A stretch of 64,000 bases of DNA, taken from NCBI GenBank assembly GCA_951799405.1, contig OX637342.1, positions 2,728,001 to 2,792,000 of the forward strand. Direction: 5' to 3'. Position numbers and translations under genes: made by a program. Under the pieces are notes generated by a model that did no database searches, had not been told where the DNA came from, and saw only the letters and a list, made by a program, of their open reading frames with translations. The stretch is from Agapetus fuscipes. Lineage: Eukaryota > Arthropoda > Insecta > Trichoptera > Glossosomatidae. Below, piece after piece: positions 1-64,000 of this stretch (positions are counted from its first letter, which is position 1; every line of letters starts with the position of its first letter).

Positions 1-690
1 CTTGAATATTTTTATTCTTCAAAATTTCAGTGTCGCAAAATCAAATCCCAAAATGCACAACACAACAGGTCAAAAATCTCTCACTATCCAATCCAGGATA
101 AAAAGAATAAAACAAAAGAATCGCACAGATTCAATTCGATCCCGTTTCCCAGCTCTGAATCTAAAATGCCCTTCTAGTATATGTTGTACGTATCTACATG
201 TTGAATACACGAGGATACAGAAGAAAGTAGGTACATGTAAAAGGAGAATACATGTATAGTGGAAAATACGCGTGAGTGAAAGCGAAGGAAGGCATTGCCT
301 TTATAGCTGGCAAGTACTACGAACATCCAATGTGCTTTCACAGAGCTGCAAGAATGGTCTAATATTAGTTATAATGTTTAAAAAATCTTCGTTCCTTCGA
401 TGAACAAAAAGTATTCGAGATATTATCCTTTGGTACTGGTTTACCACTGCAAGTAGTGTTTTCTGTTATATTGCTTTTATGCTAACTAAAAGTTTTCGCG
501 TACTAGGCTGAGAATGGCCATCTTCGAGCTGTCTGAAACGCTGAAAGTGTGAACTCACAACCATCGGAGTACAAATCCTTCACTTTAACCACTACTGTAT
601 TGTGACGTTTTGGTGTCTTACTGTCAGTCATGTATATATTTGTTACATAAATAAATAAACTACAGACCGGTCATAACATTATAATGTATC
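1..690. other. No recognisable gene
   Basis: AT-rich sequence in which I see no convincing coding region, RNA gene or repeat boundary. The open frame at the left edge starts at TTG and has no recognisable protein features. Confidence 0.5.
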
Positions 691-692
691 GT

Positions 693-1131
693 CCTCTTAG
701 TGTTTGTTTACGTTTTGTCCATCAGAGGCAAATTAACATGAACAATTGTCGATGTTATGGCCGCGGGGATCAAGTCGGGTTATTTGGAACCGGATAGCGT
801 TGGTTCGAATCTTGCGACGATAACTTCGACCCTGGTTCAACAGATGCCGTTGCATGCACACAAGCTTCTGCTTTCGCATGAAGACAACTGGCCAGGCAAA
901 ATAGGTTGGTGGATTGCATTCCTTTGCACAAATCTATTTTTATTTTTTTTAATATAAAAAAAATGTTTCTATGTGTACTGGGCCAATGTGTCTTATGAAA
1001 ATTGGAAATTGATTATAAAAATATGCAAAACAACTCTCACGCTATCGTTTTTTCTTTGTTTTTTTTTGTTGTTGTTTGTTACGTTTATTCTTAGCTCAGA
1101 TTATGCAGCCAAACAAGCACTGGGGAGACGA
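693..1131 (+). repeat. MITE-B copy, interrupted by a SINE
   Basis: The terminal sequence (TGTTTGTTTACG-like) and the far end (CCAAACAAGCACTGG) are the inverted ends seen in other MITE-B copies. Interior landmarks such as TGTGTACTGGGCCAATGTG and TTAGCTCAGATT also match. The left part stops near 735 and the interior resumes near 960, so about 220 bp containing a T3 SINE inserted into it. Confidence 0.6.
745..872 (+). mobile_element. SINE T3 (tRNA-headed)
   Basis: The head reads TGGCCGCGGGGATCAAG, a degenerate form of the A-box region of a Leu/Ser-type tRNA. It is followed by GGTTCGAATCTTGC, a good B box. The downstream body (CTTCGACCCTGGTTCAACAG) recurs inverted at 2765-2915 and 14625-14735. 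It lies inside a MITE-B copy, so it is younger than that copy. Confidence 0.6.
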
Positions 1132-2552
1132 TATACCAGATGTATATTTTTGCTTTAAAAAAATACAATTATCAAAACAGTCTTTTAACATTGTGAGAGC
1201 TCCCTATATGTAGGAACATATTATTATCCTTCGTACAGGGTGAGATCGCCGCGTCAGCTTTTTCGATTGAACTTCTTCGAAACGTAAGCGAAAATAGTTG
1301 GAGATTGTTAGCTGGGAGATGTAGCGTCTAACAAAGGTATTCTTATTTATTTTTATGGTATTTTTTACACCCCAATGACTTTCACTTAACTTGATTTCAT
1401 ACCGCGTATACAAATTGAATTTCATTTAAGCCTCCCCAATGGAATGTGGGAGGTTTATTTTTTTTATCATACGTTTGAATAATACCTACTTCTTTTTGTT
1501 TTAAGAATATTATTGTTAAAAAAATAGTGAATTATTTATTAAAAAATGCACTATCTACTAAAATAAATATAAGTAAAACATGAGCATAAGCTCCCCTTCT
1601 TTAATCTAAGTGCAAAATGTTGTTTCATTCCGTTGGCTAAAGACAAGGCGAACTTAAACGAAGCTTGGGAGGCAATGATCGTGGCTCACATTTTGCTCAA
1701 TACTCCTGAGTGCAAGCTTAGACATCATGAAACCTCGGAAGAACTCGGTTGTGCCGAAAGAACACGATTGTTCCCGTAGTCCTTCGGCTAACAACCGCGC
1801 CGTTCTACTTTATTCATCTTAGTCATCACGCGCTAACTTCACGGCAATGTATTTTTAATTTATATTCACGTTATTGTCATAATAACATAACAGCACCCCT
1901 GGTGAATGATAACTTTCCATACGTTTTTTTTTATTTACACCATCAAAAGGAGTTTATATTTTTTTTTGTACTCAGGGTAAGGTCAACGCTTCATCGGAAA
2001 AATACCAAATATACGAAGAGACAATTGGATGTCAGAGAAGTACATTTTCTTACAATCAAAATGCTGATAAATTGCTTGGATCAAGTATTCAAATGGATTC
2101 CAAGAAAAATACAGCAATGCTTTGACGGAAAACTTGTTGACAAAAATACCTTCAGAAAGTATTTCTACCAAAATGAGAAAGAAGACTTTGCTGTGTGTGT
2201 GGGTTCTACATGAAAGTGAATGATACTTTTGGAAGAGTTCCAGCGCCAGATAAAGAAGTTGTTTAAAAATGCATTTGGATGCAAGCTCTTCACGAAGACA
2301 AATTGCCAACCAGTACTTCAAGATTAAACTCAAACATAGTGGTGTACCAAAAATGTATGAAAATTAAAAAAAAACCCTAGTGAGGGATTTAAATTTCATA
2401 CATTTTTTGAAATATTTATATAAGGAAGCGTAAGCAATGTTTTTATAGATTGGTGCAGAGTAATGCGGTTCAACAACATATTTGCTTGTCCAAAAACAGG
2501 TACCTAGGAACATTATCAATTGAATAATTCACTATCTTATATTTTCATGCAT
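1132..2552. other. No recognisable gene
   Basis: Overlapping open frames occur on both strands at 1749-2333, but neither shows a known domain, a convincing ATG context or a hydrophobic or repeat pattern, and each appears to arise by chance. I see no RNA gene or clear repeat. Confidence 0.4.
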
Positions 2553-2755
2553 TTACATGCAACCCTGTTTCAAGAAAAGTCGGCAAGAATTGCAGGGTGT
2601 ATGTTCATTTGAGATTTGGGTTTTTATAATGTAGGTTCACATGCGCAATGTGCAAACGCGAAATTGTACGTGTCTGCTTGTGAAAATGTATATACTGTGA
2701 ATCCCCAATGTTACATAATTATATTTGCAGCTTAGATTAGATTAGATAAGATTCA
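2553..2755 (+). repeat. R1 repeat copy
   Basis: Shares the R1 core: CCTGTTTC...GTCGGCAAGAATTGCAGGG, the TTCATTTGAGATT segment, the GCGCGAA-like segment and the terminal GCAGCTTAGATTAGATTAG tail. It is 5' truncated relative to the full copies at 37780 and 61485. A repeated 3' tail with variable 5' ends is typical of a retroposon family. The parent element is unknown to me. Confidence 0.65.
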
Positions 2756-2764
2756 TGCATCATT

Positions 2765-2915
2765 AATTTATAATTACACAATGGCATATGTTGAACCAGA
2801 GTCAAAATAATTGTCGAAAAAACACGGCGCAGGAGGGGTTCGAACTTTATATTGTTTCAATAACGTGAATTCGAGTGCCAAAACCTTAAGCCCTCGGCCA
2901 TACCAGGAGTTTTAT
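2765..2915 (-). mobile_element. SINE T3 copy
   Basis: On the minus strand it reads TATGGCCGAGGGCTTAAGG (Leu/Ser-type A-box region), then GTTCGAACCCC (B box), then GACTCTGGTTCAACATATG, matching the T3 copy at 745. Confidence 0.6.
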
Positions 2916-3374
2916 TGTTTACCCCATACATTTCCAATTTACTTGATGGAAGAGAGTTTTTGCACTGTTTTACACTCTAATGTACAGGATTGCTTCTCGA
3001 TGGTTCTCCGAGATTTCCTCCACGTCGGACAATTTGTATTTTTTTCTCGACTATTTTTTAGCCAAACCAACTGGTCTCTTTGGCAGCGGGAGACAGACAG
3101 AGACTACCCAATATACGGGCCGGAGTACCTACCAGAAGCGCGGGAAAACTGTCTGCCACTGCAGTGTTCATTTAATTTGAAAAGTTGCAGCGTGTGTGCC
3201 GCGGTAACAAGGTGGCGCTGAGAGGAAATGCCGTTTGTAAAATGGAGGGAATGTAATTAGGAAGATTTCACTCGCAGAGTTTGTGTGTTTTACTTTTCAC
3301 GCAAAAAAACTTGTCGTTAAAGACTTTGTCTTGCACCTATGCTGATTAATTTTATGTCGTTTCTGTAACTGTAA

Positions 3375-4035
3375 CTCTGTCGCCATTCCGCTAGGGGTGG
3401 CCAGAGCCTCTGCAGAGTTGCCTCCATTTTTTCTTATCCTTTTTTTTTTTTTTAAGAAATCCTGTGCGGGAGACTCCCTAGATTCTAAAGACTCTAGGGG
3501 TCTATGACACTTGTTGTTGTGCCGCAGAGGGGTACGAGCTTGGTCGTCGCTACAAAGCGCCAATACTCAAGAAAGACCCTAGTTGCTGTAAGGCTGGATG
3601 GGCCTTTGGTGACCGGTCATTGGTACAGGTTTTATGAATTTTTCAACCCAGCGAAGAGCACATTCGAAATATAAATGGTATATTTTTGTGCTCCGCCGGA
3701 ATCCGAATCCACAACCTTCCATTTACGAGTCCGAAGTGTTGCCACTACGGACGACTACGGACCGGTCCAAGTTCCTTACATACCTCTTTCAATTCATTCA
3801 TATCCATCACCTTTTCATGCATTTTCTTCTTTTACGCTCACCTTGTATATCCCATTCTTTCACAATCTCCTCAATCTGATCACTCCATACTTTTCTCGGT
3901 CGTCCCTTCCCTCTTTTTCCTTTCACACTTTCTTTGTATGCATACTTTGTCAGTCTATCATCATTCATTCTTTCTACATGCCCAAACCATCTCATCACAT
4001 TCTTTGGTACCTTAACTTTCACATCCTCTTACAAA
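3375..4035 (-). pseudogene. RTE/CR1-type LINE 3' fragment, C-terminal coding remnant
   Basis: The minus strand from about 4022 to 3807 encodes a peptide with MRWFGHVERM and GKRGKGRPRKVW. These are the C-terminal signature motifs of a common class of arthropod non-LTR polyproteins. The reading frame has no ATG start and no reverse transcriptase core, so it is a dead 3' fragment. Homologous fragments lie at 29290, 37245 and 47130. A T1 SINE (3440-3768) splits the 3' untranslated part: the CCTCCATTTTTT segment at 3420 and the TTCATTCATATCC segment at 3795 are adjacent in the 47130 copy. Confidence 0.65.
3440..3768 (-). mobile_element. SINE T1 with tail B
   Basis: The minus strand starts at GGACCGGTCCGTAGTCG, has the B-box region GGATTCGGATTCCGGCGG, and a body ending GACGACCAAGCTCGTACC. 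Its 3' end (CCCGCACAGGATTTCTT then poly-A, seen as poly-T at 3440-3453) differs from tail A copies and matches LINE-B at 9905. It is inserted in a LINE fragment. Confidence 0.75.
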
Positions 4036-4095
4036 TCAGTTTGATTCCATAATTCTACTATGTATTTCAGTTTTGGTTTAATCAAACAGTGTTTT

Positions 4096-4335
4096 AGTGA
4101 TTGTTTTACTTATGTGCAATCAGAGGTAATTTCATATTAGCAATGTTTGTATGTGTACTGTACCAATGTGTCTTATGAAAACTCGGAATATTAAAAACCA
4201 CTATCATGTTATCGTGTTTTGCGTTTTTTTCTTAGCTCAGATTGTGTAGAATGTGATTCTTAAGACACATTCATTGAAAGGTCATCTTTGAATTAAATGG
4301 TAGATAAGCCAAACAAGCACTGAAGGGACGAACTA
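4096..4335 (+). repeat. MITE-B copy
   Basis: Interior landmarks GCAATGTTTGTATGTGTACTG and CTTAGCTCAGATTGTGTAG, and the right end GATAAGCCAAACAAGCACTG, match the other MITE-B copies. The left end is degenerate. Confidence 0.65.
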
Positions 4336-4359
4336 ATACACACGGTGAAAGTTTTTTGT

Positions 4360-4434
4360 TTGGAAGAAGTAATTTTATATTGATAATGTTTTTTTCATTA
4401 CCAATATAAAACTGTTTCTTCCAATGGATTGTAT
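4360..4434. repeat. Imperfect inverted repeat (hairpin)
   Basis: TTGGAAGAAGTAATTTTATATTG is mirrored by CAATATAAAACTGTTTCTTCCAA with a short AT-rich loop. It may be the remnant of a small fold-back element. No coding content. Confidence 0.5.
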
Positions 4435-4567
4435 ACTTTTGTAAAACACAAAGTTTTTCTTTACGAGCGGATTTATCTCCTCGAATGCAGTCTTTTTTTC
4501 ACTATTGTTTTCAATTGAAATTATTATTAATGAATTTTGAATTATTGAAGAATATAACATACATATT

Positions 4568-4628
4568 ACATAATCGTTTTTCATTAATGATGAACGATTA
4601 CAAAGTTAATGCATCTACAATCAATAAA
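4568..4628 (+). repeat. 55-bp repeat shared with 36880-36930
   Basis: TTCATTAATGATGAACGATT and the following ACAAAGTTAATGCATCTAC recur almost unchanged next to the palindrome at 36737-36886, which marks it as a fragment of the same dispersed element. Confidence 0.6.
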
Positions 4629-5149
4629 ATATTACATAAACTTAGAAATCAGTTTTTCCTGACTCACGCATTCCAGTTTTGGTTTCCCATATACTTTAAA
4701 ATTGAACTGAAATTTTGATTTATGCTATCAGCTTATTTAGTTAATGGTAGCAAGTGACATAATCGCAATTTATTGCAATTTTCTTCTAAAGAGACTGTTT
4801 ATTTACTTTTTTACTAAAAATTTCCTTGTAAATAATTATTCGGTTAATCGCCCCCAGTAAACAACCCTTCCGTAGTATAAAATTAATTTATTCAGAGCGC
4901 TTCTATGGGGGATGATATCTCGTACACAGGGAGTTTGATAATTCCGTCTTAGGAAACAGCCTTTCACCAATCTCGAGAGCTTCAGTGAAAGCTTACAGAC
5001 GAAGGAGCTCACTGGATTCGTGGACAGAGGCTCAAGAAATCTCTCCAAAGCGTGTGGTACTATCAAACATGTATGTGAGGCGCACAGACATATGAATACT
5101 TGTTTGTGTATCTGTGTATGCATGAGATGTAGAATATACAGGATCTTAT

Positions 5150-5625
5150 TGACATTTTCTCAATGCCACCCGTGTTTCAGGGAAGGTCTTCAAAAGTTGC
5201 AGGGTTAATGAAAATTTAAGATACTTCTTTAAGTCAGTATGAATCTACACGTGTTTGCTTTTGAGCATGTATTAATTAACAAAAATATTAAATATTAATT
5301 GTTCATATCATTAAGTGATGAGGCATTCACTTTGTAAACTTTCATTTTTAAATATTAAAAAATGGTTACGGGGCGAGTAAAATTTAATAATATACGACCG
5401 GTTTCGATAACAATGTTTACATCATCCGGTTATCGCCCCGTAATCATGTACAAATTATGTGTGATTTTTAATTTTTGATTTATTATTTTATTCCATTCCT
5501 TAATAACATCCAATTTATTGGCTTATTGCAGGATCTGTAAGCGCGAACTTAGATGTGCCTGCTGGTAGGCATGCATTAAATATAAGCCACATACTCGTAG
5601 TCAATATATCTTAGCAATTTATAAT
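5150..5625 (+). repeat. R1 copy, interrupted
   Basis: The R1 front part (CCCGTGTTTCAGGGAAGGTC) is at 5150-5275 and R1-like rear sequence (TCTGTAAGCGCGAACTTAG) resumes at about 5525-5625. The intervening 250 bp includes the inverted repeat at 5366-5443, so it appears to be a later insertion. Confidence 0.5.
5366..5443 (-). ncRNA. Hammerhead-like fold in a dispersed retroelement tail
   Basis: TTACGGGGCGA at 5366-5376 pairs with TCGCCCCGTAA at 5433-5443. Inside, the minus strand reads CCGGATGATG...TTATCGAAACCGG, which resembles a degenerate hammerhead core (CUGAUGA-like box, then a helix, then GAAA). Hammerhead ribozymes are known in Penelope-like terminal repeats. Position 2 of the first box is not canonical, so activity is doubtful. 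Confidence 0.3.
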
Positions 5626-5668
5626 AAATACTATTATTTCTAATTCATATAAATACATATATACAAGG

Positions 5669-5897
5669 CAGTGGCGAAGAGTGCCATACAAGCCGATTCC
5701 CATAGGCTTCCCTTTTAAAATGATGTAACAAAGTAGTTAAAAAATATAGGCACAAAGTAAAAAAATACATTTAAAACTAAAGAAACAATACGTATTTTTT
5801 CCCCATTGAAACCATGCAGTCTACTTTATTATTATTTTTGCCTCATTTTTAACGGGAAACCGATGGGAATCGGCTTGTATGGCACCCCTCGCCACTG
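5669..5897. mobile_element. 229-bp MITE with CAGTGGCG termini
   Basis: The left end CAGTGGCGAAGAGTGCCATA and the right end TATGGCACCCCTCGCCACTG are terminal inverted repeats that continue for about 40 bp (AAGCCGATTCCCAT / ATGGGAATCGGCTT). The interior is AT-rich and non-coding. The CAGTGGCG end suggests a hAT-like nonautonomous element. TACAAGG occurs immediately left and three bases right of the element, a possible imperfect target duplication. Confidence 0.7.
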
Positions 5898-5902
5898 AAT
5901 TA

Positions 5903-6010
5903 CAAGGATATTTTTTTAGAAGGTACACATAATTAAAGAGCGCCGTTTTTGTGTGTGTCACACCTCAAGGGCCCTCTCAAATCACGGATAAGATTTTTTG
6001 TAAAGATGAT
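5903..6010 (-). mobile_element. LINE-A 3' end, severely 5'-truncated
   Basis: The reverse complement reads CATCTTTACAAAAAATCTT, then the LINE-A stop region, then GAGGGCCCTTGAGGTGTGAC and ACAAAAACGGCGCTCTTTAA. This is essentially the last 100 bp of the LINE at 51.0-53.75 kb. It includes the last few codons of the ORF, so it is a LINE copy and not a SINE. Confidence 0.8.
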
Positions 6011-6354
6011 ATTATAGTAGGTAATGCCTTTATTAAATAAATGATTCTCGTATACATAAGTACTACACACAATTACATACGCTCATTGTCAAGAATTTTT
6101 ATATGAAAACCAGCATTTTCCATAATTTTATCGAAACTTGTTCAGGAGTCTCTCGAGCGGAAACCATTACTAAATCTTTTCCATCAAGAAGTCGCTGAGT
6201 ACATTATTGGCTTCTTACCGTACAGAATATGAGTTACGGCACTTAGCGTCGCGTAGCTCCGTCATGGGGTTAACTTTTATCGCGTAGCCGACGCGACTAT
6301 CTGGCAAATTGTTGGGAAAACATTGCGCATCATAATGTGGGGAACGGAAGGATT

Positions 6355-6598
6355 GGACCGGTCCGTAGTCCAGTGGCAACACTTCGGACTCGTAAATGGA
6401 AGGTTGTGGATTCGGATCCCGGTGGAGCACAAAAAATATACCATTTGTATTTCGAATGTGCTCTTTGCTGAGTTGAAAAATTCATGAACCTTTACCAAAG
6501 ACCGGTCACTGAAAGGTCCATCCAACCTTACAACAACTGGGTCTTGCTTGAGAATTGGCGCTTTCAACAGCGACGACCAAGCTCGCAGAGGGCTCTTG
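6355..6598 (+). mobile_element. SINE T1 copy
   Basis: The head GGACCGGTCCGTAGTCCAGT contains the A box. GGTTGTGGATTCGGATCCC contains the B box. The body continues to GCGACGACCAAGCTCGCAGA and stops after GGGCTCTTG, at the start of tail A. Confidence 0.8.
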
Positions 6599-6749
6599 GT
6601 ACCTATAAGTCAAGAAAACTTTGATAACTTTTGACTGCTGCTGAAACAAAGCTGGAATTGGCAAAATGAACCATTTTTGGTCAACATCACAGGTCAGTTT
6701 CTTACCATTTTATAAGTAATTTGTCATAAGGTAAAAACTTACTTTTACT

Positions 6750-6990
6750 TTGCGTATGGCCGGCAAGCACAGCAAATCACTTGGCCGTTGGGCAGCGTCA
6801 GAGGCGAAGATCCAAGCCCTCCATCCACTTCACTGCTCCTGGCGTGGCCTCGTGGAGATCCTTCAGGCCAGGAGGGTGTCTTCTGATGGGGCACTCCTCC
6901 ACTATGTGCCGGACAGTCTGGTTCTCCGCCCCACAGTCACATCCTGGAGATGGAGCTAATCCCCATCTATGGAGCAAGAAGTTAAGTTAA
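6750..6990 (-). pseudogene. Non-LTR retrotransposon C-terminal fragment
   Basis: The minus strand translates to a short stretch with a cysteine motif (CDCGAENQTVRHIVEECP), the C-terminal CCHC-like signature of many non-LTR polyproteins. It ends in a TGA after GLDLRL. It is relatively GC-rich against its surroundings. No reverse transcriptase remains, so it is a 5'-truncated dead copy. The clade is not determinable here. Confidence 0.65.
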
Positions 6991-8436
6991 TAAGGTCAAT
7001 TAAATCATTATAAGTTTTTTCCCAATTTCACTAATTGCCTCCAGTCAACATTTCCCAATAAAATATCACTTCCCTTACCACTCTCTTTCTGCATGAAAAG
7101 TGCATTGTTCCCCTTTACGACAAGTACAAAACACAACATTCAAACTCAATCATAACGTTTACGAAAAAATGTACAGACACTTGTGCACTCAACAGAGGCG
7201 ATATTTCAGTTTCAGTAGATGTTTAGTGAAACGCTTAGGCAAAGTAAAGCTTAATCCTCGTGGTAGTGGATTAACTTTTTGCAGAGCCGCTCGCTATTAT
7301 TACGTCATTGTGATCGAGATGAATGGAAACTTCGGGAAGCCAGAGAAGTTTGGCTTACACCAACCTAAGTAGGCTTGACTGAACCATAACCAAGTTTATG
7401 GATTGATTTATCCGATAAACTTAGATTTCAATTAAAATCTACGCTAAAAAAAACTTTGCCAATTTCCTCTATTTTTTCTTTTTCCTCATTAACGACTATT
7501 TCTGCGTCTGCTTTTTTGGACTATTTCTGTTTTTCCTGCGATGTGTATTCTTGGCTGTCTTTCCACCTTTTAGGCAGTCTTCGACTAGGACATGTTCCAT
7601 GAACAATACCTATGTTAACAAAAAGGTATTTCCGATAAATTTAGATTTCAATTGAAATAAACATTGAAAATATACCTAACAATTTGTTCTTCCTTTTTAC
7701 TGAATGATGAACCAATTTTACCTGTTCTTTTCACTGAGCTGACGTTCCTATTATGTGGAAGCCCAGATGTCTTCCAGTCACTTCTTTGAAACACGGATGA
7801 CATTGGCAAAAGTGAACATATGTTTACAGTTTCTGTAGTCAGTGTCGTATTAACGGATAAGTAAAAAAAACGTTACATTTTTGTATACCTTTAATGACTG
7901 CAGTACAATCACTTCTTTGTCTCTAAACAAATGCATACAATTCAACAATGAATGCCAAAAACACAAAATAAAATCAATGGGCTAAAACAAAAACATAAAA
8001 CGAGGCAAACTAGTATAAACTCGTTTTCCATCCGGGTATATACGAGTGTATATACTCATTGTTATACTTCGATGTTGCTTTTAGCACCCCAAGTACAAAA
8101 ACTTCACGATTTGACTCAACTATAGCGTTTAATCAAAAATGTACAAAAACTAAAAAGTTCACCGGGAGCACTGTTTTAGTCTCTATACAATTTTGGCATT
8201 CGCTGTAGCTGAGTTACAATATAAAGTTTTACACTTGGGCGTACAGACACAATAGTTTGGTGTAATGTCCACTACAGACTATCATCTTTGCGTTCCAACT
8301 ATGTTTGCTTAAGGCAGAAGTGATGTGTGTTTGCAGAGCGCCGTTGCATAACTTTTTTCACTGCAAGGGCACTTTCGGTGTTGACGTTGCGAAGAGGTGG
8401 GTCTTCATTTCTTATTTGAAGAATGCAACACTTTTT
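6991..8436. other. No recognisable gene
   Basis: AT-rich sequence. A 90-codon open frame at 7100-7372 begins with GTG and has no recognisable domain. I see no repeat family member or RNA gene here. Confidence 0.4.
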
Positions 8437-8671
8437 CCGGATTAACGGCGGTTTGAGCGGTGCGGCCGAACCAGGGCCCCCGAGTCCTAGGGACCCCCAA
8501 GACGCTTTATAGAAATATTCTTAAATAACTTGTACTTTTTTTCAATCTCATTGTCTATACTCGTTTTTGTGGTAGGTGAAGATGAAGGGGTGGGAGTAGG
8601 GGAGAAGGGAGTTGGAGTCCCTCATGATTTTCACCGCCCCAGGGCCCCCAGTGATCTTAATCCGGGCCTGG
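8437..8671. repeat. GC-rich-ended MITE-like element
   Basis: The left end CCGGATTAACGGCGG...CCAGGGCCCCCGAG is mirrored, on the other strand, by CCCGGATTAAGATCACTGGG and GGCCCTGGGGCGG at the right end (8625-8671). The interior is purine-rich on the plus strand and non-coding. Confidence 0.5.
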
Positions 8672-8888
8672 CTGTACTTTTATCAAAGACCAGCTTTATA
8701 ACAAATGGGTCTTGATTGATAAATATTGACTAGTGACGATCAGGCATGTAGAGGGCTCTTGATTTTATAAATTTTGGACCTCGGTCCCCTTACCTTAAAA
8801 AATAGGTAGGTTCGACTCGCTACAAATGATCTCTTTGAGGAGAACGCGGCAAGAAGTTACACTATATGTGTTGCTTAGAAACGTTCGT
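8672..8888 (+). mobile_element. Composite SINE fragment (T1 body then T2 tail)
   Basis: Positions 8680-8762 match the T1 body (ATCAAAGACC...GGGTCTTG...GAGGGCTCTTG). They are followed by the T2 3' region with CCCCTTACC and GGCAAGAAGTTACACTATAT. Heads are missing, so it is 5'-degraded. Confidence 0.5.
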
Positions 8889-9009
8889 ATCACCGTGTTA
8901 TTTGTACTTTGAGTTCGGCGACAGCAAAAAAATCTGGTACTTTTGTCAAACAACTGAGTTTGCTTCTTTAAGTAAGCGAGCCCTCTGTTGTGTAGGAACG
9001 ACAAATTAA

Positions 9010-9206
9010 AATTCGCCCACCATATGGGATATCCACTCCATACTCGTTAACACACGCCCCCAACCAATCACAGTGAGAGAGAGTCGCTGAGCAAGAAAAG
9101 TACTTAAGCAGAATCTCAAGCCCGTTGTCAGCAGTCTGTGGCGGTATGCCGAGCAAGAGCGTAGTGTTTCCGCGCTTGATTTCGTAAATTTAATTCCGCG
9201 GGTAAG
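9010..9206 (+). promoter_or_regulatory. Candidate promoter and untranslated first exon
   Basis: A less AT-rich patch contains AACCAATCAC (CCAAT-type box, about 9062) and ends in CCGCGG followed by GTAAGT at 9202-9207, a consensus splice donor. This combination would fit a 5' untranslated exon, but no downstream exon can be tied to it, and it may simply be unannotated repeat sequence. Confidence 0.2.
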
Positions 9207-9900
9207 TTTTTTTTCTCAACACGTTTTTTGAAATGTTGCAAAGTGATATAAAATTAAAAAATGTAAACGAAAAATCAAGTTAAATAAAAAAATATGAAAT
9301 AAACTTATTATACCTCGCTTTGTTATTTAATAAAATAATTTTACTGAACGTGATTAGGAAAAAATTGAATGAGTCGTATGTTAACAAAGGTGGCAATTTA
9401 GTTTTTAAGACAAGTTTTTCTTTTGAAAATTCATTAAAATTCACAAAAATATGTTGTATTTGTAAAATAGGTGTTGCATCAAAAAAACCGTGATCAGTGC
9501 ACCGTATTCTTCTTTTTCTTCTTCATTCAACTGAGCACCAGCATGAGAAAGCCAGCAAAAAAAGCGATATTATTTTTTTTCGATTATAATAACACGTAGG
9601 ACTATAAAATATTTTATATCCTAAATCAAAGTGATGGGAATTAAGTGTGTTTAAAAATAATTTTGTAATGGATTACTTGAAATAAAATAAAGTGCGATGT
9701 AAAAGCCAAGATAGGAGCAGCAGCCGGGGGCTTGCGCTTAAACATGTAAATGACTTTTTATTAATACTCGCGGAAAAAATAAAGTGTGTTTCAGTGGTGG
9801 TTTTAGAATAATGTAAGTCATTTTGAATTTATAAAATGTTTTTATGACCTTTAACTTAGTGTAATATTTTATGTGTTGGCATTTTTGTCCTTATTTTTTT
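9207..9900. other. No recognisable gene
   Basis: AT-rich, no coding frame or repeat that I recognise. Confidence 0.4.
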
Positions 9901-9904
9901 TTAA

Positions 9905-10093
9905 GTTAAGTTAAGGAATCCTATGCGGGAGGCTCCCCCCTTCTTGAAAGGCTTGGGGGTCTATGTCACCCTGGAAGGGTGCTGCAAAGGTGTTGCTTGA
10001 ATTGTTGCTTCTGTCGTGGGGCGCTGCAAGGAAGTGGCGATCGATGTTGGTTTTGAATAAAACCGTATTAAATTGAGAAGGGAACACAGACAC
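9905..10093 (-). pseudogene. LINE-B C-terminus and 3' end
   Basis: The minus strand (10093 to 9911) reads a C-terminal peptide with VFPSQFNTVLFKTNIDRHF and ends GGSLPHRIP before TAA. Tails of this form (NLFK...RH...PHRIP) occur at the C-terminus of CR1/L2-like non-LTR polyproteins. The final bases, AGCCTCCCGCATAGGATTCC then TTAACTTAA, match the 3' tail B found on some T1 SINEs (3440 and 28132). That suggests LINE-B supplied this tail. 5' truncated and without a reverse transcriptase. Confidence 0.65.
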
Positions 10094-10479
10094 TGTTTAT
10101 AAATTTATGGAAAAGCGTTAGAGCTAAAGTATAGTACCTACAACTGTTCTTTTTCTTATTAATAATAAACAAATAACACTGAAAGAAGTAGTAAAATAAA
10201 AATGTGTTGTTTATCTGCAAAATCGTTAAGGGACTAAAGAGTCCTCATTCAAAAATGACGTTAAACTATCACGCAAGATTGTTGAATGTCAAATGTTCAG
10301 TTTTTGGGGCACAATGGTAAAACTTCCCGAATGGCGGACGCACTTCGGACCTTTTGATTACAAGCGGAAACTTTAATGTATGGAATGACATAAATTCGGT
10401 CCGACGTGGATCGGTTCAGTAAACTAGCCAAACAATAAATGGGCTCATTCATAGAGCTGTATGCATTTTAAGTTGATAT

Positions 10480-10665
10480 TTACCCTGTTTCAGGGAATGT
10501 CGGCAAGAGTTGCAGGGCTTATGTTGATTAGAGGTTTGCATTTTATTTGTAAGTACACAATCAGCATTTGTAAGCGCAAACTACACGTGTTTGTTTGTGG
10601 GCATACATCTGAGAGCTTTGAATGAATATATCCTTGCAACTTAGATTATAGATTATAGATATAAT
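10480..10665 (+). repeat. R1 copy
   Basis: CCCTGTTTCAGGGAATGTCG, the CGCAAACTACACG segment, and the terminal CTTGCAACTTAGATTATAG tail identify the family. 5' truncated. Confidence 0.7.
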
Positions 10666-10805
10666 TTTAATTTAAAAATACCAAAATGGTTGTCTCATCC
10701 TTTACAAGAAACAAAAACCTGCTCACTTGGAAGAAGGGAAACTTCAATTGAAATAAAAAAGGATTAGGATAAGGGGGAGATCCCGATACACCTCGTCAAC
10801 TTTGT

Positions 10806-11010
10806 GTTTGTTTGTCTTATGTCCATGGGAGGTAATTTCACATGAGCAATTTATATATGTGTACTGGACCCGTGTGTGTTATGAACACAGAGTTTTACAT
10901 TTTTTTCTTAGCTCAGAAAGTAAAATGTGATTTTTAAGACAATTTATTGGTAGGTCATCTTTGATTCAAATAAAAGATAAGCGAAACAAGCACTGAGGGG
11001 GGGGGGACCT
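10806..11010 (+). repeat. MITE-B copy
   Basis: The left end GTGTTTGTTTGTCTTATG and the right end AGCGAAACAAGCACTGAGG are diverged inverted ends. The interior (CATGAGCAATT, TGTGTACTGG, CTTAGCTCAGA) matches but carries an internal deletion. Confidence 0.65.
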
Positions 11011-11034
11011 CTACACTAAAAAGATTTAAATTAT

Positions 11035-11110
11035 CACATGTGACCCCTTTTGAGAATAAGCAGGCAAGAAGTAAGACAATATGTGTAGCTTAGTGGCGCT
11101 ATGTTTTTAT
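11035..11110 (+). mobile_element. SINE T2 3' tail fragment
   Basis: CACATGTGACCCC...GCAGGCAAGAAGTAAGAC...TGTGTAGCTTAGTGGCG matches the T2 3' region seen at 59200 and 49570. Confidence 0.55.
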
Positions 11111-11221
11111 CAACATCATTGAATTTTAAATAAAAATACTCTTTTTATTCCTTCAAGGGTCGCATATAATCTAATTTAATAGTATCTAAATTGTCAAGAT
11201 ATTTTTGCATTGAAAAATTAT

Positions 11222-11590
11222 ATTAAATTCATGCCCACAAAGAGACACGTGTAAGCTCGAGCTTACAAATGCTAAATTTTACTTACAAATTAAAATCCAA
11301 AACTCAAATGAACCCTCCAACTTTTGCCGACCTTCCCTGAAACAGGGGGTGACATTGGCAAAGTGAACCATTTTTACAGTATGGGTTCACTTTGCCAATG
11401 TCACCCCTGTTTCAGGGAAGGTCGGCAAAAGTTGTGGGGCTTATGTTCATTTGAGGTTTGGATTTTATTTGTAAGTACACATTCAGCATTTGTAAGCGCG
11501 AACTACACTTGTTGGTTTGTGGGCATACATCTGAGAGCTTTAAATGAATATATCCTTGCAACTTAGATTATAGATTATAGATATATATAT
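11222..11590. repeat. R1 head-to-head inverted dimer
   Basis: A minus-strand R1 copy (11222-11377) meets a plus-strand copy (11378-11590). The junction is an inverted repeat: GGTGACATTGGCAAAGTGAA and TTCACTTTGCCAATGTCACC with a short spacer containing TTTTTACAGTATG. The plus copy ends in CTTAGATTATAGATTATAG then (AT)n. Confidence 0.75.
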
Positions 11591-11993
11591 ATATATAGGT
11601 AGTCAGACTCGTACTAGCCTATAAGTCAAGAATTTCCTGATGTTTTGCCCGTGTCTACAATTGCCTTCTTCAGCGTGAAGTGCAATGATGAAGATGATAA
11701 TGATGAATACTGTTGTGATAGTCGATTGTTATAACAATGTTATGCAACATTGATTTTATTTGTTGCAAAATTTGAGGCAAAAATTTCCGCACTCCATGCG
11801 TGTGGCCATTAAAGGCAAACAGGAAAGAGCTCGATCTGCATACGCGATAAATTTTTATCCCTTCCGTTGTTATTTATTTGCATTCAAACAAAACAAAAAC
11901 AGTGATATTATCTCGCGCGTGCTATCCGCGTATGATTGACCGTGTCCGATGGTGGGCAGGTTCCCAAAGTGCTTTGAAACATACGCCACTAGT

Positions 11994-12530
11994 GACCGGT
12001 CCGTAGTTCAGTGGTAGCACTTCGGACTCTGAATGGGAAGGTTGTGGATTCGATTCCCGGCGGAGCACAAAAAATATACCATTCATATTTTCAAATTTGC
12101 TCTCCGCTGGGTTGAAAATTTCATTAAACCTCTACCAATGACCGATCACCAAAGGTCCATCCAGCCGTACAGTCCAGGTTCATGTGCACTACAGCAATCT
12201 TGTGAAAAATGGAAATTGATTTTGAAAATATTAAAAATAACTGTTCACTTTGCTAATGTCACCACGAGGGCTTATGTTGAGATTGTTTTTTTTATACTAG
12301 TCCACGTGCGGCATGTGTGAGCGCGAAATTATGCGTGTCTGCTTGTGGGAATGCATTTAATATAAATCTCAAGTGATACATATATTTGCAGCTTAGATTT
12401 AGATTTAGACTGTCACATAATCATGTAATGTGTTTTTTAGTTCAGATTGTGAAAAATGTGATTCTAAATACAATTTCATTGAAAGTACATCTTTGATTAG
12501 AATGGTGCATAAAGCCAACAACACCTGTGG
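11994..12530 (+). mobile_element. Nested stack: SINE T1, MITE-B, R1
   Basis: The T1 head and body run 11994-12168 (GACCGGTCCGTAGTTCAGTG, GGATTCGATTCCCGGCGG). Diverged MITE-B sequence follows from 12170 (TGTGAAAAATGGAAATTG). It is split at about 12243 by an R1 copy (12244-12413, ending GCAGCTTAGATTTAG) and resumes to 12530 (TAAAGCCAACAACACCTGTG). The order of insertion is MITE-B first, then R1. Confidence 0.65.
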
Positions 12531-12697
12531 GTCAGTTGCACTCCAAGCAAAAAATATTGCGTGAATTTCACCTGCATTGCGTAAATCACAAATGTATAAA
12601 ATATATGTCGGCTGTCTTAGAGAACGATTAAGTTTTTTTCTTTTTACGTGATCGAAGTGAGTTCGCGCAATGTTGTATGTATACTAGGAGCACATTA

Positions 12698-12952
12698 CGC
12701 TTCCCTAGTTCTTGTTTGCCGTATAGACCAATTCTGTCAAATATGACTTTTTAATGCAGTTTTCTTAAGAATCAAATTCTACGCAATCTGAACTAAGAAA
12801 AAACGTAAAACTCAATAATGTGAGAGCTGTTTTAAATAATTTTTAAATCAATTTCCTGTTTTCATAAGACACATTGGTCCAGTACACATGTAAACATTGC
12901 TCATGTAAAATTAGTGTAATGGTCTATACGGCAAACAAGAACTAAGGCAGCT
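12698..12952 (-). mobile_element. MITE-A copy
   Basis: The ends CGCTTCCCTAGTTCTTGTTT and AACAAGAACTAAGGCAGC are diverged versions of the MITE-A terminal inverted repeats. The interior is the reverse complement of the 14343 and 56224 copies. The flanking tetranucleotides no longer match, so it is older. Confidence 0.7.
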
Positions 12953-12959
12953 ATAATCT

Positions 12960-13200
12960 ATAATATAATAATCTATAATCTAAGTTGCAAGGACATATTC
13001 ATTTAAAGCTCTCAGATGTAAGCCCACAAACCAACAAGTGTAGTTCGCGCTTACAAATGCTGAATGTGTACTTACAAATAAAATCCAAACCTCAAATGAA
13101 CATAAGCCCCACAACTTTTGCCGACCTTCCCTGAAACAGGGGTAACATTGGCAAAGTGAACCATTTTTTACAGTATGGGTGGTCAGCCTCATACCAACCT
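12960..13200 (-). repeat. R1 copy
   Basis: Starts (on its own strand) at GGTATGAGGCTGACCACC and ends CTTGCAACTTAGATTATAG. Near full length and closely similar to the 37780 copy. Confidence 0.75.
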
Positions 13201-13261
13201 ATAAGTCAAGGAATAAGAATAATACAACCTATAAGTCAGCGATTACGCGTAATACTAGAGG

Positions 13262-13410
13262 GACCGCTTTGCCAATGGCACCCCTGTTTCTGGGAGGTAT
13301 GCTAGAGTTGCAGGACTTGTGTTCATTTGAGATCGTAATTTTTGTTGTTGTAAGTTCACAAGCGGCATGTGTAAGCGTACACTTATACCTGTATGCATGT
13401 GAAAATTTCC
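13262..13410 (+). repeat. R1 fragment
   Basis: CTTTGCCAATGGCACCCCTG, then GAGTTGCAGGACTTGTGTTC and the TGTAAGCGTACACTTATAC segment, are diverged R1 sequence. The TTAGAT tail is lost. Confidence 0.5.
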
Positions 13411-13438
13411 GTAATATGAATTTTAATTCGTCCTTTCA

Positions 13439-13657
13439 GTGCTTGTTTGGCTTATCTACTGTTTGCTTCGAAGTTGACCTTTCAATGAAATTGTCTTAAG
13501 AATCACATACTACACAATCTGAGCTCAGAAAAGAAACGTAAAACACGATAATGTGAGAGGTGTTGTGAATATTTTTAAAATCAATATCCAGTTTTCATAA
13601 GACACATTGGTCCAGTACCTACACATGCAAACGTTGATAGACAGAAAATAAAGAAGC
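13439..13657 (-). repeat. MITE-B copy
   Basis: Begins CAGTGCTTGTTTGGCTTATC and ends AGAAGCACTAA. The interior is the reverse complement of the MITE-B interior (CATTGGTCCAGTAC...). Confidence 0.7.
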
Positions 13658-14043
13658 ACTAATTGGACGAATTGGCATATTTATTTGCAACTTAAACATA
13701 GATTTATAGAATAGTCACAAACTTAATGGTTATGAGATCTAAATAACAGAAAAAAAAACTTGTGGGCTACATAGTTTGAGATCCACTGTTGGATGCAAAA
13801 GTGCATGATGCATTGTTTTATTTCGAAAACGCATTTTATCTCCTGGCAGTGTCGCATCGCTGCAGCATCACAAATATCAGAGAGGCCGGCGGTGCGTGCA
13901 CAAATGCAAGGAATATACGACATGCAATCACACAGCAGAACACGTGAAGCTCAGTGGCATTTTGTTTGCAAATATACCGAAAAATCGTGTGTTTTATTTA
14001 ACGCATTGTAATTTTTTTAACCGAAAATATAGTTTATTTTCAC

Positions 14044-14250
14044 CAGTCTGTGGTTTAGTGGTTGAAGCTACGGACTCGTTAACCAAAGGGCCCGAGTTCA
14101 ATGCTCGGTGGAGGACAAAAAAAAACATTTAATTTTAATAACTTGCTCTTCGCTGGATTAGTCATCAAAGGTCCTTACTTGAAAAAAATGGCGCTTTTTT
14201 TAGCGACGACCAAGATTGTGATTTACACAAAAACAACGCTCACGAAACAT
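14044..14250 (+). mobile_element. SINE T1 copy, old, tail A
   Basis: CAGTCTGTGGTTTAGTGGTT (A-box region) and GAGTTCAATGCTCGGTGG (B-box region) are diverged from other copies. The 3' end ACACAAAAACAACGCTCACG is tail A. Confidence 0.6.
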
Positions 14251-14342
14251 ATTTATATATGCGAATACGAACAATATATTTTTTTAAATAAATCATTTTT
14301 GAAGTGAAACGAAATTTACCAAATTATTTTGGCTGGCCAGTT

Positions 14343-14599
14343 CGCTGCCTTAGTTCTTGTTTATCGTATACGCCATTGAGAAAATTTTACATGAGCAATG
14401 TTTGCATGTGTACTGGACCGATGTGTCTTATGAAAACAAGAAATTTATTTAAGAATTATTTAAAAGAACTCTCACATTATCGAATTTTACGGTGTTTTTT
14501 TTTGCTTTGATTGTGTAGAATTTGATTCATAAGACAACTGCATGAAAAAGTCTTATTTGACAAGATTGGCGTATACGATAAACAAGAACTGGGGGAGCG
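14343..14599 (+). mobile_element. MITE-A copy with AGTT target duplication
   Basis: 257 bp. Ends CGCTGCCTTAGTTCTTGTTT and AACAAGAACTGGGGGAGCG, extended by TATCGTATACGCC / GGCGTATACGATA. Flanked on both sides by AGTT (14339-14342 and 14600-14603). No coding capacity; a nonautonomous DNA transposon of uncertain superfamily that makes 4-bp duplications. Confidence 0.8.
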
Positions 14600-14624
14600 A
14601 GTTGTCGTCATGAGTAAGCATTAA

Positions 14625-14735
14625 CTTATGGGCATGCAATGGCATCTGTTTAACCAGGGTCGAAGTTATGGTTCCAAAGACGCAAGTCAATAATAATGAC
14701 TTGAGCCCTCGGCCATGACACCGACAAATTATTTA
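14625..14735 (-). mobile_element. SINE T3 copy
   Basis: The minus strand reads CATGGCCGAGGGCTCAAG, then ACTTCGACCCTGGTTAAAC and AGATGCCATTGCATG, matching the copies at 745 and 2765. Confidence 0.6.
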
Positions 14736-15424
14736 TAATATTATAAATGTAATTATTAATAATATTTTCTTTGCACGATGCAAAATGTGTACTGTGTGAA
14801 CTAACACATATCTTCTTGTGGGTGTGCATTGAACATGAATTATTAATGTTTTACCACTTATTTCATAGATTTTTTTTTGTACATTTGTAGACATTACACA
14901 CAAAAAATATATATATAATATATCATAATGTATACGTTTCTCAAACATCCTCTATAATCTCTGCGCGGTGTTTTTGGTTACCGTTTGCACTCCGGCAAGA
15001 AGAATGAAGGCTGTCAGCGGCAATAGACAAGAACGGCAGATGACGGCCCGGGAAAGTGTGCGTGGATCAAATACGCAGACGATTTCCATCAGATGTGAGG
15101 AAAATTATTATTTCTCTTCAAAGGAAGAACTTCCTTAGATTCTGACACGTTTTTCAGACTCTCTCGTGCCCCTTCCTTCCATCTTTATTCTCTTCAACAA
15201 GATTGTGTGTGTTCATATAATGCGCGTTTTATTTATAATCTTTATTTTTACTTACAAATATAAATGAACATTCAAAATAAACCTTTGAGCTTGTAAGAAA
15301 AAGATTATTACCCTGGAAGAAATTAAAAAGTATGCAAGAACCGAAAAAATTTCAAACCTAAAATAAAATATCAAGGCAAGGTCTTACTCAGCCTTCACAA
15401 TTTATGAGTGCCAGCTTTCTCGGA

Positions 15425-15590
15425 GCTGAGAATACTCAATTTCAATTTAAGTGATGGGCGCAAGGCCAGTCCCTTTACCTGTAGAAATAAATTGATACCA
15501 CTTGCCACATTTGACTCCTTCGGGGAAAACGCTGCTAAGAGTTGCACTATACGTGCAGCTTAGTAGCGGTAGTATTTAGCGTAGTATAAG
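15425..15590 (+). mobile_element. SINE T2 3' fragment
   Basis: CCAGTCCCTTTACCTGTAG, ATTTGACTCCTTCGGGG, AAACGCTGCTAAGAGTTGC and TGCAGCTTAGTAGCGG follow the T2 body order seen at 59200. The head is absent. Confidence 0.5.
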
Positions 15591-15829
15591 CAATCTATGA
15601 ATCTCATTGTTTTCTTTGTCTTTGTTTTCCACATTTCCTCTACAAAAGGAATTTAGTCAAGTATCCATTCTTTTTTCGTTTCTATTTTTTCTAGGAAGCT
15701 ATTTCTATGAGCCTCCCAAAGGTTCATCTACTTTTTTTTGTAATTAGATACCTTACAAGATAATCAATTTTCCGGATCAAAGAATCTGGTAATTGTTAGC
15801 TCAGTTCTTGGCTACTGTACTCAATATAA

Positions 15830-16740
15830 TGTATAGCTGTATACAAGATAACATGTAGCTATATCCAAGATAACATGTCACTCTGTATACACAAATTTGA
15901 AGCTTTATCAAAAGCGAAGTGTAGCTTTATCCTAGATAACGTATTTGCTAATGATGAAATCCCTAAATTTAGCGTAGACAAGACAATAAGGTGTTTAAGG
16001 CCCGGTATTTTCATCGTTAGCATAGCGACTTTATACTGAATGAGAAGGACGCACTTATGTCAATTGTGTAGGTAGATTTTTTTATTAGTTTAAAGTCACA
16101 TTAGCTAACGTTGAAAATACTGGACCTTAGTATAGGTAAGAAAATGCGTTGTTATATCGAAGTCAAACATAATCTATCTATATTAGTGTGTGACTCTTCA
16201 TAAAGAAATGCGTAGCTATAGCCTAGTCAAAGCGTAGCCATATCGAAGATAACGTAAATATTTATCTTAGATATGTGTGACTCTATAAAAGGGATCTCGT
16301 AGCTATAACCAAGTCAAAGCGTAGCTTTATCCAATATAACATTTGATGATATCTAAGAAAACTTTTAGACAAAGCCAATTGAAAGCGTAGCTACAGCTAA
16401 TATTTTGTTTGATTACATGATATAAATTCGTAGCTATATCACAAAACGTAGCTACATACAAAACAACGGGTGAGTCTATGTAAACTAACATAAACAATAT
16501 CCAAATCAAATCGGAGCTATGGCCAATATTTCGTTTGATTATATGAAGAAAATTCGTAGCTAAAGACAAAGCGTAGCTATATCCAAAATAACGTGTAACT
16601 TTCTATAAGACAAAATGGAGCTATAACCAAGATAAAGCGTTGCTATATCCAAGATAACGTGGGATTCTCTATAAGGTAAAACGTAGCTATATCCGAGATA
16701 ATGCGTCGCTATTGCTACACAAGATAGCGTGTATCCAAGT
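15830..16740. repeat. Degenerate minisatellite (TAGCTATATCCAAGATAACG-type)
   Basis: The motif CGTAGCTATATCCAAGATAA and its variants recur many times with a spacing of roughly 25-50 bp, interleaved with GTGTGACTCTNTATAAG and AGTCAAAGCGTAGC. Units are diverged and unequal in length, suggesting an old tandem array. No coding features. Confidence 0.7.
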
Positions 16741-17056
16741 CAAACCCCCGGCAATTGAGAGACACTCCCCGTTAATTGCTTTTAATCTAAAGGTCTAAAA
16801 ACAAGATAAAGTAAACAGACTTCTAATTTAGGAAGTGGCTGAGGGGGCCTTCTAATTTACTTCTTATGTAAATACACAGTTGTATCCCAAAGCCCGGCCT
16901 AGCGAGCCTTCGACTTTCTCTGCACCTTAGTGGAGAATTTTCCGTAGAAACCAAGCCGTAGCGTTTTACCAAAATTCGTTAGATGTTTCTTTGCGACTTT
17001 TCAGAGAGCATTTACGTCTTCTTAGATGTATTTTTATATGGTTTTTTATTAACTGT

Positions 17057-17176
17057 GACTGATCTGTGGTCTTTTGGTTAACGCTTCTGACTTGTTATTG
17101 GAAGGTCGTGGGTTCGATTCCCAGCGGAGCCTAAAAAAAAACATAATGTATATTATGCTCTTCACTGGGTCGAAAA
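17057..17176 (+). mobile_element. SINE T1 head, truncated
   Basis: GATCTGTGGTCTTTTGGTTA (A-box region) and GTGGGTTCGATTCCCAGCGG (B box), then GCTCTTCACTGGGTCGAAAA, where it breaks off. Confidence 0.6.
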
Positions 17177-17220
17177 ATTATATGTTCCTTTTTCCATACG
17201 ACGGGATTAATAATCATAAT

Positions 17221-17602
17221 AGGATGATTTATTTGATGAGCGCTGTATTTGTGTGAATCACCTTTCAAGAGCCCTCTGCGAGCTTCGTCGTCGCTATAGA
17301 AAGCGAGAATTCTCAAGTAAGATCCAGTTGCAATAAGGATGGATGAGCGTTCTGTGATACGCTTCCCCGGATGGAAGTGTACAAACGGAACGGGTATGAG
17401 GATGGGCTTGCGCAACTGCTGTAAAGCTGGATAGACTTTTGGTTACCGGCCTCTGGTAAAGGTATTTTAACTTTTCAACCCAATGAAGAGTAGGTACCTA
17501 TACTTAAAAAAAATGTTATATATTTTTTCTCCTCCAGAATTCAAACCCACGACCATCATTTACGAGTCTGAACTTTGCCACTTATAGACAACGGAGAGGT
17601 CC
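17221..17602 (-). mobile_element. SINE T1 copy with tail A, internal insertion
   Basis: The tail AGGATGATTTATTT and GAGCGCTG...CAAGAGCCCTCTGCGAG is followed by the body up to about 17350. After a non-T1 segment of about 50 bp, the body resumes at CAACTGCTGTAAAGCTGG. The head ends in GAGAGGTCC. With the 17057 head it forms an inverted SINE pair. Confidence 0.65.
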
Positions 17603-18074
17603 ATATAACAAAAAAACTTAATTTTATTTTTTACGGTTTGGTGGCTCACACACTGAAATTTCATTGTATTTATTAAAAAAAAAAAAACTGTGTTTTAAAA
17701 TAAAAATTAAGTAATACAGTAACGCAATAGATATTGAAAATATATAGCATCTCATGAATGCTCATTAGAGACGCTTTTTTGCTTTCACATTTTTTTGGGC
17801 AAACTTTATGTTGAAGTCTACACGATTCGTTTTATACTTGGGGCACTTGACGAATCCCCGCTATCGAAGTCCCATTTAGTGGAAAGTTTTAATTGACTTT
17901 GTGAAGCGACTCCCGCCATTCTGTCACTCCAATTGGCCATACATAAACAGTCGGATTGTCTGAAGAAATGACAGTCCCACTATCCGATTCGCAATTGACT
18001 AAATGGGATCGATTTGATGAAGTTAATTTGTGAATATTTTCTGAACAGAATACTTCCGCGTTTTAATAGAAACC

Positions 18075-18330
18075 TAAATCTAAATCTAACCTGCAAAGAT
18101 ATGTATCATTTAAGATTCATATTAAATGTATTCCCACAAGCAGGCACGTGTAATTTCGCGCTCACACATGCCGCATGTGGACCTTCAGTATAAAAAACCC
18201 AATCTCAAATGAACATAAGCCCTACAACTCTTGCCGACCTTCCCTGAAACAGGGGTGACATGGGCAAAGTGAACCATTTTTTACAGTATGGGTGGTCAAC
18301 CTCATACCAACCTATCAGTCCTGGAATAAT
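18075..18330 (-). repeat. R1 copy
   Basis: On the minus strand it runs from GGTTGGTATGAGGTTGACCA through CCCTGTTTCAGGGAAGG to TTTGCAGGTTAGATTTAG. Near full length. Confidence 0.7.
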
Positions 18331-18527
18331 AATAATTGGTCAATTTGTACATAGCGTCGTTTAGTGGTACTAGCCACCCCAAGGGCGCTTTTATGTGTTG
18401 AAGCTTCTGTTAAACGCCAACACTGGTCTGTTCTCAGGTCCAAAGATAGACTATTCCAGCAGGATAGACCAGCCGAACATGTCGAAAATGTATGATTAAT
18501 TAATTATTAAGTAATATTCTACACGTA

Positions 18528-18845
18528 CACCGGTCCGCATTCCAATGGTAACGCTTTGAACTCGTAAATGGAAGGTTGAGGGTTCGAATCCCGGCGGAGC
18601 ACAAAAAATATGCGATTTATATTTTCAAATATGCTCTTCGCTGGGTTGAAAAATTCATAAATCTTTACCAAAAACCGGTCACCAAAGGTCCATCCAGCCT
18701 TATAGCAAATGAGTCTTGCTTGAGAATTGTCGATTGGAAGGAAGATCAAGCTCGGAAAAATACTGGTCGATAGCTCAGTTGGTAGAATACTTGCATCCCA
18801 TGCCGAGAGCAAGGGATTGATTCCCCCCGAGGGTGTTAGATTAGA
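18528..18845 (+). mobile_element. Composite SINE: T1 followed by T2 head
   Basis: T1 (18528-18757) has CACCGGTCCGCATTCCAATG and GGGTTCGAATCCCGGCGG. It is joined through an A-rich linker to a T2 head with GATAGCTCAGTTGGTAG (A box) and AGGGATTGATTCCC (B box). The T2 head is a tRNA-like pseudogene within the SINE, not a free tRNA gene: it has no sensible acceptor stem and the same joint recurs at 59520 and 19890. Confidence 0.7.
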
Positions 18846-18849
18846 ACTG

Positions 18850-19000
18850 ACTATAATCTAAGTTGCAAAGATGTATTAGATTTGAGAATCATATTAAATA
18901 CATAATCATAAGCAGACACGTATTTTAATTCGCGTTTACACATGACGCGTGTGGACTTACAACATAAATACTTAATCTCAAATGAACATAAGTACTGTAA
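18850..19000 (-). repeat. R1 fragment
   Basis: The TTGCAACTTAGATTATAG-type tail on the minus strand, with the CGCGAATTAAAATACG and TTCATTTGAGATTAAG segments. The front part is missing. Confidence 0.55.
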
Positions 19001-19064
19001 CTAGGAACATAGAAAAGCCTAGGGTTTGATTCCCCCATTATAATTTTCCGTTTTAAAGTGTTTA

Positions 19065-19145
19065 TTTTAAACCTCCACGTGCGACTCTTTTTGGAACAAC
19101 GTGGTTAGATGCGCCACTATATTTGCAGCTTATTTAAGTTGCGTC
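19065..19145 (+). mobile_element. SINE T2 3' tail fragment
   Basis: CACGTGCGACTCTTTTTGG followed by GCCACTATATTTGCAGCTTA resembles the T2 end. Heavily diverged. Confidence 0.35.
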
Positions 19146-19659
19146 TAATTGGTTCAACTTATTTTCAGATCCTCCAATTTAATCTCAATCATCTATTTCA
19201 AACTTCCGAACACAAAAATGCAAACTAGAAATAGCACCAAGTTTTCTAGACGCAGAACACATTTTAATACGGAATATAAATGTTGGCACATGCACTTCCA
19301 ACTCGGGAGTCGCAACAAAATTAACGAGCAGTATTTCGCAGACTCTGACGTCAGCGCGCCGCTCACAAAGCGTTGGTGGTAATTGGGCCTCAGTTGGCTC
19401 CCGGCCTTTACCAAGGCATCTTTTGCCGCCTTTACTGAGGACCTTTGACGGTGCAATACTAAAATATAATACTTTACGCTCAACTCAACCACTGCGTTTT
19501 AACAAAAAATGTTTGTAAACTGAAACTTTCATAAGACTTGCTTTTTTCATAAAATGCATTGGATTAAAGTGCAGTCTAGATTAAAAGGCTGATAATTTAA
19601 CGCAAAACACATCACAACACTACGCAGCTAATAGATATATAGATAAGAACATAAACCGC

Positions 19660-20105
19660 CACATCAAAAATACATCTGCGGCACTACAGCAAGAGTCTTA
19701 GACCCCTTGGTGATACGAGACCTATTTAATTTTACGGATAAGGAAGCCGGCCTCACAACAGTCAGTTGAAGTGGAGTTTTCCAGCTTCCAGAAGGCTGGT
19801 TCTCATTCCTAGTAAGGCCTGAGGTACACCATGGGATCGAACCCTTGCTCTCGGCATGGAATGCAAGCATCGACCGGACTTTTTACGAGCTTCGTCGTCG
19901 CCACAAAGCGCCAATTCTCAAGCAAGACTCAATTGATATAAGGCTGAATGGACCTTTTGTGTTCCCAATTAAGCCTTGCCAATACTTTATTTTGGATTTT
20001 GAAATAAACAACGAAACGGGAAAACCCTCGATAGGATTCCAACCCCAGCTCTCGGCATGGAATGCAAGCACTCTACCAAATGAGCTATCGACCCGACTTT
20101 TGGGT
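19660..20105 (-). mobile_element. Composite SINE T1-T2 with an extra T2 head
   Basis: The minus strand holds a T2 head (20105-20035: GATAGCTCATTTGGTAGAG, CTTGCATTCCATGCCGAG), then a T1 body (19960-19880: GCTTGAGAATTGGCGCTTTG). A second T2 head follows (19875-19835), then T2 body to about 19664 (GAACCAGCCTTCTGGAAGC). This repeats the T1-T2 joint ACTTTTTACGAGC of the 59200 copy. Confidence 0.65.
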
Positions 20106-20354
20106 AACAAAATGTTTGAATTAATTTAAAAAAATATTTTCCTAAAAGATCACAATGTTTTCAGCAACGGGGAAAAAATGCCATCAAAAGGCTGAAACAC
20201 CAAAGTTTATCGAGTAAACTCGACTCGTATATATTTTTTTTGCCTTGTGAAATCCGAGAACGCCTCAACTTTTCCCATCTATGGCTTCATTCCATTCAAA
20301 GTTTACTTTCAAGCGGGAACCGTTTCTTTCAATAACGCAGAAAATACCCAAACC

Positions 20355-20465
20355 ATGTAAAATTAGGTTCCATGGTAGAACGACACAGTGACCGAACTAC
20401 ACATGACAGAACATCACAATGACAGTATATCACATGACAAAACATCGCATACCTAAAACAGAATA
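20355..20465 (-). repeat. Left arm of a foldback-like element
   Basis: Short degenerate tandem units (ACATGACAGAACATCACAAT, CACATGACAAAACATCGCAT) whose reverse complement closely matches the array at 28060-28890. For example, the complement of 20425-20465 gives AGGTATGCGATGTTTTGTCA, against AGGTATGTGATGTTTTGTCA at 28109. The Gypsy element inserted next to it. Confidence 0.55.
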
Positions 20466-20468
20466 TAC

Positions 20469-20940
20469 TGTTATGTAAATATAAATATTGAAATAAGTAT
20501 GGATAATTATAGTTATAAGAATCCTCAAAAGTATTGGTAGGTAAGATCGATAATTATGTATAAGTGTAGAATTCTCTAGGCTAAGTAGGTATTTGTTATA
20601 ATTATAGGAATACTGTATTGCATTGGTAGGTAGGATTTTGGTTGTGTCTAGGTAGTACGTGAAACATCGAGAAGTAATAATTACTCTGGAACCTTCTAGC
20701 AACTATAGGTCTAGATTATACTGCTCTAAAGAGTATAAAGGGTGCAAATGGCCTGCAGAGCGGCCAGTATCATAGAGACTTACAAACACATCGAAGTCAT
20801 CTGATCAGTGAACCAAAACCAAGTGGAATAATCGAGAAAGTAGTGTGAAAATAAATTTTGTAACTGTGTAAAATAAATAACTATTGAAGAAGACCTGTGT
20901 ATTTTTAATTTGAAGACAATTGAACCCTAATTTCGTAACA
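20469..20940 (+). repeat. 5' LTR
   Basis: Starts TGTTATGTAAAT, ends TTCGTAACA. It contains a TATA box (TATAAAG, 20734-20740) about 30 bp upstream of CCAGTATC, a plausible transcription start near 20765. A polyadenylation signal AATAAA lies at 20872-20877, with AATAAATAA following. U3 is therefore roughly 20469-20764 and R-U5 the rest. Confidence 0.95.
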
Positions 20941-20942
20941 AT

Positions 20943-20960
20943 TGGCGTCAGGTGCGGAAT
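20943..20960 (+). other. Primer-binding site
   Basis: TGGCGTCAGGTGCGGAA begins two bases after the LTR. The TGG start would pair with a tRNA 3' CCA. I cannot name the tRNA from memory with confidence. Confidence 0.6.
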
Positions 20961-21356
20961 TGTCAAGAAAAATTAAGATCTTCTGTCTAAAAATAAATAA
21001 AATAAATTAAATAGTGTTAAAATGAACTTTATTCAAATTGAACTTTGTGTGAACTGACTTTTGTGAAAACAAGTGTTTAAATAAATTTTTGTTAAAAGAA
21101 AAGACGCAAAAGCAAGTTGCTTATAAATTCTGGAACATCATATGGAACATAATTCTGGACATAACATAATGACTATTTTACCGCATTGAGAAAGTCATCA
21201 AATTGGACCATAGTTTTTTTATTATTGTGTGTGATTAAAAAAAATAAAATAAATAAATAAAAAAAATCTTGAAAAATATTACAAAAGAACGTTCCAGATT
21301 CATCGAGAAAAAGTTTTTGAATAACTATCCTTTGTTTACAAGTGTGTGAATGTACA

Positions 21357-21398
21357 TTAAGGTGGTACGACACATCGATGTACGAGTCGCCACCTTAA
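21357..21398 (+). promoter_or_regulatory. Leader RNA hairpin of the Gypsy element
   Basis: TTAAGGTGG (21357-21365) pairs with CCACCTTAA (21390-21398), and the loop contains partly complementary TACGACACATCG / CGATGTACGAGTCG. It lies in the untranslated leader before gag, where packaging or translation signals reside. Function is inferred only from position. Confidence 0.35.
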
Positions 21399-21646
21399 GT
21401 ACCTACCTGTGTGTTTGAAAGACTTGAGACGAAATAAATAATTATGTACTATCAGACATTATTATGTTAAAAATATTGGTGATTTAAAAATAAATATTAA
21501 AAGACAGTACCTACCAATCAGTGTAATCAGATAAATTATTATTTTGCTAAAGTACGTATTCAAAACAGCTATATATATAAAACTCAAAACTTGTATTAAA
21601 TAAATTTAAAAATATTTTCGTTTTGAAGTTTGTTAAAATAAAAAAA

Positions 21647-22957
21647 ATGGCTAAGGTGAACATCAAGGACCTCAAAGTCACTGAGCTTAAGAATGAGCTT
21701 CTGGAAAGGGACCTGGAGACCTCAGGAGGGAAGGCGGCCTTACAAGCACGCCTCATGGAAGCTCTAGAACAGTCAGGCGAAGACCCGGCATACTTTGTCA
21801 TGGCATCTGGGGGAGACCGCGCCCTTGAGGAACTGAACCTCAGCATCAACAGTAACCTGACAGGACTGAAGACTGAGATGGCTGACAACGCCAAGACCCT
21901 GAAGGAGGACCTGACCGGGCTGAAGGAGGACCTGGCAACCATGGAAGAGAAAATGACCACCAACCTGACCGGGCTGGAGGAGAAGGTGACGGGGCTGGAG
22001 GAAAAGATGAACAGCAACATGACCAGCCTGAAGGAAGAGATGACTGAGGCACTGGAGAAGAAAGTGGCAGAAAGCTCGCGAGCAATGTCGGAGATTGAGG
22101 CCCGTGTGGCAAGCCTGGAGGACCGTCTGCGTGCCGAGCTGGCTGACAAGTGCCAGATGGAGTCCACCAGAATCTCCCCCAAAGGCGGCCTTCACGACGA
22201 GACCGACCAGGGATGCTCAACTCCAACCAGGGTCACAAGAGGGGATGATGACCCTTCCCTAGCCAAGCACAACCTCCCAACCTTCGACGGGAAGACGTCG
22301 TGGGAGGAATACTTGACCCTCTTTGAGACGGCTGCCATGATGGGAGCCTGGAGCCAGCAGAAGAAGGCTTCGGTTCTCAGCCTGTCGCTCCGAGGAGACG
22401 CTCTCAGGGTTCTGCAGGCCATACCCCTGGACAACCGTGGTGACTTTGGGCAGCTGAAGCAGCGCTTGGATATGCGCTATGGCCACAAGTGCCTGGAGCA
22501 GCTGTACAAGTCACAGCTGAACACAAGGGTGCAGAAGCCCAACGAGAGCCTCCAGGAGTTTGAAATGGACATCGCCCGCCTGGTACGAGACGCTTACCCG
22601 ACAGCCTCCGACGACATCTGTGAGAGCTTGGCAGTGGACAAGTTCCTAAATGGATTGCGGGAATGGGAGACGCAACAAGCCGTAAAACTGGCCCATCCCA
22701 AGGCTTTGAACGAGGCGCTCAGCCAAGCTCTCGAGTTTGAGGCTGTCAAACAGTCCATTAGGGGCCACGCCAGGGTTCGTGCAGTCGAGGCAGAGGAGGT
22801 CAAGCTACCAACAACCGAGGAGTTAATTGAAAAAGTGCTGGAACGTCTGAGACCTCGAAGACGAGACCCACGCTGCTGGAACTGCGGACAGCTGGGCCAC
22901 CTTAGCACCAAGTGTCCAAAGCCTCAGAAACCCAGAAAACAGGCTGCGGAAAACTAG
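21647..22957 (+). CDS. gag: Gag polyprotein with N-terminal SAP-like domain
   Basis: 436 residues from ATG at 21647 (context AAAAAAATGG, a good insect start; the frame extends 24 bases further up only through a TTG). Residues about 6-40 (DLKVTELKNELLERDLETSG, then KAALQARL) resemble a SAP domain, a helix-hairpin motif that binds AT-rich DNA. Residues about 55-185 are a heptad-rich coiled coil (repeats of LTGLKEDL type). Residues about 205-370 are the Gag capsid-like core. A CCHC zinc knuckle C-x2-C-x4-H-x4-C (CWNCGQLGHLSTKC) is at 410-423, just before the stop. The product would form virus-like particles and package element RNA. SAP domains are not usual in Gypsy Gag proteins as far as I know. 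Pol begins in the -1 frame within the last 46 bases. Confidence 0.93.
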   Translation: MAKVNIKDLKVTELKNELLERDLETSGGKAALQARLMEALEQSGEDPAYFVMASGGDRALEELNLSINSNLTGLKTEMADNAKTLKEDLTGLKEDLATMEEKMTTNLTGLEEKVTGLEEKMNSNMTSLKEEMTEALEKKVAESSRAMSEIEARVASLEDRLRAELADKCQMESTRISPKGGLHDETDQGCSTPTRVTRGDDDPSLAKHNLPTFDGKTSWEEYLTLFETAAMMGAWSQQKKASVLSLSLRGDALRVLQAIPLDNRGDFGQLKQRLDMRYGHKCLEQLYKSQLNTRVQKPNESLQEFEMDIARLVRDAYPTASDDICESLAVDKFLNGLREWETQQAVKLAHPKALNEALSQALEFEAVKQSIRGHARVRAVEAEEVKLPTTEELIEKVLERLRPRRRDPRCWNCGQLGHLSTKCPKPQKPRKQAAEN

Positions 22958-25900
22958 AAAGGGTTAATGGGAAGGGGCAACCGTTGACCCGCGCTGGAGA
23001 GGCCCTGAAATCTGCTGCTACTGTCGCAACCGTGAGAGGAAAAGCCAGCAGCATTTTTATCAATGGCATAATAGATGGAGTAACTCGTGAACTACTGGTG
23101 GACACGGGAGCAACCAGGACAATTCTGAGACGCGACATAGTGGCACGAGGCAAACAGATTGCACCAACAAAATGGTCTCTGCACACCGCCACGGGAGAGT
23201 CAGCACAGGTGTATGGGGAGACGATTGCCACCTTCCAAATTGGCAGCACCACTTTTGATCATCGGACATTGGTGGCCAACATTGAAGAAGACGTTATATT
23301 GGGAATGGACATACTGGACAGATTTGGGTGCAGCTTAAATTTAAAAAAAGGTGCCATTAAAATTGAAAATGAAGAAGTCATCCTGCAAAGACGGAAAGAA
23401 CTGGCTGCACGTGTGATCCTAGCCAAGAATACCGAAGTGAAGGGGCGATCCGAGATGATAGTGAGTGCCCGCCTGGATTCCAGTAGTACAAATGACCAAA
23501 TCTGTATGATAGAACCGGAGAACATGGACAATGTTAACAAAGGAGTCATGGTGGCAAGAACAGTGATTCGCGCGCAGGAGACCATTCCTGTCAAGATCAT
23601 GAATGTGAACAGCTACCCAGTTAAAATGAATGAAGGTTTTGTTTTGGGCAGATGTGAGAGGATAACTTCCATTGTGCAACAGATGACAAACATGACATGC
23701 GAGGGAAGAAAATTATCGACACAATTGGAAACCCTGGTCCACGACGCTTCCCAAGGTCTAACCGAGGAAAACAGACTTAGAGTGAGGAGTTTGATCTGCC
23801 GCTACCAGAACATTTTCGAGGACTCTAATGGCCGTCTGGGAAGAACCAAGGTAGTGCGACATAGCATAGACACCGGAGAAGCAAGACCAATCAAACAGGC
23901 TCCAAGAAGACTACCCTTTGCAAAGCGGGAAGAAGCCGACAAGATCATCAAAGACATGAGCAAGGATGGCATCATAGAACCATCAAGTAGCCCTTGGACA
24001 TCCCCGGTGGTACTGGTGAAAAAGAAGGATGGTACCACGAGATTTTGTGTGGACTACAGACTGCTCAACGATGTTACGAAAAAGGATAGTTACCCTCTGC
24101 CAAGGATTGACGACACCTTGGACACATTGGCAGGATGCACCATTTTTTCCACATTGGACCTGAAAAGTGGCTACTGGCAAGTTGAATTGGATGCCAAAGA
24201 TAAGGAGAAAACGGCATTCTCGACTGGATCTGGACTTTGGCAGTTCACCGTGATGCCATTTGGCTTATGCAATGCCCCCGCCACGTTTGAAAGGCTGATG
24301 GAGAATGTGCTGCGAGGACTGTCATGGGAAACCTGCCTTGTATACTTGGATGACATAATCATCCTGGGAAAGGACTTCAACCATCAGTTGAGAAATCTGG
24401 AGCAAGTTTTCGGGCGACTACAAGACGCTGGACTGAAGCTCAACCCGAAAAAGTGTAACCTGTTCAAGAAACAAGTAAATTACCTGGGACACATAGTTTC
24501 TCAACGTGGAGTTGAAGTTGACCCTGCCAAAATCAAGGCAGTAAGAGACTGGCCCGTGCTGAAGGACAAACATGAAACTAGGAGCTTCCTGGGGCTGTGC
24601 ACTTATTACAGGAGGTTTGTGCCAAGATTTGCGGACATTGCAAAACCGCTCACCAAGCTTACGGAAGAAAACACTCGCTTCCATTGGAGTGATTCCTGCG
24701 CACAAGCATTTGAAGAGCTTAAGGGAAGATTAACAAGTGCCCCCATCTTGAGCTACCCACGAAAAGATGGAAAGTTCATCCTGGATACCGACGCTAGTAA
24801 TGTGGGGATAGGAGGCGTCCTTTCCCAAATACAGGATGGGCATGAGACTGTTCTGGGTTACTTCAGTAAAGTGCTTTCCAAGCCAGAACGAAATTATTGC
24901 GTGACCAGACGAGAGCTTCTTGCCGTGATAAAATCAGTGGAACACTTCCGCAAATACTTGTACGGGAGAAAATTCACACTACGGACTGATCATGCTGCAC
25001 TGGTTTGGCTTCTGAAATTCAAAAACCCAGAAGGGCAAGTGGCTAGATGGATTGAAAGGCTCCAGGAGTATGATTATGACTCCGAACATAGACCTGGCAC
25101 GCTTCATCGAAATGCGGATGCATTATCCAGACGACCATGCGCCAGTGACTGCAAACATTGCAGCAAGATGGAGGACAAGGTAGCAATTGTCCAAAGGACG
25201 ACCACCGAAGATGAGGACTGGCAAGATGAAAAATTGGCGCAAGACCAACTGAATGATCCGGACTTGAAGTATGTGATGGAATGGGCGCGAGAAGGAGAAA
25301 GGCCAACCTGGGAAAAACTCGCCCCCTTATCACCAACTGTCAAGGCTTATTGGGCTCAATGGGGATCCATAGTGATAGAAGGAGGGTTTCTGAAACGAAA
25401 GATCGAGAAGGAAGACGGCACACTTAGAAGAAAGCAAACCCTCGTTCCGAGGAGCCGAGTACCGGAAATCCTTGGACTGCTGCATGGAGGAACTTCTGGA
25501 GGACATCTAGGCGTTAAGAAGACGCTGGAGAAAGTGAAAGAGCGATTTTACTGGATCAACTGCAGCGAAGACGTCAAAGATTGGTGTCGAAAATGTGTAA
25601 CCTGTGCAACGGCCAATGGACCGCAAAGGAAAAGGCGAGCACCAATGCGTCAGTACAATGTTGGCAGCCCCTTTGAAAGAATTGCCATCGACATAGCTGG
25701 CCCATTTCCTACAACTGAGAAGGGTAACAAGTACATCATGGTGGTGATGGATTACTTCAGCAAGTGGGTGGAAGCTTACTCAATCCCTAACCAAGAGGCC
25801 GTAACCGTGACTGAAGTTCTAGTTACCGAATTTATCAGCAGGTTTGGCGTACCCCTGGAATTACATTCTGATCAGGGAAGGAACTTTGAAGCTGCTATCT

Positions 25901-27174
25901 TCCAGCAAATGTGTGAGCGGCTAGGAATCTACAAGACCAGGACCACTGCGCTACATCCACAGTCTGATGGAATGGTGGAAAGGATGAACCGTACCGTGGG
26001 GAGGTACTTAGCCAAAGTAGTGTCCAGCCATCAGCGGGACTGGGACCGACATCTGCCTTTGTTCTTATTGGCTTACCGGTCGGCTGTTCAGGAAACGACG
26101 AAGAAGACTCCCAGCAGCATACTGTTTGGGCGAGAAATGCGACTTCCTTGTGATCTCAAATTTGGCTGCAAACCAGGTGAAGACCTAGCCGGAGAAGACT
26201 ATGTGACAGACCTTCGCAGGAGGCTGGATGACATCCATGATCAGGTCCGCATGAACATCGGGGAAGCCAGCGATCAAATGAAGGAGCGCTATGACACCAG
26301 AGCTGACAGCATGGGGTACAAAGCTGGTGACTGGGTGTGGCTTTTTGACCCCAAGAGGCGCCAAGGATACTGTCCGAAACTTCAGCGTTCCTGGGACGGG
26401 CCGTACGAGATCTTGGAGCGCATCAACGATGTGGTCTACCGCATAAAAAAGAGACCAAACGGAAAACCAAGGGTCGTGCACTACAATCGCCTCTCACCAT
26501 ACCTAGGCAATAATGATGACCAACCAGCCCAAAAAGTACGACAGTGCGTCGCATCCGAAAGATCACCAGCCTTTGAGACGTTTTGGGAGAACGCGAAGGC
26601 AGGGCAGAAGTTTCGCCATGGAGTGACCACAGAAGTCCACAAGGACTTATTTGAGGTCACTAGGGACCACACACTGGCATGCAGTGTACCGGAAGATCTA
26701 GATATGTCTAGAGGAATTGCACGGGTCTTCCGATACAAATTCGGAGAACCGCAACCCTCGAGCAGCCCGCAAGGAAGAGCTCTGAGACTACCGAAGGGGC
26801 GTCAACAAGCATACTGCCTGGTTGTCCCGGATTCCAGCAACCTGGAAGATGACTACAAGGCATTGTGGGACGGCCTTGTTGAGCTGCGTGACTACATGTT
26901 GGAGGATCAGCAGGCGCGTCTGGCAATACCGAAGATGGGTGGCGGCCGCGCTAATCGAGACTGGCGGATAATCCGGAGTATGATTGAAGCAGTGTTCTCG
27001 GGAGTCGGCATCAGCGTCATGGTGTGCTGCGAGCAAGCGCAGCCGAGAGCCAGTGGGGAGAAATCCGTGGACTGCCACTTCTTCCTGACCACAGGGTGTC
27101 GACGTGGATCAGCATGCCCCTACCTACACAGAGTCAAGACTGTTCCGGGACGAAACAGTCTAGGTGGGGGGTAG
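22912..27174 (+). CDS. pol: Pol polyprotein: PR-RT-RNaseH-IN plus macrodomain and CCCH finger
   Basis: Open for 1420 codons, starting at GTG with no ATG at its head, so it is presumably made as a Gag-Pol product by -1 frameshifting in the overlap with gag (22912-22957). Protease: DTGA at residues 64-67. Reverse transcriptase: YLDD at 478-481. RNase H: DTDAS near 625-629. Integrase: HHCC zinc finger (H858, H865, C895, C898), catalytic D927, D987 and E1023 (D-x35-E spacing), then a GPY/F module with GPY at 1163-1165. Beyond the usual end of Gypsy Pol, residues about 1238-1373 resemble a TARG1/OARD1-type macrodomain: DLFEV 1245-1249, GIARVFRYKFG 1268-1278, AIPKMGGG 1338-1345 and W1351. A CCCH zinc finger (C1388, C1396, C1402, H1406) follows. 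The TAG stop directly abuts the 3' LTR. Confidence 0.93.
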   Translation: MSKASETQKTGCGKLERVNGKGQPLTRAGEALKSAATVATVRGKASSIFINGIIDGVTRELLVDTGATRTILRRDIVARGKQIAPTKWSLHTATGESAQVYGETIATFQIGSTTFDHRTLVANIEEDVILGMDILDRFGCSLNLKKGAIKIENEEVILQRRKELAARVILAKNTEVKGRSEMIVSARLDSSSTNDQICMIEPENMDNVNKGVMVARTVIRAQETIPVKIMNVNSYPVKMNEGFVLGRCERITSIVQQMTNMTCEGRKLSTQLETLVHDASQGLTEENRLRVRSLICRYQNIFEDSNGRLGRTKVVRHSIDTGEARPIKQAPRRLPFAKREEADKIIKDMSKDGIIEPSSSPWTSPVVLVKKKDGTTRFCVDYRLLNDVTKKDSYPLPRIDDTLDTLAGCTIFSTLDLKSGYWQVELDAKDKEKTAFSTGSGLWQFTVMPFGLCNAPATFERLMENVLRGLSWETCLVYLDDIIILGKDFNHQLRNLEQVFGRLQDAGLKLNPKKCNLFKKQVNYLGHIVSQRGVEVDPAKIKAVRDWPVLKDKHETRSFLGLCTYYRRFVPRFADIAKPLTKLTEENTRFHWSDSCAQAFEELKGRLTSAPILSYPRKDGKFILDTDASNVGIGGVLSQIQDGHETVLGYFSKVLSKPERNYCVTRRELLAVIKSVEHFRKYLYGRKFTLRTDHAALVWLLKFKNPEGQVARWIERLQEYDYDSEHRPGTLHRNADALSRRPCASDCKHCSKMEDKVAIVQRTTTEDEDWQDEKLAQDQLNDPDLKYVMEWAREGERPTWEKLAPLSPTVKAYWAQWGSIVIEGGFLKRKIEKEDGTLRRKQTLVPRSRVPEILGLLHGGTSGGHLGVKKTLEKVKERFYWINCSEDVKDWCRKCVTCATANGPQRKRRAPMRQYNVGSPFERIAIDIAGPFPTTEKGNKYIMVVMDYFSKWVEAYSIPNQEAVTVTEVLVTEFISRFGVPLELHSDQGRNFEAAIFQQMCERLGIYKTRTTALHPQSDGMVERMNRTVGRYLAKVVSSHQRDWDRHLPLFLLAYRSAVQETTKKTPSSILFGREMRLPCDLKFGCKPGEDLAGEDYVTDLRRRLDDIHDQVRMNIGEASDQMKERYDTRADSMGYKAGDWVWLFDPKRRQGYCPKLQRSWDGPYEILERINDVVYRIKKRPNGKPRVVHYNRLSPYLGNNDDQPAQKVRQCVASERSPAFETFWENAKAGQKFRHGVTTEVHKDLFEVTRDHTLACSVPEDLDMSRGIARVFRYKFGEPQPSSSPQGRALRLPKGRQQAYCLVVPDSSNLEDDYKALWDGLVELRDYMLEDQQARLAIPKMGGGRANRDWRIIRSMIEAVFSGVGISVMVCCEQAQPRASGEKSVDCHFFLTTGCRRGSACPYLHRVKTVPGRNSLGGG
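26623..27030 (+). other. Macrodomain-encoding segment of pol
   Basis: The order of motifs follows the TARG1/OARD1 (ALC1-like) macrodomain branch: a strand plus DLF near the start, a GIA-x2-F-x3-FG helix region, a long central helix, AIPKMGGG...W, then an amphipathic helix (RIIRSMIEAVF) and a final strand (SVMVC). Members of this branch remove ADP-ribose from acidic residues and deacylate O-acetyl-ADP-ribose. By eye the position of the human TARG1 catalytic aspartate aligns with Ala1347, and the usual M-G-x-G-I-A is M-S-R-G-I-A here. It may therefore bind ADP-ribose without hydrolysing it, or use another residue such as Asp1350. Confidence 0.7.
27073..27129 (+). other. CCCH zinc finger-encoding segment of pol
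   Basis: CHFFLTTGCRRGSACPYLH gives C-x7-C-x5-C-x3-H, the pattern of RNA-binding CCCH fingers, with the aromatic and basic residues commonly found between the ligands. It lies 15 residues from the end of Pol. Confidence 0.75.
27162..27174 (+). other. Polypurine tract
   Basis: AGGTGGGGGGTAG immediately upstream of the 3' LTR. It doubles as the last Pol codons (Gly-Gly-Gly, stop). Confidence 0.8.
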
Positions 27175-27646
27175 TGTTATGTAAATATAAATATTGAAAT
27201 AAGTATGGATAATTATAGTTATAAGAATCCTCAAAAGTATTGGTAGGTAAGATCGATAATTATGTATAAGTGTAGAATTCTCTAGGCTAAGTAGGTATTT
27301 GTTATAATTATAGGAATACTGTATTGCATTGGTAGGTAGGATTTTGGTTGTGTCTAGGTAGTACGTGAAACATCGAGAAGTAATAATTACTCTGGAACCT
27401 TCTAGCAACTATAGGTCTAGATTATACTGCTCTAAAGAGTATAAAGGGTGCAAATGGCCTGCAGAGCGGCCAGTATCATAGAGACTTACAAACACATCGA
27501 AGTCATCTGATCAGTGAACCAAAACCAAGTGGAATAATCGAGAAAGTAGTGTGAAAATAAATTTTGTAACTGTGTAAAATAAATAACTATTGAAGAAGAC
27601 CTGTGTATTTTTAATTTGAAGACAATTGAACCCTAATTTCGTAACA
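27175..27646 (+). repeat. 3' LTR
   Basis: 472 bp, identical by eye to the 5' LTR. AATAAA is at about 27578. Followed by the ATAC duplication. Confidence 0.95.
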
Positions 27647-27654
27647 ATACCATA

Positions 27655-27815
27655 AGCAGGGCTTATGTTCATTTGAGATTGGGTTTTTTATATTGTAGGT
27701 CCACATGCGGCATGTGTGAGCGCGAAATTATGCGTGTCTGTTTGTGGGAATGCATTTAATATGAATGTCAAATGATACATATCTTTGCAGCTTAGATTTA
27801 GATTAAGATTTAGGC
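27655..27815 (+). repeat. R1 copy
   Basis: GCAGGGCTTATGTTCATTTG through GTGAGCGCGAAATTATGCG to TTTGCAGCTTAGATTTAG. Its front part is interrupted by the Gypsy insertion or was lost before it. Confidence 0.65.
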
Positions 27816-27969
27816 ACATGAAAACCAGCACACGATCAAACAGACACCATAAACGGCATGACAAAAAAGTGGGACATAAGAAAAAAATATTCATACATAT
27901 ATTATTTGGTAAAGCTTCTAAAAAAAATTCCGCCCTCAATTACCATTATTCGAAAAAAAAAAGATCTTA

Positions 27970-28045
27970 CTAAGCTGCACATAAAAAGCACCCCCTTACC
28001 GCGTTATCCCCGAAGCAGTAACATAATATGGCATGTGGAATAAAA
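27970..28045 (-). mobile_element. SINE T2 3' tail fragment
   Basis: TAAGCTGCACATAAAAAG, then CGTTATCCCCGAAGCAG and TGGCATGTGGAATAAA are a diverged, rearranged form of the T2 3' end. Confidence 0.35.
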
Positions 28046-28059
28046 TTCATTGTTAATGT

Positions 28060-28890
28060 TCTTTGTGATGTTTTTTTTATGTGCCATTTTTGGTATGTTC
28101 TGTTAAAGGTATGTGATGTTTTGTCATGGTATTTTTTTAAAAAAATCCTGTGCGGGAGACTCCTTAGATTCTAGAGACTCTAGGGGTCTATGAAACTTTT
28201 TGTAGTGCCGCAGAGGTGTACGATCTTGGTCGTCAATACGCCAATACTCAAGCAAGACCCAGTTGCTGTAAGGCTGGAAGGACCTTGGTGACCGGTCATT
28301 GGTATAGGTGTATGAATTTTTCAACCCAGCGAACAGCATATTTGGAAATATAAATTGTATATAATTGGAAATATAATTGTGCTCCGCCGGGATCCGAATC
28401 CACAACCTTCCTTTTACGAGTCCGAAGTGTTGCCACTGGACTACGGATCGGTCCAAGAATGGTATGTTTTGTCCTTGTGTTATTTTGTCATTATGATGTT
28501 TTATCACGTAATGTACTGTCATTGTGATGTTGTGTAATGTGTTCTGCCCTGCTAAGAAAGAAGGCAGTAACTGATTTTTTTTCGATATTGAGTTATATAT
28601 GTATTTCCATATTTTAAACGACGCTGAATCCAATAAGCTCAGTAAAATAGCAAGATCTCATATCGTTACTAAGACATAAGCACACAGACTAGCAGTAAGT
28701 GTACTTAAAATCATACAATTCCTAAGTTTGAAGTTGATTATCTCAGAACAAACATTTTGCAGATACTGCCTTTTTGGTAAGCAGGGCAGTGTTGTCCTGC
28801 CATGTTTCGTTTTATCATGTGTCGTTCTGTCATGTGTCGCTATGTCATGTATCGTTTTGTCACTGTGCCGTTCTAACCTATCACCGTAAG
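28060..28890 (+). repeat. Right arm of the foldback-like element
   Basis: Degenerate units of about 15-18 bp with the core TGTCATGTG(A/T)CGTTC, for example TTCTGTCATGTGTCGCTATG near 28835. They occur in three blocks at 28060-28131, 28458-28550 and 28790-28885, the first two separated by a T1 SINE. The final block ends TGTGCCGTTCTAACC, mirrored at the start of the left arm near 20365. Confidence 0.55.
28132..28453 (-). mobile_element. SINE T1 with tail B
   Basis: Head GGACCGATCCGTAGTCCAGT (28453 back), B-box region GGATTCGGATCCCGGCGG, body to GACGACCAAGATCGTACACC. The tail ends CCCGCACAGGATTTTTTT. Same tail as the 3440 copy and LINE-B. The body contains a small duplication (AATTGTATATAATTGG). 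Confidence 0.75.
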
Positions 28891-29289
28891 ATTATACAAG
28901 TCGAAGGGGGGCGAGGCTAAAAAAGTGAGGCTCCGCTGAAATCCCTTATTGTTACAAATCCAGCATGGCCTTTTTTTTTCTCGTTCAAGCCTGCCGCCTT
29001 TCCAAGAATTTCTAGAAGAAAGTTATAGCGCAGACTATTTGCCCGTAGAGGTAATGTACACTTTTAGTGCACTCGTAAATTTTCTATTTGATGCCTTCAG
29101 ACATTGTACCAAGGTAGATCTTTATTTGAGCGTGCGTTTTTTTTTACCTTCATCAAAAAGGAGAAGGTATCCAAATTTTGTTTTTTTCTTCATATTTTTC
29201 TTCCTCCCCTTTTTTGCAACTTGATAAAGAAGCATGTTTAGGGAAATTGAATTACTTTGGGCTGGAATCAAGATTAAATTATAAAATAA

Positions 29290-29690
29290 GTTGGAGTTAC
29301 AATGGCTTAAATTTGCAGAGAGAGAAAAAGAGAAGAGCATGTATGAAGAGAGTGATAAATCGACTGCTCCAAGGAAGAAGGAAGTAACTCCGAAATTTAG
29401 GTTTTTGACTTATTTCCATTTCTGAAGTTAACAAATCATTATCTTCATTCCAAGATTATAGTCGTGTCTCTATCTCTTTTAAATTCGTTAATAAATTAAT
29501 GTAAAAAATAGTTTATGCATTGCACTTCATGGAATAAATAAAATTCAATTGGCTTGCATGCAAAACTATCTTTTTTGACTTAGTGCTGTCTTCCTTGGAG
29601 CCATCGAAATGTCAAGGAGATGAAAGAAGTATGCAAGGGAAGAACAAAGTGGAAACACAGTTGTGGAGATACTAGCTATCCAATGAAGTT
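29290..29690 (+). pseudogene. RTE/CR1-type LINE 3' fragment, split
   Basis: GAGAAGAGCATGTATGAAGAG (29330) and GATGAAAGAAGTATGCAAGG (29615) are adjacent in the 37245 copy, so about 200 bp of unrelated sequence lies between them. The remaining coding is too short to translate meaningfully. Confidence 0.55.
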
Positions 29691-29971
29691 TGGAAGCTAG
29701 ATACTAAAACAAGGATTTATTTGTCTTACACTGCATTCTGGTTGTGACGCTTGTTGGAAGCAACCACTCTTCTCCAATTCTTTCTTGTCTGCACTGCCAA
29801 GAAACATAGATAATCAACTGTACAGAAAGTAAAAAAGAAAGGTCATATTTAAATCAAGTGATAAATAAACTAAACACTGCAGGGACGACAAGAAAAGAAG
29901 AAGAAGGATCGGCGTGGATCTGAAGAAAAAAAGCTCGCGTCTATGTTGCGCTGAAAGCTCCCAGGCATTTG

Positions 29972-30140
29972 TTATTGCCTCCGCTGCCACCATCGTCCTT
30001 TACGTGACTTTCGTTTAACGACGCCCAGAGCTTTTTGGTTAACGATCGCCCAGCTGGCCGCTAAGGCAGGAGCTTTCACACGAGCTGCCGGAGCGGAAAG
30101 CCTTACAGGCAGCTTGTTAAATAACATCTGAAAATGTTTA
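29972..30140 (-). CDS. Unrecognised short ORF, possible exon
   Basis: Locally GC-richer sequence. The minus strand has TTTTCAG directly before ATG (30129), as at a splice acceptor, then a basic peptide (LPVRLSAPAARVKAPALA, ending KRKSRKGRWWQRRQ) to a TAA. No domain recognised. It could be an exon, a retro-pseudogene fragment or chance. Confidence 0.2.
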
Positions 30141-30304
30141 AGATGCGGCATAATGTTTCTGTTAATTCTCATCTGTACATAAGTATTTTAAAGGATTATA
30201 TGTAAAAGTTTAACAGAATTTCGTAAATTTTCTGCGTTTCAAGATTTTGTTTTTCACACATTTCTTACGGTTGATAATTAATTATACAAATTTGTAAGGT
30301 AAAT

Positions 30305-30520
30305 AACCCATACTGTAAAATGTGTAAAGTTTTATTAATGGCACCTCTTTTTCAAGAAATTTTGAGAAGAGATTCCGATTTGATATTCATTGGAGGCTTG
30401 GGTTTTATTGCAGATTTTCATGCATAATGTATAAAGCGTGATCGTTGGAGTGTGCATTAAGTACCATTTTTTATTAAAACATATCCTCGCCACTAAGATT
30501 CTAGATTAAAGATAAATTAC
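30305..30520 (+). repeat. R1 copy, old
   Basis: ACCCATACTGTAAAATGTG, GGCACCTCTTTTTCAAG, then GCGTGATCG and a CGCCACTAAGATTCTAGATT tail keep the R1 order at low identity. Confidence 0.5.
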
Positions 30521-30524
30521 AGTA

Positions 30525-31265
30525 ATTTGCTTATCACATTGGAAGATACGTGTGGTTTCTACTACGATAAACTAATCAAGATTTTTATGGATGAGTAGGA
30601 ATGGCGATAACCAAAGGCAAATCATAGGATTAGAGAGGACATTAAGAATTTGTTGATATCCTCACTTATACCTCCTCCTCTTGTCACAACAAGGGCAGCT
30701 CGTAGAACGGCCCTGCCTTACAGGATTCCTTAAAAAATGGAAAAAAGTTTCCTATCAAAACCAAAAAAATATACTTTCTTTAAATTATTTTTGTATAGGT
30801 TCTAAGAGAAAAAAAACTGTGGGCTGAATATAAGGCCGCTTAGCAAGTCCGGACGATAAGCACGCATGAGGGCATTCTTTAGCGACCACTCGACGATAAA
30901 ACACCGCAGTTTCTTACTAAAGTTTCATGGTCACGCTTTGCAACACAACAATGTGGTATTCTCTCCCGTTCAACAGTGAGAATTGTTAACTTTTTTATTG
31001 TATTACCGACTCAGATGTTGAAAGAATTCAAATGAATGTGACGGAAGCGGAAAATAATTTTCTGATACTGAAGAAAACTGTTGTGGTGCAATTTTATTTT
31101 TGTGTGTGCGATGGACGAAAAAATTGAGAACACTTTGCATTAGCTACAACTTAAGTTAAAGGTTTGTATATATTTATTTTATAAATTGTTTGTAAAACTA
31201 GCAGTATCCAGCGTGTTGCACTAAGAAATTTGGTTTTGTGGTATAAATTTATTTTTGCAGGCCAC
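30525..31265. other. No recognisable gene
   Basis: No ORF, RNA gene or repeat that I can support. Confidence 0.4.
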
Positions 31266-31267
31266 AC

Positions 31268-31305
31268 TCCGGTCCGTAGTCTAGTTGTTAAAGCTTTACT
31301 TTCAG
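31268..31305 (+). mobile_element. SINE T1 head fragment
   Basis: CTCCGGTCCGTAGTCTAGTT matches the first 25 bases of T1, including the A box, and then stops. Confidence 0.5.
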
Positions 31306-31429
31306 TAATATACGCAATATGTAAGAATAGTTCAAAGATGATAAGGAAATTATTAAATTCATATTGATTGTATTCGTACAAGAATGGATAATTACAAATA
31401 AATAACTCTTTAATCCAATGATTAACCCA

Positions 31430-31610
31430 GTAACTCATGCCTGAAACAGGACATCCATTTATACAGTTTAGGTGGTAAGCCTCATAACATCTTGCAAGTA
31501 CATATACAGCGTGTGTAAGCACGAACTGCCACACGTCTGCTTGCAAACATGCATTTAAAAAGTTTCGTAAATGTTAATATATCTTTGCAACTTAGATTGT
31601 AGATAACTAT
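31430..31610. repeat. R1 fragments
   Basis: Contains a short minus-oriented front piece (CCTGAAACAGGAC, TACAGTTTAGGTGGTAAGCC) followed by plus-oriented rear sequence ending CTTTGCAACTTAGATTGTAG. Confidence 0.5.
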
Positions 31611-31889
31611 AACCGTCATCTTCACAGAGTTCTTGTTAAAAGATAAAAAATAACGGTTTTATGGGGCAATTATAGAATGCAAGGCAAAGCATTAAGCATT
31701 ATGTAAAGTTGTATTATTTTCAATTGCTATTTTATAATTCATTGACCTGAAACACACACATCATCCAATTGTTTACGTTTTTATTAAACTTGACAGTTTT
31801 TCTTGAGTAAAATATTCCCATAAAAAGCAAAAAATAATTAGAGCAAATCATCTGCTTTAAAACAAGATGAAAAATAAAACTCTTTCAGT

Positions 31890-32450
31890 ATGCGGAAAAC
31901 CTTTAAAGCGTACAGATCTGTATTCATTTGTCTGTTCATAATGTCTCTAGCCACGTTTCTTATCTTAGTCATTTTGATTACGTTTCAAGAAACAAACGCT
32001 GGCACAACTCATCCCAGTCCATCTCGGAACAACCTCAAAAGAATTATTTCCAAACTCATTATCCCGCATTTCGAGAGGCTTTGCAATGCCCTAGAAAGCG
32101 TTAAACAAGTTTTACTATCTTGGAGCGATGAAACAATGAGGGAAGGAATCAAAGAAAAGGGAAGGGGATTGACGAAAGATAATGGAGAGACTTCAATGAG
32201 AAGTTTCCACCATTCTTCTGGTTCGGATTACTCGCCATCCACTTATCATTACTACAACTTGGGACTGGACCCTTTGAACATCGTGGTTTCCGTGTCATTA
32301 TTTTCGATTCTGTTCCAAGCCCTTGGGTCTCTCTTGGGCCACGTGGGAATTGGGTCGCCGGTTGTAAAAGCGAGGTCCGCTCTGAAACCTAAAAAGGAAA
32401 AGTTGAAGATTTTCGGGAAGTACGCACCCTTGTCTGCTGTGAAGGAGTGA
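31890..32450 (+). CDS. Hypothetical two-hydrophobic-segment protein, candidate host exon
   Basis: 186 codons from ATG at 31890 to TGA. Residues about 9-32 (SVFICLFIMSLATFLILVIL) form a strong signal anchor or signal peptide. The middle (70-115) is charged and Ser-rich. Residues about 126-150 (DPLNIVVSVSLFSILFQALG) form a second hydrophobic segment. The C-terminus is Lys-rich. The sequence CTTTCAG lies right before the ATG, so this may be an internal or terminal exon with a splice acceptor. Several AATAAA-like sites follow (32640, 32980). It is not part of any repeat that I see, its coding is uninterrupted, and its base composition is higher in GC than its flanks. This is the best host-gene candidate in the window. 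I do not recognise the family. Confidence 0.5.
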   Translation: MRKTFKAYRSVFICLFIMSLATFLILVILITFQETNAGTTHPSPSRNNLKRIISKLIIPHFERLCNALESVKQVLLSWSDETMREGIKEKGRGLTKDNGETSMRSFHHSSGSDYSPSTYHYYNLGLDPLNIVVSVSLFSILFQALGSLLGHVGIGSPVVKARSALKPKKEKLKIFGKYAPLSAVKE

Positions 32451-33170
32451 AATATTATTTGATTGTTTTATGTTTTTATTGAAAATTCGTAGGGAGTTTG
32501 TAACAAAGGAAAATTCTGATAGGTGTGAATATACATATATATTTTTAAGTTACTTCGATATCAAATACATACGAGCGATGCGTTTTCAGTGTATTTATTT
32601 AAAAAAAACATATTTTTTGTGAATGTTACTTTGTACGATAATAAAAAAACACAAAAAGAAAACAAAAAAACTCATAGTATTAAATGTATTATTAGTGAAT
32701 AAGTTTAAATTAAATTAAACAAGTTGGTTCTTTTATGCTGTTATCGTTATTATATGCTATTATCATCCAACTTTTTTAGCTGCACATACAGTGTAACTAC
32801 ACTTGTCGTCATTGCTTATCAAACAATTAGTCTTGATTATTTTTTTAAGATATTGGTATTTTGCATTTTTTGACCGTGATAAATAGTTATTAAATTATTT
32901 ATACTTCATTTGCTTTCGTTTGTTAAGTTTCGGCCGTGAAAACTTTAACATATATTTATTGTTTTTTTTTTCTAAAATAAATAACAAATAAAATGAATTT
33001 ACAATTGTCTTTTTAATTTTTAAAATTTCAGAACCCAATAACACAACAATATAAAGGAGTCAAATTGTTTATATCGTTGAACCATCCTTGCAAAAAAAAA
33101 TCAAAACTGCCAAAAAAAACCCACCCACTTTCTCTTCTCTGTCTTGAATTTTGATATTTTTATTTTTACC
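32451..33170. other. AT-rich, possible 3' untranslated region
   Basis: Very AT-rich with several AATAAA-type signals. It could be the 3' untranslated region of the preceding ORF. At 32778-32810 a piece resembling the T2 tail on the minus strand (AGCTGCACATACAGTGTAAC) is present. No other features. Confidence 0.35.
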
Positions 33171-33174
33171 TCAG

Positions 33175-33250
33175 TAAGCCCCTGAAGATGGACGATTAAA
33201 GTCCGATAACACTTTAAAAATAATGAAATAAAACTACCTATGTTTTTCCC
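33175..33250 (+). ncRNA. Hammerhead-like retroelement tail
   Basis: CCTGAAGATGGACGATTAAA then GTCCGATAACACTTT: a CUGAAGA box, a helix UGGAC/GUCC and a GAUA in place of GAAA. It is followed by an A-rich end. Resembles the terminal signature of Penelope-like or related elements. No partner body is visible. Confidence 0.3.
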
Positions 33251-33703
33251 AAAAAAAAAGTTTTAAATAAAAATACTACACAGTTACAACAGTTTACAAC
33301 ACAATACAACAGTTTGAACAAAAAGTCATTACTTTTATTAAAATTCGCTCATTATTCTAAATATAGATATTTTTATTCCTGCTATTCATTAGGAGGGATG
33401 CTCAAACAAAATATGAAAATAACGAATATTAGCCTCGGTAAATTGGTCTTTATAAAGAGCCCGTTCATTTCGCCAGTTTCCTCTCATTTCATTTTATTAA
33501 AGTCTAATTTTGAGACACTCTCACGATTCCGTGCAATTTTCTTAGAATGCGAATAAATGAAACCCTTGGCACAACACATGGGTTAAAGATAGCTCGTCCA
33601 TAGACAGCTTAGTCCATTGACAAATCGGTCACACGACAATTCATCCATACGACTTTATTGTCACAGAAAACTCAGCTATAGATAACTCATCCACAGATAC
33701 ATC

Positions 33704-33797
33704 GTCAACGACGATACCATGTTAAAAGCACCGGTTCTTATCCGATCACCGAAGTTAAGCAACATTAGGCGCGGATGCTTCTTGGATGGGTGACCGC
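33704..33797 (+). pseudogene. 5S rRNA-like fragment
   Basis: About 94 of the usual 120 bases: GTCAACGACGATACCATG at the 5' end, CGGTTCTTATCCGATCACCG, AAGTTAAGCAACATTAGGCG (A-box region) and TTGGATGGGTGACCGC (C box). The last 25 or so bases are missing, and a T1 SINE begins 13 bp later. It could be a 5S pseudogene or the head of a 5S-derived composite SINE. Confidence 0.75.
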
Positions 33798-33810
33798 GTA
33801 TTGTTTCTTG

Positions 33811-33949
33811 GATCGGTCCGTAGTCCAGTGGCAACTCTTCATAAACGGAAGGTTGTGGATTCGAATCCCGGCGGAGCACAAAAAGTATCCCATTTATATT
33901 TTCAAATGTGCTCTTCACACAAAAACAGCGCTCACTAAATAAATCATCC
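33811..33949 (+). mobile_element. SINE T1 with tail A, internally deleted
   Basis: Head GATCGGTCCGTAGTCCAGTG, B box GATTCGAATCCCGGCGG, then a jump from GTGCTCTTC directly to ACACAAAAACAGCGCTCACT and AAATAAATCATCC. About 130 bp of body is missing. Followed by an (ATT)n tail. Confidence 0.75.
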
Positions 33950-34079
33950 AAAAAATTATTATTATTATCGGTCACGGATAATTTGGTCACGCGACAGTTC
34001 CATCCACACGACTTGTTAGTTAACGACCTTGCTTATGCAGTCATGAGCACACCTCTGGCCTAGAGGTTCTTGTTTTGTC

Positions 34080-34319
34080 GTGCCGTTGTTTTTTCTTCAT
34101 GTCTTCATGGCCTTCTGCTACTTGAGAAAATATATAGCTTTGCATGAGCGTCAATGTGCTGTGGGTCCTTCTGACATATACATACAAGACAAGTATGAGA
34201 ATGGTTTGAGTATGAAGGTTGCATTCAATATAGCCCCATATACAACTGCATCACAGAAAACTCGTTCTCCAAAAAATCTTCATACAATAAGTGATGTTTT
34301 AATTAGTAGTTTTCTGTGA
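34080..34319 (+). other. Unrecognised ORF in the foldback core
   Basis: 79 codons in the core between the arms; no recognisable domain and no good start context. Listed because the core of such elements can hold captured sequence. Confidence 0.15.
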
Positions 34320-34560
34320 TGGATCTGTCTGTGGACCGTTTACATTGGATGTGACCAAAATATCATTGACCGAAAATTTGTGTGGACGAACTATCGTATG
34401 AATGAATTGTCCGTGACAGAAGCGTCTGTTGACAAGTTATCTGTAACCGAAATGTCGTTTTCCGGAAAGTGGTGTGGGCGTACTGTCGTATGGTATATTT
34501 GTTAACCGAATTGCCTGTGGACGGGTTGCCAATGACCGATTTGTGGTGGATCCAATAAAA

Positions 34561-36335
34561 ACCGGCAGAGCCTTATCGCCACGCCGCCGTCATTTCGTTT
34601 TGCGAAATGAATTTTTCCTATTTTAATTTCAGAATATTACAAAAATATCCTTTCCAAGGATGTTGTCTATCCAAGGGACAAATATAAATAAATTTTCTAC
34701 TTTAGTTTCAGGACATCCAAACTCTGGTTGTATATTATTATCTGTTATCAAAATGTGAAATCAAGAAAATATAATTTAATGCTTGCAATACAATTTAAAT
34801 AAGTTTTTTTTTCTTTCCCACTTTTCTTTTATAATTTATGAACAACTGTATTAATAACGTTTTTTTTCTGAAAACGAAGAATTTTGTAGAATACAGAAAA
34901 TGAAGAAATATAAAATTTTGTAAATTAACTTTTTGTCAAGAATTAAATAAGATTTTTCTTTTCACAATCGAGTCGTATAAAACCAAAGTCGTCAATTTCG
35001 TTTTTTTTTCGAAATAAAGATAAATATACTATGCAAGCTCAACAATTTTCTTTTTCATAATTTCCATGCATGACTTTATCTCATATTCTAAAATAATCCT
35101 ATATTGCGGGCTTTGATTCTATATAACTTAGCTAAGAGTATAAATAATATAATGAACTTTTGTATTGTTCAATAAATTTACACATTTTCAAATATTGGTA
35201 AAGGTGTTCACTCTTTTATGGTAGAAAAAATGTGTGAAATATAAAGTTGTGAGCTAAATATTAAATAAATAAATAAAATACATAATGTGTTTCTTTTTTT
35301 AGTAATAACAGTCGACAGAACGCATTAAAAATAATAAATTGTCGATACAACGCATTTATCACTATTGCTATCTAGAACGTTTCCCTCTATACATCGTTAT
35401 TCATCCTTTTTCTTTGAACCAACGTGACGTCTGAGACCAGAGCTGCCAAGGAATTTGCAAGATCTATTAGTTGTAACACCAATGTATTTTACCTGGCCAG
35501 AAACAGGTATTTCGAGAGATTTAATTTTTGTGCGTAGAATATTTTTAACATGTATTGCTGTACTTCTAACCCACAGTATATTTGTTTTTTTTTCTTTTCT
35601 CTTCATTGCATAATCTTTTCTTGAAATGTGTCATACTTTTCTAAGCATTTATTATACTGTTTTTTTTAAAATAAATATGCTTTTATATTTACAGTCTCAT
35701 TCTATCCTGCCTACTCGTGCTGCGCACTGTTACGGCATTCTAGCTTAAAGTTCGGCTTCGCCAGAACATTTTACCCCTGCTCCAATTTTTGAAAGATCCA
35801 TGAGAATTGACAAACAAAAAATATATAGTGGACAGTTTTATGGTTAAACCTCAGGCCAGCTCATGATATTTCCTATGGTTTTGCAGGTGCTGAAGTCTTT
35901 ATTCTGCTTGTTTTGCTCTTATTTATTTTACTGGTGAAAGTGTAAAAAGGCTTATGCTGTTTAATAAATAAATTGAACTCGCAAACCATAACACTATTGC
36001 TATGAACTTCGAAGTACCTACGTACGTCTGTATAGGTGAAAGTGTGTATATGGAACCGTCTGGTTTAATCCATCATGGTAGTGGAACGGTTGTCTAGTGT
36101 AACCTAGAACAGAGATAATCTGGAATATGCAAGAAAGATCCCTATTGCACGTATAAAAAGGGTTTTCTATGAGGCAGCAGCCAGAGTGTTGATAAAACAT
36201 TGAGCCGCGAAGTTGAAAACCAGAGCTGTAAATCAATTGATGCTGAAGTGATGTTTTCCGGGATGTGTTGTCGTGGTCTGTGAGAGCTGGAGCTTCCGGA
36301 TTTTTGCCCATTTCTACGATGGGCTTTATTAGCGT
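34561..36335. other. No recognisable gene
   Basis: AT-rich. A 69-codon ATG-started ORF on the minus strand (35606-35397) has a basic, Lys-rich peptide (KYIGVTTNRSCKFLGSSG) and a stop after KKKDE, but no recognisable domain. Confidence 0.3.
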
Positions 36336-36339
36336 GAAG

Positions 36340-36530
36340 TATGTCTGTTTCAGGGAATGTCGGCAAGAGTTGCAGGGCTTATTTTCATTTGAGGTTTGGA
36401 TTTTATTTGTAAGTACACAATCAGCATTTGTGAGCGCGAACTACACGTGTTTGTTTGTGGGCATATATCTGAGAGCTTTGAATGAATATATCCTTGCAAC
36501 TTAGATTATAGATTATAGATTATAGATGAT
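36340..36530 (+). repeat. R1 copy
   Basis: CTGTTTCAGGGAATGTCGGC to CTTGCAACTTAGATTATAG, with a TAGATTATAG repeat at the end. 5' truncated. Confidence 0.7.
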
Positions 36531-36736
36531 GATAAAGATGATATTGATGAGAACTGTGATGCAAGTGTGTGTACACTCTGAGTTTATATGTGAAAACTAA
36601 TGACACTTTGCATTTGAGTTTTGTTCTGTAGAGCAGCTACATAATATGTGTATTTTGCAAGTGAAACTATGGGGGTTTTTGCAGTTGAATTAAAGGAGAA
36701 CCCAGTAAAAACGTAACACTATAAATGTTTTTTTTC

Positions 36737-36886
36737 TTAATGAAAAAAGAAAAACAGCTTTGTTTTCGATTACGTGAGTATATTTTTATAAACCACAACC
36801 GGTTTCGGATGTTTGCGAAACCGGTTGTGGTTTATAAAAATATACTCACGTAATCGAAAACAAAGCTGTTTTTCTTTTTTCATTAA
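36737..36886. repeat. Perfect 71-bp inverted repeat
   Basis: Arms 36737-36807 and 36816-36886 are exact complements by eye around an 8-base loop (GATGTTTG). The inner ends carry CAACCGGTTTCG / CGAAACCGGTTG, like hammerhead-type tails at 5366. Followed by the 55-bp segment also found at 4568. Confidence 0.85.
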
Positions 36887-37244
36887 TGATGAACGATTAC
36901 AAAGTTAATGCCTCTACAATCAATAAAAAAAAATTTCTTGTTTCATCTTTTCGGTTTCCAGCTCTATCCCTTCCATTTCAGCGGGTAATGGACACCGGCA
37001 CAGATAGCGTCGTTATTTATGAAGTGGAGGAGACGGTCGCGAGTTTTCCGCCGATTGGCTTTCCATTTTCCCGCCCTTTCTCCTGGCGTATCGCACAACA
37101 AGGCACCAGCCACTTCTGCCGGGCTGCGGTGCCATTATTCTCATCTTCCCGCCCTGCACTTTTCAATCAACTTCATACTCACTGCACCACATATAAACGA
37201 ACAGTACCATTCAGAGTTACTATATATCAAAATGGGCCAGCACC

Positions 37245-37600
37245 ATGGGAAACGAATGGGTTCTTAATGAATGCGGAGTAAAAGAAAGCGTGAAAATGAA
37301 AGTTCAAAGAAGTGCGATGCGATGGTTTGGGCGTATTGAAAGGATGAATGAAGACCGACTGACAAAAAAAGTGTATAAAGGGAATGTAATAGGTAAACGT
37401 GGAAGCGGAAGACCTAGGAAAGAATGGATTGATGAGATAAGGGAGATTGCTAATAAGTAGAATTTACAGAGTGGAAACAAGAGAAGAGCATGCATGAAAA
37501 GAGTGATGAAATTAGATGAGATGAAAGAAGTATGCAAGGACAGAGTCATGTGGAGGCACTTATGTGGAGGTACCGGCCACCTCTAGAGGAATGGTGGTTG
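37245..37600 (+). pseudogene. RTE/CR1-type LINE C-terminal fragment
   Basis: Encodes SAMRWFGRIERMNEDRLTKK and GKRGSGRPRKEW, the same C-terminal motifs as at 3807-4022 on the minus strand, and stops at 37460. The downstream AGTATGCAAGGACAGAGTC also matches the 29615 fragment. Truncated upstream. Confidence 0.65.
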
Positions 37601-37724
37601 GATACAAGACAAGACAAGACTTTTTTTCTCATCTTCTTATTGATATTCTACAAAATTAACCAAAACTCACATAAACGTTGTAGCTCATGGCGCCTTTTTC
37701 TGAAACCGGGTGGCATTGCGTCCC

Positions 37725-37775
37725 CTCCAGTGCTTGTTTGGCTTAGCTACCATTGTCTGAATATAACGTTCTACA
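37725..37775 (-). repeat. MITE-B terminal fragment
   Basis: CAGTGCTTGTTTGGCTTAGC followed by TACCATTGTCTGAATATAACG is the MITE-B end only. Confidence 0.5.
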
Positions 37776-37779
37776 CCTT

Positions 37780-38060
37780 GACTTATAGGTTGTTATGAGG
37801 CTGACCACCCATACTGTAAAAAATGGTTCACTTTGCCAATGTCACCCCTGTTTCAGGGAAGGTCGGCAAAAGTTGTGGGGCTTATGTTCATTTGAGGTTT
37901 GGATTTTATTTGTAAGAACACATTCAGCATTTGTAAGCGCGAACTACACTTGTTGGTTTGTGGGCATACATCTGAGAGCTTTAAATGAATATATCCTTGC
38001 AACTTAGATTATTATTATTAATATATTATTATTATTATTATAGATTATAGATTATAATTA
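37780..38060 (+). repeat. R1 copy, full length
   Basis: Starts CTTGACTTATAGGTTGTTAT, contains GGTTCACTTTGCCAATGTCA and GCGCGAACTACACTTGTTGG, and ends CTTGCAACTTAGATTATTAT, followed by an (TTA)n/(ATT)n tract at 38010-38045. A 70-codon ORF in it is repeat-derived. Confidence 0.8.
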
Positions 38061-38675
38061 GGATAGTATAATTATTCTTTAATTCTTTAAACAAGAAATG
38101 AAAATTTCAACCCCTTTTGTCATCAGTTACAACCCTTTGTTTATTTGAAATGAAGGGTAATCTTTGTTAACTGATACTTTGAAATATTTTTGTTTTAAAA
38201 AATCAAACCTAGGCTATGTTTTTCATAAATGAGATTCAGTTTAAAAAATGTTAAGAAAATAATTTTCCGAGTTTTTTGGGTATTTATCGCATTTTCTAAG
38301 GCAATCCTAGTTTTCCAGCTTTGATTCAATACGACTCATTTAACGAGTATACTAAAACCTGAAATTGTTGTAACGTGATCACGTGACAAAACAAGCTTTT
38401 AACAATATACATTTCTTATCAAAATATTTAAGTACAAAATAATAAGCTTATTTTAAACAGATCTCTATTTTCATACAATTATTATGTCAATTTTGAGTTT
38501 TAATTAATTTTCTTGGAAAATGGATGACAAAGGTTATTTTTCATGAATAAAGTAAAAGAATAAGTCATTTCAATTTAATTTTCTATGTTATTTGTCGATT
38601 TTTAGAGAACCAGAACTTTTAAGTAAAAGTAATGAGAGTAACAATGGTTTTTCAGTTATCAAGACCTTTTTTTGT
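38061..38675. other. No recognisable gene
   Basis: AT-rich with no supported feature. Confidence 0.4.
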
Positions 38676-38679
38676 GCTC

Positions 38680-38930
38680 CTTGACTGATAGGTTGGTATG
38701 AGGCTGACCACCCGTGCTGTAAAAATCGGTTCACTTTTGCCAATGCCACCCCGGTTCAGGGAACGGTGGCAGGAGTTGCAAGATTTATGTCCATGTGAGG
38801 ATTTCTTTATTTGCATGCACACATGCAGAATGTGTAGGCACAAACCTACATGTGCCTGTCTGTAGGCATGCATTTCATATGAGCCTTAAATGTTAACATA
38901 TCTTTGCAGCTTAGATTATATATTATAGAT
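38680..38930 (+). repeat. R1 copy
   Basis: CTTGACTGATAGGTTGGTAT to CTTTGCAGCTTAGATTATAT. Followed by a (GATA)n microsatellite (38930-38952). Confidence 0.7.
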
Positions 38931-38959
38931 AGATAGATAGCTAGATAGATAGGCAGAAG

Positions 38960-39430
38960 GCTCTAACGTGCACACAGCACTGCATTTACGGAAGTGGCTT
39001 TTCATCACAGCAGCGCCTGAAGTCGAGACACAGCTTCCTTAGTTCCGTGCAGCCCTTGTCTTTGGATCCAGTGGCGGAGAGATTACAAATGTGGAAGGAG
39101 GAATGCCCGGAGAGCTTTGTGAAGCCTTCAGAGAGCCTACCTCCAGGAAAGAACCTCGAGTGGCCCGTATGGAGATCCATGAACAGATTAAGGACCAATG
39201 TTGGAAGAGCCCGGGCCAACATGCTGACCTGGGGATTTCTGGGACGGGAGGACTCTACACTATGTGAGTGTGGAGCTCAGCAAACAATGGAGCACCTGCG
39301 GTGTTGTCCCTCCTGTCCGACAAGCTGCTCCATGGATGATCTCTTTGCGGGAAACCAAAGAGCTGTAGACATTGCTCGTTACTGGGCTAATACGGTGTGA
39401 AGCTGACACGAAGAAGAAGAAGATAGATAG
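38960..39430 (+). pseudogene. LINE-C C-terminal fragment
   Basis: The frame 39047-39400 encodes RTNVGRARANMLTWGFLG and CECGAQQTMEHLRCCPSC, then the DIARYW end and a stop. The C-x-C-x7-H-x3-C-type cysteine motif is a C-terminal module of non-LTR polyproteins. The 3' end is CACGAAGAAGAAGAAG then (ATAG)n. The element at 55590 is a second copy with the same tail. Confidence 0.7.
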
Positions 39431-39439
39431 ATAAACATG

Positions 39440-39640
39440 AACATCATCCGTAAGCTCCTGTGACCTTTTCCTGAAACTGAGGTGGCATTGCTAAAAACAA
39501 ACCAAGTTTTTACAGCATGGGGGGCAGCCTCACATGAGCATAAGCCGTACAACTCCTGCAACGTTTCCTTGAAACTGAGGTGGCATTGGAAAAAGTGGAC
39601 CACGTTTATACAGAATGGGAAAACAGTCTGATAACAACCT
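39440..39640 (-). repeat. R1 fragments
   Basis: Two adjacent minus-strand front halves (CCTGAAACTGAGGTGGCATT twice, about 130 bp apart), diverged from R1 consensus, with no TTAGAT tail. Confidence 0.5.
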
Positions 39641-40234
39641 TCAAGTCAACGAACCTTCCCAAAAAGGAAGCTTCCCGAAAATTGGAAAAACATTTATATA
39701 TTTTACTTCAAAGACTTTTTTATTACATAGCTTTTCCAAAACGAAAATCAGGAAATATATTATGTACTTTCGCCTAAATGGAGACATTACGAGGAAACTC
39801 TAAAAGACCGGCTCTTTGAAGGGACCTGAATATTCATGAGGGGCTAAGCAGATCTTTGGGTGCTCTACCTTTTTTGCAAATAAGATTATCCGCAGTTTTG
39901 AACACTAATTATATGTCCGGGCATAAAACGCTTCCATGTTTAATGACATGAAATGGAGCTTAAAAATATTTAAAGAAGTATTTCGTATGTTAATATCTCT
40001 CATAGGCGCAAAAACCGTTTGTAGCAGTATACTGAAACATGACATAATCCCACAAAATGATTCAACTTAGATAATAGGCAGTGATATAACGCTCAGTGAA
40101 TATTTTGTATATCTGCCATACAAATTGAAAACTAAAAACACCGAGTTTCGATCAGTAAAACCATCAGAATGTTCAATAAAAAAAAACGTTTTTCGAATTC
40201 TGCGAAGTATAATTTATTGATTTACAGATTGGTA

Positions 40235-40505
40235 TGAGGCTGATCACCTAATCTAATCTAATCTTATCTAAGTTGCAAAGATATGTAACATTGGGGATTC
40301 ACACTACATGCATTCTCACAAGCAGACACGTACAAGTTCGCGCTTGCGCATGCCGCATTCGAACCTACAATTTAGAAACCAAGTCTCAAATGGGCATACA
40401 CCTTGCAACTCCTGCCAACCTTCCCTGAAACAGGGGTGGCATTGGGAAAGTGAACCATTTTCTACAGCATGGGTGGTCAGCCACATACCAACCTATAAGT
40501 CAAGG
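40235..40505 (-). repeat. R1 copy
   Basis: TTGCAACTTAGATAAG-type tail at the left, then GCATGCCGCATTCGAACC, CCCTGAAACAGGGGTGGCA and GGTGGTCAGCCACATACC at the right. Near full length. Confidence 0.7.
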
Positions 40506-40507
40506 AA

Positions 40508-40620
40508 TATCACCCATACTGTAAAAAATGGTTTACTTTTCCATTGTCACCCCTGCTTTTTTAAGATTATGCTAGAAGCAGACACACACATCAGCAAGCT
40601 ACGTGCTTAGGCTCATGTCC
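40508..40620 (+). repeat. R1 front fragment
   Basis: CACCCATACTGTAAAAAATGG and TTCCATTGTCACCCCTG on the plus strand, then divergence. Head-to-head with the previous copy. Confidence 0.5.
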
Positions 40621-40634
40621 CCACGAACTCATAC

Positions 40635-40895
40635 GTTCGAAACTAATCTAATCTAATCTAAGTTGCAAAGATATGTTACGTTGGAGATTCACATTACATG
40701 CGTTCCCAAAACCAGACATGTACAAGTTCACGCTTGCACATGCCTCATGTGAGCCTACAACATATAAACCAAATCTCAAATGGACATACACCCTGCAACT
40801 CTTGCCGTCCTTCCATGAAACAGGGGTGACATTGGCAAAGTGAACCATTTTTACAGCATGGGTGGTCAGCCACATACCAACCTATAAGTCAAGGA
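40635..40895 (-). repeat. R1 copy
   Basis: Same order as the 40235 copy with very similar sequence, including the AGCCACATACCAACCTATAA end. Probably a local duplicate. Confidence 0.7.
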
Positions 40896-41395
40896 ACATA
40901 CACGACAAATTGTATGTTTTTAAATCAATAAATAATAATATATACGGACATCAAAAACTAAAACATAAAACAAATTTCATTTGTATAAACCATAGAGTTA
41001 TAAAGGTATAGAGATGAAGTCCAGACCAAAATAATGTCGCCTATTTTTTGGACTGAAGCGCTGAACCTCGATCCGCGTGAAATTGTAATGCTCGGTTTTG
41101 CCCTCATTACTTCGTCAGCGCTCGGATCGTTAACATCTCAATAAAAATGGTTTTCTGAGTGAAAGGATGCAAAAATAGGTCCGAAAAAAATTAAAAAGTG
41201 GATGGAATCACATTTCACAAGTAATTTTATGTTTTTTATATGCTAATTAACGTTTTATTTATATTTTGAACGAATTATTAACAGTCGCGTGCTAGAGGAG
41301 CGCGTTCACTAGATAGATAGTGTTCCAGCGTGTGTAAGAAAGGGACAACAGCGCCCAGGGTTGTACTCAAAATAATGACATGACTAAATAATGAC

Positions 41396-43680
41396 AATGG
41401 ACATGCTGTCGGTGGACATTATGTCGGGGAAACATTTTGTCCATGGACATTGTATCGGTGGACATTATGTCGGTGGGACATATGTCGGTGGGCATTCTTT
41501 CCGTGGACATTCTGTCGGTGGACATTCTGTCGGTTGATATTCTGCCGGTGGACATTATGTCGGGTGAACATTTTGTCCATGGACATTGTATCGTTGGACA
41601 TTATGTCGGTGGGACATATGTCGGTGGGCATTCTTTCCGTGGACATTCTGTCGGTGGACATTCTGTCGGTTGACATTCTGCCGGTGGACATTTTGTCGGG
41701 GAACATGTTTGTCCGTGGACATTGTATCGGTGGACATTGTGTCGATGGACTTTCTATCGGGTAGACATTTTGCCCGTGGACATTGTATCGGTGGACATTT
41801 TGTCGCGTGGACATTGTATCGGAGGACATTATGTCGGTGGACATTTTGTCGCGTGGACATTGTATCGGTGGACATTATGTCGGTGGACATTTGTCGGGGG
41901 AACATTCTGTCGGGTGAACATTTTGTCCGTGGACATTGTATCAGTGGACATTATGTCGGTGGGACATATCGCTGCCCTAGTTCAATACTCAGACATCTTA
42001 CACAAAGCTAGTTTCGAGAAAATCGAAAAAGAAGGTTTGTAATCGCTATGATAATTACAGTTAACTTTGTTTTAAAGTCACTTAACGCAACAATGTGTAG
42101 CTTAGTTGCATTAAGTGACTTTAAAACAAAGTTAACTGTAATTATCATAGCGATTACAAACCTTCTTTTTCGATTTTCTCGAAACTAGCTTTGTGTAAGA
42201 TGTCTGAGTATTGAACTAGGGCAGCGATATGTCAGTGGACATTCTTTCCGTGGACATTTTGTGGGTGGACATTTTGTCGCGTGGACATTATGTCGGTGGG
42301 ACATTATGTCAGTGGACATTCTTTCCGTGAATATTCTGTCGATAGACATTCTGTCGGTTGACATTCTGCCGGTGGACATTTTGTCGGGGGGCCATGTTTG
42401 TCCGTGGACATTGTATCGGTGGACATTGTGTTGGTGGACATTCTGTCGGGTGGACATTTTGTCCGTGGACATTGTATCGGTGGACATTATGTCGGTGGAC
42501 ATTTAGTCGGGTGGACATTCTGTCGGGTGAACATTTTGTCCGTGCACATTGTATCGGTGGACATTATGTCGGTGAGACATATGTCAGTGGACATTCTTTC
42601 CGTGGACATTTTGTGGGTGGACATTTTGTCGGAGGACATGTTTGTCCGTGGATATTGTATCGGTGGACATTGTGTCGGTGGACATTCTGTCGGGTGGACA
42701 TTTTGTCCGTGGACATTGTATCGGTGGACATTATGTCGGTGGACATTTTATCGGGTGGACATTCTGTCGGGTGAACATTTTGTCCGTGCACATTGTATCG
42801 GTGGACATTATGTCGGTGAGACATATGTCAGTGGACATTCTTTCCGTGAACATTTTGTGGGTGGACATTTTGTCGGAGGACATGTTTGTCCGTGGATATT
42901 GTATCGGTGGACATTGTGTCGGTGGACATTCTGTCGGGTGGACATTTTGTCCGTGGACATTGTATTTGTTTGGTATTTTGTATTTGCATTGGTGGGCATT
43001 ATGTCGGTGGACATTTTGTCGCGGGGACATTGTATCGGTGGACATTATGTCGGTGGACATTTTGTCGGGTGGACATTCTGTCGGGTGAACATTTTGTCCG
43101 TGGGCATTGTATTTGTTTGGTATTTTGTATTTGCATTGGTGGGCATTATGTCGGTGGACATTTTGTCGCGGGGACATTGTATCGGTGGACATTATGTCGG
43201 TGGACATTTTGTCGGGTGGACATTCTGTCGGGTGAACATTTTGTCCGTGGGCATTGTATCGGTGCACATTATGTCGGTGGACATTTTGTTGCGTGGACAC
43301 TTTGTCGCGTGGACATTTTTTCACGTGGACATTTTGTCCGTGGACATTGTGTCGATGCACATTCTGTTGGTGGACATTCTGTCGGGGGACATTTTGTCGG
43401 TGGACATTTTATCGGGTGGAAATTTTATCAGGGGGACATTTTGTCCGTGTACATTATGACGGTGGACATTTTGTCGCGTGGACATTTCGTCGCGTGGACA
43501 TTTTGTCACGTGGACATTTCATCCGTGAACATTGTGTCGATGGACATTCTGTTGGTGGACATTCTGTCGGTGGACATTTTGTCGGTGGACATTTGGTCGG
43601 GTGGAAATTTTGTCGGGGGGACATTTTGTCCGTGTACATTATGTCGGTGGACATTCTATCAATGTACATTTTGTCGTCGC
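41396..43680 (+). repeat. 15-bp-unit minisatellite, about 2.3 kb
   Basis: Tandem CGGTGGACATTNTGT units (15 bp, sometimes 16) with variants such as CCGTGGACATTGTAT and CGGGTGAACATTTTGT. Units are arranged in higher-order blocks: for example TTTGTTTGGTATTTTGTATT occurs at about 42965 and again about 148 bp later. Because 15 is a multiple of three, long spurious frames arise (VDILS repeats). A fold-back MITE splits it at 41970-42226. Confidence 0.9.
41970..42226. mobile_element. Fold-back MITE with ATAT target duplication
   Basis: 257 bp made of two 122-bp arms (41970-42091 and 42105-42226) differing at one position, with a 13-base loop (AATGTGTAGCTTA). The termini CGCTGCCCTAGTTC / GAACTAGGGCAGCG resemble those of MITE-A. 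Flanked by ATAT (41966-41969 and 42227-42230); removing the insertion restores the uninterrupted minisatellite unit. Confidence 0.9.
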
Positions 43681-43687
43681 ACCGATT

Positions 43688-45368
43688 AATTTTCTTCTTC
43701 TTCTTAATCCTATTCCTCATTACTGAGGGTTGTGACCCTTGTGGAAGCAACCAATCTTCTCCAGCTCTCCCTCGACTGCGCTGCCCGCAACGCTCCAACT
43801 ACCGAGGTGCCTGCTGCTGTCTTCACTTGATCGGTCCATCGTGTGGGGGATCTACCTCTTCCTCTCTTCCCCTCCAAGTTACCGATCACAACCAGTCGTT
43901 CCAGGCTATCCTCATTGCCACGGACAACGTGTCTGAAGAACTGAAGAATACGGCGTGTACACATGTTGGCCAGAGTCAAGCCATCCAAACGCAGCTCCCG
44001 ACGAATGGACTCATTGGTGCGTCTAGCCGTCCATGGGATTCGAAGCATGCGCCTCCAGCACCACATTTCAAAAGCGTCAATTTTTCTTCTTTCTGCTGCT
44101 TTTATGGTCCATGTTTCAGCAGCATAGAGAAAAATAGAGTGGACCAGACTCCTGACAAGCTTAATCTTGGTGCTGTTACTCACACCCCGGTCTTTCCATA
44201 TTTTGTCCAGCTTAGACATGGCACTTTTGGCAATGGCGATACGGCGTCTAATTTCTCCTTCGCAAGATCCTTCGTTACTAATTTGAGATCCAAGGAACTG
44301 GAACTCGTTTATGATCTCCAAACCTTGAAATGAGTTTCCCAGATCACCAAACTTTTTTGATCGATCTATGATCATGATCTTGGTTTTACTCTGGTTGATC
44401 TCGAGTCCCAGTGCCTTGCTCTCGGTCTCTACTCGTTTAAGGAGATCTGCCATCTCTCTCGGGTTTTTGGCCAAAAGTGTTGTGTCATCCGCATATCTTA
44501 AATTGGACAGCTTTACGCCACCAATAGACACTCCACCATCCCATTGGTACAGAGCCCTGCGCATTATGTATTCCCCATAGATATTAAACAGGTCAGGGGA
44601 GAGGATGCATCCCTGTCTTACACCTTTTTCTGTGGGAAAACTTGTTGTGTTCATGCCATTAATCCTTATGATTGCCTTACTAGGAGTGTAAAGTCCGTGG
44701 ATGAGTTTTATCAAATGGGATGGAACCCCCATTTCCTTGAGAACTTTCCACAAATATTCCCACTTCACGCAATCAAAAGCCTTCTTGTAATCAATAAAAC
44801 ATAAAACAACTGGCGTCAGGAACTCTCTGCTCTTTTCAATAATCTGACGGATGTTGAGAATCTGTTCTCTTGTACCTCTTCCTTTCACAAAACCAGCCTG
44901 TTCCTTAGGAATTTGCCATCCAATATAGCTGTGCAAACGCGCCTTTAGCACATATAACAATATCTTGCTGGTGTGAGAGATAAGTGCTATCGTTCTGTAA
45001 TTTGCACATTTTTTGGATGATCCTTTTTTGTAAAGAGGAATAAATACAGACTCTGTCCATTCTTGAGGCCATATTCCCGTTTTCCATACAAGGTTGCAGA
45101 GATCTAAAATTGTTTTTATGCCCTTATCCCCTAGTTCTTTTAAAAGTTCGGCTTGTAAGTAGTCATTGCCGGGGGATTTGTTGCATTTTAGTATTTTCAG
45201 TGCATCTCGAACCTCTTCTTCCAGAATATCGGGTTCCATGGTTTGACCATCAAAAGTAGGACTTGCAGCTATTGAGGGGTCAGTATATAGCTCAGAACAG
45301 TAATCTCGCCATCTCTCTAAGACGCTATCAATGTCCGTCAAAGTGCTTCCATTGTGGTCCTCTATTTA
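43688..45368 (-). pseudogene. 5'-truncated RTE-like LINE (reverse transcriptase)
   Basis: The minus strand (45341 to 43710) is open for 543 codons, starting only at TTG. It has the N-terminal part of the reverse transcriptase (KCNKSPGNDYLQAELLKELG), YKKAFDCVKW, GVRQGCILSP and YADD (44484-44495). The C-terminal WCWRRMLRI and GRGRSPTRW follow. These features suit the RTE/BovB-like clade. No endonuclease remains, so it is 5' truncated at about 45368. The 3' end is a (GAA)n tract (43690-43707), directly at the end of the minisatellite. It is open throughout, so fairly young. Confidence 0.85.
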
Positions 45369-45369
45369 A

Positions 45370-46495
45370 TTTTACTCGTCCCGTAACCATATACAAGTTA
45401 TATTTTGATTTTAAATAATTAAATATGAAAATCTTTTTTGTTTTTATTATTTATTCGTACCCTGAATCGGCTCTGGTAATATTTTTTTGCCAGGGCGATC
45501 TGTGACCGTTTTGATCGTAAAAGTTCTGTACACAAATGGATTTTGGTGTCATTGGTTTGAACTAATCATGTAACATCGCGTACAAACCATATATGTGTGT
45601 ACAGAACTTTATGCCCATTCGTTTCATAGCATCCATTGGTACATCGTGTCGGCAGAGCAAGACAAAGATATACTGTCTTCGCATACAATGTAAAAAACAT
45701 CTGTCAGATGGACAATAAAGTATTCAACACAAACGTGCCCGGCTCAAGATGCAAAAAATTATTTTTTTGTGTACTACATGTGTAGACACTGTGTGACCAA
45801 TATTTGAATTTGTCATTTGACCCTTCTAGAGTTGGCTCCATATTTCGTCGTTTCTTTTGTATGGAACACGTAGTCTATTTATTAATATGTCAATGGTATA
45901 AACCCTAGCCGCCAACATTACAGTTGAAGTTGTAAACAATATACCATAAGCTCACTGTAATCAAAAACAAAGAAGTTTTTGCTTTTTATCTTGTAAAGCG
46001 TTTAGTTTTAGACATGTCGCATCGTGCAGATTGTAGCAACGCTTGCTTGCTCGCGTCTGCTTTATACACGTGTTTATGTGTACACGTGTCGTGGTGACGT
46101 CAAAGAGAATGAACCGGAAAAGCCCGTGACGTCACTCCCGCCCCGCGCACCTATTTGTCAACAGCCACTTTGTGCCGCAAGATCCTTCAAAAGTACACAC
46201 GGTTAGTACCGGCAGCTCCATGTAAAGGTCTACGCAAACGCTCGCTGGATTTCAGCTCTGATACGAAAGTTCGTTTTCACACGATCCGGTCCGGTGCCGG
46301 ATAGGAGACTAGTAATGTATGGGAATGTATCTTAGATTGTAGGTACATGGTTTGCCCGGTGACCCCGTTTATTTTACGACCGGATATAGAACGACACTGC
46401 ACCGCGAGAAAAGAGAGTCGGGGTCTACAAATGTCTACGAATGTGGAACGAGTTTCTTAAAAAAGCACTCACAATTCTAGTCAATAAAGTACAAT
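45370..46495. other. No recognisable gene; CRE-like sites
   Basis: A less AT-rich patch at about 46020-46330 contains TGACGTCA at 46096-46103 and again at 46127-46134 (full cAMP-response-element palindromes) with CCCGCCCCGCG between. It might be a promoter, but no transcript is visible and nothing downstream codes. Confidence 0.2.
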
Positions 46496-46496
46496 G

Positions 46497-46790
46497 ACTG
46501 GTCCGTAGTCCAAGTGGTAACACTTCGGACTCATAACTGGAAGGTTGTGGGTTCGAATCCCGGCGGAGCATACAAAATATACCATTTATATTTTCAAATT
46601 TGCTCTTCGCTGGGTTGAAAAATTCAGAAACCTTTACCAAAGACCGGGCATCAAAAGGTCCATCCAGATTTACAACAACTGGGTCTTGCTTGAGAATTGG
46701 CGCTTTCTATAGTGACGACCATGCTCGCAGAGTGCTCTTAAGGTGTGATACACACAAAAACAGCGCTCACCAAATAAATCAGCCTAATTT
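46497..46790 (+). mobile_element. SINE T1, full length, tail A
   Basis: The best preserved T1 here: A box (GTAGTCCAAGTGGTAACAC), B box (GGTTCGAATCCCGGCGG), body (CTCTTCGCTGGGTTGAAAA, GGTCCATCCAG), then tail A (GTGCTCTTAAGGTGTGAT, ACACAAAAACAGCGCTCACC, AAATAAATCAGCC). The tail is homologous to the LINE-A 3' end at 53660-53745. Confidence 0.85.
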
Positions 46791-46864
46791 TTTTATTTTT
46801 TTAATTGAATTTTATTTCAGGCATTGCTTTGTTCACCAAGCGTTGTACGATGATGTTTTTAGCC

Positions 46865-47050
46865 TCTAATCTAATCTAAGTTGCAAAGATATGTATCATT
46901 TGCGATTCATTATAAATATATTCCCACAAGGAGACACGCAAAATTTTGCGTTCACACATGCCGCATATGGACATACAATATAAAAACCCAATCTCAAATG
47001 AACATAAACCCTGCAACTCTTGCCGACCTTCCCTGAAACAGGGGTGACTA
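46865..47050 (-). repeat. R1 copy
   Basis: AGTTGCAAAGATATGTATC at the left and CCCTGAAACAGGGGTGAC at the right on the plus strand, i.e. a minus copy lacking the first 50 bases. Confidence 0.7.
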
Positions 47051-47129
47051 AGGTTCTACAAATTCCTACAAATGCGGAACAAACCTCTTTACCAGATAAC
47101 TGTAACTGCAACTGTTATTCTAAGGAAGG

Positions 47130-47330
47130 CCAGGGCCTCAGCAGATTTGCCTCCATTTTTTCGTATCCTTGTATCACTTTTTCAGTTCATTCATATCCGT
47201 CATCTTTTTCATGCATTTCCTTCTTTTATATTCGCTTTGTATATATTCCATTCTTTAACAACTTCACCAATTTGATCCAACCATACTTTTTTTTGTCTTC
47301 CCTTTCATCTTTTTTCTTTCACATTTCCTC
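47130..47330 (-). pseudogene. RTE/CR1-type LINE 3' fragment
   Basis: CAGATTTGCCTCCATTTTTT and the TTCATTCATATCCGTCATC region match the same element as at 3375 and lack its SINE insertion. Too degraded to translate. Confidence 0.5.
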
Positions 47331-48699
47331 TGTTTTGACACTTTTTACAAATTTCAGATTTTCAGCGTCGATTTTTTCATTCACTAACCAATGTGCGCAC
47401 CGCCTACATCAGAGCTCTACCGCACTCTGTGTACGCTATATGAGCGGGACTCAAGCTTAGTCAAACATTAGCCGCTCTTTCCCACAATCTTCACTCGACT
47501 CTATGACAATCAATAAGAGACACTGCCGCCCTCTTTCCCACCCACTCGAGACTTTTATTTACCCTTGTGTTGCCCGCATCGATAAAACATGCTAAGCCTT
47601 TCGGGTAATATGATGGAACTTGAGACATTTTTATGCACAATTATAATACGAAAAATTTATAAAAAATTAGTAATGTGTTTAACTTTAAACGCGCGCAGCA
47701 TGTGTTCCGACAAACTTACGCGTGTACTTGTGATATTCAATATATTATTATGTATTGTATTTGTGAATGTATGTTCCTCATAGGTTCCTTAAGTACCCCA
47801 CCAATTTTAATCAAAATTTCAGGAAGCATGTGCTCTTAGAATAATGTATGTGAAGTTTGATATCGATCAGAAAACAAACTACAAAAATTGAGCTTGAACA
47901 TTGATTGTGTAAGGCTATCTGTGGAAAAAAATGATTTTTCATTTTCAAATAACGAAAAACAATTACTTACTGCGAATTTAACGATTTACTTTGGGCTCAA
48001 TGTAATAAATTTTCTGTTAATTTATTTTAGAAGCTCGCTCACATATTGTTTTATCGTTTAAATCTTTGTACTTCTCGGTTAACGGCTTGGGCACTTATCG
48101 GGTACTGATCCCTACATAGCACTGCAATGTGTATTTATAGAATGACTAAAGGCTATTCTAGCATAAACCAGACCATACAGGAATTGTCTCGAACAGAAAC
48201 TTCGAGCAAATTCGAGTAGTTGCAATCATCAAATACTAACGTCTAGACATATATCTACAATTAAGTGAAAACACATAGGCACACAATCACAAATAATGAA
48301 AAACTCATTATTTCGTAATTAAATCATATTTTATATTTAACTGTTAACAAAGATGATAAAAGTTGACTATTAAAACTGTCAAGTACCCGAGATTCAATTT
48401 TAAACAACACATAAAATTTGCAATAGCGCAGAATAGAGATGGTTTAGCCTCTGTCACTGTTATATTCTCATAATGCTCGTACTACAGGCACTGCACTGTG
48501 ATGGAAAATTGAAATATATTTGTCGGGAAAGCATTTCAACAGGGGACTACACGTCATACTAGACTACGAAAGGATATAATAGCAGTGAGTAAACTTGAAG
48601 TCAATTTTAAGATTTAATTGAACAAAGTGCAATGCTTTCTTTATGTTAAAGCATAATTGTTACAAATACTTTTACTTGTACATTTATTTTCACAAGAAT
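47331..48699. other. No recognisable gene
   Basis: AT-rich, without an ORF above background or a clear repeat. Confidence 0.4.
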
Positions 48700-48760
48700 G
48701 TTGGCTTCTGAAGATGCCTTATTAGGCGAAAACGTTTGAGCAAAAAAAAAAAAAAAAAGT
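48700..48760 (+). ncRNA. Hammerhead-like retroelement tail
   Basis: CTTCTGAAGATGCCTTATTA then GGCGAAAACGTTTGAGC: a canonical-looking CUGAAGA box, a helix TGCC/GGC, then GAAA, followed by an A-run. This is the best of the hammerhead-like candidates, but the helix III and cleavage-site geometry is not convincing by eye. Confidence 0.35.
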
Positions 48761-48819
48761 GAAATCTTTGTTTTTTTCTATTCAGTTTATAAAAAATACA
48801 ATGTTCCAATTTACAGAAA

Positions 48820-49020
48820 CTTGGTTCACTTTGCCAACGTCCCCCTTATTTCAGGGAAGGCCGGCAAAAGGTACAGGGCAAATGTTCATTTGAGATTTTG
48901 TTTTAATTTGTAAGTACACATTCAGCCTTTTTAAGCGCGAACTAAGACTGGTCTGTTTGTGGGCATGCATTTGATATAAGTTTTAAATGTTAATATATAT
49001 TTGCAACTTAAATTATAGAT
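48820..49020 (+). repeat. R1 copy
   Basis: GGTTCACTTTGCCAACGTCC, GAAGGCCGGCAAAAGG and the TTGCAACTTAAATTATAG tail. Confidence 0.65.
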
Positions 49021-49560
49021 GACTTTAAATTATATAAGACCACAGACCATCATTCAAAGTTAAACATTCTTTTATGAAGCTACCTTCCCCTTTTGAGATT
49101 TAATTTTTGACTCCCATGGTGAAAATGGAACATTAACCCTGGAACGCAACCATTCTAAGCAACTGAATTGAAACAAATCGTGTTAAAAATTTGAGACAAT
49201 AATTCAGGATTCAGCATGAGATCTCAGTGCTATTCTTTCACGGCCTGACTTGACTGCATGTAAGCATAAACTCACTGTTTTATGAGCTTGGGGAATCCAA
49301 GTGCAATACAGTAAAAATATCATTTTCTCTTTGTGCTCTCGTACACAAACCTGTATCCATATTTCTGTGTACACACATATAAACAGTAGAATAATAATTT
49401 TCATCAGTTACTGTAACAGTTAATATATTTAATATTTAGCACTAAGGTTGTGGAAATCCTATGTTTAAATAAGATTAGAGATGAACATAAAAACAAGTAT
49501 GATTTTATATGTGAAGTGAACTATATTTTTTTAAATAAAAATAAACCAAAACATACTTTC
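49021..49560. other. No recognisable gene
   Basis: AT-rich with no supported feature. Confidence 0.4.
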
Positions 49561-49564
49561 ATTT

Positions 49565-50055
49565 AAAACTTCTAAGCTACACTTATAGTGTAACTACTTG
49601 CCCCGTTTTTCCCGAAGGGTCGCATGTGGTAAGTGGAACAATTCATTTTACAGGTAGGGGGACTGACCTCACGCTAACCATATCAGTTGAAGTGGGGGAT
49701 ACCCAGCTCTCGAGGGGGCTGGTACTTATTTCTTGTCCAGCCTGGGTCAACCTTGCCGGTATTATTTTAACTCTTTCGGTGAGATAGGAGCCCGAGCTCT
49801 CGGTATGGAATACTAGCACCCTTCCAACTGAACTATTGGGAGAATTTCATGAGCTCATTTTTTTTGTGGATCACACCTCAAGAGCACTCATCTCTCGTCA
49901 GCACCAAATTGGCAAGTATTGCACATGTACTGTACGACCAGCTGGATCTATATCAACCGATCATTTGGTAAAGAAAGATAAAAAAAAAAAATCACCGAGA
50001 ATCGATCTCACAACCTTTCGCTTACTAGTTCGAAGCTTTGATCACTAGAGTATAT
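49565..50055 (-). mobile_element. Composite SINE T1-T2, old
   Basis: From right to left on the minus strand: T1 (50055-49865) ending in AGAGTGCTCTTGAGGTGTG-like tail A sequence. A T2 head follows (AGTTCAGTTGGAAGGGTGC, ATTCCATACCGAGAGC). The T2 body and tail then run to CACTATAAGTGTAGCTTAG at 49570. It is about 490 bp long and shows the full composite order. Confidence 0.65.
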
Positions 50056-51009
50056 TTCAATAATGGTAAAAATCTTTCTATCGAAAGCATTTTCCATAAC
50101 TTTGTTTTTTTTCAGTTAAATTAAAATAGTTTCACTATTTATGAAACTACCATGAAATAACAATGGATGTGAAACATAGTTTTCAAAAATAGTTAGAGAG
50201 TATTTCAACTTAAAATAACTAACATCAAACTATCATTGAAATGTGTATGTACCCTTCTAAAAGATAGCATTTTCAAATACCGACGTTTTTGAAACACGTC
50301 CCAAGAAAATCGATAAAAATGTACCTACTAATATTTTCAACCATCAATTTTTAGTTTTTATCCTCAACGTAATTTATTTTCAGCGGATCCTTTAAAATCT
50401 ACATATTTTGAAATTTGTGAAAAGTATAGAGAGATCGGCGCGTCCATTTGAAGATTTGAAACCCGTGTATAATTTTTTTTTTTTTAACTTAACCGTAGAG
50501 TTTGATTAATATAATTTATGAAAACCAAAACGTGCACAAGAGGCGCTGTTTTTACTTCCCATGCATTTCTGAGGGTAATTTAAACGTTAGAATGTATACT
50601 TTCAATACTGTACCTATATCAAACACGGCGTTTTAACATAAATGCTCAGAAACTGAAACGTCCACTGAAAGCGCTTTTTAATTTTTCACTTATTTTTTGG
50701 TTAACGCTATGGTTAACTCTAAACGTAGAGGCTTATACTTGAGTTGCAGTTCGCATTCATTCAATTGTAAGATGCTTTCAGACAAACAAATAATTTCCAT
50801 CGAGACTAGGACGTGACGTCCCATAAATTTGTTCGTCTACAACCCGACTGAGAGCAGATGAAAGTCCCAGGGCGTGCTTACTCGGCGTAGATATAGGTAG
50901 GAATAATTTATGTAAATTTCTCATCAAAATAATTATTCTGGAATAATTTTAACAAACCGTTACTAAAGAAAATGGATTCCAATTGAAAATCTTACATCAA
51001 AATAAATAT
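50056..51009. other. No recognisable gene
   Basis: AT-rich, no supported feature. The boundary with the LINE-A copy is not sharp. Confidence 0.35.
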
Positions 51010-51019
51010 AACAGAGAAT

Positions 51020-52291
51020 ATTTCCTGGACCAACCATGGCGGAGTTGCGTTGCTAGTGCGTCCAGGATGTCGTGTGGAGAAGATTAACTTTTTTTCTTTC
51101 ACGACATTTGAGTGCCTTGTATGTCGGGTATCTTCCGGTGCAACGCTCACAATAGCTATTGTATATCGCCCCGGCTCTAAGCCTGTTACGGCGGCGTTTT
51201 TTCATGAATTTCGGGAGCTCTTTGAAGTTTTAGTAACTCGTAATGAGATGTTTCTGATAGTGGGGGATGTTAACGTCAGGCTTGAGCGCAGAGATGACAC
51301 CAATTGTGTTACTCTCACTGCCTTGCTTGCGGACTATGGCTGCAGACAGTGGGTAGATGCTCCCACTCATGACGCGGGTGGCCTACTGGATGTGGTCATC
51401 ACTAGACAGGAGGATGCTCCTTTGAAAACAGAGGTAAGAGATGTGGGTTTGTCGGACCACAGGTTGGTGGTGGTACGTTTAAATCTAGGACGACCTGTTC
51501 CTGTATACAGGAAAATTACCTCCAGGTCCTGGAACAAATTTAAGATCGATTTCTTCAAAATGGATTTGTCTCTATCGCCGATCTGTTGTCCGGAAACCTA
51601 CGTCTCAATGCACCCAGACACATTAGTTGGGCTGTACAATGACACCATGAAAAGTTTAATAAATCTGCATGCTCCCATTACAATCAAACATGTTAGGGAG
51701 CGGAATAGTGCTATCTGGTTTGATAGTGAATGCAGTGCGCTGAAACGCAAAATGCGACAAGCAGAGCGTAATTTCAGGAGCGGCAAGCCAGGTAGCACTA
51801 GAGAAATGTGGATAATTGCACAGGGTCTGTACAGGTCAGCTATCCTCCAGAAAAAGTCCCAGCATTATTGTACCATTATTGCTAGTGAAAAATGTCCACA
51901 GCGTTTATGGAGACTTCTGGAGAACGTGTCTGGTGGTGCCCGGGCCGGTGCGGGTCCGGTGACGACTGCTGGTGATCTCGCTGCTTACTTTCAAAGTAAA
52001 ATACCGACCAGATATTCTCCCCTAGGGGTTAGTCCTGGTTCTCTGGGACTTTTGTGTAATTCACAGCTTGAAGTGCTTGGGCTGACCTCTATTGAAGAGG
52101 TGACGCGAGTTGTAGCGGGATCGCCAAATAAGCAGTGTGATCTGGATCCTGTGCCGACGTGGGTACTAAAAGAGTGCATTCTTCTAGTGGCTCCATTTAT
52201 TGTTAGGTTTATCAATGGATGCCACTATCCCCTCCTTTTTAAAGGAAGCGCAAATAACGCCAATATTAAAAAAGCCAAATCTCGATCCTAA
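51020..52291 (+). pseudogene. LINE-A endonuclease and RT N-terminal part
   Basis: The frame is open from upstream of 51020 (SWTNHGGVALLVR) to the stop at 52291, with no ATG start. It holds the AP-like endonuclease second half (AIVYRPG, VGDVNVRLE, GGLLDVVITR, LSDHRLV: catalytic N, D and H in order). A linker follows, then the start of the reverse transcriptase (SPNKQCDLDPVPTWVLKEC). The first part of the endonuclease is absent. The RT continues in the +1 frame from about 52215. Confidence 0.85.
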
Positions 52292-53654
52292 CGATCTCTC
52301 CAATTTCAGGCCGGTGTCAAACTTACCGTTTCTGTCTAAGGTACTGGAGCGCATTGTCTCTGATCGGCTGGTATCTTATCTGAGTGCTAACGATCTGATG
52401 CCTAAGAGGCAATCAGCCTATCGAAAATATCATTCGACTGAAACTGGCTTACTGACGGTGGTCTCAGATCTGATATCGGCAGTGGATTGCGGAGATCTTG
52501 CTCTCTTAGCGCTTCTGGACATGAGTGCGGCGTTTGACACCGTATGTCATGATATTCTGATAAGGAGGTTGGAGGGTTCGTACGGCTTGAGGGATAAGGC
52601 GCTGGCGTGGTTCTCCTCCTACTTGGCGGATCGCAAGCAGGTAGTGCGTACTTGTGACTGTGTCTCACCTTCCTATTCGCTGATCTCCGGGGTGCCGCAG
52701 GGGTCTGTACTGGGACCGATCCTGTTTATTTTATACACTGCTGACATTGAGAGTATAGTTGAGAAATGGGGCCTCATTACACATGCATATGCAGATGACT
52801 GGCAAATTTACTCTCAGTGTCAGCCACATATGGCACAAACTCTCAGTAACAGGGTGGCAGCTTGCATTGCGGAGATTGGTGAATGGATGACAAGCAATGG
52901 CCTAATCCTTAACATGGGTAAGACAGAAGTGATGTGGGCGGCTACAACCAGGCGTGATCATCTTTTGACAACTCGAGTACCACTCTCCATTGGGGGAGAG
53001 CTGATTCAGCCCTCCGACTCAGTCAGACTTCTAGGAGTCACACTGGATCGGAACCTCACAATGGGAGAGCAATTGAACTTGACTGTATCTTCCTCATTTT
53101 TTGAACTTCGCCAGATAAAGGCGATCAGGAGATGTTTACCGTCGGGAGCAGTCAAGACCCTGGTTAATGCCTTTGTGATGTCACGAGTTGACTATTGCTC
53201 AACGCTGTACATAGGTCAGCCGAAAAAGCAGTTCAACCGTCTTCAGTCTGTGCTGAATTCAGCGGCAAGACTCATATTCGGGATGTCTAAATTTACTCGC
53301 ATTACTCCATTGTTAGGGAAACTGCATTGGCTTCGTTTTCCGGAGAGGGTGGTCTACCGTGTTTGTCTGATGGTGTATAAGGCTGTAAATGGTACAGCTC
53401 CTTCATATTTGGCTGACATGTTTACACCCGTTGAGAGGGATTTGAGGCGCCAAACGCTCAGATCTGCAGGGGATGGCGTGGTGGACTTGGTTCAGCCACA
53501 CCGTCAGACACGCACTAATTTTGGGGACCGTGCTTTCCGGTTTGCGGGACCAATGGAGTGGAACAGACTGCCACCTAATGTGAGGAAGGCAAAGACTGTT
53601 GGTGTCTTTAAAGGAGCACTAAAGACACATCTTTACAAGAAATCTTATCCGTGA
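52200..53654 (+). pseudogene. LINE-A reverse transcriptase, frameshifted
   Basis: Continues the previous frame: FLKEAQITPILKKPNLDPND and FRPVSNLPFLSKVLERI, DMSAAFDTV (catalytic Asp113), GVPQGSVLGPILF, and YADD at residues 197-200 (52788-52799). The C-terminal half ends in FKGALKTHLYKKSYP then TGA, a form common in CR1/L2-like elements. Intact RT motifs with only one disruption indicate a young pseudogene or a possible sequence error. Confidence 0.88.
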
Positions 53655-53754
53655 TTTGAGAGGGCCCTTGAGGTGTGACACACACAAAAACGGCGCTCTT
53701 TAATTATGTGTACATTAAAATAAATTATCCTTATATATATATATATATAACATT

Positions 53755-53870
53755 ACAAACTCATATCAAATGCAGGTCCACAAATATACACATGTAAGTT
53801 CGGGCTTACAAACGCTGAATGTGTACATACAAAATTAAAATCCAAACCTCAAATGAACATAAGCACATTC
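53755..53870 (-). repeat. R1 fragment
   Basis: CTCATATCAAATGCAGGTCC and CATGTAAGTTCGGGCTTAC then CAAACCTCAAATGAACATAAG on the plus strand. Front part missing. Confidence 0.5.
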
Positions 53871-53984
53871 AAATAAATATTACCGAAATTGTATTAAAAG
53901 TGAACCCGAGATAAAATCATAACAATATAGAACCAGTCGTTCCTCATGTGAAATGTCGCAAATTTCTGTGATAGAAAGACAGAA

Positions 53985-54238
53985 CGCTCCCTTAGTTCTT
54001 GTTACACGTATAGACCATTCAGCTTATTTTCCATGAGCAATGTTTGTATGTGTACTGGACCAATGTGTCTTATGAAAACAGGAAATTGATTTAAAAAATA
54101 TTTAAAACAAATCTCACATTATAGAGTTTTACGTTTTTTCTTAGCTCAGATCGTGAAGAATTTAATTCTTAAGACAACTGCATTCAAATTAATATTTGAC
54201 AAAATTTGAATATACGGCAAACAAGAACTGGGGGAGCG
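53985..54238 (+). mobile_element. MITE-A copy
   Basis: Ends CGCTCCCTTAGTTCTTGTTA and AACAAGAACTGGGGGAGCG. Flanked by AGAA and ACAA, a near-match to a 4-bp duplication. The interior is like the 14343 and 56224 copies. Confidence 0.75.
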
Positions 54239-55589
54239 ACAAGTAGATTAAGAAGAAACTAGAAAATTATTTGGTTACAAATTATTCACAAAGTACTCAC
54301 ACAACAATTTGTATTTTAAGTCAAATCTTAGATAAGCGGAAACGAATGATTAAACGTTCGCCTCGGGAGGGCGATAAACAAAATGATAATTTCGTTAGTG
54401 TAGTCACACCAAGCCAAGTTTCTCCCGGATTCCTACAAAGTAACCCGCAAGCCCAAGACATTACTTCGGGCAGTTAAGATTTATGATAAGTCCCACTCCT
54501 CCATACTGGGCCGCCCTTAATCCCGCTTAGCAAAACTATAATAGAAAATTTGGCCGTAAACTGAGAACTGGAGGGCCTACGAGGTCTGACCTCTACGGCC
54601 TACGCGCAACGGCGTCGTAGCATTTGATGGCCGTTATTTCAAACTTGCCTAACGACGGGCGTAGCAAAGAATCTTGGGAGTAATAATCGTCCGTTTGATG
54701 GGCCATATTTGAATAATTGTAATTACAACTTGTGCTATTTTATGAAGTCGCAAAATTGTATGACTTTTGGCAAATTACATAGTTTTGAGTATGGAAAATG
54801 TGAGCTACTTTTGTGTTTAAAAGAACAGTATATTTACATTTAAAAAATGTATGCACTGCTCCTTCATTGTTGAATGTTATGTAACAATGTAAGGTTTAAG
54901 TTGGAATTACAGTTGTTTGTCTTATTTACAATTTAAACAGTTTATCTTTAGTCGTTGTACAGAGAGAGTATATCCTAAAGACGTTGGCTATGTTGCTAAC
55001 GAAACATCAATAGTAATGCAAGTTATATTGTAAAGGTTTGGGTATTTTTTTTTACCTGTTTGTGTTCGTGTAGTTATTATAATTGTTAATTACGTAAGAA
55101 CTCAGTCATCGCGTAAAAAATGGTAGAAAACAAAAACATTCAGAATAAAATATACACTACAAAGAAAACGCTATTGCTCGGAGTAATTTTTTAAGTAATC
55201 AAAATTATTTTAAAAACAAAAATTCACATCCTGTAATAAAGTAAATTTTTATAACCTCCTCACAATTATTAAAGCATCCATTTTTCATAACTTATACCTT
55301 GTGTTTTTTTTTTTCATACAAAAAAACTACAGCGTATGATTTTCCTTTGAGTTAGACTGAAGGTACTGTTTGAACAGATGGACGGGATAAAACTCTCAGT
55401 ATAAAAGCTCGCATTGCCCATTGGATTGATATCTGAAATGGGTTTCGAAAAGCATTTCATTACGTAGATACCACTCAAAGGTAACCATTGATTCGTTCGC
55501 TTCACCGTCCCGCGGATACGAGCTCCTCCCCGTATACGATGAATATGTACAGGGTTTGTCTACAAAGCAATGAGAGAAGATCATTCATA
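54239..55589. other. No recognisable gene
   Basis: AT-rich. Around 54972 a CCTAAAGACGTTGGC...GCTAACGAAACATC stretch resembles a very degenerate hammerhead-type tail. No coding. Confidence 0.35.
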
Positions 55590-56012
55590 CTTTCTTAATC
55601 CTGCTCTGCGCCGCAGTTTCTTTAGCTGCGTGCACCCTTTGAATACTGAGCCGGCGGGTGAGAGATTGCACTTGTGGAATCTGGAGCGACCTGTAAACTT
55701 TGTGCAGCCAGGCGAGAGCCTCCCACCTGGACGGGATCTTGAGTGGCCTGTGTAGAGAGCACTCAACAGGCTGAGAACGGGTGCTGGCAGAGCTCGCTGT
55801 AACATGAGGGCCTGGGGAATCTTTCATCAAGATGACACCATGCTCTGTGAATGCGGAGCCCAACAGTCAATGGATCATCTTCGGATCTGCGCGGCCTGCC
55901 CAACAAGCTGCTCACTGGCCGACCTAATGGAGAGTAATAGTGAAGCAGTGGATGTTGCCCGACACTGGGGAAGAGTAGTGTTGTGTCTGACACGAAGAAG
56001 AAGAAGAATCCT
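55590..56012 (+). pseudogene. LINE-C C-terminal fragment with nonsense codon
   Basis: Same element as 38960-39430: RTGAGRARCNMRAWGIF, CECGAQQSMDHLRICAACP and DVARHWGR. An in-frame TAG at 55753 (after DLEWPV) breaks the frame. The 3' end CACGAAGAAGAAGAAG is the same tail as the 39400 copy. Confidence 0.7.
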
Positions 56013-56223
56013 GCTCTCAAGCCTTGAGGGCTCACAATCCTACAGTTATTATTTACTTGGGCTAAATTTAATACAACTTTGATTAAATTTATTTTAGAAT
56101 TCGCTCACATTTAGTTCACAGTAAAACTTTTGTACTGTCTCGCACAACGTCTCAAGAGCTCGTGCTCTTCCAAAGCATTAAATTTTTTAATTATATAGGT
56201 GTATAAGGGCTTCTCTGGCATAT

Positions 56224-56478
56224 CGCTGCCTTAGTTCTTGTTTATCTTATACGCCATTGAGAAAATTTTACATGAGCAATGTTTGCATGTGTACTGGACC
56301 AATGTGTCTTATGAAAACAAGAAATTTATTTAAAAAATATTTAAAAGAACTCTCACATTATCGAGTTTTACGGTTTTTCTTAGCTCAGATTGTGCAGAAT
56401 TTGATTTTTAAGACAATTGCATGAAAAAGTCATATTTGACAAGATTGGCGTATACGATAAACAAGAACTGGGGAAGCG
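56224..56478 (+). mobile_element. MITE-A copy with ATAT target duplication
   Basis: Ends CGCTGCCTTAGTTCTTGTTT and AACAAGAACTGGGGAAGCG. Flanked by ATAT at 56220-56223 and 56479-56482. Closest to the 14343 copy. Confidence 0.8.
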
Positions 56479-56589
56479 ATATGACAGACAATGCGAGAAT
56501 ATCCTCAAGCAGAAGTTTCGAGCGAACACTAGTACTACCATCCAAATGCTTACATCTAGAGGCAAACACACAAGTTTGTAGTAAAGATG

Positions 56590-56830
56590 CCAAGATATAT
56601 TACATTTGAGATTCATATGCAATCAAATTCAAATTCAATCACACAAGCAGACACGTATGAGTTCTCACTTACACATGCCGCATGTGGGCTTACAACATTA
56701 AAACCCAATCGCAAAGTAACATAAACCGTGTAACCCTTGCCGACCTTCCCTGATTAAGGGGTGACATAAGCACAGTGAAACATTTTTTACAGTATGGGTG
56801 GTCAGTATGATACCAACCTATGAGTCAAGT
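56590..56830 (-). repeat. R1 copy
   Basis: Diverged minus copy: TACATTTGAGATTCATATGC at the left (no TTAGAT tail), AAGCAGACACGTATGAG, GCATGTGGGCTTACAAC and GGTGGTCAGTATGATACC at the right. Confidence 0.6.
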
Positions 56831-57384
56831 AATCTCAAGGTCCAAAACTACATATATACGGCGTAGCACATGATTTCGTCGTAGATAGTTTTTGTAGATA
56901 GACGAAGCTCAGTTCAGTCTTAGTACGTTGCGGACAAATTTACAAAAGGGGAGGTTTTAGCTGGCTCGGAATGTAAAAAGGCCCGTCGCTTGACCCTTTC
57001 CCTAGCGGATCGTGATTCCCGCACAAGAGTATGAGACGCAAAACGGCCCAACACAAAGAGAACCACGCTTCAATTATTTTATCGACGGACGTAGAGATTG
57101 TGAAGCCGCAGCGGAGGGCTGTTACTATGGCGAAAGGATTGGACGGTATAAGAGATACGTAATATCCTGAAAGTTGGATTGTAACGGCCTGTATTGGTTT
57201 ACCTGAAAATCTAATTAATTGATTGAATTTTTGTACTTTTAGGAGTGTTTTTCGATATTCGTGAGGCAGATGTATTTTCTTATTTGAAATAAATTCCTAA
57301 AACATATATTTTTTACGTTTTTGATTAAATTGTTGCTACGCTATACCTCACAAACAAAGATTAAGTTATTGTGCATGGTGCATA

Positions 57385-57585
57385 AAATGGTTTTCTTTGC
57401 CAATGTTACACTTGCGTCAGGGAAAGTTGCCAAGAGTTGCAAGGTTTGTGTTCATTTGAAATCGGGTTTTATATTGTAGGTTCACATGCGGTATGTATAG
57501 GCGCGAACATATACGTATCTGTTTGTAAGAATACATTTAATATAAATCTTAAATGTAACATATCTTTACAACTTAGATTATAGTA
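57385..57585 (+). repeat. R1 copy
   Basis: ATGGTTTTCTTTGCCAATG, GGCGCGAACATATACG and TTACAACTTAGATTATAG. Confidence 0.6.
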
Positions 57586-58084
57586 TATAAATTTTTGTAA
57601 TTCTTCTTCATAAAAATTCTTCCACTTTAATTTTGTTGATTAACAGTTTCAAAAATCAAAAACAATTGACAAAAACATGATTTAAACCTTTTACCCCCTT
57701 GTAACAAAATATCTCAATATGAAAAATACAATGTACGTACTGGTATGTTTGTACATGTGCAAAACTAGCTTCATATTTTATGTACGTAAGTACTATGGAG
57801 GAGAAAAGACTGCAACGAAGAGTAAGTCAAAATATAACTTTATCAAGCAGGCAGCGCAATATATCGGGATCGAACCCAATCTGGTGGATACATATTCTAT
57901 TCAAGTCATCCGAGAGATTTATTTCCGTCATTACGAGTGTGCAACCCCTGGCCATAAATGCACGTAGTATTGCTAGAAAAAAAACATATTTTCGTGTTCA
58001 ATTTTAGAGGATATTTATATTTGCTTTTTGAGGATTGAATTATTACTTGTATTGCATTTGTGAACTTTTTTCCCCTAATTTATA

Positions 58085-58240
58085 TGTTGGTATAAAGCTG
58101 ACCTTCTATACTGTAATAAATGGTTCCCTTTGCCGATGTTGACCTTTTTTTATAGAAGGTTGACAAGAGTTGCAGAGCTTATTTTCACTTAAGAATAGGT
58201 TTTTATGTTGTAATTCATATGCGGCATATTGCAAATGGCT
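58085..58240 (+). repeat. R1 fragment, old
   Basis: TTGGTATAAAGCTGACCTTC and GGTTCCCTTTGCCGATGT, then decay. No tail. Confidence 0.5.
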
Positions 58241-58292
58241 TGGAAAAATATCAAAAACTTTATCGATAGTTTTACAAGTCGTCCCCACCACT

Positions 58293-58525
58293 GCTTGTTT
58301 GGCTTATCTACCATTTATTCCAATTCGACCTTTCAATGAAATCGTATTAAGAATCACATTCTGCGCAATCTGAGCTAAGAATAAAACGGAACACACCATA
58401 ATGTGAGAGTTTTTAAAAATATTTTTTAAATCAATTTCCAGTTTTCATAAGACACATTGGCTAGTTCACATGCAAACATTGCTCATGTCAAATTACCTCT
58501 GATGGTCGTTAAACAAACAAGCACT
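58293..58525 (-). repeat. MITE-B copy
   Basis: CACTGCTTGTTTGGCTTATC to GTTAAACAAACAAGCACTAA with the complete interior on the minus strand. Confidence 0.7.
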
Positions 58526-59194
58526 AAACTTCTGATAGTCATTTTGTATTTCACTTAATAAGTCACAGTGCAATATTTTCAAATAATACAGTTATTCTTA
58601 TCCTATTTGTTTCAAAAGCAAAGATATTTGTTTCTATTTGTCTCGGAAGTTCTCGCTTTAGATATGGCCAGCGACTGCACAGCATCCCACCCTTCGGACT
58701 TTCAAAGATTCGTGGATTCATATTCGGAGAGTGCACGGACCAAAAAATTACGACATTCCTCAATAAATGTTGACGCATCAAACCGATCCTAGGGGGTCGA
58801 AGGATTCCGCTAGGGGTGGCCAGAATATCGTTCTGAAACGTCGAATATATCGGCGGACCGGGGGATGCGTCCCTTACAAAGGCTCCCTCGGGATGGGGGG
58901 AGTTTTATGCGTTGGGATGGCACTCTCGCTTGCCCTCCCAAAATCCCCTGTTACTTCTACTTTTTCTAAAAAGATTGTACCACTCGTTTTGATTGTTCTG
59001 ATGAAAATAGTTTGCAAGTGCTATAGTAAGTTTTGATTTATTCAAAGTATTCTAGTTGAACCTAGAAAGAAGATGAAGTGTCGGAAGACCAAGGTTGAGT
59101 TGGAAGAAAGAGGTGAATGGGTATGCTTTTCGGTGACTGCATGTGCCAAGCTGGAGGACCACGGCCGTGGACAGAGATGGATGGAGGCTGAGGA

Positions 59195-59690
59195 TACACA
59201 ACTTAACGCAACTAAACTACACATATAGTGTAACTTCTTGCCTGCGTTATTTCCGAAGGAGTCACATGTGGCGATTCGGGTCGTATTTATTTTTACGGGT
59301 AAGGGGGGCGGCCTCTCATCAACCTTTTTCAGTTGAATTAGGGGCTTTTCAGCTTCCGGAGTGGCTAATTCTAATTTTTTTTGAAGGCTGAATACACCTT
59401 CTTGGCATTTTTTTGGGTTTTAAATACACAGTAAAGCGGGAAGTCATTTCTGACACCCTCGGTGGGGATCGAACCCTTGCTCTTGGCATGGAATGCAAGC
59501 ATTCTACCAACTGAGTTATCGACCGGACTTTTTACGAGCTTGGTCGTCGCTAAAAAGCGCCCATTCTCAAGCAAGACCTATTTGCTGTAAGGCTGCATGG
59601 AACTATTGACGAACGGTTTTTGGTAAAGGTTTATTATTTTTTTAACTTACCAAAGAGCCAATTTGAAAATATAAGTAACATTATGTTTAT
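59195..59690 (-). mobile_element. Composite SINE T1-T2, nearly complete
   Basis: On the minus strand: T1 body (59690-59530), the joint CTCGTAAAAAGTCCGG, the T2 head (GATAACTCAGTTGGTAGAAT, GGGTTCGATCCCCACCG), and the T2 body (GGAAGCTGAAAAGCCCC). The T2 tail (CACATGTGACTCCTTCGG, GGCAAGAAGTTACACTATAT, GTGTAGTTTAGTTGCG) follows to 59197. The best T2 reference in the window. Confidence 0.75.
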
Positions 59691-60149
59691 ATTTACTTTA
59701 TACTGTCTCCATCTGAATGGCCCTCCACATGTGCAGCCTAGTCATATTGAAGAAAATATCTACTATTCTCGTGTGGTTGAATGGTGTCACAGTCGTATGA
59801 GATAATACAAAGGATTACAGATGGCTGATTCAATCTGGGATAGCTATAAGTAACAGCAATAAGTAATACTTTTAATAATGCTTTGTGTCTGTGATGGCAG
59901 AAAATTCCATCAATTTTGCAATGTTCTTTGTTATGATGTCGTCTTCAAGTTTTGCTCGCCATATTGCAGCGGTCAAATCGACTCGAGATGTAATTGAAAT
60001 TCTACTGTAATACGCAATTTTATAAATGTATTTTATTGCTGTTCAAATATTGAAAAATCTCCTTGATTTTGATTTTTTCCGAAGTATATGCTCGAAGGCT
60101 CCATACACTTATACATAGACAACTACTTATTTTGTCTTTAAAATATTTG
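59691..60149. other. No recognisable gene
   Basis: AT-rich with no supported feature. Confidence 0.35.
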
Positions 60150-60365
60150 AGCTTAAAAAGTGAATTAACAATCATATTAATTGTATGCCCATAAACACAC
60201 ACGTGTAAATTCACTCTTACACATACTACATGCTTACTTCCAAAATAAAGAACTTAATATAAAATTAATTTAAACCTACCAACTCTTGCTACTCTTTCTA
60301 GAAATAGGGTAACATTGTCAGAGTGAAACTATTTTTACAATTGATGTGGTCACTCGTCAGTCTCG
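60150..60365 (-). repeat. R1 copy, old
   Basis: GTATGCCCATAAACACACACG, TTCACTCTTACACATAC, AGGGTAACATTGTCAGAGTG keep the R1 order on the minus strand. Confidence 0.5.
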
Positions 60366-61124
60366 TACAAAAATATATTTAAAATATTTTTGATGTAAAA
60401 CAACTTACTGTGTGATATTTTGTGAAATTTTATACCATTTTATTTGATCAAATAAAAGAGTCTCTTATTTTTTAAATTATGTATAACACACTTACGCATA
60501 AGGTTCCTTTAAAAAATACTAAAATATCTTATAGACGACATAATTTTTTACTCTATACGAAACAGTTCACTTTCAACCACACGAAAAGTCTGCAGTTACC
60601 TTTTGACCCAGATTAATGGTCTACGCCAACCCACATTTATAACCATCCCATTTCTGCATCCCTTGTATCCAAAACATAGAGCGTCTTTGACCAGATGAAA
60701 GCCTTTTGAATTCTTTCAGGCCATACAAACACATCACGAAACACACCCCTATTTCTTTAAGCTCAAAACATAAGTACATACGGAAATCAAAACGCTTTCT
60801 AGTAGTACTGTTTAATATTCCACACAGGTAATTATAAAACGCAAAGAATACGTTTAAACGAAAAGTCTTCTACTGAAAAGTTATCAACCTGTACAAACAC
60901 ACACCAACACTAAATCTCGAGTATAAAACTTAACTTAACTCAACAAAACATGCTTAAAAACTTTCCTTTAGCGCTATTCCAGTTCTCATACATTTTAATA
61001 AAACGCTACGGATAAGTGTACACAATAAATTCTTTACTTTAAAATTTTAGCTTAAAGAAACACATCGTGAAATTGTATTAAACTATACGTTTTGACTCAA
61101 GAACGAAAACTACAACTCAATCTA
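60366..61124. other. No recognisable gene
   Basis: AT-rich, no supported feature. Confidence 0.4.
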
Positions 61125-61375
61125 GGTATATAATCTATAATCTAAGATGCAAGGATATATTCATTTAAAGTTTTCAAATGCATGCCCACAAACAAACACG
61201 TATAGTTCACGCTTCCACATTATGAATGTGTACTTACAAATAAAATTCAAACCTGAAATGAACATAAGCCCTACATCTTTTGCCGACTTTCCCTGATACA
61301 GGGGTGACATTGGCAAAGTGAACCATTTTTTACAGTATGGGTGGTCAGCCTCTTAACCTTTATGTCAAGGAATGT
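61125..61375 (-). repeat. R1 copy
   Basis: ATAATCTATAATCTAAGATGC tail at the left; GGGTGGTCAGCCTCTTAACC at the right. Close to the 12960 and 37780 copies. Confidence 0.75.
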
Positions 61376-61484
61376 CCTTTATGTCATTTTTTGTATTTTT
61401 GTGTTGTAGTTTTTTAATTTTTTACTGTTTAATTGCTTAGAATTTATTTGTTCTATATATTTAATTGTATTTATTGCTTGTACT

Positions 61485-61735
61485 CCTTGACTGATAGGTT
61501 GGTATGCGGCTGACCACCCATACTGTAAAAAATGGTTCACTTTGCCAATGTCACCCCTGCTTCAGGGAAGGTCGGCAAGAGTTGCAGGGCTTATGTTCAT
61601 TTGAGATTGGGGTTTTTATATTGTAGGTCCACATGCAGCATGTGTAAGCGCGAAATTATGCATGTCTGCTTGTGGGAATGTATTTAATATGAATCTCAAA
61701 TGATACATATATTTGCAGCTTAGATTTAGATTTAG
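61485..61735 (+). repeat. R1 copy, full length
   Basis: CCTTGACTGATAGGTTGGTA to TTTGCAGCTTAGATTTAG. It forms a head-to-head pair with the 61125 copy with a 110-bp spacer. Confidence 0.8.
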
Positions 61736-62280
61736 AAGCACTATGGGCAATTAGTGTACACGTTAAACTTTATTCTGAAATCATTCAGTCACCGCAAATT
61801 TGTAAAAAAACTAAACGAGTAAACTGAAACAAAAACTCTTTAAAACTATAACTCTCACATGTTATGCTTTTCAGTTTCATAGATTTTTTTTAGGAAAAGT
61901 CTGTGGTTGGGCTTTGAAATTTACTTGATATACTTGTATAGGGGTCGGCTAGCCTGTTCAAGGCTCGAATGTAAATATTTTGGTCGTATTTCGCGACAAC
62001 AAAGGGCCACAGCAGTGACATAAATGGCCGAAAAGACATTTTTTATTCAAAATAATTACCTACGTTGGCCGTCGTCCAACGCTTCCAACTTTTGTATAGC
62101 TTATAATGTTACGAATATGCAAGATGTAAGTAGTTGTGTTTGGTTTGTCTGTGTTAGTCAATAATAAGTCTATGAAGGGTCTATAAATGAGTTTATACGT
62201 AGATAGGTACCTATTTATAATATAATTTGTAATTAGATTTTGTAGGGTTTGTGTATTCACACAGTGAAAATTCATTTTTT

Positions 62281-62811
62281 TAAAATAAAGCTATTTTTTG
62301 TTTAACGTAGTTTATTTTCACAATAATATTTAATATCTCGAGTACTTTCGACCTTCAATATTCAGGCCATTATTAAGAGTGATGTATAAAAAATTAAAAT
62401 TATTAAGAACAAACCATAGATCAAAATTATATAAATTCAAATAAATAGGTAGGTATAGGTACAATAAATATGAACCTAATTAAAATTAAATACAACAGTC
62501 AAAAATTAAAAGAAAGAAAACATAAAATAATATATAATAATTACAATAAATTAATTCAAACATCTGAGGGTCAAAAAATAAATAAAATAAAATAAAATAT
62601 TTAAAGCACAAATAAAATTATTGAGTCAACACAAAAAGACAAATAACAATAATAACAACAAAATGACAAAGAATAAAACCAAAATTAAGGGGATTGGGTT
62701 ATGGTGGATTGCGGAGAGGAGCAATGAGCAGGGGGGAAGCTAGAGGGATTTGAATATTTACAATAGGGCCATTCTGCTTACATTTATGAATTTCAATTGT
62801 TTCTAGGGCAT
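62281..62811 (-). repeat. Penelope-like element, left inverted arm
   Basis: 531 bp that is the reverse complement of 63041-63571, with two differences noticed by eye and no length change. On the minus strand it contains the end of the GIY-YIG coding region and the 3' untranslated end, as in the right arm. Confidence 0.88.
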
Positions 62812-63153
62812 TTACAGGAATTTAGGGAGTTTACCTACAGTATTTCGTGTGCAGACTGCGACTCTGTGTATGTTGGGCAGACCTCAAGATCAATTAATGT
62901 AAGATTCAAGGAGCACAATAGGGCATTTAGAGGTCTGTCTGCATATTCCGAAATGGCGGATCATTGCATCGAAAATGACCATACCTTTAGCATTGACGAT
63001 GTAAGGGTTCTGCACTCGGAATGTAAATACAGGCAACTAAATGCCCTAGAAACAATTGAAATTCATAAATGTAAGCAGAATGGCCCTATTGTAAATATTC
63101 AAATCCCTCTAGCTTCCCCCCTGCTCATTGCTCCTCTCCGCAATCTACCATAA
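62812..63153 (+). pseudogene. GIY-YIG endonuclease domain of a Penelope-like element
   Basis: The plus strand encodes ISCADCDSVYVGQTSRSINV then RFKEHNRAF, MADHCIENDHTF and NALETIEI, stopping at TAA 63151-63153. This is the GIY-YIG nuclease fold as used at the C-terminus of Penelope-like retroelements (VYVGQT in place of GIYYIG, a later Arg, and Glu in ETIEI). No reverse transcriptase is present, so it is 5' truncated. The unique part is 62812-63040; the coding then enters the right arm. Confidence 0.85.
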
Positions 63154-63571
63154 CCCAATCCCCTTAATTTTGGTTTTATTCTTTGTCATTTTGTTGTTAT
63201 TATTGTTATTTGTCTTTTTGTGTTGACTCAATAATTTTATTTGTGCTTTAAATATTTTATTTTATTTTATTTATTTTTTGACCCTCAGATGTTTGAATTA
63301 ATTTATTGTAATTATTATATATTATTTTATGTTTTCTTTCTTTTAATTTTTGACTGTTGTATTTAATTTTAATTAGGTTCATATTTATTGTACCTATACC
63401 TACCTATTTATTTGAATTTATATAATTTTGATCTATGGTTTGTTCTTAATAATTTTAATTTTTTATACATCACTCTTGATAATGGCCTGAATATTGAAGG
63501 TCGAAAGTACTCGAGATATTAAATATTATTGTGAAAATAAACTACGTTAAACAAAAAATAGCTTTATTTTA
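63041..63571 (+). repeat. Penelope-like element, right inverted arm
   Basis: Contains the last codons and the 3' region, including CTGAATATTGAAGGTCGAAA, a degenerate hammerhead-like block, and ends AAAATAGCTTTATTTTA. Pairs with the left arm around a 229-bp spacer. Confidence 0.88.
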
Positions 63572-63681
63572 ATTTGTAATTGTTCGAGATAAATTAAGTG
63601 TTGAATAGAATATTCTGGTGAAATATATCAAGGTGGTATGTAACAATTCTCCATGTTTCAATAATGATAATAATAATAATA

Positions 63682-63957
63682 TCAGGATGATTTATTTGTT
63701 GAGCGCTGTTTTTGTGTATCACACCTCAAGAGCCCTCTACGAGCCTGGTCGTCGCTGTAGAAAGCGCCAACTCTAGCGAAACCCAGTTACTGTGAGGCTC
63801 GATAATGACCGGTTTTTGGTAAAAGCATTTGATTTTTTCACACAGCGAAGAGCACATGTGAAAATATAAATGGATTTTTTTTGGGCACCGCCGGGATGCG
63901 AATCCACAACCTACCATTTACGAGTCATATTCATTAACCACTAGACTACGGACCGGT
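63682..63957 (-). mobile_element. SINE T1, full length, tail A
   Basis: The minus strand runs from GAACCGGTCCGTAGTCTAGT through the B box (GATTCGCATCCCGGCGG) and body to tail A: GAGGGCTCTTGAGGTGTGAT, ACACAAAAACAGCGCTCAAC, AAATAAATCATCC. An (ATT)n-type tail lies at 63658-63680. Confidence 0.85.
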
Positions 63958-64000
63958 TCAAAATGATATTATTTATAATCTTTATAAATAAGGACCAAAG

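Follow-up and report, generated by a model that had tools for sequence, protein, structure and literature searches.

The window, which is the whole 64-kb stretch of Agapetus fuscipes DNA that was analysed, contains one young Gypsy-type LTR element with the following features.

20465..20468, no strand: left target-site duplication ATAC, equal in sequence to 27647-27650
20469..20940, + strand: 5ʹ LTR, 472 bp, TGTTATG...CGTAACA, same sequence as the 3ʹ LTR
21647..22957, + strand: gag, with SAP domain, Retrotrans_gag and CCHC knuckle (Pfam)
22906..27174, + strand: pol open frame, 1422 codons, with a 52-base overlap with the end of gag
23059..23322, + strand: aspartic protease (Pfam gag-asp_proteas, 7.5e-12)
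24685..25071, + strand: RNase H (Pfam RT_RNaseH_2 and RT_RNaseH, 3.6e-35 and 5.1e-34)
25501..25947, + strand: integrase H2C2 zinc domain and rve core (Pfam, 2.5e-13 and 5.5e-16)
26398..26499, + strand: GPY/F module (Pfam Integrase_p58_C, 4.7e-13)
26629..27024, + strand: TARG1/OARD1-like macrodomain
26689..26691, + strand: Pro at the TARG1 Ser35 position (alignment)
26827..26829, + strand: Pro at the TARG1 Lys84 position (alignment)
26950..26952, + strand: Ala at the TARG1 Asp125 position (alignment)
27073..27129, + strand: CCCH zinc finger, C-x7-C-x5-C-x3-H (Pfam zf-CCCH, 1.7e-4; CPSF30 finger in the PDB, E 0.0019)
27175..27646, + strand: 3ʹ LTR, beginning directly after the pol stop codon
27647..27650, no strand: right target-site duplication ATAC (sequence)

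The LTRs, the target-site duplication, and a Gag followed by protease, reverse transcriptase (RT), RNase H and integrase with a GPY/F module make this a Ty3/Gypsy element. As an initial annotation made from the letters alone had stated, the LTRs are identical over their 472 bp, and they are flanked by the 4-bp ATAC duplication; the identical block measures 474 bp, its last two bases being taken as duplication or leader. Gag is recognised by Pfam matches to SAP (E 2.7e-8), zf-CCHC (1.6e-5) and Retrotrans_gag (2.7e-5). The RT lies upstream of RNase H and was read from the sequence and the end of RVT_1, which scores under its Pfam cut-off because the scanned piece begins within the RT. Past GPY/F, Pol continues in frame for 224 codons and ends in a TAG directly before the 3ʹ LTR.

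Three inverted-repeat pairs (79-92% complementary), at 18070-18685 and 27658-28452, lie either side of the element; because they straddle it, the insertion site may be inside another repeat. Elsewhere in the window, 41419-44333 gives repetitive translations on either strand and in several frames (CPxDKMSTD-like and GHFVGW-like) and is probably a tandem-repeat array. Open frames resembling RTs of non-LTR retrotransposons are located at 43710-45365 (-) and 50987-53654 (+), the latter made up of two overlapping frames.

The macrodomain and zinc finger at the end of Pol

Human TARG1 is an enzyme that removes the ADP-ribose tag, and Ser35 is one of its residues with a catalytic role. The initial annotation had proposed that this Gypsy Pol ends in a TARG1-type macrodomain followed by a CCCH finger, a proposal borne out by sequence search, fold comparison and a zf-CCCH match. 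By sequence, the macrodomain is found at E 5.4e-11 with TARG1 as the best solved match (30% identity over the aligned domain, shared motif order), and it scores 61.3 bits versus at most 4.8 in 1000 shuffles. TARG1 also ranks first by fold for the predicted structure of the domain, which was the structural check that had been suggested. The suggested profile check gave a divided result, with a zf-CCCH match above the cut-off (21.9 versus 20.5 bits) and no match to Pfam Macro (PF01661), whether for the window domain or for those of four other copies (L043, L037, L046 and L055). Pfam-based annotation thus misses the TARG1-like element domain, and its spread may be underestimated. Three loci of this genome that do exceed the Pfam Macro cut-off (L001, L002 and L003) are distinct from the element domain. 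Among NCBIfam profiles, the only match at E up to 0.1 is DarG, a DNA ADP-ribosyl glycohydrolase, far under its cut-off (E 4e-9 for family B and 5.5e-6 for family C, described below, and 1.3e-5 for the window). DarG and the protein SCO6735 belong to the ALC1-like class (PMC9411070, available text), which is also that of the window domain; they differ from the window domain in being bacterial and in having other catalytic residues.

The window domain differs from TARG1 in being embedded in a retrotransposon Pol (or, in other copies, Gag) ahead of a CCCH finger, and in its active site. The role of Lys84 and Asp125 in TARG1 is described in the available text of PMC9411070 and PMC5087735. This catalytic dyad is absent from the window macrodomain: the aspartate is replaced by Ala, as had been noticed from the letters, and the lysine has been lost as well, to Pro. 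At the Ser35, Lys84 and Asp125 positions, the families with the domain behind GPY/F carry P/P/A (family A, that of the window), A/P/A (A') and A/R/A (C; two rows each), whereas S/K/D is found in 6/6 B-type rows (three copies of this genome plus the database proteins P0121, P0122 and P0123) and in 15/15 OARD1 rows. Among the families compared, all three positions are changed in the C-terminal families alone. Gly43 and Gly123, in the phosphate-side loops, are retained in every A, A', C and B row; Gly121 is missing from a single B row, that of P0123, and the Trp129 position is kept in every A, A' and C row. By sequence and predicted fold, the extension is a TARG1-like macrodomain; by its residues, it is not a TARG1-type hydrolase.

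The finger matches the pattern C-x7-9-C-x4-6-C-x3-H exactly. Its zf-CCCH score of 21.9 bits is that of a 190-aa piece and becomes 20.2 for a longer one; A' reaches 21.6 bits and family C, at 17, stays below the cut-off, and all four zinc ligands are present in the aligned A' and C copies. CPSF30 fingers are the nearest solved sequences, and the segment is modelled with low confidence (pLDDT under 50). Judged by its motif and profile score, the finger is real but short. No chromodomain appears among the Pfam rows at E up to 1 for the C-terminal pieces of the window Pol.

Families, selection and captures

The expectation that other copies would share the extension is confirmed within this genome. 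With the window extension as query, 150 of 1396 first-look candidates were scored, and these are 99-100% identical over 190/190 residues, with a frame of exactly 1422 codons in 107/150 and of 1414 or more in 117/150; presence in one copy only is rejected. Family A is, on these sequences, young and abundant. The module also recurs in diverged families, and in place of the single lineage seen initially, at least four macrodomain Gypsy families are present (A, A', C and B), together with a degenerate fifth (D) and a Pol-less derivative. Both A' (L055 and L057) and C (L046-L054 and others; longest frames 1424-1485 codons; E 2.5e-19 to TARG1) have macrodomain and CCCH finger behind GPY/F, in a window-like arrangement. 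Their integrases are 89% and 83% identical to that of the window, respectively, and their extensions 73-74% and 47-48%, which makes the extension the faster part. In family B (L037-L045; longest frames 1253-1266 codons), the TARG1-like domain (E 1.3e-20 to TARG1 for L043) follows RNase H and precedes the integrase H2C2 domain. Family D comprises 9 matches at 31-32% identity to B, with frames of 1278-1285 codons in 8/9. The one copy read (L097) has a degenerate macrodomain at B's position, in which the loop glycines and Asp125 are lost and the Lys84 position is kept. Its predicted fold is that of a macrodomain, in a test biased towards this outcome because the alignment included B and OARD1 rows, and its best PDB row by sequence is an unrelated protein (E 0.5). 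Since D keeps the position without the loop glycines, the domain can apparently persist without an ADP-ribose pocket.

Human OARD1 as query (150 scored of 995) recovered, besides several of these element families, three exon matches of 43-45% identity with the Lys and Asp positions kept, which by sequence probably represent the OARD1 gene of the host, or copies of it. Some element copies contain a single frame of about 1830-1860 codons (G000:C1:24369632, C9:5833017, C2:12625331 and others), a length sufficient for Gag and Pol in one frame.

In 14 copies (6/20 stretches of one set and 8/20 of another, recognised by this feature), a coiled coil that the window Gag lacks immediately precedes the macrodomain piece, at the place taken by integrase in the other copies. 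Gag, coiled coil, macrodomain and CCCH finger form one frame in L056, L063, L064 and L072, and within these frames no protease, RT, RNase H or integrase was found; the open frame runs to the edge of the stretch in nine further copies and is broken in L067. None of the 14 has a stop inside the extension. A query with the coiled coil returned 267 first-look candidates, and 150/150 scored are at least 99% identical, with frames (not each read) of 740 codons or more in 128/150 and a median of 788. One Pol-less copy has LTR sequence at both ends, its 5ʹ part agreeing with the 3ʹ LTR at 329/330 bases; another has a full 3ʹ LTR and one more a partial one (L056 and L064). The Gag of L072 is identical to the window Gag at 210/237 residues of the aligned part.

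TR-GAG elements of plants are LTR elements that code for Gag alone, without Pol enzymes. The Pol-less subfamily, being LTR-bounded with a Gag ORF and no Pol enzymes, fits this definition; it is alike in its Gag-only coding and differs by the fusion of Gag to coiled coil, macrodomain and CCCH finger.

Codon comparison shows purifying selection on the macrodomain extension, in line with the initial suggestion that the domain is under use. The estimates, biased downward because the copies were picked by open-frame length or by score, are dN/dS 0.23 at dS 0.70 for the extension of A versus A', 0.14-0.19 for macrodomain pairs of family B, 0.19 to 0.54 for close pairs and 0.29 pooled over the 14 Pol-less extensions; the Pol-less coiled coil gives 0.26-0.42 (printed pairs, without the broken L067) or 0.415 pooled with L067. 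The A versus C values were left unused, synonymous sites being saturated or nearly so. By part, A versus A' dN/dS is 0.18 for the macrodomain, 0.04 for integrase and 0.34 for linker and finger (few changes), and the faster divergence of the macrodomain relative to integrase is compatible both with relaxed constraint and with a host-facing role. Synonymous divergence between A and A' is about 1.4 in integrase and 0.95 in the macrodomain, but drops to 0.115 in linker and finger (window 27031-27171 versus L055/L057). This drop points to recombination near the 3ʹ end, so that, for the finger, the two families do not count as clean replicates.

The number of captures was approached through trees. 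A/A'/C and B are each set off by a strongly supported branch, but a tree uniting all element rows is not rejected (AU p 0.449 with host rows, 0.524 without; 28 and 26 rows, with D_L097 and P0123 omitted from 30 as long branches). In the 30-row tree, A/C fall among the OARD1 rows, beside the host rows, a join flagged as possible long-branch attraction. Independent captures are suggested because the positions of the domain within Pol differ. The integrase tree covers 12 rows among the families compared here. The B integrase also served to look for a sister Gypsy family lacking the domain. None occurs among the matches listed (118 scored of 2272), of which 9 belong to B and 9 to D; the other 100, at 33-34% identity, look like A/A'/C from their place and frame (not checked one by one).

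Among Pol-length database proteins, the window extension had no match at E 1e-3 (622 candidates), nor did it match viral contigs. A 232-aa protein from a 996-base ENA contig (P0001) shares 99% identity with the window macrodomain piece; the window family or a near twin is therefore present in another public record. The B domain was found in Pol context in 3/848 protein-collection candidates at E 1e-3, namely P0121 (58% identity), which could come from a near relative of this genome, P0122 (38%) and P0123 (36%), the Pol of Lampyris noctiluca errantivirus 1 from a glow-worm. All three keep the S/K/D residues, and in each the domain is flanked by an RNase H motif and by integrase, the latter marked by its zinc motif in P0121 and P0123 and by an integrase match in P0122. 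The P0122 integrase is nearer to the window (44.5%) than to B (37.4%), which indicates that the RNase H-macrodomain-integrase arrangement extends beyond a single narrow lineage. The glow-worm element thus resembles family B in domain position and intact catalytic residues. Its third ORF is similar to a viral fusion protein (PMC7093385, available text), and no such ORF is listed between the window pol and the 3ʹ LTR. The words "macro" and "ADP-ribose" do not occur in the main text of PMC7093385 as available, and the precomputed domains of P0123 include no Macro domain.

ADP-ribose and the function of the module

Some RNA viruses are well known to use macrodomains against host defence; for LTR retrotransposons, direct evidence of a connection with ADP-ribosylation is, to our knowledge, scarce. 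Retroelements with a macrodomain are not unprecedented, since fish endogenous retroviruses can carry extra macro-domain ORFs according to the available text of a review (PMC4977317). These epsilon-like elements share with the present ones the capture of a macro domain; there it is an additional ORF, whereas here a TARG1-type domain (the class of the fish domain is unchecked) is fused in frame to Ty3/Gypsy Pol or Gag. The initial annotation knew of no described Gypsy lineage with this arrangement, and a fusion to Gypsy Pol or Gag was not found in the titles and abstract starts searched (most subscription journals lie outside that search).

The favoured reading, given a probability of roughly 0.45, is that the macrodomain and CCCH finger at the end of the Gypsy Pol constitute an ADP-ribose reader within the Gag particle that shields element RNA and proteins. 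As the TARG1 catalytic residues are replaced, the domain likely holds ADP-ribose rather than removing it. The stripped pocket would still hold ADP-ribose or an ADP-ribosylated nucleic acid end, and the finger would hold the element RNA. Carried in the particle by Gag fusion or as Gag-Pol, the two would act inside a ribonucleoprotein or particle and not as a stand-alone enzyme, and the bound reader could mask ADP-ribosylated element components from host ADP-ribosylation, presumably to the benefit of the element. In the same reading, the B-type domain, with its intact catalytic residues, would instead erase ADP-ribose, plausibly from the nucleic acid or proteins of its own element while reverse transcription proceeds. 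The strongest hint to function is that Pol-less copies keep the module with no integrase or polymerase for it to serve.

Chromoviruses have a chromodomain after the GPY/F module of integrase, and ALC1 is a chromatin protein that reads ADP-ribose. By analogy, the C-terminal macrodomain might direct integrase towards chromatin bearing ADP-ribose, for instance at DNA breaks; this is unlikely, though the likeliest of the alternatives, and it would account well for the C-terminal position. The domain adjoins GPY/F directly, so that a macrodomain and CCCH finger stand in place of another reader-type domain, its hydrolase residues are lost with the loop glycines retained, and its class is named for ALC1 (PMC9411070, available text). 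However, the Pol-less copies that were read lack integrase and still have the module in frame with Gag, and in family B the TARG1-like domain precedes integrase and has intact catalytic residues.

That the fold is a structural passenger, kept as a spacer or Gag-Pol assembly surface with no ADP-ribose function, is a weaker proposition. The macrodomain dN/dS is about four times that of integrase, and family D appears to retain just the predicted fold, but the loop glycines and the Trp129 position persist in all A, A' and C rows, dN/dS is about 0.2, and the module has been reused with Gag in a multiplying subfamily.

Improbable, too, is that A and C still hydrolyse nucleic-acid ADP-ribose by a chemistry other than that of TARG1. 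Such chemistry exists in bacterial SCO6735: this enzyme carries Gln85 and Ala130 where TARG1 has Lys84 and Asp125, yet it is an active hydrolase on thymidine-linked ADP-ribose (PMC5087735 and PMC9411070, available text). Activity in the absence of both dyad residues means that a purely reading role may not hold for A and C, and it weakens the step from the lost aspartate, which stands, to the binding-only role first proposed. In the elements, however, the Lys84 position is Pro (A and A') or Arg (C) and not Gln, Ser35 is gone as well, and the C-terminal families alone changed all three positions. Chance similarity or an annotation artefact, to which the missing Pfam Macro match might point, is rejected as having practically no probability given the sequence E-value of 5.4e-11, the shuffles, the first rank of TARG1 by fold, and E of about 1e-20 and 1e-19 for B and C.

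Beyond the favoured reading of a particle-borne reader, it may tentatively be supposed, at less than even odds, that Ty3/Gypsy elements deal with ADP-ribose in two modes, as an intact eraser before integrase and as a stripped reader with an RNA-type finger. ADP-ribosylation of retroelement nucleic acid or particles would then be a general, unrecognised restriction that the elements counter, and the Pol-less copies would be parasites or accomplices. If so, the Gag-macrodomain-finger subfamily retained just the counter-defence and packaging parts, and genomes and jumping genes would be contending over ADP-ribose tagging. The question raised is whether retroelement cDNA, RNA or Gag is ADP-ribosylated and whether elements read or erase the tag; a multiplying family, several architectures, and intact versus stripped active sites make it testable on isolated proteins. 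On the host side, the PARP catalytic domain gave 5 partial matches in this genome, 2 of them interrupted by a stop. The presence of PARP genes is thus likely, and ADP-ribosylation is likely available.
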